Source of the DNA: Apostichopus japonicus
Lineage: Eukaryota; Echinodermata; Holothuroidea; Aspidochirotida; Stichopodidae
Direction: 5' to 3'
Assembly (NCBI RefSeq): GCF_037975245.1
Contig: NC_092578.1
Location: 18,626,321-18,690,320, forward strand
DNA length: 64,000 nucleotides
A program made the position numbers and the translations under genes. Below are positions 1 through 64,000 of this stretch, in pieces; the first letter of the stretch is position 1; each line of letters begins with the position of its first letter. The notes beneath the pieces were generated by a model. That model had not been told where the DNA came from, made no database searches, and saw nothing but the letters and a program-made list of their open reading frames with translations.

Positions 1-21
1 ATAATGAAGGGCTATAATGAA

Positions 22-317
22 GGAATAATAACCTTATTAATAGCTTCTATTATCTAACACAAAAGTAATATATAGTTAAATGAATAACTGCCAAAAAAAA
101 ATTGAAACAAGGAAAACTTCCTTTGCTCCTTTCCATAAAAAAAATTATTGGTTAGGCCAATAGGTATAGGCCCTATCAGTTAGAGAAATTGCTGTTATTC
201 TACGAAGGTACAGTAGGCTAATCGTTGACATAATTTTCAAAATGATATCCTTTTTAAGAAAATAAAAGGTTAAAAAAAATTCAAATATTATCTAATTTGT
301 GTTTGTACGTAATTAAA
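22..317 (+). repeat. 300-bp direct repeat, copy 1
   Basis: Closely similar to 796-1094 (shared TTCTATTATCTAACACAAAA, CCTTTGCTCCTTTCCATAAA, TATAGGCCCTATCAGTTAGA, GTACAGTAGGCTAA). 774 bp between starts. AT-rich, non-coding. Confidence 0.88.
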
Positions 318-795
318 TCAGCAAACTGTAACATCTGGCTCGTAATCTGTTTCATTGGCATATACCACTGTGAGCGATAGTGGCGTCCAAGACATTTTAG
401 ATTCTGGTCATACCCCCTCCCCTCCCCACAAATCGGTTATATAATAACATATTGGTTTAATATTATATAAAGTAACACCACTCTCAGTTAATTCTTCCAC
501 CAATTCCCTCCCTTCTGCCACTGCCCTCCCTCCTGCCCCATCCACACCCTCTCATCTGGTTTAGACTCTTTTATTCATCAAAGTGATACACGAATTCAAA
601 GATGTGCTTTTTCGCTTACTAGAACGACAATACATTTGAATTACTTCATAACTTCTACCCCTCTGTTAATTTTCATTAGAACACTTTTTGACTGTCACTG
701 AACTTGTTGGATGCAATTTGTACTGTAAAAAATGTTATGAATTATTCCTTTTTTATAGGCCACTTAGAAATTTTAGGAATAAGCTCATATTGAAT

Positions 796-1094
796 AGAAT
801 AATACCCTTATTAACTTCTATTATCTAACACAAAAGTAGTATATAGTTAAATGAATTACAAAAAACTGTCTAAAAATTGAAACAATGGAAAAATTCCTTT
901 GCTCCTTTCCATAAAAACATTATTGTTTACACCAATAAGTATAGGCCCTATCAGTTAGAAAAATTGATGTTATTTTACAAACGTACAGTAGGCTAAGCGT
1001 TGACATAATTTTGAAAAAAAAATATCATTTTTAAGAAAATAAAAGGTTAAAAAAAATTCAAATATTTTCCAAGTGGTGTTTGTATGTAATTAAA
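796..1094 (+). repeat. 300-bp direct repeat, copy 2
   Basis: Second copy of 22-317 in the same orientation, with scattered substitutions and small indels. About 480 bp of unrelated sequence separates the copies. I saw no LTR-type TG...CA ends. Confidence 0.88.
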
Positions 1095-2740
1095 ATTTTT
1101 ATACTATAAAGTGATTTGTCTGATTTCAATAAAGTAATTTATGAATTATCAAGACGTTAATACTGCCTGTTTATTTTCCTAATTTGTTTATGTATCTATT
1201 TTTAAAGAAATAAAAAGGAATCATTAAGTTTCAGTGGTCCGACATATCTTCCTTTCAGTTTTCTATCATTTACTATGTGTTTGAAGACCTATCAAAATTG
1301 GCTAGCTTACCTGTTACCTTTTTTTGTTAAATTCAACAATTTGATGTTCCGTTTTCAGACTAATTGAGGCAACTATTGAGCAGACTTTTACAGCTATTAA
1401 CATTTTCAGGTTAGTTGGCAAAATTTTCAATCAGATAAAGGTTGCCAAGAAGGATATAACAAATGAAGCAAAAGACATTTTCTTGGTAAACTTTGGGACC
1501 TGATTTTTCAGATTTATATGTTCGACTACATGAAACACCAAACGTTTGCTTTTAAAAAAAACAATTAACGTTATTTACGTACATTTGACTTCATGATGTC
1601 ACTAAGAAACAAAAAATTGAGATCTGCCGGTGATAACTTGAATAGCTTGATTTAGGTTAGCAAGTCTGCAAGGGGTCACAGAACCTTAACATTGTTAAAA
1701 AGCCTCTTGCTGGTATGAGATGGGGGATACCAGGTAACTAATGGAAGACAATGCTACGTTATACTATTCTTAAAATATGTTTATATTCCAACCGCATGCA
1801 TATCATAAACTCAACTGCTCTTGTTTAATTCTTCAATAATCACGACAAGTTCATATTTTCTTTGTTTCTCCTATCAGTTTTGAACTGTATCTCTTCTTTT
1901 TCTCCTTTCCCAATTTTACAAATCCTAATTTATATCACTCCGACTTGACACTTCTTTTAAACAATGCACATCTTATTAAAACTCAAACCTATTTCTGACT
2001 AGGAACTCTTTAAACTTACCGTCAAACGTGAATTGACTCTATTAACTAACTCATCTTTGATTACCACGATTCTATAAAATATGTGAAAGCCAGTGAAAGA
2101 TGTACTATATTCCCTGCAATAAACTGTCATCTCTGTTCTAAACAACTGTCGGTCTTAATTGATATATGTTGTCAAATTAATTTCAAAAGCTTATAAAACC
2201 ATTCACCTGCAACAACAGAAGTAATGAAGATATGGGGTGAAAAAAAATGGTATCAATCAAAGAAAAATGATACAAAAATAAACTGCAGAGATGTTCCTGC
2301 ATTGGCAGATGTGACAAAGAAAAATGAACAATTTCATATTTTAAAAAACATGGCAAGAAAGGGTTAAAAAAGATCTGAAGATTACTGAAAGATGAGTGTT
2401 TAGCAGAATTGCAGACAAGTTTCAGCACCATTAGGTCAAAACCCACATCCTCAGAGCAAAGGACATCTTTCCACAGAAGTGACAGAAGCCAAACATAGGC
2501 TTTGCAGTATTTGAATATGCAGCGAAGTCATGATACGCTGGCAAGAAATAAGATTTTATTTGTTTAATTCCCTCTCAAATTCAAGACCTTTAAAATGAGA
2601 GAGACAATCTTACAGCTGGTATAGTCTCTTAGGTTTTACAGAGAAGTCCGAAAGCTGTATATCAGAATTTTGATATCAGTACGAGGAATAATACCCATTT
2701 TTCTGTTAGCAGACATCCCTCGAAACACGGTAAATTACTC

Positions 2741-3041
2741 TTGAACAACTACTGCTATAAAACCTGGAAAGTGCTTCCAAATGATATAAAACTGTTAAAT
2801 CTTATGTAACGTTTAAGCGCAAACTTAAAGCCCACCTAATTGAAAACTAGGCTGACTGAGTATTGATTATCTCATGTTTATTTTTCTCTACTCTTAATTG
2901 TTACCTTCTTTCATTGTTTTTTGTTATTTTTTGGTCGCTAGCTCGATAAACTACTATTGTTTTTCTAGTGTCCTGTTTATACTATACCACTTTGTTCTAT
3001 TGTTCTTATGTATAGATGAAATAAATGAAATGAAATTTGCA
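2741..3041 (+). mobile_element. LINE 3' end relic
   Basis: A conceptual frame gives YKTWKVLPNDIK and, after a shift, TFKRKLKAHLIEN followed by TAG. This is the WNxLPxxI...FKRKLKxxL signature at the C terminus of many LINE reverse transcriptases. A short AT-rich 3' tail ends in the simple repeat GAAATAAATGAAATGAAAT, typical of a LINE 3' end. Frameshifted and 5'-truncated. Confidence 0.6.
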
Positions 3042-4090
3042 CTCTAAAAGCTTCATGGAAAATCTCATTTAATTTTTTTTAAATCCAAAATGAAAAATCA
3101 GTTTTCAGTCGGTTTGCTTTTGCATGTGGAATATTCTTCAAGCACAGCGTATTACCCACGCTTAAATTAGAATGACCATATTGAAAATACCTTTATGGTT
3201 GATAAAGCAGAGTGAAACATTCCTTCCAAATTTTCCAACCCTAATATGGACCTACATGAACATGCATGCGAAATGCTATAATACCGGTAACCAAAAGTCT
3301 ATTTTCGATGGATGGCTAAATTCAGGCTAGGAATAAAGGAACTGTTTTCTGATTTGACTTTTCTGCGTAACACCCTGTACATGCCAAAAGCTCAAAAAAT
3401 GGTTTTATTTCATCCCAGAGATATGAAAAATGTTCCCATGCGGTCCTGCTGGTATATGATTTTATGCATACTGTACCAGACTATTTAAAACAATGACTTC
3501 ATATGTTGCCGGGTGCATAAGTAACGGAGAGCGGCCCTCCCTCCAAGATCGCAGAGAAATAAACGGAAGAAAGCAAAAGATAATCATAAAGAAGAAAAGA
3601 GAAAAAAAGAATGAGGGAAGACAATTGAAGGGATCCAAAAACAAGGAAAAAAACTATTTTTTTGATAATTCTTCATCCTGCTTTCTGTTTCTTTTTATTT
3701 CCCATTTATTTTCTTCTTCTTCTTCAAGTGACAAAATATTCTGGGAAAAACAATTGGAAGCAGCAGTCTGCACTTCAAATAACTGACACCTAAAACTTGG
3801 TGCGACTTAACGACTGGAAACACTGCCGATCTAACTACCAGTGTCACATGCTGTCACTTAAATGTGACTGCGTGACTGTGTGACTGATGCATAATTTGTA
3901 GGGCATCGCAGAAGACATCTCTGAACAATGTCAAGTACAACCACCCAGCTGCTTTCAAGGCAGGTACTGTAAAGTGGTAAACCATGGAGATACCCATATG
4001 AGGATGCCGGAGCAGTTTGTCATGCAGTAAGAAAAAAAAATAATAAACTTACTATGTTTATAAAAACCTACCAAAATCGACAGAATAGAC

Positions 4091-4126
4091 TCTACGCTAG
4101 CTGATTTGGCTTGGGAGGTGCATCAG
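4091..4126 (-). other. GOLGA4: Candidate GOLGA4 terminal coding exon (weak)
   Basis: On the minus strand a CACTTCCATTTCAG acceptor is followed in the required phase by FLMHLPSQIS and a TAG stop. Joined to ...AKQVKL this gives a short tail of the right length (human tail LMSWLRSSS after the GRIP helices). Similarity is too short to be decisive, and other short exons are possible. Confidence 0.2.
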
Positions 4127-5316
4127 AAACTGAAATGGAAGTGGTCTTAATGGGTGAGGGTGGGGGGAGGGGAGAGGGGGGTGCACAGAAGGAAGACAAC
4201 AAAAAAACAAAAATAATCAACAGAAGTCATAAATATGACAAATAAAATATGGGTGTGATTTAGTAACGACATCGACATGCAGTCAGAGAAACGCCACGAT
4301 TGAGGACGATCGTTGACATTTTTGGGTCCAACGATAGTGCGGGGCAGGAGAAATAGGGAAAAGCAACAGAACCCCTAGGTGACCATTTTATAGACTAATA
4401 TGTAGGTGGTGGGAAATTGATTATTTATTGAAAACCCTTTCAACAGATCCTAGCTGTGAACTGGTTGTTAATTTTCAACCCTAATCTGAGTTCACAATAT
4501 TTCGGTAAAGAAGAACACATTTTTCTTCTTTTAAGTGAATATTATTAGGATGGTAGGATATGACTCACCCCCACCACCCCCCACCCCCACCACACCTTCT
4601 CCCTGCTTTCAATTTCTATGACTCCCTACCAATTTAGAATACCTTGCCCACACCATGTGAACTATGTTCATTAATGATCGACATACTCCTCCAGTCCAAT
4701 ACCGAGCAATACTACTGAAATGACGTTCCACGGTAAACAGTACCAAGGACAAAGTGCTACTTCTCGCATATATGATACCTGATATATTACAATCACAGAC
4801 CTCATTAGCAAACTATCTTTTCAAATTAAAATGAATAATTTGATTAAATCAGACTCGGTGACTTTGCAAAGGGGAAACTCAACAGACCACAAATCTTGAA
4901 AGATCAGCATTTCTGATTAAAGAAAGTATAATTCAAGCTGAATAAAATATCATCAAGACCTAAAATCAAAAGACAATTATGATAAATTTTCATAAGGGAT
5001 CAAGCTTTCAGGTAACTTGTGGCTATACCCTGTGGGATGTCCTCAATGAAGACAGTCCCACCCCCCCCCCCCCCAAAGGAATGGTTTGGATTGCACGTAC
5101 TTGAATGTGTAGGTGTGACAATTAACCTTAATCAACGACTTAACTATTTTAAAATCCAGTTAGAATTGTCTGGAAACAAGACTTCAAAACCTCGTTTTTA
5201 ACTTCAACGTTTGTCACCTCTCGCATCTTGATAAAGAAAGCAGAAACCCTGAAAGTTACTTCCAAGAAGTTCAAATTAATGCTAAAACCACTCTATACTG
5301 TCCTCTCATTTCATGT

Positions 5317-5423
5317 TTCAAAGCACTGGTACTGACAGTACAAACAGTTTCTAACCTCTATGGTCTCTAATATAGAAACACAATGCTTCATACTGCTCAT
5401 ACTGTCAGTACGAGTGCTTTGAA
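5317..5423. repeat. Inverted repeat with 24-bp arms
   Basis: Left arm 5317-5340 and right arm 5400-5423 are reverse complements with one mismatch (TTCAAAGCACT... and ...AGTGCTTTGAA), separated by 59 bp. A weaker pairing extends outward. It lies just downstream of the GRIP exon on the GOLGA4 strand. Confidence 0.85.
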
Positions 5424-5538
5424 GCAGGATACGAAAGTACAGTACACACAAATTTGTGCCAACTTGGGGTGTTTAGAGGGTTAGAGAAGATTTTACATAT
5501 TCATATCATAAAAGATTCTGTCAATTTCCTTCACTTAC

Positions 5539-5631
5539 CAACTTCACTTGCTTGGCTTCTTCTTTGGCAAGAATGTCCTTCGTTTGGTCCGGAGAGAACT
5601 TCACTACAGCTGCTATTACTTTTGCCATCGT
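5539..5631 (-). CDS. GOLGA4: GOLGA4 GRIP-domain exon B
   Basis: 31 codons, beginning TMAKVIAAVVKFSPDQTKDI, completing the three-helix GRIP domain (human TMAKVITTVLKFPDDQTQKI). It ends before a strong GTAAGTG donor. If this donor were not used, translation would stop after only five more codons (VSEGN then TGA), so this exon could itself be terminal in an unspliced form. Confidence 0.92.
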
Positions 5632-8600
5632 CTGAAAGAATATTCAAAAATCAAATATGAAATTTTCCTAGACGATGCTTTAAATGTGGTAATTTTTTAA
5701 CCGCAAACAGGCTGTCTTTAGTTATAATGTTACAATTTACCTACCAGTCAAAGCAAAAAATTGTGATTTAAGTTATGGCCAGGACAAAGTTTAACAGGTC
5801 CAAAAATTTTCACGAGTGATATAATTTCCACGAGTGATATTGGTATATCGATTTTATCAAGGTTTATCATGATGTTATAAAACTAGAAAATTCAACAATT
5901 AAGGAACGAAGGACAAAAATCAAACTTATTTACTACCGGTGTTAAAGTGGTAAAACTGGGCTGGACTTAAATAAAATAAAATGTTCCACTTTTTACTTGA
6001 TATTCGTAAGTGACTGGAATCTCGATACTTCTAGTATATGGAAAAGTATCAGACTTTCTTAAATTTTAAAGCACCTGTGTTTGATATCAGTTCAAGAGAC
6101 TGATAGTGCAGTGAACGTTCACCAGCTGCGAACACGACCTCCGGCTTCAAAAGACACTTTCAGGTTTTAATGTTGGAGAATACATTATATACAGATTTCA
6201 CTTTGATCCAGAAGAGTTCTACTGATCAGAGTCTCTGATGAGGCAATCAATCAGTAACCAGACAATGTGATTCGTCAAAACATTGGTAAACCTGTGACTT
6301 AAAACCACTCGAGATGGCGAAGCCAGAGACGACCGCATACATCAAGTCATGCTTGTGGAATTATTCAGATCAGAACCACATTTCATTAGATGTATGACAT
6401 CAACCACCGAGCAGAAAATGGAAAAAACCTAAGGTTCATCAGAAGCAATGATATAAAAATTCTAGCCCCCTTCTTTGCTTTTACAAAGCTGAAAGGACAA
6501 TCCACAGAACACTCTGCTCAACCAGAAAACATCCTTAAAACTTTTGCCCTGTTTTACATCATAGCTAATGAAAGACAAATTTATACAAACTCCACGTTTT
6601 GTTTATCAAAGCAGAACCAAAACTGACAAAACACTTCGCTTATCACTACATCACAACATCGATCTGAGTCCATAAGTCACTCTGCGTCAGAGGAAACATT
6701 TTGAGCCTGGAGCTCCATGCATGAGATTTGCACCCCCTTGCTATGCCTTGCCACCCACTACCCTTCTATCCCACCCCTAACAGATACCCAATGTGACAAT
6801 TTTTCTTCCACACCTCTGCCGACACAACCAAATAACAGGACAAGATGGCTTAACGACTCTTGTAACGAATAAACACTACAGCTATTGAGACGATGGCATC
6901 AATTTTTTTTACCCTTTCTTCTTCCTCTTCTTTTTCACAGGAAATAAATAATTTATAATGTTTATCAAACTTTGGATAAACCTAGAGAAGCTTGCCGAGA
7001 TTTAATATCTAAACAGACAGGCCAACATCGAACGAGTTATTCAAAGAGAGATGCCGATGAACACTAACCACGCACACACATGATATACATATTCTCTATT
7101 ATTTATATTTAATTTTTGATTAATATTATTAAGGATCAAAGCCAATGTGTACTCAATTAGGCTAATAAATGTTTAGAGAACAGGTCAGTCTATTCCACAG
7201 GCTGATCACCTGAAACCTGATTTGCTTTTCGCAGAGTTAAAGCAGCAGTAGGAGGTTTTAAATCAACTTCATGAAATCAAAAATACTGACAGTATCGAAT
7301 AAAAATTAACACATTCAAAACCTCCCCAATGATAGATATCTCACCAAAAACCTGTTAAAACATCCTCTTAAAAGGGAAATCCTTTTCAGATGAAAATACT
7401 TTTGACTCTTGTCAATTTTGTTCTATCCCTTGTAAAAGGAACAAAACTCCCCACCCCACATCAAAGGAGCCATCAAAACGGCCATATTTTCTAGTCTGAA
7501 ATTCCGCAAAATAAGTGAAACATTTATAGAAAACACTCCAAGATAATGCAGAATTTGTGTCAGTAAAATTGTTACGTAAAAATAGCGATTGGCTTTAAAT
7601 GTGGCTTTATTTTCTATCCGTTGAAAGACATCGATGGATTACATTTTTATCTCCTTCAGACAAAGCTGCAAAGTAACGGTGAACCTGGCGAATAATGAGA
7701 AGCCTGCGTGCTACTTTAAACTATCGGATGATTGAATCTTCACAGGTTTTAAGTCTTATTAAATCTCCCAACCATGCATTAACATCTTCTGTTTATTTTC
7801 ATAATCAACTTTAACAAGTGCATTGGCGGAGGTGGGGGGGGGGGGGGGAGGGAGGGAGGGATAGTTTAAGTGTCTTCTTCATTATCATCTAGCCAATTTG
7901 ACATGTCACAGATGATGTAAAGGGACAATTTCAAAATATTTGTAAAAAATATATTTAAAAAAATATATAAATGTATGCACCCATCAAAATCCAACACTCT
8001 GAAAGAACAGTGGTTCAATATTTCAAACAAGTATTGATAGGCATCCACTAAGGCTTTGAGATGAATTTTCAAAACTGAAGAACAGTGGCTTGATTTTCAA
8101 ATTTTGACCAAAATTGGTGATGGGAAATATTTCAGGAAGCTGAGGGGCAACTTGTAAATAACTTATAAGAGCTGAAATGAAACACAGAAATTCCACCAAA
8201 AACTGATTAAATTTGTTTTTTGTCACGAAACTGTTAAGTACCATAGATAAGAAAAGCATAGTTAAGTAAGATAAAAAAAATTAACAATCAAAGGTGTGCA
8301 AATGGAACATTGAAACATTCCCTCATGTTTTCTAAGACACATTTTTATTTATATTTCGTACAACACTACAAAACATGAATCATATGAAACAGCTTGACCG
8401 GATATGACCTGGTTAGAGTGCGGCAACGTTACAATCTCGTACAACAGATAGAGAAACATGGAAACTAACCTTTGGTTCTTTGCCCATCATATACTGGTAG
8501 AGGACGTGCTTCAAGTACTGACGGAGAAAGAGATCAAATCCAAAACAGAGAGAGTGAACATACATGAGAGGTCATAGGTCACATAGCTTCAGTTTAAAAT

Positions 8601-11600
8601 TACTTTTAGCGACAATTGAAGACAGCACCATATCAAACTTACCAAAGTCAATTTTAAAATTATGATCAAACGACAGAAATGAAAGAACTAAAATTTGATT
8701 ATAATACTTATCCTTCTATGTATTGATACTTTTAGTTGTTCATAAAAAGGTGAAATTTACTTCCAATATATTCCTATATGTTGATTTACGTGGGAAAAAA
8801 AAACATCACTAATGCGTGCATTGATTTTGAAACCACTCTTGGAGCAAATTTATTCAAAATATTAAAATGATGGCTATTAAACGGTTTTGTATCACTTTGC
8901 AGATAAATTCGTTTTGAGATCACTTGAAAATGACTAAAATCTGTAACCATCACCCCTTTCCTGATATTGACAAAAACCTGGAGCAGGTTATAGCTAGGCT
9001 GTAAAATCTCCATCCCCAACTCTCCCCCCCCCCCCCTGTCCCCTTATTCTTCCAACTTCCTCCTACGTTGCACCCTTCTATTTCTTCCTTCTCCGCTTCA
9101 TTAATTAGTTACCTGAATTTCTGTGGTTTTCGTCAAGATTTGCCCATCTGATAATGCAATACTATCACCGTCCGCACCTGACGAAATGAAGGCAAGAACA
9201 TCGAGTGCCATCACAAAATTATGCAGAGCATAGGAAATGAGAAGACAATTCATAGCATGAAAAGAGTTGACTGACAATAGCCTTAACGAAGCTGAATCGA
9301 GTCGTAATTAGTTTAAACACCATTAATAGAGTTAATGAGCAATTAATCAGAGATCTACAAATATTCATCAGGATATTAGATTTATGATTTAATTTTTGTG
9401 GCACTATGACGATATCATCTCGTTATATTCATATGATAATTTGATACACTGCGACAAGGCCTCGGGTAAAGTTTATCCAGAACCCATAATGAAAACTCAC
9501 TGTGGGGATTTGCTATCTGATTCCGTGGAAGACGTCATGCTGCTTATAGTTTTGTAAATATATATATATATTATTGGGCTTCCATTTCTACCCGCCCATG
9601 CAATGAACTCATTTCACAGGTACATGACCTCTCAAAGCTGGGACAATGTGTCGCATTCATCGGGTTTATACTGAAACTAGGCTACAAACGACGTACTACA
9701 CATAATCATATTACCAATGTTTGCTATCTAACGCAGTGTGTGGTCGAATGATGGGATAACAATTATTGAATGGCTGCTTCTAAAAGCAGTGACAATCTTC
9801 CAGGTGATGATGAGCAGATAGTCATAAACTAATCAGTTCTTCAACAACAACAACAAATATGAAGAGTTATAAGTTTCTCAACTAATGCAATCACTGTTTT
9901 CTTGTTTGATTGTTTTTTTATTTCTGATTTTGTCATTTTGTGGAATTTAAGGAGCTAATTCTGCCAAATGTTGATTTCTATGTATTTGGAAAATTACCTC
10001 AAACTTACTAAAAATTCAAATGAAACTAATATTTACATATGCAAATTTATGAATATTATTCAGAGTTTGTTGATGACATACCTAGCGACGCTCCCTGTCT
10101 GTATCCTGTGATCTCTTCCTCTAACCGTTTCTCCTTCAGTTTCATCTCGGCCATGAGACCTCTCTGTTGCTGAAGTTCTGCCTGTTGACATGAAATAGAC
10201 AAATTAAAAGAGATGAAACAACTGCTCTTTTTCTTCTTCTTCTTCTTCTTCCAGTATACAGTAGTGCTAACTTCATCTTTGAAGACTCATGCACTTGATT
10301 GACAGGTTGGCTATGTGGACATTAGTCTAACTGGATGAGGTTTTTAAAAAGCTTCAGCAGATTGGGCTCTAATAGACTCCTCAGATAGATAGTTCCAATC
10401 ACGTACAGTACGAGGGGAAAAAGACATCCTATAATAGTCTCTAGAACAATGTGGATTATGATAGGCTTGGGTGTTTTCACATCTGGTTGGAACTTGATGG
10501 TTCTTTGAGGTAAGACATTGTGCTGGATCAATGGCTACCAACTGGTTCTGCATTTTGTAAACATTGTCAACCTCAATAATGCTAGAACATACAAAGAATA
10601 CAGACAGAACATACAAAGCCATTTTTTCTTTATGTACAACAAGCAATACAAATAGTTTCCATCAAGACTGCAGCACTTCAATCCTTCTTTTCACAAAAAA
10701 AAAAAATCAACCATGGTTTTGTGGAAGAGATAAACCAAACAGGCTTAAAACAGAGAGAGTGAAAAGGATTTTATTAATTTGATCATAGATATTTTCATGA
10801 TACCAGCTTTTGCAATTTGTTCATCAACTTGAGGTGGTTTACTTTCCAAAAATTAAAAATTGTAGAGACTCTTTAGGCCTACTCTTGACGAGTGGTATAT
10901 AAAAAAAATTTAAAAAATGCTGATGGGGACTTGGAAATGCGAAGCCTTTTCTAACAACCTGACGAAAAGGAAAGGATGGTATGATTTCAAACATTTACAA
11001 TTTTTGAATAACGATATTTGAATATATGATACGTGTCAGGCTTGACGTTTGTGCCAAAAAGAACTGAGGTGCATTCCTCCATAATTGGGGGAAAAGCCAG
11101 CAACAATTGAACAGCGCAAAGACATGCTAGGACTTGTTAGTCATTAAACTTTGGGATTAATTAAGTAATTTAATTTGGCATCAAGGTCAAATTTTAGCAC
11201 ACTATGTCATATATGATTATTATAACAGCATATCATAAAATATACATGCTGGTGTCATGACAAAAAGATCACAAAGTTTTGTACCTTTGAAATGACAAAC
11301 ATTGAAAACTGATGTCAATCTTAATTTCTTACGACAGAGAACAGCATGCAATGAAACCACACAAGAAGATAATCAGGAAAATTAATAAATAATTCATGAA
11401 TTTTTTTGTCTATCTTTGATTCGTTCCGATACCGATATTAATAAACATCTTTCCTGTGGCATAAGGGCAATCTCACAGGGGGGAAGGGGAGGGGTTGGGG
11501 GAAGGAGGATGAGGAACAACTAAAAAAATGGTTTTGGGTTTGGTTGGGGGGAAATCTGAAGTACATGACAATATTTTGCTGTACAAAACAATAAACTTGA

Positions 11601-14600
11601 TAAAAAACACATCAAAAAGATGGTTAAAACTAGCTATGGCAATATCATAAAGCTGAACCGATACATCTCAAGGGAACTAAAACTGGAACAGTATTGTTTG
11701 TTTTTGTGGTTCCAATCTTCTTCGGGCAAAATAACAAAGTTGTTCTACAGATAGATAGATAAAGTGAGTGTTGGTGCAGAATTAATATCAGAATTGATCG
11801 ATTGGAGAAACAATATTGGAAGGTGATGAGAAAAAGTGATATTTTCAAAATGAGCTAGATATTAAAATCTGCTGGGAGCATGGCATGAAAATTACTTTGT
11901 ATGTATATAGAGATGGTGGTAAAATGTAGCAGAACTTGTTGGTTACTATGAAAGCTGAACGAGAACAACTGGTCGTGTTTGATATTTGATTTGGTAGGAA
12001 TATGGTATGTCACATAACAGTGTTATGTATAACAAACGATAGCAGAATGTAGCGATTATTAGTATTTATTAGAAAAGCAGAATAAAAACAGCTCTAGTTG
12101 TGTTTGATGTTTGATCTGGTAGGAACATGGTATGTCACATAACAGTGTTATGTATAACACATGATGGTAGAATGTAGCTATAAGTGGTATTTATTAGAAA
12201 AGCAGAATAAAAACAGCTCTAGTCGTGTTTGATATCTGATCTGGTAGGGACATGGTATGGGACATCATAGTGTTATGTATAACACATGACAGTAGAATTT
12301 AGCGATTAGTGGCATTTATTAGAAAAGCAGAATAAAAACAGCTCTAGTTGTTTTCGATGAACATAATGCTTCTAGCCATGCAGATGCACTTGAGCATGTA
12401 ATATGCTGTTAGTATGTTTGTAGCTCCAAACAGGTGCTTAAAATATTGACTTACTTTCCAAAACAAGCATCAGCAAGGAGCCTTCACCCTACAGCAATTG
12501 CATAGTACACATGCAAACATCAGGCCTAGCCTACTTTGCATACCCTGTACTGATAACTGATAAGCATTGGTCTGAATGGTTTATACTGTCATTAGTTGGC
12601 AACAAGAATAATTAACCACATGATATAGCTATAAATACAAATATATATGCCACATTTACTTGAACCAGAATTACTTCCAGGCAGTTCTAGAACACATTAC
12701 ACTGGAGAATTACTAGAGGTATTCTGATGAAAGCTAGAATCTTTTTATCTTATTTATTTTATTTTATTTACTTTATTTATTTACTTATTTATTAGTTTAT
12801 TATTATTATTTTTTTTTTTTTTAGTCAAATGTACTTTATTGCTTTATGCAATCTTTTCACTGCATGTTAGTACTATTTTACCCTTTGTACCATGATCTGA
12901 TATTATCACTATGGGAACTATTCCGAGAGACTACCCACCTCTATCAAGCTGTTTTCATGTACTCAAAATATTCAGAAGAAAGAACGCTCAGGGAATTAAT
13001 CTAAGATATCCAGATAGCATCCACGACATGATACAAAACCCATTACGATCAGTAACAGAGGTCAAGCTGAGCTGTCCACGGCCATTTTGGATTAATTTTA
13101 TTGACAGGATAGTCAAGAGGAAATATTTAATATTTGACTGAAGAAAGCGGACCATGTTCTACGCATCCCGGTGAAATTTGCAATCAATTCCGATGTACTA
13201 TTGTTGTTTTGTGAGATAACATTTGACCCTGTTTTAGACCAAAAATAAAACACGGAGCAAGCAGGTGTGATGTCATAGATACCCACTAACAAATTATGTT
13301 TTTTATATGTATTGCTTCAAAACTCCATTTTTTTTCTTTCTCCATCACAAATTGTTAAAAAATGAGCATATGAATACCTTTGAGATATTGATAACTTCAC
13401 ATCACCACAAAACAAAGTTGACACCCTGTCCAAACCAAGGTCCAAAACAAGAAAGTGACAAAATGAGGAAAGAACAAAACATTCTGCTCTCAGTATGACA
13501 TCACATCATATCATCTACAGAACGTATTGTGTGAAACTTTAAAGCACCTTTATGTCCTACCCAGCCTAGCTGAATCTCCCAACTCCCCCCCACCCCCCCT
13601 CCCCCTGCCCTCCACTGAAAAATCTGGCAAAGCACAGCATTTGGAAAGTAGGCATACAAGGGCAAAGTTTGTTTTCAAGACTTCAAACACCAGTTTAAGT
13701 ATTTTGAGTACTATAAACTGGTCTGGTTAGAAAAGAGTGCAAACAGCATTCCGACCGAATCATATTTCATGATTTGCTGAAGTTAAAGAGGCAATAGTTT
13801 CAAATTAAGATATAGCGTGGTGATTTGACCGATGATAACATGGGCAGGATGAAAAGCAGACCGGTACCTGGAGAGCTAATATCTGCATATCTGGGCCCGA
13901 AGTTCCGTTTCTCGAGTTCACCGAGGAACTAATTGAAATTGGGTCGAGGGAACTCATAGCTGCTAAATCCTCCTAGAAAAATAAGGAAAAGTTTCAACTA
14001 TCTCTTAAATATGAAAGTATACTTTCTTCTCGCTGGACGGTTTAAAAGTTTGACAAAATAAATAGGGAAGTGGGATTTCCTTCCATTTAGAAAAATGAAT
14101 TTTGGTCTGGAGAAGAGAAATGAGAGCAATTTTTACATGATTGTTAAATTGTAAAGAGGATATCAACTTTATTTCATTTGAAATCAAATTTTAGTTTGAA
14201 TACCAAACGCATATATGTATTTCATAATTCATAATTGTGTTTGCATAACTCCAATGCAACATAGGGAAAGGAAGGCAACCTTTTTAATGCCTGTAGTTAT
14301 CCACGCTATCAATGAAGTTGTTGCAAACTTTTTGTTGAGAGAGTAAAATGAAGTAAAACAACTTTTTGACAAATCAGTGGCTTGAGAATTGACAGGAAGT
14401 TTTACAGTTTCTATTGTTCAGCTTATATTTGGACGGTTCTTCGGATTCATAAAATGACAAAAGCAAGCAAATAGATACGATAAATAGATTTTTGCTTTAT
14501 ATCGATATATATACTGCATAATAAAAACTAAACTGCTTTATGATCGTGAAGCAAATCTATGTTAAGTCCAACCTCTGTTTGGAGGTTTTGGAGACTGTGT

Positions 14601-17600
14601 GTGTGTATTTGGTATTTGGGGGGGGGGGGGTGGTGGGGGGTGCCACTACGACAAATTTGCCATAGGTACTCTTGGTGGGATCAAGCCCTGTTGACTGCAG
14701 GATCGGAACTGCCCATTGATGAGAAATTAAATTTAGTCCGTTTATGATGGATTATACTGTGTAAGAACCAAACGGTCACTCTGAGAGTGCATTTCTTATA
14801 CCTAAAATAGGGTATCCGGCTTATCTGTTGATGTAATTTCACTGGCATCAAGAGAATGATGTTGATTTTTGGTTTTACTGAGTCAGCAAAGTTTCAGAGT
14901 GACTGCAAATTCACTCCGAGGTAAATTTGATGCAATGAAGCAAAGTGAATATACACCAGATATGGTAACCAGTATTCGTTAGAACAAATGTTACCTTTGC
15001 ACATAGAAATGTCGTATTAAAATTATTTTTGTCTTTTGTCATGCAAACGTTGCAGCTCTTTGCAAAGTGGAATGGGGGTGGGGTGGAGGGGGGTATAGGT
15101 GGGGTGGGGAGGGATTGAAGGGGAGGGATAGAAGAGGAAGGGACATCTGATACTTACAGTGTCCTTTTGTTTCTTCTGCAGTTCATTCAGTTGTTCCTGA
15201 AGTCTTGCTTCCATGTCCGACATCTCGTTCATATGCTGAGATTCCTGGTGCTCCAGACGAAACTCCAGCTCGTTGACCTGGGACTGATGGTCGACGACTA
15301 ACTTCCCAATCTTGTCCTCAAAGTCCTTTGTGACCATCTTTAACTCTGCTTTCTTCTCCTAAAAAGAAAGTGTTTGGAAACAGTGCAGTTTATGGTAATG
15401 TATTATCACATGAATGAATACAGAGGTATACAATGATAAGGTCCCAAGTTCGAGTCACTCCAAGATTAACATATGTCGTCCAGTTACAGAGTTGTTGACA
15501 ATTGACAATTCATAATCATGGACGTTAAATATGAATGTAAGAGACTGACTTCAGTCAGCTTGCGGCTTTCATAAGCTAATGATGGCTTCTTCGCGAGTTC
15601 CTGCTTGCAAACGGATCTAAAATACATACATTTATGACCGAAATAAGAGTATGCTTGCTACCTAAAATATGACATTTTCTGGCTATGAGTTTCACGTGTT
15701 ACAGTACAGTGCTTTAATAGGATATCAAAACCTTCACCGCCCCCCCCCCAAAAAAAAGGGGGCGAAAGAAGGGGCTAAGAGGACGAATGGAGGGTGACAA
15801 GGGGTAGAGGATGGAAGGGAAGCAGGGGATGAGGTACAGAGGGTGAGTTCAGTCAACCAAGATAAATTATAAAAAAACATAAAGACAAAATCAACTGCAG
15901 TATGGTCACTCATTGGAAATACTGTTCCTTAAAGATCTTTTTCAAGTTTTTCATTTTATTCTGTAAAGACAGTCTCTCCAACCAGGGAACTCTATTTCTA
16001 CAATTGTACTTGGAAAAGGGAAACAAATGCACAAAACAAGATAAAAGGGCAGAGAGGAGACAAAAATACAAAATTAATTTTTTTTAACAAAAAATACTCC
16101 AGTGATGTACTTATCAAATGCTATTGACTTTAAACACAGACAAATTTCAGTGCTAGTATTGAAATGTTTAACTAAATTTATTCTTGTTTTCAAGATATTT
16201 TCCTTTTTAAAATATGATAAATCTCCGGACGGCTCCTTTAAGGCTACATTGAATATGATGATGATGTTACCTCCCTCAGTGTAGTTATGAATGTTACTGT
16301 CAATGCATTATTTTATAAATTCTGATAACGTAATCGAAACATTTTTTTTATATTTTTTTATAACTTCACACAAACATTACAGCACTTATGGATAACATTC
16401 AACACGATTTGCCGTCCTTGACCAATTTATACTTACATTGTAAACATGTCATGTGATAAGACCCTATAAATCTCTATTATGTGTTTCATCTGAGCAACTG
16501 ACGTAATGGTCTGTGTGTTAGACTATGTAATTCAGTCACTTTCATTGAATGACCTTCTGCTGTCTAAAGGGTCGTTTCTCAAAAATTTTAAAATAAAAAT
16601 TAAAAAAAAAATAAATTATATTAAAAAAAATTTTAAAAAATTAAAAATGTGTTATAGAAACACAACCTGGACTAACATCACTGTTGTTTTCTTCTACAGT
16701 CCACAACATATCAAAATGAATTTTGTGCCAAAAGTTTACCCTTAATGGTAAGTCACTTTTTACACTGTGTCTATTTGGATGTAAAGCGATCGACGATTCC
16801 GTCTTTTTATCGTTTCTCGAAAAAAGGCTCGTCCCTCCATCGAGGGTAAATTACGAAATAATTATGTCACGACGGTTGTGTTTTTCATTCGATAAAAGTG
16901 AAAACAAGACATTTGGAGAAAAGCTTCTGTTTAACATCAATTTCTGAAATAGACTTTAGATGTTTTGACATTCAGAGTCTTATCGGGGTGACTTCTCGTT
17001 TTTTTTTTTTACGACGAGGCTCGGCACCGTCTGGTTAAGTTCAGATGATCGTCGAGGACGATCAAACTTAACACATCAAACTCTCGCCTCTTTATCTGAG
17101 GGGAAATTGATACCGCATATAAATGAGAGAGGCAAAATTTGATCAATTCTATCTTTTCTGTTTTGCCCCAAACGAATGTTGTTGTTCCTGTCTTATCTTT
17201 CGGTACTTGAAGCAGAAAGTAGAAGAGGGAATGTAGTTTACATCAACACAAACAGGAAAGTAAGATAAAAAAATATAAAAAATAAGAAAACAAGAGAAAA
17301 GAAGAACAGATAGCGTGGTAATTTAGCTGAAAGGGTCTTTTTCTTGGCATTCTACTTCTTCTGGTTACTTGCAATAATATTGACAGTTTTTGTGCTGTCA
17401 ATTTGTGTTTTCAATTCAAGGAATAAAATGGGAGGTGAGTTTTCAGAAGAGCTAGAAATAAACAACTAATATAGTTTTGTTTTTTTTAATTTTAATCCTT
17501 ACCACAACAGTTTTGATGTATTCAGTTTGCTGAGGAATAAATTGTGACATATTGTGTGATCAATCATTTTGAATTGAAAAAACTGCAAATTTTAGGTTAA

Positions 17601-20600
17601 TATTTTTCATTTCTGAAACACCTTTTTCTTTGGCCAATGTTTTATCTGGGAGAACTAAATTGGTAAGCGTTTGTGTGACGTAAGTTAATCTTAAACAGAT
17701 TTATCATTGTAGAGCTCCTTACTGATGTGACTTTGAACATGTTCTGATACTTTATCATCATTACAATCCCACAAAATAATACAGGCCTTGAAATTCAGAC
17801 AATATACTGGCCAAATGCCAGTAGATATTTGTCTTTTGCCAGTAGAAAAAAAAACAGGCACTTTGCATCTTTTTGCCGGTAGACATTAATAACGTAACCA
17901 CATGAAGAGAGGGGTAACGATCGTCAGTCAAGGAATCGGGATGACTTCCTCACCTAACGTGAGCGATGTATTACTGCTTATTATCGACAAATCTTATTTT
18001 TTGGCTGCTCCCATGAAAACAGGAGATTACGTGATGTGAACTGTAATACGGTTCCCAATGGGGAACTGGATATTAGCCATTACAAATGTTGAAGTGACTG
18101 CATTTGTAGCAAAATTTGGGTGAATGGGTAAAGTTATGAAATTCTAAACCTGAGAATTTTTCTGGACTATTCAAGTTTTAGTGCAACTTAATGACACTGA
18201 TATAGTCGACAGAGTCCAACATTTATCAACTTGTTTTCTTCGTACATGCTCACTGAAAAACTAACAGTTTCTGTTAGACTAAATTATAGGGATCAGATGG
18301 AATAAATGCACCGATTAATGGATCAGATGGAATAAACGCACCGATTAATTTTTAATTTTTAGTGGAGAAATCTAAGAGACTGTCTTTAATACTTTAGATC
18401 AACAGTAACTTCATTTGGAGCAAACCAGAAATGCTGGAAAAAAGTCTTTAAAACGTAAACTAGTCTATAACAACTTTTTTCGCTAGATACAAACTTACAT
18501 TGAGTTGTTCCTCGTATCTCTCACAGATGCTGTCGACTTCCTGGGCGTGTTCGTCTATTTGCTTCTGCAGTTCGTGGGTGACTTCCCGATGTTCTTTTTC
18601 TATCCTAGACTCCACGGAATGTCCTTTACCTGCAAACAAATAACGACACCAAAACTGTTTCCTTGACTGGAGAAAAAAAAGCGTTTCTTTCATATCAAAA
18701 TTATGATGTTACCTTTCAACATTCCGCAGCAAATTTGGATTTTTAGACTATCGCAATTGTTTAGTATAAAGAGGTCCATGTGTAAGCAAGAAAGCATGGT
18801 GATTCAATTATCCCAAAAACTTACAACGACATTAAGAGCGATAAACGTAATGACTATAGCAAGCGACAGATGTCGTAAAAGTTGAACCGACGAAACGGCA
18901 TAATTATCAATATTAAGTATGTGTCTATATATGTGTATATATGAAACGCTTTAAACTCACGTATAGCATCATCGATTGCTTTGTGAGATTCCTGTTCCTG
19001 GGTGACTATCTTTGTGTTGACCTCTCGTAGGACTTGTTTGACCTTTGACTCGTAGTCCGCTTCTCCGGCAGCTATCCTGTCGTCGCATTCCTTCTTCATG
19101 GAATCTACTTTCTGCTGACATTCTAGCTCGATCAATGCCATGGAAGACTTGTGTTCTTTACTGGAAGCGAAAAAGAAATGGCAAGAAACATGCCGATATA
19201 ACTTTAACTTAAAAAGATATTGCGTAGGATACTGGTGATATGCACTTTGTTATTGGAGGAGGAGAAAGAGGAGGAGGACGAGGAGGAGGAGGAGGAGGAG
19301 GAGAGGGGAGGAGGAGGAGGAGGGGGAGGAGGAGGAGGAGGAGGGGGAGGAGGAGGGGGGGAGGAGGAGGAGGAGGAGGAGAAAGAGGAGGAGGAGGAGG
19401 AGGAGGAGGAGGAGGAGGAGGAGGAGGAGGAGGAGGAGGAGGAGGAGGAGGAGGAGGAGGAGGAGGAGGAGGAGGAGGAGGAGGAGGAGGAGGAGGAGGA
19501 GGAGGAGGAGGAGGAGGAGGAGGAGGAGGAGGAGGAGGAGGAGGAGGAGGAGGAGGAGGAGGAGGAGGAGGAGGAGGAAAGGTTTAATATCTAGCAAGTG
19601 ACACCAATCTTTTTAGCTGAGGATCAAACTCTACTCATTAACACAAACTTAACTGGGAAATTATTGGGAAAAAAATTAAAAAAATTAAAAAAAAATACTG
19701 GGAAAAAAATGGGAAACAAAGTTTGATCTTCTGATTAGAACTCTGGTTAAGTGGGTGACCGACCATTCACCCAAGTTCTGAGCGACTGGATATTTCTGAT
19801 GTTAGGAGATGGAGTTAGTTACAGTAGATCATTTTTAAAATCCCATCCCTTCATTAGTCAAAACTTTTATATTTTACTTGTTCTATCAAAACTAGTTTAT
19901 GATGCCCAACATCACTCTTGTTGTTATAATTATTTACAGTATCTCATGCCTACCTATAAGACAGCTTTACTTTTCTCTTTCAAATCCCTTTGAAGTCCCT
20001 TTCCAGGGATATTTACCATGTAACAATCACTACTAACTCACCTCATCACCTCTAGTTGATTCTTCAGGTCATTAAGTTCTCCTTCCAGCTTTAGGGATCT
20101 CTCTTTCTCAATCTCCAATTCTCTCTGAATATTATCAGTGGATTCTTGGTTACCAGGTGGCGCTGTTCCCAGCATACTTTCCTGCACAGGTACGATCTGT
20201 TCTACGATGGGTTCTCTGGCTGCCAAAGCCAGTCGCTCTTCTGATTTCTCTCGCTCCAACCTGAGCGTTTCGTTAAGTTCGTCGATACGTTTCTCCAACT
20301 TTGTCACTTCCTCTTCGTGACTTCCTCTCAGCTGGGACAATTCCTCACCTTTGACCTTTGATTCCTCTCGTAAGGTCTCGATTTCACTCTTTTTAGTAGA
20401 AAGCTCTTGGCTATATTTTCCTTTGATTTGACTTATTTTTATCTCCGCCTTCTTTTTCAAGTCGGCAAGTTTCTGATTTTCACCTGAACTTTGGGTATCG
20501 TGAAGAGAACTGATTTGTTCTTCTAATTGTTTGACTTTTTCCTCCTTTTCTCGCAACTCCACTGCACCTTTCTCAAACTTTTCGGTCATTTCGGCTGCTT

Positions 20601-23600
20601 TCGCCGCAGCCTCTGTCCTCTCTCGGTCTACTTCTTGTAACCTGTCCTCGTAAGTTTTCCTGACTTCTTCGAGCTCGACATTATGTTTCTCGACAGATTC
20701 CTCCAGGGCTTTTAACTTAACGCCATGCATTTCTTCAATGCTGCCTTCTAACTCAGAAATCTTTTTCGCTGTCTCCTTCTCAAACTCTGCAAATTTGTTA
20801 TCTCTCTCTGTACATTCGGTTTCATGCCTTTGCTTCTCCTCCTTGGATGTCTGCTCGAGTTCCCCGACCTTCGACCTCATACTCTCCTCACCTACCTGAA
20901 CCTGTTTCTGTAGGAGAGCGATTTGCTCTTCGGAGGCCTTCAGTTTCACCTGCATGTCCAAATCAGCGTCCACCATGTCCTCTATCTTCTGCCTGTATTC
21001 TTCCAGCTGAGATATTTCCTCCTTCAACTTCTTGTTCTCCTCGTTCACCGATGAGACGGTCCCCTCGTTCTGCTTCTGGAACGATTCCACCATCTCGAAA
21101 TGTTTCTGCTCCGCTTGCTCTAGCTGATCTTTAAGTTCTTTCTCTTTGGCTTTCATCTCTTCCGAATGCTTCGTCTCTAAGCTTTGGATGATCTCTGCCT
21201 GTTTCTGTTCAATGAGGTGTACTTCTTCATCATGTGATGCTTTCATATCTACCTGGACCTTCTCCAAATCCTCTACTCTTCCAGCTAATTCCTTCTCCTT
21301 TTCTTCCATCTCACCTTTCAAAGACTGTTTCTCTTCTACCTCTGCTTTCAGTTTCGACTCCAACTGCTTGATTGCAGCTTCCAGTTCTGTCTTCTCCAGC
21401 TGCAGTTGTTCTCTCTGACTTTCCACCTCCGATTGGATCCTTTCCAAAGCTTCTGTCTTTTCTCCCTCCAAGCTCACCTTGAGATCCTTCATTTCCTTCT
21501 GAGCCGTCTCTAAATCCTTCCTCAGAGTGGCAATCTTAGCTTTGGCTTGCTCGCTCAGCTTAGCCATCTGCTTTTTATGCGTCTCTTGTTGGTTCTTCAG
21601 ATTCTCTTCGTGTTCTATTCTCAACCTCTCTAACTGTTCACCGTGAGATGCTTGTAATTTAGCAGTTACATCTTCCAAACCGATCTCTTTCTCCTGGAGT
21701 AACTCCGTTAATCTGGCTTGAAACTCATTCTCCTTTTCACTCATTTTAGCTTCCAAGTTCGCTTTCAAATCATCCTTTTCCTTCTGGTGTGATGCATCAT
21801 CATCCCGCAATTGCTGTTGCAGTCTCTCGACCTCCTCCCCCATCGTTTCTTTAACATTCCCCATCTTTGCCTCCAGTACACGGATGTCTTCTTTCAGTTT
21901 CGACTCCATCTCGTCCTTACTTCCGTCTAGTTTGATTCTCAGCTCCTCTCTCTGATTTTCAAGCTTGCTCATAATCTCTTCCATTTCCTTCTTATGTTCC
22001 TCTTTCAATGATTCCACCTGCTCCTGGTAAGTCTTGGTCATCTCCTCCATCCTCTCCTTTGCCGATGTCAGTTTTGCCTTCGCCTGACCTTTCAGATCGG
22101 TAAATTTCTTGCTCTGCTCATCTTTCAGCCGTTTCTCCCTCTGGGCGTAATCCTCCGCCAGTTTCTGCGATTCTTCATCCTTCTGTTTGATCGTCTCCAA
22201 CAAGGTCTCGATCTTGGTCCTCATGCCTTCCACGTCCGTCGAAAATTCTTCCACCTTACTCTGAAGGACGTCGGCGAGCGAGGCCTTCTCTTGCAATTTC
22301 TCAAACTGGCTCTTCAACGCAGTCATCTCCTCATGGGCGGTCAAGACCTCTTTGTTCTTGGCACTGATCTCTGTCTCCAGCTGCTGGTTCTTCTCCATCA
22401 GGGCATCTTCCCTTTCCTTCCTCTCTTTGAGTGATTCTTCGACTTGACCGACAGCATTCTGACTCTCGTCTAATCTACTGGTGACCTCCTCCTCCCTGCG
22501 TCTACATTCTTCTTCTTTAGCAATCATCTTATCTTCCCACTCCTTCTTCTCATGTTCCCACTTCTCGATCACTGCTTCACCCTGCTGCTCCATCTCGGCG
22601 ATTTTCATCTCCTTCTCGCTGAGAACCACTCGTAACTTTGCTATCTCCTTCTCCAGGCCTTCTCTGACTTCTGACAAGGAACTTTGCTTCTGCACTTCTA
22701 CTGATTCCACTTTCTGTTCCATTTCCTTTCGAAGTTCCTCCTTCTCTTGAGCCAATTGCTCATTGTGACTCTCTCGGACTGCTTCCAGAGTCTGCTCCAG
22801 GGCGGCAGAGTTCTGTCTAAGGACTTCAAGCTCCCCTTCCTTGTTTTCAAGTTCTGCTTGCACTTCCGCATGTTTCCTCCCTGCTTCAGCCAAAGCTTCT
22901 CTCTTCTCCACCAATTCCTTCTCCAGTATTTCCAACTTGTCGCCAACTTCTTCCTGTTTGCTCTTCAAATCCGAACGAAGTTTATCCAATTCCTCTTTCA
23001 TCCTCTCTGACTGCAGAGCGCAGTCCTTCAATTCTTCTCCTTGGGACCGTAATTGCTCCACATATTTTTCGTTCTCCTCCTGAGAGAGCCTTAACGTTGC
23101 GGTGACCTGGTCGACCTTTTCAGTGCTTCTCTGCCTCTCGGCTTGAATCACCTCATTTGCAGAGTTAAGCTCACCTTCTAATTTGTTCTTTAAGGCATCC
23201 ATGGCTTGCTCCAGTTCCCTCTCTTTGAATCCCGCATCTTGCAGCTGTTGTTCCTTCTGCTGCAGGGAATTCAGCGCCTCTTCTAACTTCAATCCCAAAT
23301 CTTTCGATACTTCGTCCACGGAGCTCTGCTTCTGTATTTCTGCAGCCTCCACTTTGCGAGAGACTTCCGACTCGAAATTCTCTTGTTGCAGCTTGAACCT
23401 TTCCTCAAAGTCGGCGGTCTTGTTCTCCAAGTCTGTCTTGATGGCTTCCAGATCCAACTGAGCGGACTTTAGCGACCTCTTAGTCTCTTCCAACTCTACA
23501 TTTATTTGATCCATCTCAACAGTCTTTTCAGAAACTTCCTTGTCTTTCTCCTCCTTCAAAGACTTCACTTCTTCTTCTAGTTTGGTCTTCTCTAATTCCC

Positions 23601-24272
23601 ATTCAGCTTCCACTTTCTTCAGTTTCGATTTTGTGTCTTCCAGTTCAGTTTTCAGTGCTTCCATTTCTTGAACCTTCTCCTGAAGTTGGTTTGACTTCTC
23701 AGAGGAATCAGATTGCAAGGCAGAGGTCAGGTCAGCGATGGTAGAATCTTTCGCGTTTACGTCCGTGGTTAGTTGCTGGATCTTTTCTTTCATGCTTGTG
23801 GCTTTGCTGGCAATTTTTTGCAACTGTTCCACTTTCTCTTGAACAATTCTTTCATTGCTTTGTTTCATCTCATCGATCTTCTGTTGATACTGGGTTTCGA
23901 TTTCTTTATTATTGGCCTCCACAGTCTCTTCATGCTGTCTTTGAAGTTCCTCAATGTAAGTCTTGTGTTCCTGATGGGAAAGGAAAGAAAATTGCAAAGT
24001 TCAGCGATTCCGATACATATCACCATTTGTACAATTTCTGTCGATCAAACTTCACCCTTCACATCAGAAATTTAATGTTTACAAAGATAATATCCAGGAA
24101 ATAATATGATTCCGGTGTACAAAAACAGCTATGCATCTTTACACTGGTATAACAATTTGACCATTTTTTCATACTATGTTGCAATGCGATACTGAATCAA
24201 TTATCCTGTTTCATGCTAGTTGTTTAATTTTTCATTGTACACAGAGAATCCTTGGCTAAATCTGATTAATTC

Positions 24273-24308
<36 letters not shown>

Positions 24309-27300
24309 TATTTTTTTTAATATTTTTTTTCCTTCTTCTAATGATTGATATGTTCTCCTACCTGATGAAGCTCCTGTTCTCTGCCAGTCAAATTTTCAGC
24401 TTGCCTCGCTTTCATCTCCTCCATCAGTCGCTCGTGGTCTTCCTTCATCTTAGCGATGCCCTTCTTATTCCGGTGAAAGTTCTCTTCGATCTTGTTCCTC
24501 AGCGTTTTGGTGTCGGCTTCGTATTTCTCTTGAAGTTGTTGATGGTTTACTTCCAACTCTAGCTTGGCCTGATAATAAAAACGTGACAATAATGAATAAA
24601 TATACGTATGTTAATTGGGTCAAGGTGAATGTCCTTTGACTTTAAATTTGGTTTAAAATATCCCAGTCCAAAAAATATTCCTCCACCATCATATATTTAT
24701 GCATCTAAGGTGGTCAGAAAAAAATTAAAATTTTGGACAAGAAATGGTGCACTCTCAGACATATTTTAGCTATTAAGTGGGTTGTTCTACATTCAAGGGG
24801 GTGAATAACTACTTGTAATTGGTATGTGGGGTTTCAAATTGGGGAGCACACCCCATCTACCCTCTCTATTCATTTAGGAATACCAATATTTGCAAGAAAT
24901 GAATACGCTCACCTCCGCTATGACTTGATACACAAGTATTCAAGTGCAAGAGCTCATACAAACCTTCTTGAGAAGTGAGAACAAGTACGAAAAAAACGTT
25001 TCATTGTGCTATGCCACTTTTATAAACATTCCTTCTACAACAGCCACTTTCTCAACAATATTTCTGACATAATACAATGTCTTATTAAATTTCTGAAACA
25101 CTGCAACCGATATTACTTCCAACCTTTCCTTTTCCCCTCCACCCAGTGCTAACACTCATCCCCAACCCTAACACCCTTCCCTGTCCCTAATGCCCTACCA
25201 CACCCCTAACACCCTTCCCCACCCCTAACACCCTTCCCCACCCCTAACACCCTTCCCCATCCCTAACGCCCTTCCCCACCCCTAATGCCAACAATGAGCC
25301 CTCTCTTACCGTCTTCATGTCATCAATAGTTCGCTGCAGCTCATCTTTCTGACTATCTTGGGCACTGACGGCAGCCATCTTTTGTAGTTCTCTCTCCTCT
25401 ATGGCCATCATCATCTCCGCTTCTCTCTCCTTCAAGTACTGTTGGCTCTCGTCCTCCTTCCTCTTCAGATTCATTTCAAATTCTTTCTCCTGAGACAGAG
25501 ACCACCAAAATATCAAATTGCAAAACTTTCTCATTACTGGCCTTTACAGGAAAGCCATTTACCACGGCTGTCACAGAGATGTCCTTAGAATCCTGGAAAT
25601 GTTATTTCTATTATACTGTCATCTTCTTCATTAATCTTCTTTCGGTCATAAATTTCACTCCCAGTGGAAGAGTTACCAGAAAACTTTTAACCCATCTATG
25701 ACACTTTATACCCATCTTCTAGTGTACCTTCTGATGAGTTTGCCAACTCAATCAAACAAAGGATGTAAAATTGTCCATGCAATGCACCAGGATATCATAC
25801 AGGCTATTCAGCCACTCTACAACAAGAGACTATTTCATAGAGGGCCTGACGTTTAGATCCTAGCAGGTTCATCAGGCCCTCTAACTTATACAGGCATTTG
25901 GTAGTAGATTTTGCACTGTTTCATTCCTTATCTTGAACAGTGAAAATATAAATAGAAAATAACTCTACAGAAGAACATTGATTTTCTCATGGACATGGTT
26001 GCTACTTATTTCACTTTTCCAGTTGATTGTTTAGTGGGCGAAAGGAGTATTTAAGGGGGAAATGCCTACTCTCATTTATACCCAAATTCTTTTAGAACAT
26101 CTCAGATTTATTATTCACAGCCGAGAGACGATAGACAAGATCTCTTACCTTCGTGGCCATCAGTTCTTTCACGGAATGTTCCTTCTCTGATAACACTTTC
26201 TCCCAATGTCTGTCTTTCTCTTGCAAGGCCGTTTCCTTCTCCTTGCCCAGGTCCTCTCGCATCTTCTCTTGCTCCTTCTAACACGATAAAAACAAAACAA
26301 AAACTGGAAAATTGCCACTGGCTCCCAAATCAGTTTACCTGCAATGATGATGAGTGCACACTTAATTCTATCTTCCCTGAGATAAAGATAATTAATGTCA
26401 GGGAGGGGGGTAGGTGTCAGAGATCTTAGCAAGGAGGGCATGTGACCCTGGGGATAAATAAAGCCAGCTCCCACGCAGATGTGTCTGGGCGTCCTCAAAT
26501 GATGCTTTCAGAGGCATATTTCAATTACAAATTTGGTAAATATAATTAGGTCTAAAACGCTACATCTTGCTAAGAACCAGCTTTGAATTTTGCGTGAGGT
26601 CCAAGAGAGGTTCAACACCAACCTCCAAACCCTACTCCTCACCTTCCCCTCCTCCAGGCCCCCTTGTCCTCCCCTCCCCCCCCCACACACATGGTATCCA
26701 AAAATGAAGAGTTGGCTTGAATTTTCTCATTCAAATTAAATCTGACAAGAAGAAAACTTTTAATGCCTCTTTCAAGTGTATCATTGATAAGGGTTTCTTA
26801 TTAAAAGTTATATAAAAATATTAATTTCTAGACAAAGAAGCCTTAATTCACAACTCAAATGCAGGTCCCCTTACCATATTTAACAATTTTGGAAGTCCTG
26901 CTGGCTGATTTTTTTTTTCTTTGGACTCTTTACGTCCACTTATGAATAATTATTAAATTACTAAAACTTATTAAATTAATATAGTTATTTTCAGTGAAAA
27001 TTTTACAGAGTGTAAAAGACACAAATGAACAACACATTTCTTCAGGAAACTTTTCTATTCTTTTTCCTTTCTTCCGACATAATTTTGTCTAGTTGTACAA
27101 GTGATATTAAAAAAATTAAAAGACCAAAATATACAAAGGCAAGGAATGATTTAAAATGGACGTAATAATTCAGTACTTTTTAAAATTTAATCTGATCGTA
27201 AATTATAATCTATATATGCAGCATTTTCAAGTCAATCAGCAAAAGACACTTTTGAATACACAATTTAAAAGTTTCCATTGCACTCACACCATTTAACTCA

Positions 27301-30300
27301 AAAAAAGATATAACTTTCCAAAGTTTATTGCTAAAAGGACATATATTTTGAATACATGTTTTGACTACCGAATATTGTCTGGATTTCCTTCTATTCAAAT
27401 TGGGTTAGCTCTAGATACACCATCCGCCTAAAAGACCAGAATAAAGTAGGATATTTTGTTTTAACGAATCTTATGTACAAAACTAGTCTTGATACACCTG
27501 CTGTCTTGTAGACCTAGTTTAATTTTCATGTGTTTGTTTGTGAAGACACTTTCAGACAAATAAAAATGTTTTTTTTCCTAAGTTTTAAACATCTTTTTTA
27601 GGCCCTTAGGCAAGGAGCTACGAACTGATTTGTAGCTCAGTTCTTTGCTTCGCAATAACAGTTCATGGCGAAGGATCTACATCTTGTTAGAGAATGTGGT
27701 TAACTCAAAGATGATGTCAGATTCCTTGTTAAGACTGACAAATAAGTTTGAATTCTGTAACACTGTAAAGAATATGATTCCTTTTCCCCTCCCCTCCTCA
27801 CCCCTCTACTAGCCCACCACACCCCTACCCATCCCTGCTGTTGATATAAACTGTACGTCCACCCCATCAAAATATTCATCAATAATTTCATAATCTTGTC
27901 GATATAATAAAGTTAGCTCGGAAGGATAAAGACTGAAGAGATGAAACCTCAACATTCACAGGTTTTGCTGATAAATATGTTTCAATATCTGCACATTAAG
28001 TTTTCAAACCTATTCAGTTCCCATCATGCACAGTTGTTTCCTTTTCAACTTTAACAACCACTGTATCAACTGCAGCAATTTCAATATCTTTTTCCTTCAG
28101 TAGCAGCATTCTTGATTACTCATCAATCAATTTCATATTTCTGACGAGCAACGCCACTGTCTTTTGTTGCTTTCGAGTCACTATTTTCTTTTGATATCAA
28201 AACTGCCAAAATGTAGAACGACAGTCCATGGATAATGTCCACAAAAATAGAAAAGACGGATATCCCGGCAAGATTTTCAAGTAAAGATGTTCTTCAGGAA
28301 GACTTGTATTTTTGGTTGCAAATTCGCTGACGACGAGGAGGAGGTGGAAGAGGAGGAGGAGGAGGAAGGGGATGTCTTCTCCATGTTGTCCAAAGTCTGT
28401 GGAGAAGTGATGTAACAGACATGAGATGCTGTTGCACATCCCCAGGACTTTCTGAGGACAGGACCATGGAGATGACAGATGGAATGGACGATGTATGCGG
28501 AGTGGAAAGGGACAAGAAATAAAAAATATCCCGCAGAATGATGTTAATGAATGACTTTCTTGTGTAGACCCCTGGTAATCAAACTGGGGTTCGCGACCCT
28601 TTCTAGGGTCGCCAAAATGTTTTGTTGTGCCACGAAAAAAGCAATTGGAATAAAAAAAACATCGATGCCTTTGTTTAGACAAAAAAAAGTGGAAAATCTT
28701 GAAAATACAGTTAAGTCCTTCAAAAAATGCAGAATAAAACTTCATTTTGAAAACTAAGCACAATCATGACAGATACACTACTGGAGGGTTGATGAAGGTT
28801 AAACCTGGGGTCACCAAGGAAAAAATTTTTATACCAGGGGTGTAGATGGGTTACAGTCCTATGGAGTTAGGTAGTACGAAGCTAAACACAAGTTGAGGTA
28901 GTCCACCTGAACTTCAATCACAACTTTAATATTCAGCATATTAAAATGAAACATTTATTTGTGATCATTTTATTATGAGAAACTTTTACAAAGACCCCTG
29001 GTTGCTTCTGAGCTTTCACTTAGTTCGATACCGAAGCTGAGCTTTCTCCAGGAGGGAGGGCAAGTGAAGCGAGTTTCAAGGGTAACTGATGGCAAAACCA
29101 TCTTTACACCATCCCCTGTACAAGTGTTAGACTCGCGAAGCTCGATTGAAGTAGGGTAAGTAGAAACTCACACGACTAAGTGTCTGCCACCGTTTGCTCC
29201 CCATAGCGAGACGATTTGTAAATTCTGCCATGAGCAGGTTGCTTTCACGCTTAGGGTTTAAAACTTGTCATTTGGACGGTAAATCTTACCTTCATGAGGT
29301 CGATGACGGCCTGCTTGCCTCTTGACAACTCCTGAGCCAGGTTTTGTTTTTCCTCTTCACTTTGACTCTCCAGTTTCAGGAGTTGGTTTTGTAATTCAGA
29401 CACTGTCGAAAAAAAATCAAACAAAATACCTCTCGATTTATAACATTTGTGTGACGATGTGACAGATGTGGAGACAGCTTATATAATACACATTTATTTA
29501 ATTTTATTTACTTACCTTTTGTTTTAATTTATTAATGATATATTGCATTTTATGTGGGTAAATGGACAAAAAGGTTAAAATGACACCATTAAAGGACCAT
29601 ACATCAAAGTTAGTTCACAAACATATCAAGATCATGAATTACTTCCACAACAAAATTGTTTCTAAACATAACATATACTTTATATCATGTCAGGATCTAA
29701 ACATGTGTCTTCATGATTGTGTCAAACTTCCCAACAGTTGCTATTAACAAGATAAAATAAATATTTTATATATAATTTTTTTTAAACTTTTTTGTTTTAT
29801 AACACGTTAGTACACAAAATTTCCCTCCCTTTTACACTCCAAAGACATGTCGTGTGCCACAAAATGATGAAATCATCCCTGAGGGTTTATTTGAATCACA
29901 TGATGACTATAAACGAAGCTGCCCATAATCTTAGGCACAGACTATGCTAGGTTAAATTATATTCTGCTATATAGCATTGCACACCTAGGCAAACTCTTGT
30001 TCTTTTCCTGTGAGCAATATAAATCTTTCGGACAAAGTAAACTGACTTTGGTTCATATGTCTTTGACACGAATAATGATAAAACAATGCCATTTACTTTT
30101 TACACTATGAACAAGTATTTCCACGAGAGAAGAGAGAGGGACAGGGAGCAGATCAAGACACAAAAACACACACTTTACTTTAAGATAACTTTTCAATCCC
30201 AATCTCTAAAGTGAAGATTCACAGACCTCGTTTGTCGCTCTTCTCGAGTTTGGTCTGCAGGCCACCTTTCTCTGAAGTCAGACTCCTGACATTTTCTTGC

Positions 30301-33300
30301 ATGTTGGAGTTCTTCTGATCTCTCTCCTCCAGTTCCAGGTGCATCTGTTGTTTGGCTTCTGCTATTGAGATGGCCTTTTCTTCCATGGCTTGATCCAGCT
30401 GTTCTTTGGCTTGGCTCAACTGCTGGATGAACTTGGATTTCTCCATGTCATGTTGTTTCTGCATAGCAAAGATAAAGCATGAAGGTCACGCCATTTCACA
30501 AGATTTTTTTCTTCTTTTCTTGTTTTAACTTTTGAATTTAACCGACAACTTTTATAGGATGTGTAAAAGTAAGTTGGCCTGACATTTCGATCCTAGCTGG
30601 ATCTTCTTCAGAGGCTAAATGACAAGTGGCACTTTGTAGTAGTGGTACTTTTATAGTAGTTAACCCCTCCCCCCACCAAATTGTATTTTTGTTGAGTTAA
30701 TAAAGATGCTGGCATTAATAGAATGAATGAAGAATATCATGGGGGGGGGGGGGATTTGAACTGAGTCCTTACCAGCCAAACATACTGTATTTTGTTTTGT
30801 ATTTGCAAGGATGGGGGGGGGGGTTAAGGGGAACTAAACATTATTCACTAAAGATTCATTCATAAGAGTTCCTCTGAAGTAAAACCTTAGTTAAGGTGAT
30901 ATTAATATTTTTATTTTAATAATCAGTTCTATTCAATAAAAATTCCTACGTACGAGTTAAGTGTTGACTTACTTTCAGAAGGGCGATCTCATTGGTCTGG
31001 TCTTCCTTTTCTTGAGCCAACTGGTTGTTTTTCTCTTTGTTGCCTTTAATTGTCTCTTTACATTTCCCTAATAATCCCTCCAGTCTTTTGATCTGTAGAT
31101 CATAAAATACAATTATCAATTAAAAGTATTACTCTAATTCAAAAATCAAAGGATAAAAACGATCAATAGTTTAACCATGATGGTTATACTGCAAGATAAA
31201 AGTACCATTATTAAATCAAAGTTCATTCATAAAGCCACTTTGAGACTGGCCATGAATTGCATAAGTATCTCCGTTAAAACTCTTCCCCATCATGGTACAT
31301 CAGATATCCATCAATCACTAGACTGTTAACTTTAGACAGAGCAGTACTCGAAAATTGTAGCCTATTTGAGACCGTAACATGAAATACTGCACATTATGTT
31401 GTACTGAAAAAAAAAAACCTATGTGGGGAAAAAAAGGAATTATTACATTGAAAAAATACTAAAATTAATTAATTTATCCTTGAATTCATTATAAAAATAT
31501 CACTTTAGTTCACTCAGATTGCAGCGTGCATGATGAGAGATTTGACCGACTTCAAGAGGGTTTGAAAATTAAAGAGCAAAATAGTTTATATTGTATTTGT
31601 AAGGTAAACTAAATTTTCTGTATTGATCAGAGTGGTACTATGTACATAATAATGTATGAATGTTATAGGATTTGCTTGTCCGATATGTCTGTTTAACCTG
31701 GTTTTAAGGGTGTTCATGTTAGTTTGCCACGAAGGATCCCCCATTAGGACTAAAACATCAAGTCCTTTTAGAGAAAATTACGACAGACCACAGGAATTCA
31801 GCTATAAGCAATTAAGCATGTTGCCGGTTTTACAAAGAGATTGATTTTGTAGGTAATAGGGAAAGTGGATACCTCCCTAATCCTGTGTCAATGTATATAA
31901 CTTTATTTCTGCACATCACGATACATACTACAGGTGTGGTTTCATAACAACACAATATCAAACTCTATTCTAGTATATTCATGATTATTCAAACCATTCT
32001 TAATCTGTTATCTACAATCTTGGTTCTCATTGGCTGACATGGTGTCATGTGACAATTAATGACGACTCATAACGACAAAAGCAAAGCTTGAAAAGCATAA
32101 GATTTTATTCCTGTCTTCCCTTTTTTTTCTATATTCTTTCTTTTGCATAAGGATTTCTCTCTCAATGCAGAGTTTCAGCTAACCTTTTCCTTCAGATTCT
32201 TCACAACTTCATCGGTTGTTTCGTCTTCTTTGGCTTCGACTTTGGGTGACTCTGGTTGTGGCTTTGGCTTCAGTCCATCAGGATCCTCTCCCTTCTTTAA
32301 TAATTTCACCTACACAAAGATTTACAGTAAAAACACAAAAGAGATCCTAGATAGGTTTTGTAAATTATGCAATGTGATACACATCTTTTCATATTTAGTG
32401 CGCCTCTCTCCAAGGTACAAAAAGATGATCTGGAGCTTCTGTATGTGGAAGCGTTTTTACTACACAGGTTAACATTAAATCACAGAGACTAAGAAAATAA
32501 CATTCACAACGGAAATTATGTCTGCGAACATCGGTCAGATGTTGACCTCATCAGAGGATAGATCAAGTGATCAGATGTTGAGCTTTTCAGTAAAAAAGGA
32601 TCTAGTAAAATCACATACAAGATGACCTTTATGCTCTTGCACTCCTTACTTGGGTCTGTAAAACGCTGATCATTTCATCTTTTTCCTCAAGTTGAAGGCT
32701 AAATGTTTCTTCCATGTGTTTCTTTGCCTGTCGATCTAACTCGGCTGCTTCCTTCAGTTCAGAGACTCTTCTCAGGGCTTTATCTTGACTCTGGGACATG
32801 ATAGCCTAGAAGATGATAGAAGACAGTTTGTCAAAACAAAAACAAGTTTACAATTTATCTAAACCAGTTGAGAATATTTTATTGTAAATTGTATCAAATG
32901 CAGGATTTTTGAAGAGAAATGCACTTTCATCCAGTGCGTATGAATTGTAGACTAAGTACCGAGCCCTTTGAGGCAGAGGAAGTTTATTCCAAACTATTAA
33001 ATCAGAAGTAAATATGTAATTTACGTTCATGACCATTTCAATTGCCAACCAATTTGCAAAGCTCATTTGAAGTGGATAGCAGTGATAATTCAGGTGTAGT
33101 GGAACAAACCTACAACAAAATTGGACGGAACAGCAGATACTTGAAGCTTAAACCTTATTATTATTCCACATAATACCATGGAAAATACATTTTCCAATTG
33201 AACACAACCTGTATCACACATGAGTCTGACAGGACGACAGACGTTGTTTATCACATAACAACTTGCCAACTTTAAATTATTAATTTACTATGGACTATTT

Positions 33301-35385
33301 TTCTGCGCTGTTTATTGTGCCACTTCACGAATTGAATGGTTTAACCTAGCTTGTCGTCATTGTGAGCAAGCCTCTAGGAGAGACGCAGGATTGAATCCTT
33401 CATCCGTTTGGTGGATCTCTTATTGATCTGTTATTCCTGTGCACTTTCTTTCAACCTATCACCAAATGATGATGGTTACCATCTTTGGTAAATCAAAATA
33501 AGAGTATAACCCTCCAGCTCTTGAAAATCTGTTTGAAGAAATATTTCACATTCCAATAAATGTTTGACCTTGCATGACCCCCAGTCCTTCTCCAGCTTTT
33601 GCACCCCTGACCACCGGAACACTATATCACAAAAATGTTCGTTCCGATTGGTACACAAACCTTGACTTTCTGGTTCTCTTTGTCAACCTCTCTGTACGCT
33701 AACGTCAGCTCCGTAAACTTAGTCTTCAACTTATTAAAGGTCCTTTCTTGTTTCTTGTAGGTTTTTAGAAGTTCATTTTTATTCATGGCGTCTAAAGTTT
33801 TGGTTGTCTCCTCTACTTCGCTCTCTGTATCAGAGGGTGGTGGGTGAGCTTTCGCTGGTGTCTGGTACTGGGGAAACAATGGACTCTCTGCATTTTCGGG
33901 AGTGGATCCTCTCAGGGGTGTAGAAGGGGGCAACTTCTGAGGCTGAAAAATTTGAGAGAGAAAACTAGAGTGAACGGCTGAGTGTGAGATAAGCGAAGAG
34001 AAATCGTCAAATGTTGCATACAGTATGATATCTGCAAATAATCAATTGATGACAGATTTATTAATTTGATGCTATGATTGCTGTACACTTGTTCACTGAA
34101 GGACCATTTGGCTTCAACAGCTTTTAAGGGATCAGTGATGTGACATGTGCAATTAGATTAACCAGACACCAGGAGAAAAAACTTCTGTGTAACCGGTGAA
34201 AATGGTGACAAAGTGTGCTGGACTAATTGCAAAAACTTAACTTCAAACCCTACTTAGACGTAATCTGAGATCATGAGACCATTGGGAGACCATTGACTCC
34301 AACCCATCCTTGGCCTGACATCTTCCCTGTAACTCCAAACAAGATCTTAGACTCATTGAAAAAAAAAACAATTGAATAACAGTCTATCCTTCACAGAGTA
34401 TAATAAGCACTTACTATCAACTTAATAAATGACAAACTTAAACTTACTGTCGCTCCATCATTCTGGTCACTGTCCAAATTAAGTTTAGTAGTTGCCGATA
34501 ACTTTCCATCTGGCAAGGGAGGTGTTTGTTCAAGCTATTCATGAGAAAAATTTAATTTTATATCAGCATAAAGCTCATGGTTATGATGTACCAGAGTCAT
34601 TGTGCTACAATATTACAAAATGCAACTTTAGTGTTCATCCCTTTATATTTGCACAGACACATATTGAACAGTAGATGCACCTGAACTTCAGTTTAAATGT
34701 TTAAAAGGTTTTATAGACATTCAAAGCCTTTTTAACACTCTTAAGATTAACTTTAAGATTTATAAATCAAGAGTGTGTGCTCATCAGAATTGCATAGCCT
34801 AGGCCTAAACTGTTTTCTGAATTCCTGAAGCATTCCACCCATTCCAGTAGATTGCAACAGAATTACTGGCAAATATACTTCTACAGAAATACCAGTTTCT
34901 CTACTCGTGACATTCCGAGATCCCACCGTGAGATGATACATAAACTTGTCTCACGCTGTCACAGTACTAAAACCCTGAGTAAGAGTTGGCAGGTGCTACT
35001 ACTAGGTAGACTAATCCTCTCACTGAATACAAAAAGATATTTTTGGATGTTTTACGCAATGTTAGCCTATAGTTCCTACCAACATACTGAGATTTTCACC
35101 AAAAATGTGACCATAATTTAGCATAGGCCTGAGCGCTCTTTAGTGAAACCGATCCAGCTAATGTAACTGTAAGCTAAGCCGTAACGTTAGGATATATTAA
35201 AGTTACGGGCGGTTTAGGCAAGGGCCTAAGCTATGTTGACTTTTATTGTATGCTACAATTTACACACAAACTGTCCATAATGGTGACGAAAAAGTTCATA
35301 CCAAACCCTCTTTCTTCCTTTGGTTGGGCCGCATCGGAGAGCTTGCCTCCTTTTGGGCAATATCCTTTTTCATTTTCTTGAACAT
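5539..35385 (-). CDS. GOLGA4: Golgin-245 (golgin subfamily A member 4), spliced, terminal exon not placed
   Basis: Peripheral trans-Golgi coiled-coil tether that captures endosome-derived vesicles. Coding exons in transcript order, from high to low coordinate: 35302-35385, 34448-34534, 33661-33942, 32650-32805, 32184-32309, 30973-31092, 30227-30458, 29290-29402, 26149-26277, 25310-25489, 24362-24568, 20042-23970, 18961-19160, 18499-18629, 15158-15358, 13868-13972, 10082-10181, 9113-9177, 8470-8517, 5539-5631. I read GT/AG at every junction and all phases agree, giving 6,588 nt (2,196 codons); human golgin-245 is about 2,230 aa. Segments match vertebrate golgin-245 closely, e.g. SQSQDKALRRVSELKE and the GRIP motif YLKHVLYQYMMG. 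Most of the middle is coiled coil. The last few residues lie in an exon below 5539 that I could not place securely. A 5' UTR exon upstream of 35385 is possible. Confidence 0.93.
8470..8517 (-). CDS. GOLGA4: GOLGA4 GRIP-domain exon A
   Basis: A 48-bp exon coding YLKHVLYQYMMGKEPK, with a CTCCGTCAG acceptor and a GTTAGT donor. The first residue is the invariant GRIP tyrosine, known in the family to be required for binding ARL1-GTP and for trans-Golgi targeting. Human counterpart: YLRKVLFEYMMGRETK. Confidence 0.93.
9113..9177 (-). CDS. GOLGA4: GOLGA4 exon leading into the GRIP domain
   Basis: 65 bp, phase 1 in and 0 out, coding ADGDSIALSDGQILTKTTEIQ. It directly precedes the GRIP exon; the last residues TEIQ correspond to TEFE in human golgin-245. 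Confidence 0.85.
10322..10646 (-). mobile_element. LINE reverse-transcriptase C-terminal relic
   Basis: The minus frame reads SFSPRTVRDWNYLSEESIRA then SAEAFKKLIQLD and a stop, matching the FFPRTxRxWNxLPxxxVxAxSxxxFK ending of jockey/CR1-like reverse transcriptases. No catalytic domain is present. It sits in a GOLGA4 intron, in the same orientation as the gene. Confidence 0.65.
11847..12346. repeat. 125-bp tandem repeat, three copies plus a degenerate one
   Basis: Copies start at 11972, 12097 and 12222, all with period 125, ending in AGAAAAGCAGAATAAAAACA. A degenerate copy precedes (about 11847-11971) and a short partial follows from 12347. Copies 1 and 2 contain the palindrome ACATAACAGTGTTATGT. 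Within a GOLGA4 intron. Confidence 0.88.
16508..16740 (+). repeat. Dispersed repeat, copy 1
   Basis: Shares ordered blocks with 47163-47320: TGTGTTAGACTAT, TTCAGTCACTTT, AAAGGGTC.TTTCTC, ACAACCTGGACT and ACAA.ATATCAAA. It carries an AT-rich insertion around 16590-16645. In a GOLGA4 intron. Confidence 0.7.
18290..18349. repeat. 30-bp tandem duplication
   Basis: Two copies of GGATCAGATGGAATAAAYGC + ACCGATTAAT, at 18290 and 18320, with one difference. Within a GOLGA4 intron. Confidence 0.9.
19255..19580. repeat. (GGA)n microsatellite, about 326 bp
   Basis: Imperfect GGA/GAG up to about 19386, then almost pure. It lies in the intron between the giant GOLGA4 exon and exon 18961-19160. On the transcript strand it is a (TCC)n polypyrimidine run ending about 93 nt before the acceptor. 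It creates meaningless poly-Glu, poly-Gly and poly-Leu frames. Confidence 0.97.
20042..23970 (-). CDS. GOLGA4: GOLGA4 giant coiled-coil exon (3,929 bp)
   Basis: A single open frame of 1,309 codons plus two bases, about 60 percent of the protein. Composition is Glu/Lys/Gln/Leu-rich with heptad spacing throughout and few helix breakers, i.e. a long parallel coiled-coil rod. The acceptor is CATCAG before EHKTYIEELQRQ and the donor is GTGAGTT after LEVM+AG. Near its C-terminal end it matches human golgin-245 (LADLKKKAEIKISQIKGK against human LAELKRKAEQKIAAIKK). No transmembrane or enzymatic domain is visible. Confidence 0.93.
24275..24305. repeat. Short (TA)n microsatellite
   Basis: About 30 bp of TA, in a GOLGA4 intron 57 nt below exon 24362-24568. 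Confidence 0.9.
25164..25290. repeat. 18-bp minisatellite next to a GOLGA4 donor
   Basis: About six to seven imperfect units of CCCTAACACCCTTCCCCA. On the transcript strand it is G-rich (GGGGTGGGGAAGGG) and starts about 20 nt inside the intron after exon 25310-25489. Confidence 0.88.
26278..29289 (-). other. Long GOLGA4 intron
   Basis: 3-kb intron between exons 29290-29402 and 26149-26277. It contains pyrimidine- and purine-rich runs, a candidate MITE (28569-28840), and a 188-codon minus-strand frame at 28197-28763 that shows no domain and is not bounded by consistent splice sites. No extra in-phase exon recognised. Confidence 0.6.
28569..28840. mobile_element. Candidate MITE, 272 bp
   Basis: Short inverted ends CCCCTGGTA ... 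TACCAGGGG bounded by direct repeats TGTAGA at 28563-28568 and 28841-28846. The next bases continue imperfectly inverted (CTGGGGTTCGCGACC versus GGGGTCACC). It lies within a GOLGA4 intron. The short TSD makes the class uncertain. Confidence 0.5.
30227..30458 (-). CDS. GOLGA4: GOLGA4 exon 7: conserved coiled coil
   Basis: 77 codons plus one base, beginning KQHDMEKSKFIQQLSQAKEQ. It aligns with the human segment around MAEKTKLITQLRDAKN and its following IAETKRQMH (here IAEAKQQMH). The donor reads GTCTGT rather than GTAAGT but is the only one that keeps phase with the next exon (29402). With exons 30973-31092 and 32184-32805 this is the best-conserved part of the rod. Confidence 0.88.
33661..33942 (-). 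CDS. GOLGA4: GOLGA4 exon 3: acidic linker and start of coiled coil
   Basis: 94 codons between a TTTTTCAG acceptor and a GTTTGTG donor. The first half is Pro/Ser/Thr-rich with an acidic patch (SDTESEVEE), like the PPSDMDSEAED segment of human golgin-245. It then passes into helical sequence (NKNELLKTYKKQERTFNKLK) that begins the coiled coil. Probably a flexible hinge between the vesicle-capturing N terminus and the rod. Confidence 0.9.
35302..35385 (-). CDS. GOLGA4: GOLGA4 first coding exon with N-terminal tethering motif
   Basis: ATG at 35385-35383 opens MFKKMKKDIAQKEASS and the exon ends before a GTATGA donor, phase 0, 28 codons. The start is chosen because golgin-245 and golgin-97 of vertebrates begin with the same basic motif (MFKKLKQKI and similar). 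That short N-terminal motif is known to bind TBC1D23 and capture endosome-derived vesicles. The sequence shows the motif; the binding is inferred from the family. Confidence 0.88.
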
Positions 35386-36216
35386 TTTGACAAAATTTGT
35401 ATTAGGAACCCTACGATGTGAGAAAAATATGATTTAGGCTGCGAATCTTTACATGTTCCACGTATGTTGCCGTACCTGGTAGCCTATGCAAGCAAAGGGT
35501 GTAGGGAAAGATAGACCATTTTGCTAAAGTGTGAAAGCGGAAGTAGCTGCTCATGGCGTTGGACGCCATAAATCTCAATGTAGATACAATTCTCGAAAAA
35601 CTCGAATTGAAAAGAACAAACTTGTCTCTTGGTACCCAAAATCTATTAACTTCGAAACAGTTTTTCCTCTGAAATTTGCTTTGAATGTCGGTTTGCCGCA
35701 GAAAAAAATTTCTGGTGTTGCTACTTATAGACTAATTTTACTTTATATCATATGTTGGAAAAAATAACGTTTCTAAACTAATATCCTGGTATATACTTCT
35801 CCTGAGAATTAACATCAAGTTTGTTTTATCGGGAATTGGATTAAGAACATTTTGGAAAGACGGCTTTCTAATATGAAAATATGTTTTTCTAATATATTAA
35901 CTTTATTTATTTTATTTTATCTATTTATTTATACTTTATTTATTCTGACACCCTTTTCCCATTGATAATATTATTCAATTTCTATGTTCAATGCAAATCG
36001 TGCATACATAAGTGTAGTTATTCGCCCGAAGAGTGTACGTGACCGGTTACCTTTTTTTTTACCAGAACTGCCTGAAACGCGTTAATTTGTTTCATATATA
36101 CTCCATGCAAACACGGCGCGGTTGCCTCTCTTTCCCAGTCAATGTCTTTGATACAGATCCGTGTACTTTGTGATCTTAGCATGAATGAGTCCAGAATGTG
36201 TTGGCTGAATTTGCTA

Positions 36217-36391
36217 GTATACAAATAATAAATGGTTATGAGTGCGATAGTGAAAATATTTCATGAGTTGAAAGATGGAATGTTCCATTCAACGAGGCGC
36301 AGGCTAGTTGAATGGAACAAATAACATCTTTCAACGAATGAAATATTTGGACTATTGCACGAATGGAAACCATTCATTATTTGTTATATAC
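36217..36391. mobile_element. Foldback inverted-repeat element, about 80-bp arms
   Basis: Arms 36217-36293 and 36307-36391 are imperfect reverse complements (e.g. TGTTCCATTCAAC and GTTGAATGGAACA; GTGCGATAGT and ACTATTGCAC; GAAATATT motifs) around a 13-nt centre. Probably a MITE or foldback relic. It lies between GOLGA4 and LRR receptor A. Confidence 0.8.
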
Positions 36392-36880
36392 AACACCTTC
36401 AAACTTGGATATTTGTATTATATTAAGATGGGTAAAATGCACTCATGCAACAGATTGTTTTGAACAGACAGGTTTCTCTGCTCTCTTACCATTGAAAAAA
36501 GTGCTACCAAAAAGTATAACCCATGGTTCTATTTCATAGAGCGGAATAGAGCGGATTATGCATGCAATCAACGAGCAATTGACCAATCAAATGACCAGAA
36601 TACAATTAGGTGTTGTATAACATTTGATAACTATGAGTATAGCCTATCGAGCTACTGTATCATAACCATCCAAGTCGCAAATACAATCAACACCTACTTT
36701 CTTTCATTTTTTTCTTTACATTTTAGCAAGAAAGTGTGCACAAAGGAGAACAATACATTCAGAAATCTTGAGACGAGACACGATACAGGCATGTTATGTA
36801 ATCTAAGAGCAGTTGCTGGCTTATTCAGCGAATACTATATTAGTCCGGTCCTTCCGACATTTAGTTGTAAATAGTCTAAG

Positions 36881-36892
36881 ACGCATGCGCGT
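36881..36892. promoter_or_regulatory. NRF1-like palindromic site (weak)
   Basis: ACGCATGCGCGT resembles the GCGCATGCGC consensus of NRF1-family factors, often found in housekeeping promoters. It lies 1.5 kb upstream of the GOLGA4 ATG. Sequence match only. Confidence 0.2.
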
Positions 36893-37567
36893 AGTCATTG
36901 ACAGGATCCGTCAGTATGTTTATTCCGTTGTTACAGCAAAAGACAGTTGTTCTTAGCAAACTCAACCAGTTCGTCATAGTGTCGGCGTAAAATAGCTTTG
37001 TTCGCATATTCTGAAAATAAAGTTTAAGAAGGACACTTTTTTTTTTTTTTTTTTTTTAATGTAAACCTAGCTATAGTTGCACCACTTTTACGGAGGCTCA
37101 GAAAAGTCAGTGGAAGTGAAGGTGGGTTATCATCTCGAAATGTCGAAGTTTTATCTGAAACATTCTACTTTTGGAAAAAAATATATATATTCTCTAAAAT
37201 TAGTGACTGTTTCATCAACTGCAGTTTAATTAACGCTACGTCTTTCAAGATATCATATAATCATGCCTTATGCATTTTGAAATGTATGAACTCGGCTATG
37301 TTCTTGTGAAATTCCCGTCCTTGTTATGTAGCGAATCCTGTCAAATTGTATTCTTTATTCTTCTTCTTCTCCTTCTCAGTCTCCTTCTTCCCTTTTCTTT
37401 CCTTTTTTTTTTTTTTTTTTTTGTTATTGTTGAAATGTTGTCAATTCTCAGTGCAGCACCAAGAAAACTGGTCTATATATTCTTATTTCTTGTCTAATCT
37501 GCATTTCTAATTATTAATTTCTATTGCTTACTTTAAGCTGTTTTCTATTGGTTCGTGATTCCTATAG

Positions 37568-37964
37568 CAGTGGCGGAGTGTCCATACAGTCAGAGGGGGC
37601 GGATGCCCCTCCTGACGGACTCAAATGGACTGCTGGCGCCCTTTTCAGCTTTTTACCACTTTTTACTTCTTCGCGAGTATTGACTTTTTTATTGCGCTCT
37701 CAAATACCTATTGTCATTTGTCACATTTTGTTGGTGTAATTTTCTGACAAAATGGCGATGACACCTATTTATTCTTCATTTATCTGCAAATTAGCAAGAC
37801 CCGGAAAGGGTCATGTCCGGCGATCTAGGGAGTATCTTTACTCCAAAAAAAATTAATTTGTACGCTCCGCGCCAACCTGTGGTGGCGCTCCGCTTAGATA
37901 GTGTCGAAAGCGCCCCTACAGACCATTCTCGCCCCCCTGACCAATACCCCTAGCTCCGCCACTG
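37568..37964. mobile_element. hAT-type MITE, 397 bp, with 8-bp target duplication
   Basis: Terminal inverted repeats CAGTGGCGGAG ... CTCCGCCACTG flanked by perfect 8-bp direct repeats TCCTATAG at 37560-37567 and 37965-37972. The TSD length and CAG ends fit hAT elements. No transposase. The core (GTACGCTCCGCGCCA ... GGTGGCGCTCCGCTTAGATA) recurs at 55880-55935. Confidence 0.9.
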
Positions 37965-38785
37965 TCCTATAGTTTTCCTGTTGTCAAATCTTCCTGATGC
38001 TATCTTATCAGATTGTAAAAAGTTATCAATATACTGTCTCGATTAATATTATGACATGCTAAAACTTCTTTAACGCTTACCAAGAGTGGTTTCCCCGCTC
38101 TCGTGTTACTCCCGGCATTATGCATGTGGGCGTTAAATAAGGTATTGGTAAATATGTCTCAAGAGGTTAAAGTGGCAGTCAATGCAGTGTAATTTACATT
38201 TGAAACATATGTATGACCATTATTTGATTTCCTAGCATATTTTGAGGTTATGACGTCGATGCCCTTTAATATAGTTACATTCCTGGCATGATACGATGTG
38301 TGTGTGTAATTGTTTGCTTTGATTTTTTTTTGGACGTAGAGAATTTACAGTCACATTCTTAACATGACATTGTCTGTGAATTTTATTAGTTTAAACAAGT
38401 CAGTATCACACTTAAAATTGAACTTGTGTACTAATAAATAGATCCTATACTGGTAAGGAATATAGAAAATTTTTATTAGTTGTAAATTGTCCCTTAATCT
38501 ATTTCGATAAAAATGAAACTTCAGCAACTATAAAACGTGACAGATGAATACTTAAACTTATTAATTTAATGACAGATTGAAAGATTAGAGATATTGTAAT
38601 CGACATCATAAAATTCAGATTCGTTTCTGAATATAACCGGAGACAACAATCTTGTGACAATTAAAACTTGATTCTCTTGAAGACTGACCAGCCTTGTAAC
38701 TGGTTGTATAGTCCTACCAGTACCAGAAAGATCTATATTTTAAGTACTTCGAAAGTTGACACCAGTGGATGCCAGTCACATCAAA

Positions 38786-40999
38786 ATGAAGATTTTGGTA
38801 ATTCCATTGAAGTTCTTGTTACTTTATTGCTTTTGGTCTTCATTCTTCTTTCATGTCAACGCTGCATCTGAAACGCCTTGTCCTCCAGGATGTTCCTGCG
38901 ACAACGACGGAGAATGGAGATGTGAGAGCAACAACCTGGTGAGAATTCCATCTCCTCTTCCTGAAAACATAACGTCTCTTGTCCTGACTTCACAGAACAT
39001 CCCCACCATTTACCGAAATGATTTTAGTGGTGTGCAAAGATTGCTGAAAATTAAAATTAACAACTGCAACGTATTGAACATTGAAAACGGAACGTTTGAA
39101 AATTTAACGGAGTTAGAAGAGTTGGATTTGGATTCGAATCGCCTGACGACAATTGATGTGAACCTTTTCCGGGGTCTACACAGTTTACGTATTCTAGAGT
39201 TGTCCCATAATGAAATAGAGAGAATTGAGAACGGAACATTTACAGACCTGAATAAATTGGAACAGTTGAGCATTGCATCAAATGGCATGCGCAGTATTGC
39301 AGAAGGATCATTCGAACCTTTGACATCCCTAGAAAATTTACTCCTAAGATGGAACGAATTGACTCACATCACGGCTGCTACATTAAATGGGCCGCAACAA
39401 CTCACTGAAATCAACTTAATATCTTACTATTTGATCTCATTTGAAATCCCATCATCGTTTTCACAGAGTTTACAAGTACTCCATGTAAACTATAATTCCA
39501 GACTGTCGTTTCCTCCATGTAGTTTGGGAAATCTCTCGAGTTTACAACATCTTTCTATCGATCGCACTTCGGTCAACTTTACAATTGATTTATTCGTTGG
39601 GGATGATTGTTACGGGAACCAAACAATCCCACCGTTGACTGATCTATCAATCGAAAATACTAATACTGAACTAATTTCGGTAGATTTATTGAGTCGATTT
39701 CCAGACTTACAGCGATTCTCTTTTGGTGATGACGATGAAGATATGTATGTGGAGCCTGGATCTCTGGAAGTACTTCAACAGTTAACTTACCTTCGACTGT
39801 ACAAATTACCGCCTTCATTTTACCAGCAAAGTATCGTTGAACCGTTGCCTCTTCTAATTGTTTTATGGATGGACGATCTCACAGCCATACCAACACCATT
39901 TATCACTGGGATCAGTAGAATTCTACGAGACATGTACATTTATTACCCGACGTTTACGGAATTGCCAAGTGGGGCATTTGGAAACGTTGCCTCTATGAAT
40001 TTCATTAGCATTGTAGATTCGCAAATAAAAGCCATTGACAGAAATGCATTGCAGGGCGTACCAAATCTAAGCAGACTCTCTTTCATCCGAACTCAGATAT
40101 CATTTCTACCGAATGGTCTCTTTGATAATACTCCTCAGCTTGACAGCATAGTCTTAAACAGTGATCGCCTTTCGTGTAATTGTAGTATGGCATGGGTGGT
40201 AAATTTTCAAGAAAAAAGACAGGACGTGACTTTAAGTGGTGACTGCTCCAGTCCGGCTCAACTAGAAGGAGCACCATTGTCTTCCTTGACTGACGTTGAC
40301 TTTGACTGTGTCCGTATACCAACTACACAGCCTACTACTGCAGTCTTAACTGCTGATGGAACACCACGACTCTCGACTAGAACTAAAACTACCCATCCCA
40401 CAACCAGGCCAACGGCTAGTACAGTAATACATGCAACTACAACAGGACATCTGAGCAGTAGTACAAGCTACCCGACAATCATAACGAATCAGACTTGGAC
40501 GAAATTCTCCGCATACCGTCCAAGTTACTTTACAACTAAAAGTCTGACGGAAGGGTCTACAATTAGCACTGAGACGTTAAACAAAGTTTCCACAAACATG
40601 ATCACAACAAACGGAACCAAGACACAGTTTCATTTCTTTTGGATATATATACCTGTAACTATTGTGGTTATAATTACGCTTGCTGTTACTCTTGTAGTTG
40701 TCCTAATAAAGGCACGCTACTTCAAGAAAGGCGCAGATCGTAACCATCGTGCAGGTGGTGAAAATAAAATTATACATGCATACGCTATAAATGATAATGG
40801 CCGCATAAACGACGCTTTCTATGACACTATTGAGGATGGAAGCTCCGCAGCTAATTATGGACTTTCTTCTCCCTGGACTAACATACCGATACAAACTTCT
40901 GTTCCATCATCAACCCAAAATCATCATCCACATCCTAAAAGTATCCATCACTATCAAAACAACAAAATAAATCGACCTGCCCCACCATATAGTTACTAA
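38786..40999 (+). CDS. Intronless type I membrane leucine-rich-repeat receptor A (737 aa)
   Basis: Likely a cell-surface recognition or adhesion receptor; ligand unknown. Signal peptide about 1-27, LRRNT cap 32-60 (CPPGCSC...C), LRRs about 61-460 with N-glycosylation sequons, LRRCT cap 464-508 (CNCSMAW... ending DFDC), Thr/Ser-rich stalk 509-612, one hydrophobic segment 616-641 followed by KARYFKK, and a 96-residue tail with tyrosines including YDTI at 679. The in-frame sequence extends 10 codons upstream but begins with TTG, so ATG 38786 is used; the neighbouring paralogue starts at the same residue. One exon holds the whole protein. The tandem paralogue lies 2.35 kb downstream on the same strand. 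Vertebrate LRR receptors share this plan, but I see no specific orthologue. Confidence 0.9.
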   Translation: MKILVIPLKFLLLYCFWSSFFFHVNAASETPCPPGCSCDNDGEWRCESNNLVRIPSPLPENITSLVLTSQNIPTIYRNDFSGVQRLLKIKINNCNVLNIENGTFENLTELEELDLDSNRLTTIDVNLFRGLHSLRILELSHNEIERIENGTFTDLNKLEQLSIASNGMRSIAEGSFEPLTSLENLLLRWNELTHITAATLNGPQQLTEINLISYYLISFEIPSSFSQSLQVLHVNYNSRLSFPPCSLGNLSSLQHLSIDRTSVNFTIDLFVGDDCYGNQTIPPLTDLSIENTNTELISVDLLSRFPDLQRFSFGDDDEDMYVEPGSLEVLQQLTYLRLYKLPPSFYQQSIVEPLPLLIVLWMDDLTAIPTPFITGISRILRDMYIYYPTFTELPSGAFGNVASMNFISIVDSQIKAIDRNALQGVPNLSRLSFIRTQISFLPNGLFDNTPQLDSIVLNSDRLSCNCSMAWVVNFQEKRQDVTLSGDCSSPAQLEGAPLSSLTDVDFDCVRIPTTQPTTAVLTADGTPRLSTRTKTTHPTTRPTASTVIHATTTGHLSSSTSYPTIITNQTWTKFSAYRPSYFTTKSLTEGSTISTETLNKVSTNMITTNGTKTQFHFFWIYIPVTIVVIITLAVTLVVVLIKARYFKKGADRNHRAGGENKIIHAYAINDNGRINDAFYDTIEDGSSAANYGLSSPWTNIPIQTSVPSSTQNHHPHPKSIHHYQNNKINRPAPPYSY

Positions 41000-43353
41000 T
41001 CTTGACCAGACATTTGACTCCAAGTGTGTATATCATTTTAACAAGCATACGATGTGTTAAGAGTACAACAATTTTTTTCTCATGTCAGGAATATATTTCA
41101 TTTTATGTATAACTCTTAAATAAGCGAACAAGGATGTTTCAGCGTACTAATTTTCCATTTTACTTTTCAAAGAGCTTGTAAATGCAACTTGAGGATTTTC
41201 TATACAGTTTGTATCTTACGGTGGTTCCGAAGGGTCACCCGAATCGTAGAATTAGTGTTTTAGCATAACACGACAAATTTGTATATTTTTGTTGAGTTAA
41301 AGAGTTACGCCAACGTTACATCTGGACTCCGAAAATTATCAACTTGTCGAGTTGCTGCGTTGCACGTAGCTAGACAACAAGTCAAAAATACAATATTTGC
41401 TAAGTTGACAGGTTTACGATAATATTATCTTGGCGACAATTATCAATTCGTTAACTTGTCAACTTTTCAACTCGACAAAACTCACATTTTTTATTTTGTC
41501 TTGCTATAATAACACGATAAGTCTACAACTCTCCCGTCCATTCAGAACCACCGTAGATTCCCATACTTTTTGTCTTATTCAATTTCGTTGTATGATATTA
41601 CTTTAATTTGCAGTTGTGTTAGTAACTTACAAAGACTTAAACATATAGAGAAAGTTAGAAAGACTTTAATATAAAATGAGTTAGAAAGGTTTAAATTTTA
41701 CAAAAGCTTAGTAAGACTTGAAGTTAGTAAGTACAGCAGGTGTAACTGTGAGGGGTGCGTTATCCTCCCATACAGAATATAAGCAACCCCCCCATCATCC
41801 CAACTGGCAGACTGAATATACAAAAAGTGTTACTGGACAGTACCGTACAACAATATTTAGCATGTGTGTGAGGTGCAACCCATAGACAGTCGGAAACGAC
41901 TCCACACTTTTTCAAAACTTAAAGTATAGCATCATTTTGCATCTAAGCAACCATGTCTTAAAGGGGAGGGGCCATCACCAAACACCACCCCAGCTACATT
42001 GAGAGTACTGCATGCAACTTTAACAAATGTTAGTATTAATTTACTTAGTTATGTTAATATGTTTAGCTTAGGATTTGGGGCACTGTTATTGGCTTACGTT
42101 GCAGGAGGTAACCAATACCCTCGCTAAAACACGTATTATAGTTGAAGCTTTATGACATATCTCTTGTTTTCAGCTTACTTTGGTCATCATGTACCAAACT
42201 GTCAAAAAGAGGAATTAGTCTGATTTGATAATGCAATGATACCTTCGCATATCGCAAAGCCCTATACTGGGGCCCAGGCCTGATGCTATATATACAGCTT
42301 TGTCATGTAAGTTATTCCTTGTTTCCTGGCGACGAATTTGAAATAAAAATGTCAGAAACAGGAATTACCCTGAAATTCCTCTAGAATGTGTAGCTGAGCT
42401 CTGTTGGGGGTCCGCAGGGATGGGGGGGGGTGCCATGAAGCTACAGCGTTCGTATTATCTTGTATTTATAGTGAATCAGAAGCACACAAAGATTAACATT
42501 TCTGAAAGAGGAATCACTGTGAATGTATTTCCTTCATGTTCGTATTTGATTTTAAACAAATTAATGAGGCGTAAATAACCGCAACTGAATAAAGCTGCCC
42601 ACCCCCCCCCCCCCCTCAACCAGATTGGTTGCTTTCAATTTGCATCACGCCTACATCTAGCAGGATATTATTAATCGAAATGCATTTAATGTTAACGAAT
42701 TCAGTCTCTATGACAGTGAAGGAAGCAATAATAATTTTTCAGTACATTTGGCAACAAGAATGAGTTGGTATTTACAAGATAAATAATGGTTAGTTGTTTT
42801 CCAATTTTGTTATCTGTCAAATAAAATTTACGCAAGCAGAAACTTTCCTAGTGTTTTCTTTTGTTTTCCTTATCGAGATCTTAGGCCTTCATGCTTTGTG
42901 GTTTGTGATCGATCAGCAAGTACGTGATTGATTTAAATCTTCGACTTTGTTCAACTATAATCGCTAACTCACTCATCTTATTTGCATATACCCCGCACCC
43001 TGCATTTCCTTATGGTCCGGCTTCAGCAGAATATATAATACTGCTTATCGGTATGCTAATAGACTCTTATAGGTGCAATTCACTTTGATTGTTTATAAGT
43101 ACATAAAACACTACAAAATGATTCCAGAAGAATTTTACAGCAGGACAATAAAGTCAGCGACTTATATGCCCCTCTTTATGAGATATTTACAGTTCAGTAT
43201 AAATTTCGCAAATGCGATAACAATTATCTAGTGAATATGAACCATCAACAACGGGAGATTTTCATTGTTGTGAAGCATAGTTCTGTCGCAGGATAACCCA
43301 GCTGAAAAGTTTATTCAATTAATTACCTTTCGTTTATATGATTCGATATCACA
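41000..43353. other. Spacer between the two LRR receptor genes
   Basis: Contains the TA-flanked MITE (41219-41553) and poly-C/poly-G runs near 42420 and 42600. The 400 bp before the second ATG do not resemble the sequence before the first, so the promoters or 5' UTRs are unrelated. No coding sequence seen. Confidence 0.65.
41219..41553. mobile_element. MITE with TA target site, 335 bp
   Basis: Ends CGGTGGTTCCGAAGGG ... CCATTCAGAACCACCG (two mismatches) bounded by TA at 41217-41218 and 41554-41555, as for Tc1/mariner-like elements. It lies between the two LRR genes. No coding capacity. Confidence 0.7.
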
Positions 43354-46086
43354 ATGAAGATTTTGGTAATTCCATTGAAGTTTTTGTTACTTTATTGCTT
43401 TTGGTCTTCATTCTTCTTTCATGTCAACGCTGCATCTGAAACGCCTTGTCCTCCAGGATGTTCCTGCGACAACGACGGAGAATGGAGATGTGTGAGCAAC
43501 AACCTGGTGAGAATTCCGTCTCCTCTTCCTGAAAACATAACGTCCCTTGTCCTGACTTCACAGAACATACCAACCATTTACCGAAATGATTTTAGTGGTG
43601 TACAAAGATTGCTGAAAATGAAAATTAACAACTGTAACGTACTGAACATTGAAAACGGAACGTTTGAAAATTTAACGGAGTTAGAAATGTTGAATTTGGA
43701 TTCGAATCGCCTGACGACAATTGATGTCAATCTCTTCGGGGGTCTACACAGTTTAAGATTTCTGGATTTGTCATACAATGAAGAAATAAGTATTCAGAAC
43801 GGAATTTTTACAGATTTACCTTTTTTAAACCAATTAAATATGAGAGGAAACAATCTCAAAAATCTGACTGCTGGAACTTTCAGTGGTCTCCGTAATATGA
43901 CCTTTCTTGACCTATCTGACAATGACATCGAAAGTATTGAGAACGGAACATTTATTGATCTGTATAGGTTGGAATATTTACGGCTAAGTGGAAATGATCT
44001 GAAATATTTGAGCGTTGATACATTCAGTGGCCTTCATAGTCTTAATATACTATACATTGATTCAAGTAACATCGATACTATTGAGAACGGAACATTTTTA
44101 TATTTGAATAATTTACGGGATTTATACCTCGGATCCAACCGTCTCAAACATCTGAGCGCTGGTATCTTCAGTGGCCTTCATAATCTGGAAAATCTTTACC
44201 TATCTAAAAATGATATAGAGAGCATTGAAGACGGAACATTCGAACCATTAACAAAATTATTGATTTTAGATCTGCAGGACAACAAACTAACTCACGTTAA
44301 CGCTTCTACCTTATATGGACCAGAACAGCTTACTAATCTGTACCTACATTTTAATGAACTGACTTCGTTGCAAATTCCTCAATCTTTTTCACCAACTTTA
44401 CGAATTCTTCATTTGGGAGACAATAGAAATTTGTCATTCGCCCCGAGTAGCTTAGGAAATCTTTCTAATTTACAAACACTCTATGTACAGAGGACCTCAG
44501 TAAACTTTTCACTTGATCTGTTCTTTGACGATGATTACCATGGGAACTATACAATTCCACCTTTGACCACTTTACACATCGAAAATTCTTCCACAAATAT
44601 GATTTCATTGGATTTACTTGATCACTTTCCAAGTTTAGAGGAATTGGCCTTCAGTGGTGAAGAAACGTATGTAGAGAATGAAGCATTAGAAGTATTACAA
44701 CAGTTGCGCACCCTCTTTATTTACCAAATGCCGTCTTCACTACATGGGCAAAGTTTTCTTAACCCATTACCTCGACTTCAAACCATATCCATTTATTATC
44801 TTAAGCTTAAGACAATACCGACGCCATTCATTAGTACAATCAGTAAAGTATTGAATAATCTTCATTTTTATTACTGCCAGTTTCAGGAATTACCCAGCGA
44901 GGCATTTGGAAATATATCCTCGTTAAACAGGATTACTATTCAACAGTTATCTCCTCAAATAGTTTCGGTGAATAAAGATGCACTGATGGGTGTTCCTAAT
45001 ATTCAATTTCTTTATCTTCGTAACTTCAAGTTAGCAGTCCTACCAGATGGGTTGTTCGATCACACTCCTAGTCTGTCTAACCTGGATCTATACGGTACCC
45101 AATTATCGTGTAATTGTAGCATGGAATGGTTGCTTAATTTTATAGAAACACAAGACGTGTCGGTTACTGGTCATTGTTTCAACCCCCCTGCACTATCAGG
45201 AATAGCTTTATCTAACCTAACTACGGATGACTTGAATTGCTTTGAAAACACTACTACAGAAATACCAGGATCAACAGATACAATAACTGAATTGTCCAAT
45301 ATGCCAGCCTCGCAACGTCTTACAACATCTGCTACCACAGACGCCATTAAGAGTACTAAAGACGTAACGCTGCCGTGGACTACGCAAACACCAGGATCGG
45401 CAACATATAAATTAACTGTGTCCAATACGCCATCCTCGCAACGTCCCACTACATCTTCTACCACAGACACCATTAAGAGTACTACAGGCGTAACGACAGA
45501 CTCTTCAAATCTCAAACTTACGACTGACAAACATAGTGACAGACTCACCACTGAAAAGAACGATTTATCCACAGGGATTACACACACTAGAACTACAAGA
45601 ATATATCAATCTAAAGTAACTACTGAGAGCAATTCACCAAAATCCAAATTCACGACCGGACACACGTACTCTTCCATCTCAACCAGTGGACATACAGACA
45701 CGTCGACAAGTCCATCTCAATTCCCCATGATTACTTCAATCCTCCTTGTTGTATCCGGGTTGATCATAATCGCTCTAGCCCTGTCTCTTGCATCTGTCGT
45801 ATTCAAGTGGTATTACTCAAAGAGAGAAAGAGGTCGTAGTGTTGGTCGCACAACTACCTCAAACGTTGCAAAAGATATTAGCAACGAAGACGATGGTAAC
45901 TATGAGATAGTAGACACTAGCAACTACTCGAACCAAACACTACAATGGACTAGTAATATACCTCTTAAAACTACAGAAACTTCAACAGGGCTGTATTATA
46001 ATCAAAATGAATATGATGATTATTATGAAAATAACATGGAACGGAGAGGAAGTTCTCCTTATCAAAACGTTGATAGCAGTATTTAG
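43354..46086 (+). CDS. Intronless type I membrane leucine-rich-repeat receptor B (910 aa)
   Basis: Paralogue of the gene at 38786. Signal peptide 1-27, LRRNT 32-60, LRRs about 61-580, LRRCT 586-629 (CNCSMEW ... DDLNC), Thr/Ser-rich stalk 630-788, hydrophobic segment about 791-817 (MITSILLVVSGLIIIALALS) followed by KWYYSKRERGR, and a tail to 910 with YEIV at 850 and many other tyrosines. It has five extra 24-residue LRRs compared with A, alternating between ENGTF-type and AGTFSGL-type units. The stalk holds a 42-residue duplication. The first 130 residues are nearly identical to A; the rest is clearly diverged but alignable through the LRRCT. Surface receptor by architecture; function not known. 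Confidence 0.9.
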   Translation: MKILVIPLKFLLLYCFWSSFFFHVNAASETPCPPGCSCDNDGEWRCVSNNLVRIPSPLPENITSLVLTSQNIPTIYRNDFSGVQRLLKMKINNCNVLNIENGTFENLTELEMLNLDSNRLTTIDVNLFGGLHSLRFLDLSYNEEISIQNGIFTDLPFLNQLNMRGNNLKNLTAGTFSGLRNMTFLDLSDNDIESIENGTFIDLYRLEYLRLSGNDLKYLSVDTFSGLHSLNILYIDSSNIDTIENGTFLYLNNLRDLYLGSNRLKHLSAGIFSGLHNLENLYLSKNDIESIEDGTFEPLTKLLILDLQDNKLTHVNASTLYGPEQLTNLYLHFNELTSLQIPQSFSPTLRILHLGDNRNLSFAPSSLGNLSNLQTLYVQRTSVNFSLDLFFDDDYHGNYTIPPLTTLHIENSSTNMISLDLLDHFPSLEELAFSGEETYVENEALEVLQQLRTLFIYQMPSSLHGQSFLNPLPRLQTISIYYLKLKTIPTPFISTISKVLNNLHFYYCQFQELPSEAFGNISSLNRITIQQLSPQIVSVNKDALMGVPNIQFLYLRNFKLAVLPDGLFDHTPSLSNLDLYGTQLSCNCSMEWLLNFIETQDVSVTGHCFNPPALSGIALSNLTTDDLNCFENTTTEIPGSTDTITELSNMPASQRLTTSATTDAIKSTKDVTLPWTTQTPGSATYKLTVSNTPSSQRPTTSSTTDTIKSTTGVTTDSSNLKLTTDKHSDRLTTEKNDLSTGITHTRTTRIYQSKVTTESNSPKSKFTTGHTYSSISTSGHTDTSTSPSQFPMITSILLVVSGLIIIALALSLASVVFKWYYSKRERGRSVGRTTTSNVAKDISNEDDGNYEIVDTSNYSNQTLQWTSNIPLKTTETSTGLYYNQNEYDDYYENNMERRGSSPYQNVDSSI
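45265..45510 (+). repeat. 126-bp tandem duplication within the stalk of LRR receptor B
   Basis: Two in-frame copies, 45265-45390 and 45391 to about 45510, each opening CCAGGATC and containing SNxPxSQR, TTS.TTD and IKST. This lengthens the Thr/Ser stalk by 42 residues relative to one unit; receptor A lacks it. Confidence 0.75.
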
Positions 46087-48688
46087 TAAACGTTTTTATT
46101 AAACGATATATGAAGAATATAGACCATTTGCTGTAAGAACTAAGTATTGTTATTATTATCATGTGTACTAAAGCAAAGTATTTTTTTATCAATTTTAATC
46201 TCATGACTTTGATTTCATGGCCAATTACCTTCAATCATTCATAATTATAATTCAATCAGGAGTTAAAGATGGTGTGTCTTGGTGAGGTATTTTATGTTTA
46301 TTCGACGTAGAAACTGAAGGAATGGATGGTCCTATATAGATAAGAAGATAAGTTTCTTATTTGTAGGACTTGCTGTATATATATATGTTTGTATTACTGT
46401 ATATGTATCGCAGTCTATTGATACTTGTACTATTGCTTTTTTTCTTTTCTTTTCTTTTTTCGTTTACGACCTGTTTAAGCCGAATTTCCGATTGTGGACA
46501 ATAAATTCAAATTCAAAATATAGCAACTCCGTATTATCTGAAAAATGGCTTTTTGTTACACTAAACATTTTGTTTTTACTTTGATATATCTGTTCTTTTA
46601 TTTTTATGGCAAAAGGATGAAAAATAACTGGTAGAAACATTGACTGATTGAATTTTTTTATCATGCCACTTTTTTTATGCGTTGTATGAAAATTTTATTC
46701 ATGGGAAGAGGCAAAAATGGAGCCTTTCCTGGTTACGTGAACCAAATGTGTGTATATGTTCCATAGCAAATTCCTCAAGCCTATATTTGAATGAAAACTC
46801 TATTTGTCTGTGAAACTCTAGATGCAAAGATTATTCTCTCTCGCTCTTCTTTTCTCTAAATGGAATGTATAAATATCACGACAATTGCTGACAAGCGGCA
46901 TTCTATAATTCTTAAATAAACTAGTTAATGTCAATGTTATTCATTTTGACACTTTAATTGGTAATTTTCTATGTATATTAGACTTCTAACGCTGTTTTTG
47001 TTAAGTACATATTTTCGATTTTCCTTCCCACTTCGATTGATGTATAAGTATTAATATCGGAATTATAGAAACTTTATGTCAGTCACTTTGGAAATAAACT
47101 ACAAGATACTACATTTATGTTTATGCTATCTTTGTTTGTATTGCATCTTAAAAACAGACCATATGTGTTAGACTATATGGTTCAGTCACTTTAATTGATA
47201 AACCTCAGCTTTTGAAAGGGTCATTTCTCTAAAATTAAAAAGTGGTACAGAGATACAACCTGGACTGCAAGCAATAATTTTGAACCACCCACAAAATATC
47301 AAATTTAATTTTTTGCTCTTTTAATTAGTATTATCAGTGTATTAATACCATAAGGATTTTATATTTGTATTACCATCATAGATTTAAAAACCTTCTATTT
47401 TTTGGTGGGGCCCCTTCTTGTACATTTATAGGTACCGATCAACATAGGATTATGGTCATATTCTGTCTACCGATGGGTAGCCCTAATCCCTCATGACTTT
47501 ATTTTTGGCGAAAGTTTTTCCTTCTTGTCCCACCCAAAAGCATATGGGAGTTGCGCCCACGGTATTTTTATGATTAAAACGCGACTTTGTTTGAAACCAG
47601 CTGCATTTATATGTGTGGTGTTGTACAAGTAAGTAGAGTAAAAAACATCTTGTAAATATCATGTTCAGTAGCATAGTTTCAACGCAATAAAAGAAATTAA
47701 ATAAGAAGGAGTTATAAAGTGGTGGACAACCCCCCCCCCCCCTCCCTCCCTGGTCTCAAATTTTTAACGTATATATCTGCCTACAGATATATGCATACAT
47801 ACGTCATCGACTGATCGGGGAATCCCCTTCAAATTTATTTGTATGCAATATAACTCTGATGGTAGCAGCTCCCTGCTATATAACCTGTGTTATGTCATCA
47901 TTTTTCATACTGGTAGATATATAGACTTTCTCACTTGAGCTTCGACCCTGCACTATAATTGGGCAACAACATAAATTCAGACATGGAATTAGGTATACAT
48001 ATAAACTTTATGATTCGTATATGGACATAGTGGAATTATTACCCCTCTCATGTCTACGATGAGCTTGTGAAAGATTTCAGTGAGTCCATAAAACTTCCAA
48101 GGGTGACATCCAATGTAAGATAACATCAATATAATTCGTCTGCAAATTTAAATATCAAAATGATATCACGCCCATCATCTGCATGTATAGAAGAAACCGA
48201 CTAATTTCAATTCGCAAAGTTTAACACGATTGACAGTTTCAAACAATATGTGGGCTTTCAACGACAGTACAGTCTCCTAAATAATTATTAATCAGTAAGA
48301 AAGCGAAAGAATTATTCAACAAACCGATATATTACAGAGAACGAAGCACATATTCCTAATTTAGTCTTTAAATACGAATTGCCTTTGACCTCGCTTTATC
48401 TACATTCTTATCTTAGCTATAAGTTCAAGAATTGTATCAGAAACTCTTTACAATATTTGCTTTAAGACACCATACAAAATCTGCAATAAAAGTATAGTTA
48501 CGAAAGTTAGCCGAGTATTAACTTTAGTAGAATGGCAAATACGTCAATGACCTTCCTCAGTTCTACGTTTGTAGAAGCTATTCTTTTCCTACTTACAATC
48601 TTTGCTGCTATCTTCAAACCGATCAGCATGCTTTGCAATAAATACACACTTACAGCCGCGACCGTTCTGTAAATCAGAAGAGAAGAGA
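46087..48688. other. Spacer between LRR receptor B and DCAF13
   Basis: AT-rich; an AATAAA at about 46500 could serve as polyadenylation signal for receptor B. Contains dispersed repeat copy 2 and a poly-C run near 47732. The DCAF13 promoter should lie toward 48500. No gene seen. Confidence 0.55.
47163..47320 (+). repeat. Dispersed repeat, copy 2
   Basis: Counterpart of 16508-16740, same orientation, 31 kb away; shorter because it lacks the AT-rich insertion. It lies between LRR receptor B and DCAF13. Confidence 0.7.
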
Positions 48689-54085
<5,397 letters not shown>

Positions 54086-54350
54086 GCTACTAACAGGAGA
54101 GATGTGGTTATTATTGGTTTTACATGGCATTTACATACAGTCATGGGAACAGGATAGATTTAACAAAGGTCTGCTCGTTGAAGTGAACCCTGAAATGCAC
54201 ACAAGCTACTAACAGGAGAGATGTGGTTATTATTGGTTTGACATAGCATTTACATACAGTCATGGGAACAGGATAGATTTAACATAGGTCTGCTCGTTGA
54301 AGTGCACATGAGCTACTCACAGAAAAGATGCGGATGTTATTGGTTACATG
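54086..54350 (+). repeat. 119-bp tandem repeat starting at the DCAF13 stop codon (3' UTR)
   Basis: Copy 1 54086-54204 and copy 2 54205-54311, each beginning GCTACTAACAGGAGAGATGT, then a partial degenerate copy from 54312. Copy 2 lacks a 12-bp block (AACCCTGAAATG) near its end. Copies 1 and 2 are otherwise almost identical. The first begins on the base after TGA, so it should be transcribed as 3' UTR. Confidence 0.88.
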
Positions 54351-54705
54351 GTTACTTGACAATCCTTTGCTACTGGACTGAATCTGAAGAGAAGGTGACC
54401 ATATTTGTTTTAGCAGAAATTCCGGGGACATGATATTGATTTTGCCCCTCCCTCCCTCCAACCGCCCTCCTCCGATGTTGACATGGGGGGGGGGGTAGTA
54501 TCTATGCTATATGTTTTAAGGGATGGTTGAGATTTTGAGATCCTCTCAATGTTTGGTGGTGTTGTGTTTCAAGAATGATAGTCAGATGCCCACGATTTCT
54601 CTGCGACACATTTTCAAGAAACGGGCATTTTTCTTTCTCAAAGTTACATCATTCTGGGCCTTTCATAAATCTGAGGATGATCGGTGATGGACAGTCGATG
54701 CTACG

Positions 54706-55659
54706 TGATATCATGTTTGAGTTTCAATTTATACGAGACATTTTTAAATGTTTGATTCTATCCGGCAGCAGGACAAAGAACGACCTCACGATTGCAAGTG
54801 AGTTTATAATATTTTCATCTTTCATATTGTTCGTGAACTTACAACTGACAAAAATCACCAGAAAGAAATCTCTTTTTGCAAATTAGTCTGAATATATATT
54901 GATCTTGTTTCAACTCGCAAAAAAGATGTGGAAGTTGTAAAAACCCATAAACTATTGGTGTCCGATTATCATATGAAGCAATACACATTGAATTCTAACC
55001 GTTAATGAATACATTAAAGATCAACAAAACTATGATTATGTTCGTATTTCGAGTCAGGTTAAAACATTTACATTTGATATCGTATTTACAACCAATTTCC
55101 TAGTCGGTCGAGAGTACACCCTAAACGACTCTCAAAGAAAACTTACCAATTATCAGATAGATTGACCGACAGACAGCAGGTGTTGGTCCAGGTGTTTGTG
55201 GGTTGTACACCGCGACCCACCCCCACCCCACCCACTCCCACTCCCACCCTTATAAGTAGTAATAATCACAACCTTGCATCTAGACCTAATTTATAGCTTA
55301 ACAAGCCTCAGAATGAGCCATCATTCATGCCTAAAATATTTTATTTCTTTTTTTCTGGGCGACGAACTACAGACCTTCTTGTACAGAAGTCAGCTCCAAT
55401 GACCTCAGGGCCACACCCCTCTTTAAAATCTTGGAACATCCCCTGCACAGACAGATATCATTTTATACTACCTACAAAAGGCAATACAGTTTCTTGTTTG
55501 CAATTACATAGAGGATAACATTTTAGGGGTGAAGTTATTGAAGGTGGACAATCAATAAACCCTTTGCTTGGTGCCCCCCTACCCTTCCCCTTTTACGATC
55601 ACTATTTATGGACCTTTTTCTGCCTCTGACAAATATACACAAGTATATAATTCACTCTG
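54706..55659 (+). repeat. 950-bp direct duplication, copy 1
   Basis: Near-identical to 63051-64000 in the same orientation, with small indels and point changes. It begins at TGATATCATGTTTGA and the shared sequence continues to CATTCACTCTG-like sequence at 55659. Includes a C-rich block near 55215 and a CTCAGAATGAGCCATCATTC segment. No convincing coding sequence; the 63-codon frame it holds is broken in the other copy. Confidence 0.9.
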
Positions 55660-55700
55660 TGAGACCATCCCATACGAGCAGGTTTATTGTACTCTAGGAT

Positions 55701-56014
55701 CAGGCGCGTAGCCAAGGGGGGGGGGCGAAGGGGGGAAGCCTCCCCCTTGAGCATATTTTTTAATTTTTTTTTTTAAATGTCTTTAAAGATATCGCTAGTA
55801 ATTTCAAATGAGAAAATGCTAAGAAGCAACTTACAAGGCCTGGGAAGTGCCATTTCCAGCGATCTGGGGGGCATTTTCAGCCAAAATTTTCTTGTACGCT
55901 TCGCGCCATATGTGGTGGCGCTACGCTTAGATAGTTTGCATAGCCATTTCTACGGCTCTGATAATTTGCCTACATTTTCGCCCCTCCCTTGGCAAATTCC
56001 TGGCTACGCGCCTG
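55701..56014. mobile_element. hAT-type MITE, 314 bp, with 8-bp target duplication
   Basis: Ends CAGGCGCGTAGCCA ... TGGCTACGCGCCTG, flanked by TCTAGGAT at 55693-55700 and 56015-56022. Shares the GCGATCTGGGG and TGTACGCTTCGCGCCA ... TGGTGGCGCTACGCTTAGAT core with the element at 37568. Non-coding. Confidence 0.9.
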
Positions 56015-56259
56015 TCTAGGATTTCCCAGATATGAGCCCCCTGCATAGTTAAATCTATGGTAACATTAAATATATTCCAGATTTTTCCTCCCAACCCCCC
56101 CTCCATCCCCCACCTCCAATCAACCCCACACAACTTAAATGTAGTTATAGCCTAAATATGCCTCAAACGTTTGAACATGGGAGTCGGTTTTAGCGATCAG
56201 ACGGCACCTTAGCTCTCCTTTATTAATATCCTCGATCAGCCACTGGATCTCCCTCTGAT

Positions 56260-56440
56260 CAGCGACGTAGCCAGGGATGTGAAAGGGGGAGCACTTTTTG
56301 CGATTGATATGGATTTTCAAAGTTGTAGGCACGACTATCTGAGCGGAGCGCCACCATCGAATGGCGCGGAGCGTACAAGAAAATTGTTGGTTTTACAAAC
56401 CCCCCAGATGGCCGGAAATGGCCCTTCCCTAGTGTTCATT
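56260..56440 (-). mobile_element. Truncated related hAT-type element, opposite orientation
   Basis: Starts with CAGCGACGTAGCCAGG and carries the family core in reverse (GAGCGGAGCGCCACC ... GGCGCGGAGCGTACAAGAAA). No matching right-hand terminal repeat or target duplication was found, so the right edge is approximate. Confidence 0.6.
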
Positions 56441-57966
56441 CTGGTTCCCTGGCCTCTTGCTAACTTGAGACACCTAATTCAATATCACTTTTAAACCCAA
56501 AAAACAAACGAGTTAAAATAGTACGTAATTCAATAATACATAATGTATTAAAATTAGCAAGTTACACAAGGGCGGCAGAAGCACTTTTAATCTGGGGGGG
56601 GGGGGCACCGACGTCAAAGGGCACTTTGCAGAAATTTGATTGGACTGATGCAGCCTGATATTTAGTACCCTTTATAAATCTTATTGTATTATCTTATTTG
56701 CGTATACACATCACTCCGTCAACGCCCCCCCCCCCGTCTTAGTAGTCTTACTTTTCAACTTCTGATACTTGTAGATACAAAGATAGGCCAGACATGTCTT
56801 TGATACAACCATAGCCAGTATTTGTCTTTGGTACAACTGTAGCTAGTAAATGTTTATCGAAAACACATATAAAGTCTGTTAATCAACGATAGGCTTATTT
56901 GACTGTGGAATGTTCTCAACTGAAATTTTATCTGCGTAAACGGGTTCTTAAGTAGATGTTAAAAAAACTGACAAGATCGTATCCTAGTCTTTTTCGGCGG
57001 GTAGAGTATTGAATGAAACGGCACGCGATATGAATGACAGCCTAGATGACAGAAGAATAGGTCACCTAATTTAGCCATAATCTTGGTACGTTCATTTCAA
57101 TAGTTTTTCCTGTCTAGACTCTTAAACTCGTCCAGCAAGCTTATGGATTTGAAGTTTTAATAAAAAAGATAACTTGGCCAAAAAAGTGTAGGCCCGGGCC
57201 TACAGTGCTACATACTGGCTACGGCCCTGATAGTTCTAAATTAGGATTAGATCTCTTACTGAAATATCGCTGACCTAATAAGGTGATCAAGAGTACAAGT
57301 TTTATGTAGAAAAATGGCACATTTTTAACCTGAGGAAAAGTGGGGGGGGCACCTTTCAAGTTTGAATAAGTGTTTCTTTACGAATCGATATGTAAGGAAT
57401 TTTAACACAGGATATTGTAACACATGTATAAGGAAGTTTCGACACTGTCGTACCCGATGGCAATTGTATGTATGTGTATGTATGTGGTTTATGTGTATAT
57501 ATGTCTGTGATGCTGAAGTCATGCAGCTAATACATGCCCTTAATTAAAGGGTTTGTATTGCTTAGGCCAGAGGAGATAAAAAAAAAGGTGAAGAACATGG
57601 AAGTTGTTAACACGACATCTCAAGAGGGAGACAATAGGTTGAATTTCTTGTTTGTAGCTTTTAATACGTCCGAAGCCATCGCAATATGAGAATAAAAGTT
57701 GTAACTGGGCAAACTTTAGATGAAAACACACTTAACATTCTTCAGTATTGCCCCCGAAATTTGCTAGAAAAGTCAGACAATAGTCACCGCCATTTTAACA
57801 AACGTGTCACTGCAAATCTAAAAGTCGTAATCCACACGGAGATATTTAACATATTTAACACTCCTTTATGGATTAGATCGAGGATCATAGACAATATATA
57901 GGTAAATGCTGTTATAAATTAGTTTTTAAAACAATGGGCCAATACTTGGTGACCCTTAATGTGTTT

Positions 57967-57969
<3 letters not shown>

Positions 57970-58063
<94 letters not shown>

Positions 58064-58088
58064 TATATATAGATATATATATATATAT
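57970..58088. repeat. (TA)n microsatellite
   Basis: About 119 bp of near-pure TA with two AGATATATA interruptions near 58061-58072. Intergenic. Confidence 0.95.
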
Positions 58089-59183
58089 TATGAAGCATCA
58101 CTTTTGCAGAACACATGCACTTAAAAGTTCAATTGATGAATGTCCATTTTTGTGCGAATACGACAAATGTTGGGGGGGGGGGTGGACGAACCTAATGAGG
58201 CTTAAGGTTTTGCAATATTGTAAAGCGCTAAATTTGCCCTAGGGTGTATACACAAGTAAGGTGCGATATATGTTCAAATTTTAAATGGAAAGATATGAAC
58301 GAATCATTAATGCGGCGTAGACATATGTGTCACAGATCAAATGAAGGCTCCCAAAGCTCATCCAACAGGCTGGTATAGTCCATGGCTTCACCATACCACC
58401 CTTTACCCCCACCCCCACCAACTACGTCTACGTGTGTGTGCATTAATTCAGAAGCAAATTTTACTTCAACTTTTCGTGGTTTTGATAAAGCAAAACTAGT
58501 TAAAAGTACAACACAGATGGGAAGTATTTTATATTAATATATTGTAACCACGTTTCAAGCAATGTTTACATTCAATGCGGAAAATCTTACGAAATGACCA
58601 TTATGGTCCTTTTAGCACAATATTGCATTTTCTACATACTTATAGTGACATTTAATGCAGTGTTTGTATACTACACGTTAACGCTCTATATATAACACTT
58701 ACAATCTAGTTATTGAAAATTGATAGTGAAATTGAAACATTTATAATAGCGCACTTTGCACAAAACACCCAAAACATGGACATGGAAAAGTAATTTAGTC
58801 AACTCGCCAAGTACATTGTATATCTTAAAGATTATCATATTTACATTATATATGGAAAAGAGTAAATAAAATTGTAAAAATTGCTTCTTTGTAATTTCTT
58901 ATATAGATATTATATATTTTCAATTTCCGTTATACGCACGAACTCATGTGCTCAAATTATTGCGTTATACCATAGTTTCTATTACGGTTTCAATGAGACC
59001 TTTATTTCCTTAGTATCACTTTGCTCGCATAACTAGCAGTGTAAAGCATATCAATACGCTGTACTGCTTTCACCAACTCTAAAGGCAACATGTACAATTA
59101 CTTCCTCAAACCATGCATCATGGGCACCAATACAAGTAAAATAACGGCTGCAGTTTAATTGCCAGAAAGTGAAAGCTTTGTTA

Positions 59184-59223
59184 AACCATGGAGCTATAAA
59201 CCTGGGTTTATAGCTCCATGGTT
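59184..59223. repeat. Perfect 40-bp hairpin (19-bp arms, 2-nt centre)
   Basis: Left arm 59184-59202 (AACCATGGAGCTATAAACC), centre TG, right arm 59205-59223 its exact reverse complement. It lies about 300 bp 3' of the GPCR stop on the receptor's strand, so it may fall in the 3' UTR. No mismatches in either arm. Confidence 0.93.
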
Positions 59224-59519
59224 AAATTTGTCTGCATTGAACTTGTTTTGCGGTTAAAATTAACTCAAATTTGGTTGGATACATATACAGGTACCACTAC
59301 AGTGATGGATGAAATATTTGCCTAAATTTTTTTGAGATTGTCAAAAGGCACGTTTGTTTTATTTCAATGATTAAGTATTTCACTGAAACATTTTAGAAAA
59401 TTGTAAAATGACTACTTGAGCCATCCATACTACACTTGCAGAATAATAAAATAACTTGAACTCTAGCCCTCTTTTGGGGTTCGGGCGGGGGTGAGGGGCG
59501 GTTCAAATATGAAATTTAC

Positions 59520-60602
59520 TTAAAGTTTGGTATCACTGGTGGAGATTTCTCTTCTTTGAGATGTTGCCTCTAATTTTTCAGTTTTACTTTGACAGAGTCT
59601 CTTCAAAAGGTTACATCTCTGAGGTACCTTACTGAACTTGCAACAAAGGATGCACTTAATGACTTCCTTGAAATTTGGATGCCAGAAGCCATATATGACG
59701 GGGTTGACACAGCTGTTCGAGGTAACACACAAAGCAGCCCATGGAATAAAGGCGTATAACCCTGGGATAGCATAGGTTAAAACGTATGGTATTATACACA
59801 AAACATATGCGCATACGATGACGAACAGATTTTTCGTTACTTTAATTTGGCGGTTGTTTATTTCTTTTGTATTGCCAGGTGCCTTTGAAGAGGGTTTCGA
59901 CTTTTTGTACTTGATTTGTGTTTGTCCAGATTTAATGAGAAAACGAAAGATGGAAATGTAAGAGAATATTATTACAATTAGACAAGTAACAGGTAACAAT
60001 GTCAGTCTCACAGCTGTGTAATACAACGTTAGTTCGTTGTCCGAATTAAGTGTACATACGCGATAACGCTTGGAATATCCCAGAGCACCTACTCCAAAAA
60101 AAGGGAGTATAAATGTTACCAAGGCAACATATGTCCAACTTAACATTACCATCAGGCTGATATTTCTCTTACAGTATAATTTCAAGTACGCATTCTTAGA
60201 TTTAGTTAACAAGTAAAATCGATTTAGAGCTATCATTGCCAAGTTAACCACACTAGCAGAAAACATGATGTAAGTTAAACCGGACAGTGCCGCACAGAAG
60301 CCGTGCGAGAATGGTAAATCATCACTGATGTAAGTAGCCGCCAGAAATGGCAACGTCGAACAACCCATGAAATCAGAAATGGCTAAGTTTACGACAAATA
60401 CATTCGTCGTCGTTTGTAGTTTACGGGAGACGAAGACCGAGGAAACCACCAGACCATTTCCAAACATACCGATCACAGTAATTATCAGGTAACCCAGGGC
60501 TATGAGTCGGCGTTGAGTAGGATCGTCAAAATAGAATAACCACTCCGTTGTCAAGATTTCGTTTGAAATTGTACCGTATGTTGATGTATTATCATTATCC
60601 AT
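59520..60602 (-). CDS. Rhodopsin-type (class A) G-protein-coupled receptor, single coding exon (360 aa)
   Basis: Seven-helix membrane receptor; ligand not predictable. TM1 about 34-58 with GN at 48-49, TM2 with NLAISD (Asp77), TM3 103-129 ending in ALNRF, TM4 149-169, TM5 196-220, TM6 257-278 with CIIP, TM7 284-306 with NPVIY at 300-304, then helix 8 and CC (320-321), a possible palmitoylation site. Cys103 and Cys183 can form the usual disulfide. The DRY motif is NRF, as NRY-type variants occur in melatonin-receptor-like and some orphan receptors. N-terminal sequon NTST. A TTTTTTTGTCTGCATTTCAG acceptor lies 19 nt upstream of the ATG, so a 5' UTR intron is likely although the coding part is intronless. 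Expanded families of single-exon class A receptors are known in sea urchins. Confidence 0.92.
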   Translation of the reverse strand: MDNDNTSTYGTISNEILTTEWLFYFDDPTQRRLIALGYLIITVIGMFGNGLVVSSVFVSRKLQTTTNVFVVNLAISDFMGCSTLPFLAATYISDDLPFSHGFCAALSGLTYIMFSASVVNLAMIALNRFYLLTKSKNAYLKLYCKRNISLMVMLSWTYVALVTFILPFFGVGALGYSKRYRVCTLNSDNELTLYYTAVRLTLLPVTCLIVIIFSYISIFRFLIKSGQTQIKYKKSKPSSKAPGNTKEINNRQIKVTKNLFVIVCAYVLCIIPYVLTYAIPGLYAFIPWAALCVTSNSCVNPVIYGFWHPNFKEVIKCILCCKFSKVPQRCNLLKRLCQSKTEKLEATSQRREISTSDTKL

Positions 60603-61720
60603 AGTAGCTAATAGTCATACCTGAAATGCAGACAAAAAAATTATCCTTGTTATGGGTATAAAAAGGATGTTTGAAATATTTTAGACTCCTCATGGGAACG
60701 AACAACTTGTCACAATTTCTGGTGAGTTGCTTGTACTTTGTTTTGTTTTTTGTCAGGGGTAAGTATCTCAACATGGTTTCTCAGTTGTGTAGTTAAGACC
60801 TTTTTATACTAATTTTCTTCGGTCTACTTTTATCACTCAACTTTACGTTAAAATATGAGTCGCTTACAACCAGAACGTTTCTTCCATCGCTCCCCCACCA
60901 CCACCCCATCCTCGCCCCCCCCCCCCCCGCCCTCCGGTTCTAAAGAGGTCCTTTCTTACCTGAGACAGGCGTCAAAACTCTCAACACGCGTTGCACGTCT
61001 GTTGAACCTCGTGACTGTGCGTTTTCACTCTATGCAATGCACATACGTCTATGCCCTCTCCATACATCGACCGAACTGATAATCATCCCGTGACGGCTAT
61101 TAAGTTTGATGGGAGGAAGCTTGCTGCCCTCCACATTTTAGATGAGATAGATCAAATGGAAAGAGGAAATTCCCAAATTTATGCTCCAAGTAATGTGTGC
61201 TTCATGCATGTAACGTCGTAGGCATGCATTGTTAATAATATAGTAATTTTTTTTTTCGTTTGATGCCATATGCGTTAGACCTTTATTATATACGTACATA
61301 ATAATATATTTAAATTACAAATAATTTATAACAATAACTTAATCCTATAGCAAATACTCGTATATGAACAAGAAAGGTTCTTGTGTTATATTTTTTACGT
61401 AGGGCATACAAAATGACCAAGTCAACAGTAACTCGTTTGAAGACGACCTATAACGATGTTAAGGTTTCTATCATTATTTCACCGAATGTTGAAACGTTGA
61501 CGAATATGTTCGTCGCTAATGTAGCAAATTTCAGATGTCATTGGCAATATTAATATTTGTGGTAGTTACTTATTTTAGTTACGATCCACCATATACCCGG
61601 GAACCCCTGGTAACCCCTGCGTCGTAATAGTAAGTATCATCTACGTCATGTTTGTGGCGGGTGCCCATATCCTTATGATACTTGTAAAATATATTATCTG
61701 ATGACCCATAACCGTGCAGA
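60603..61720. other. Upstream region of the GPCR
   Basis: Begins (on the receptor strand) with a probable splice acceptor at about 60620, implying an upstream non-coding exon that I could not locate. C-rich run near 60915. No other gene. Confidence 0.55.
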
Positions 61721-62453
61721 CAGTGGCGTCGCCAAGGGGGGCCAGGGGGGCACGTGCCCCCTGGAAAACCTGGTGCCCCCCCCCCCGAGTGCCCCTCCAT
61801 CTGAGATTTGGGTTGGTAAAAATATATATATATTTTGTTATATTCAACTCCCATCATCTGAGTTGGTTTTTCATAAGGACAAAGAAGCACAGTAATTCGT
61901 ATTTTCTTCAAATGAGCTGCGAAAAAATGAAAAAGTTTATCCTTGACCGTCGGGTATCGAAGTCGTAACCCGCGCCATCACAACAGGTGTCGATATTTAC
62001 ATTGAATGTGTTAGTGCTCACGCCATACCAGCGGCTATACACGTCGAACCTGTTACATCTTAATAGATAATGGGAGAAAACGAGAAGGACAAGAAAGGAG
62101 TCGGGGGTCATGTACACATTAATTCAACAAGTGTACGTTCTATTGATAGGGTTAGGCATAATATCGACAGCATGTGGTTCATATCCTCTGCAAAATTCTG
62201 CGCGTTGTTAAAATCATTACCTCAAAAATAGCAATTTCTGGAGATATCTTCAGATCGAATTAAGCATCAAATGTGGCACCATTTTGCATCTAGCCCATCC
62301 TTCGTGTGCGAAAATTTTCCAAAGGGGAGGGGGGCACCTTCTCCCCTTAGACCCCTCCCCCAGGACGGCGATCCGTATCCACCTAAGTGCCCCCCATCAA
62401 ATGCTGGTGCCCCCCCCTGTGCCCCCAGACTGAAAAGTCTGGTGACGCCACTG
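61721..62453. mobile_element. hAT-type non-autonomous element, 733 bp
   Basis: Ends CAGTGGCGTCGCCAAGG ... TGGTGACGCCACTG. Flanks CGTGCAGA (61713-61720) and CGTGTAGA (62454-62461) agree at 7 of 8 bases, consistent with an aged target duplication. Subterminal regions are G- or C-rich (GGGGGGCACGTGCCCCCT). The short frames inside show no transposase. Confidence 0.85.
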
Positions 62454-62883
62454 CGTGTAGACTACATGATTTTATAAGTATAGGGCGTGTCACTATAATG
62501 ATCAATATTTATTAGTTGGGTGTATGTATCTACATTAGTCTGTGGCCCTCCTATCCTTTGGATAGGTGAGCCGGGGTACTCCAAACATTACCGAACATGT
62601 GCGGTTTATCTTGATAATCCGTTAACAAAGTATGATATACTTATACGAGTTGCTTAGGGGTTGGTTCCATGCATCGTCATGACAACCATTTGCTACTCTT
62701 CCATATTTGATTTTGTTCACAAATCCAGTCAAAATTAGAGAAAATACAAATTAGCAAATAGATGGCGCTCTAGTTAATCTGTTAAATGACAAATGAACGT
62801 AATTAAGAAAATGTTTAATTATGTGTGTTTATGTTGGTTTAATAACGACTCCATATTTATTTTATTTGTTTTCCTTTCTACGC

Positions 62884-63009
62884 CAAGCTCCGGCTCTCTT
62901 TCACCTGCGACCTTTGGCAAATGTATACATCACTGCAAAAAGCTGTGCCAATCCCTTCTTTAACGGATTTGGCATCCACAGTTTAAGGAAATGTTCAAGT
63001 ATTAAATAG
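62884..63009 (+). pseudogene. Frameshifted GPCR TM7 fragment
   Basis: The frame reads LANVYITAKSCANPFFNGF, a TM7 with an NPxxY-like motif in which Tyr is replaced by Asn. Immediately afterwards the matching helix-8 sequence WHPQFKEMFKY is found only after a one-base shift; the intact receptor at 59520 has WHPNFKEVIK at the same place. Upstream, a pyrimidine-rich stretch ending in CCAAG could be an old splice acceptor. No TM1-TM6 sequence is visible nearby. Interpreted as a decayed last exon of a related receptor. Confidence 0.7.
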
Positions 63010-63050
63010 GTACTACAAAAGTTTATGAGACGAAACTTTTCAAGTCACGA

Positions 63051-64000
63051 TGATATCATGTTTGATTTTCAATTTAGACGAGACATTTTTAAGTTTTGAT
63101 TCTATCCGGCAGCAGATCAAAGAACGACCTCACGAATGGCAAGTGAGTTTATAATATTTTCATCTTTCATATTGTTCGTGAACTTACAACTGACAAAAAT
63201 CACCAGAAAGAAATCTCTTTTTGCAAATTAGTCTGAATATATATTGATCTTGTTTCAACTCGCAAAAAAGATGTGGAAGTTGTAAAAACCCATGAACTAT
63301 TGGTGTCCGATTATCATATGAAGCAATACACATTGAATTCTAACCGTTAATGCATACATTAAAGATCAACAAACTATGATTATGTTTGTATCTCCTGTCT
63401 CGTTAAAACATGTACATTGGATATCGTATTTACAACCAATTTCTTAGTCGGTCGAGAGTACACCCTAAATGACTCCCAAAGAAAACTTACCAAGTATCAG
63501 ATAGATTGACCGACAGACAGCAGGCGTTGGTCCAGGTGGTTGTGCGTTGTACACCGCGACCCCCCACCCCCACCCCACCACACCCCCACCCTTATAAGTA
63601 GTTATAATCACAACCTTGCATCTAGACCTAATTTATAGCTTAATAAGCCTCAGAATGAGCCATCATTCATGCCTAAAATATTTTATTTCTTTTTTCTGGG
63701 TGACAAACCACAGACCTTCTTTACAGAAGTCAGCTTCAATGACCTTAGGGCCACACCCCTCTTTACTATCTTGGAACAGCCCCTGCACAGACAGATATCA
63801 TTTTATACTACCTACACAAGGCAATACAGTTTCTTGTTTGCAATTACATAGAGGATAACATTTTAGGGGTGAAGTAATTGAGGGTGGACAATGAATAAAC
63901 CAGTTGCTTTTTGCCCCCTTCCCCCTCTCCCCTTTTACGATCACCATTTATGGACCTTTTCTGCCTCTGACAAATATATACAAGTATATCATTCACTCTG
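63051..64000 (+). repeat. 950-bp direct duplication, copy 2 (continues past window end)
   Basis: Second copy of 54706-55659, 8.3 kb downstream. The right edge is cut by the window, so total length is unknown. It starts 42 bp after the GPCR pseudogene fragment. Confidence 0.9.

Follow-up and report, generated by a model that had tools for sequence, protein, structure and literature searches.

The window, which here means the whole stretch of 64,000 nucleotides that was analysed, originates from Apostichopus japonicus (assembly GCF_037975245.1, NC_092578.1:18,626,321-18,690,320, a contig labelled C18) and carries two leucine-rich repeat (LRR) genes in tandem on the plus strand. Gene A (38786..40999) is a single ORF of 737 aa and gene B (43354..46086) a single ORF of 910 aa in the ORF listing, and the intergenic spacer between them (41000..43353) comprises 2354 bases. 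A 397-bp element at 37560-37972 has 11-bp terminal inverted repeats (37568 and 37954-37964) with 8-bp direct flanks, and looks like what we take to be a hAT-type MITE; pieces related to it occur at 55826-55935 and 56334-56429. The spacer holds an imperfect inverted repeat (41217-41306 / 41461-41555, 95 nt, 68%), possibly a second MITE. Other features of the window are a coiled-coil ORF on the minus strand (20038-24000, 1320 aa from stop to stop), which is golgin-like by eye and whose 1276-aa ATG form gave no Pfam match, the exons of a WD-repeat gene recognized by eye on the plus strand (48980-52800), the first of which matches DCAF13/Sof1 (E=3.5e-31), and a single-ORF rhodopsin-family GPCR of 360 aa on the minus strand (59520-60602; 7tm_1, E=5.2e-38). 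A search of the whole window against Rfam at gathering thresholds delivered no matches.

From the N- to the C-terminus gene A encodes a signal peptide, an LRRNT, LRRs, an LRRCT, a Ser/Thr-rich stalk, a transmembrane segment and a tail of 96 aa. Gene B has the same layout, with an LRR array that is longer by 120 codons (five LRRs of 24 codons each) and a tail of 94 aa. The signal peptides are putative and were called from hydropathy and by eye, and the LRRNT, a Cys-rich cap ahead of the LRRs, was likewise called by eye in both proteins. LRR_8 of Pfam matches A with E=8e-47 and B with E=2.2e-64; the LRRCT gives a sub-threshold Pfam match in A (E=0.017) and no Pfam match in B. Serine and threonine make up 0.42 of the stalk in A and 0.46 in B, and besides the hydrophobic segment at the start each protein possesses one strong hydrophobic segment, assigned as transmembrane. 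The tail of B contains four YxN sites and the string SPYQNV, presumably ITIM-like to judge from its pattern. No TIR domain was matched in A or B by Pfam at E<=0.001, where only LRR families were found. The solved structures nearest to A, the only query used against the PDB, are LRR proteins including IGFBP-ALS, LRRC15, LRRTM and TLRs. A and B thus look like LRR transmembrane receptors with a predicted signal peptide and tentatively assigned caps.

The two genes share a nearly identical N-terminal block, which covers 38780..39184 in A and 43348..43752 in B (plus strand), begins six bases 5' of the ATG, runs through codon 133, and takes in the signal peptide, the LRRNT and LRR1-3. Over the 401 bases that start at the ATG there are 17 differences, in line with the roughly 16 of 400 of the original prediction, whose interval also fits the start of A and the end of the cassette in B. 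The first 139 bases hold one of these differences, a silent one that is the only change in codons 1-46. The signal peptide is identical in A and B, while the sequence of signal peptides is usually free to vary. Beyond the block the proteins are moderately similar, as had been noticed from the sequence at the outset, with an amino acid identity of 0.51 in the aligned LRR body (A codons 170-514) and about 0.30 in stalk, transmembrane segment and tail.

The contrast is also present at silent sites. By the NG86 method codons 1-133 have a dS of 0.134 and a dN of 0.020, whereas dS outside the block amounts to 1.17 (A codons 134-143), 1.18 (144-169), 1.53 (170-514) and 1.28 (626-737), and is saturated in codons 515-625. 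Of the codons that encode the same residue in both genes, silent differences affect 11 of 125 within codons 1-133 and 125 of 250 in the part beginning at codon 144 (Fisher p ~1e-16). The sliding-window comparison of synonymous divergence suggested with the original prediction was carried out and shows values that are unequal along the length, with one dominant breakpoint: the best silent breakpoint falls after A codon 124 with a log-likelihood gain of 37.6, the maximum in 500 permutations being 8.4. The lowest dS of any 30-codon window beyond the block is 0.49, and none comes close to the value of the block. The cassette identity between A and B is therefore confirmed as real and clearly beyond chance. 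Within the block the two halves are not different (3/62 and 8/63 silent differences, p=0.21); a single difference in the 139 bases at the extreme left has a chance of about 0.7% under an even spread, for a stretch that was chosen post hoc.

Mis-joining or copying of one cassette during assembly can give near-identical blocks between different flanks. The 17 differences, however, divide into 11 silent and 6 replacement changes (NG86 counts), a purifying pattern that is hard to ascribe to polishing error, and the assembly (671.6 Mb) consists of just 35 contigs, so that an artefact of this kind is scarcely credible.

At the left edge the similarity ends next to the start codon. Six of the ten bases before the ATG match between A and B, and further out the identity falls to chance level (0.35 over 20 nt, 0.24 over 50 nt), which bears out the earlier observation that the 5' sequences are unrelated save for a few bases. 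A three-segment fit places the edge six bases before the ATG with a support of 5 to 8 bases, and local alignment of the two genes begins at the very same base. The 2 kb ahead of each ATG, and likewise the 1 kb after each stop, gave local alignments no better than those of shuffled sequences. By blastn the spacer, the 5 kb that precede A and the 5 kb that follow B showed no link with one another, and at E<=1e-3 the only hit of the spacer within the window was its own 95-nt inverted repeat. Because the duplication is so old that silent sites are saturated, neutral flanks are expected to be unalignable, and a homogenized block that begins with the coding region must then end near the ATG. The left edge is the border between coding and unalignable noncoding DNA, and no special mechanism is required for it. 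Graded similarity to either side, as argued at the outset for a simple tandem duplication, is thus not to be expected of this pair, whose duplication is too old for alignable neutral flanks.

Other causes of an edge at this place were inspected by eye. A splice site in the 5'-UTR is not favoured, as no shared acceptor was seen next to the ATG. In B an in-frame stop stands just 5' of the four codons that precede the ATG, and this ATG is therefore the first in frame in an unspliced message. No transposable element was seen at the boundary, the nearest one recognized being the hAT-like MITE about 820 bp upstream of A, and no microsatellite was seen at the block edges.

At the right edge identity drops strongly at codons ~125-134, followed by an intermediate zone that reaches to codon ~153 in register 0. 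The transition occupies 39185..39289 of A (plus strand, codons 134-168). The best register of A on B is 0 up to codon 144 (0.71), +48 at codons 145-160, +96 at 161-168 and +120 from 169 onward. Codons 145-152 of A match B at 0.92 in register +48, 0.88 in +96 and 0.71 in register 0; register +120 is best at codons 169-184 and 193-200, and at 185-192 register +144 reaches 0.54 versus 0.46 for +120. It follows from these shifts that B carries its 120 additional codons, equal to five 24-codon LRRs, right after the cassette. The extra units lie approximately at 43783..44223 (plus strand), just 3' of the cassette; the internal repeats of B resemble each other at a spacing of 48 codons, as double repeats, and the units have no unique placement. 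The right edge (codons ~125-153) is where the five extra LRRs of B break the register of the arrays.

The cassette was also searched for in the whole assembly. At the DNA level, with a search that skips common words, there were two candidates, both scored, and these are A and B only. The protein search gave at least 92 matches, with 150 of 378 candidates scored; the best after A and B among the matches scored shares 42% aa over residues 18-142 and lies on contig C23 (L027), and the same gene has one stretch of 46 residues at 52% aa. A third copy of the cassette in further genes, as expected from exon shuffling, was found neither by the DNA search nor among the scored protein matches. A tblastn search revealed no related LRR segments besides A and B in the window or within 10 kb on either side, and a pattern search of viral contigs gave 13 matches, 0 of them confirmed.

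The gene on C23 bears on the notion that the copies stay alike with no exchange at all, through selection on the N-terminal module at the level of DNA, RNA or protein. The protein is indeed constrained, with a dN/dS of about 0.15 within the block, yet the silent sites are alike too (dS 0.13 versus at least 1.17 by segment). L027, at 42% aa, has lost its identity to A at silent sites, as 9/15, 13/23 and 16/25 same-residue codons in the cassette region differ silently, and a constraint of such strength is thus not family-wide. Maintenance by selection alone is accordingly very improbable. The two explanations offered at the outset fared differently. Gene conversion is well supported by the joint drop of silent and replacement divergence, the identical signal peptide and the bodies being old sisters, whereas the data neither require nor demonstrate selection that keeps one cassette on diversified arrays, because silent sites are homogenized and no third carrier was found.

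Twelve further receptor pairs, picked by eye among neighbours and look-alikes from a part of the 92 cassette protein matches, were compared in the same genome. The one clear patchwork among them is L036/L037 on contig C5 (14732000-14738000 and 14740000-14746000), a tandem pair about 8 kb apart. Its block comprises 1345 nt at 96.2% identity from inside the signal peptide to codon ~460, that is, approximately from LRRNT to LRRCT, with the right end near the end of the LRRCT by eye. Alignment of the upstream DNA of the pair is no better than that of shuffles, and stalk, transmembrane segment and tail share 28-44% aa. A partial patchwork is seen in L038/L039 on C18, with a nucleotide identity of 0.91-0.99 over codons 51-400, 0.79 and 0.57 at the 3' end and 0.85 at the 5' end; this pair has no sharp left edge, since L038 and L041 align for about 60 bases upstream of the ATG. 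L042/L043 are evenly diverged, and nine of the twelve pairs, not all of them tandem, resemble each other throughout, varying somewhat from place to place. L028/L029 and L031/L032 are megabases apart on one contig and hence not tandem. L047, L048 and L049 (C9:23.58-23.81 Mb) are TLR-like, with LRRs, a transmembrane segment and a TIR-like tail labelled by eye, and are ~97% identical over the stretch compared; their 5' ends are probably missing, as the protein search gave longer open frames than the ORFs compared (796-797 aa). Upstream identities of the pairs were taken ungapped from the ATG and are misleading for L028/L029 and L038/L039, whose start codons are out of line. A and B are not the only pair with a bounded block, and the module covered may differ between pairs. 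Because nine of twelve pairs are alike along their length, such blocks are not the rule among the pairs compared, and one clear patchwork in twelve gives no rate, as the pairs were picked by eye.

The history of A and B outside the block was followed in trees of ten of 25 genes, which contain several long branches, whose deeper forks were not used and from which, as from the pair comparisons, L033 and L035 were left out. In the tree of the bodies A and B are sisters (support 100/99) at a path length of 1.81. In the tree of the N-terminal parts of the same ten genes the path from A to B is 0.056, so that the bodies are about 30 times further apart.

These trees weigh on a different origin of the patchwork, in which unequal or illegitimate recombination joined N-terminal DNA of A type to another body of the family, or vice versa, after which one copy acquired a different upstream sequence; the module would have been transferred once, with no exchange between collinear remnants. 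Two abrupt edges, the left one at most 8 bases from the ATG, are what such a joining would produce, and the block of L036/L037 spans roughly a module from LRRNT to LRRCT. Within the set of ten genes in the tree, however, the bodies of A and B are closest to one another, and there is no call for a foreign one. Had something merely been inserted next to the ATG, homology should moreover persist further upstream; none was found by local alignment of 2 kb, or by blastn with the whole spacer and the 5 kb that precede A. We regard this origin as unlikely.

The best fit is interlocus gene conversion restricted to the last collinear stretch. It accounts for silent and replacement sites, for the identity of the signal peptides, for the sister relation of the bodies and for the two edges; as judged from sequence comparison of two paralogs in one species, we give this reading a probability of about three in four. 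A and B would have arisen when an intronless gene for an LRR transmembrane receptor was duplicated in tandem long ago, and most of their length would since have diverged to synonymous saturation. Conversion, once or repeatedly, would have copied some 400 coding bases (signal peptide, LRRNT and LRR1-3) between the two genes, and the exchange would have been limited to the one block that had kept its collinearity and could still be aligned. On the left it would end where noncoding DNA is past detectable homology, and on the right where the five extra LRRs of B put the arrays out of register. We infer both conversion as the mechanism and heterology at the two edges as the confinement. The pair displays what is expected of gene conversion, namely low silent divergence in the tract, discrete breakpoints, and relatedness outside the tract in the ten-gene tree. 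The identity between A and B is greatest at the outermost left bases, a point that does not fit simple decay from the edges. Conversion may be polarized towards the 5' side, with breaks close to the promoter.

The pair offers a clean natural case for what limits conversion: noncoding DNA that does not align at one end, a change in repeat number at the other. N-terminal similarity, or trees built from it, can mislead on the age of such receptor genes. A wider reading would be that the intronless LRR receptors of this genome evolve module by module, sharply bounded exchange homogenizing different modules in different tandem pairs: the head of signal peptide and N-cap in A and B, and the whole LRR sensor in L036/L037, where diverged stalks and tails are kept. 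This generalization is tentative and on balance doubtful. If it is general, the genome holds receptors with a shared head and diverged sensor next to receptors with a shared sensor and diverged signalling tail. Receptors of the latter kind would resemble the paired activating and inhibitory receptors of vertebrates. L036/L037 would combine the same sensor with different signalling ends, which makes them the most promising lead and, as far as sequence goes, a possible paired-receptor system in an invertebrate that is worth following.

A search of the literature by titles and the openings of abstracts, mostly outside subscription journals, delivered no account of the A/B pair or of a block bounded by the ATG. 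A and B are like Toll-like receptors in having an LRR ectodomain and a transmembrane segment, and unlike them in having no TIR match. The VLR of jawless vertebrates is encoded by an incomplete germline gene that is completed by flanking LRR segments, whereas A and B are complete germline ORFs with nothing pointing to somatic assembly. The arrangement of an LRRNT head, variable LRRs and an LRRCT is common to A, B and the VLR as mentioned in PMC10199209. The PDB matches of A include VLR chimeras.

The Sp185/333 (SpTransformer) proteins of sea urchins are, to our knowledge, not LRR receptors. Their genes are clustered and of immune type, and in PMC3091723 exchange between them is proposed to be restricted to a bounded block, as in A and B. 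According to the same source (PMC3091723) the Sp185/333 block takes in the 5' and 3' flanks out to GA microsatellites, unlike the block of A and B.

A and B are, on the simplest reading, a clear case of a process that is already known. Interlocus conversion between tandem duplicates is described in PMC2588116, for example for the Amy and Bob pairs of Drosophila, together with a shrinkage over time of the identifiable duplicated block under conversion, and edge decay is there predicted to raise divergence at the block edges. Like Amy and Bob as treated there, A and B are old duplicates with a homogenized core in a diverging neighbourhood; unlike Amy and Bob, where divergence is raised at the edges, A and B are most alike at the left edge, from which identity falls abruptly (PMC2588116).
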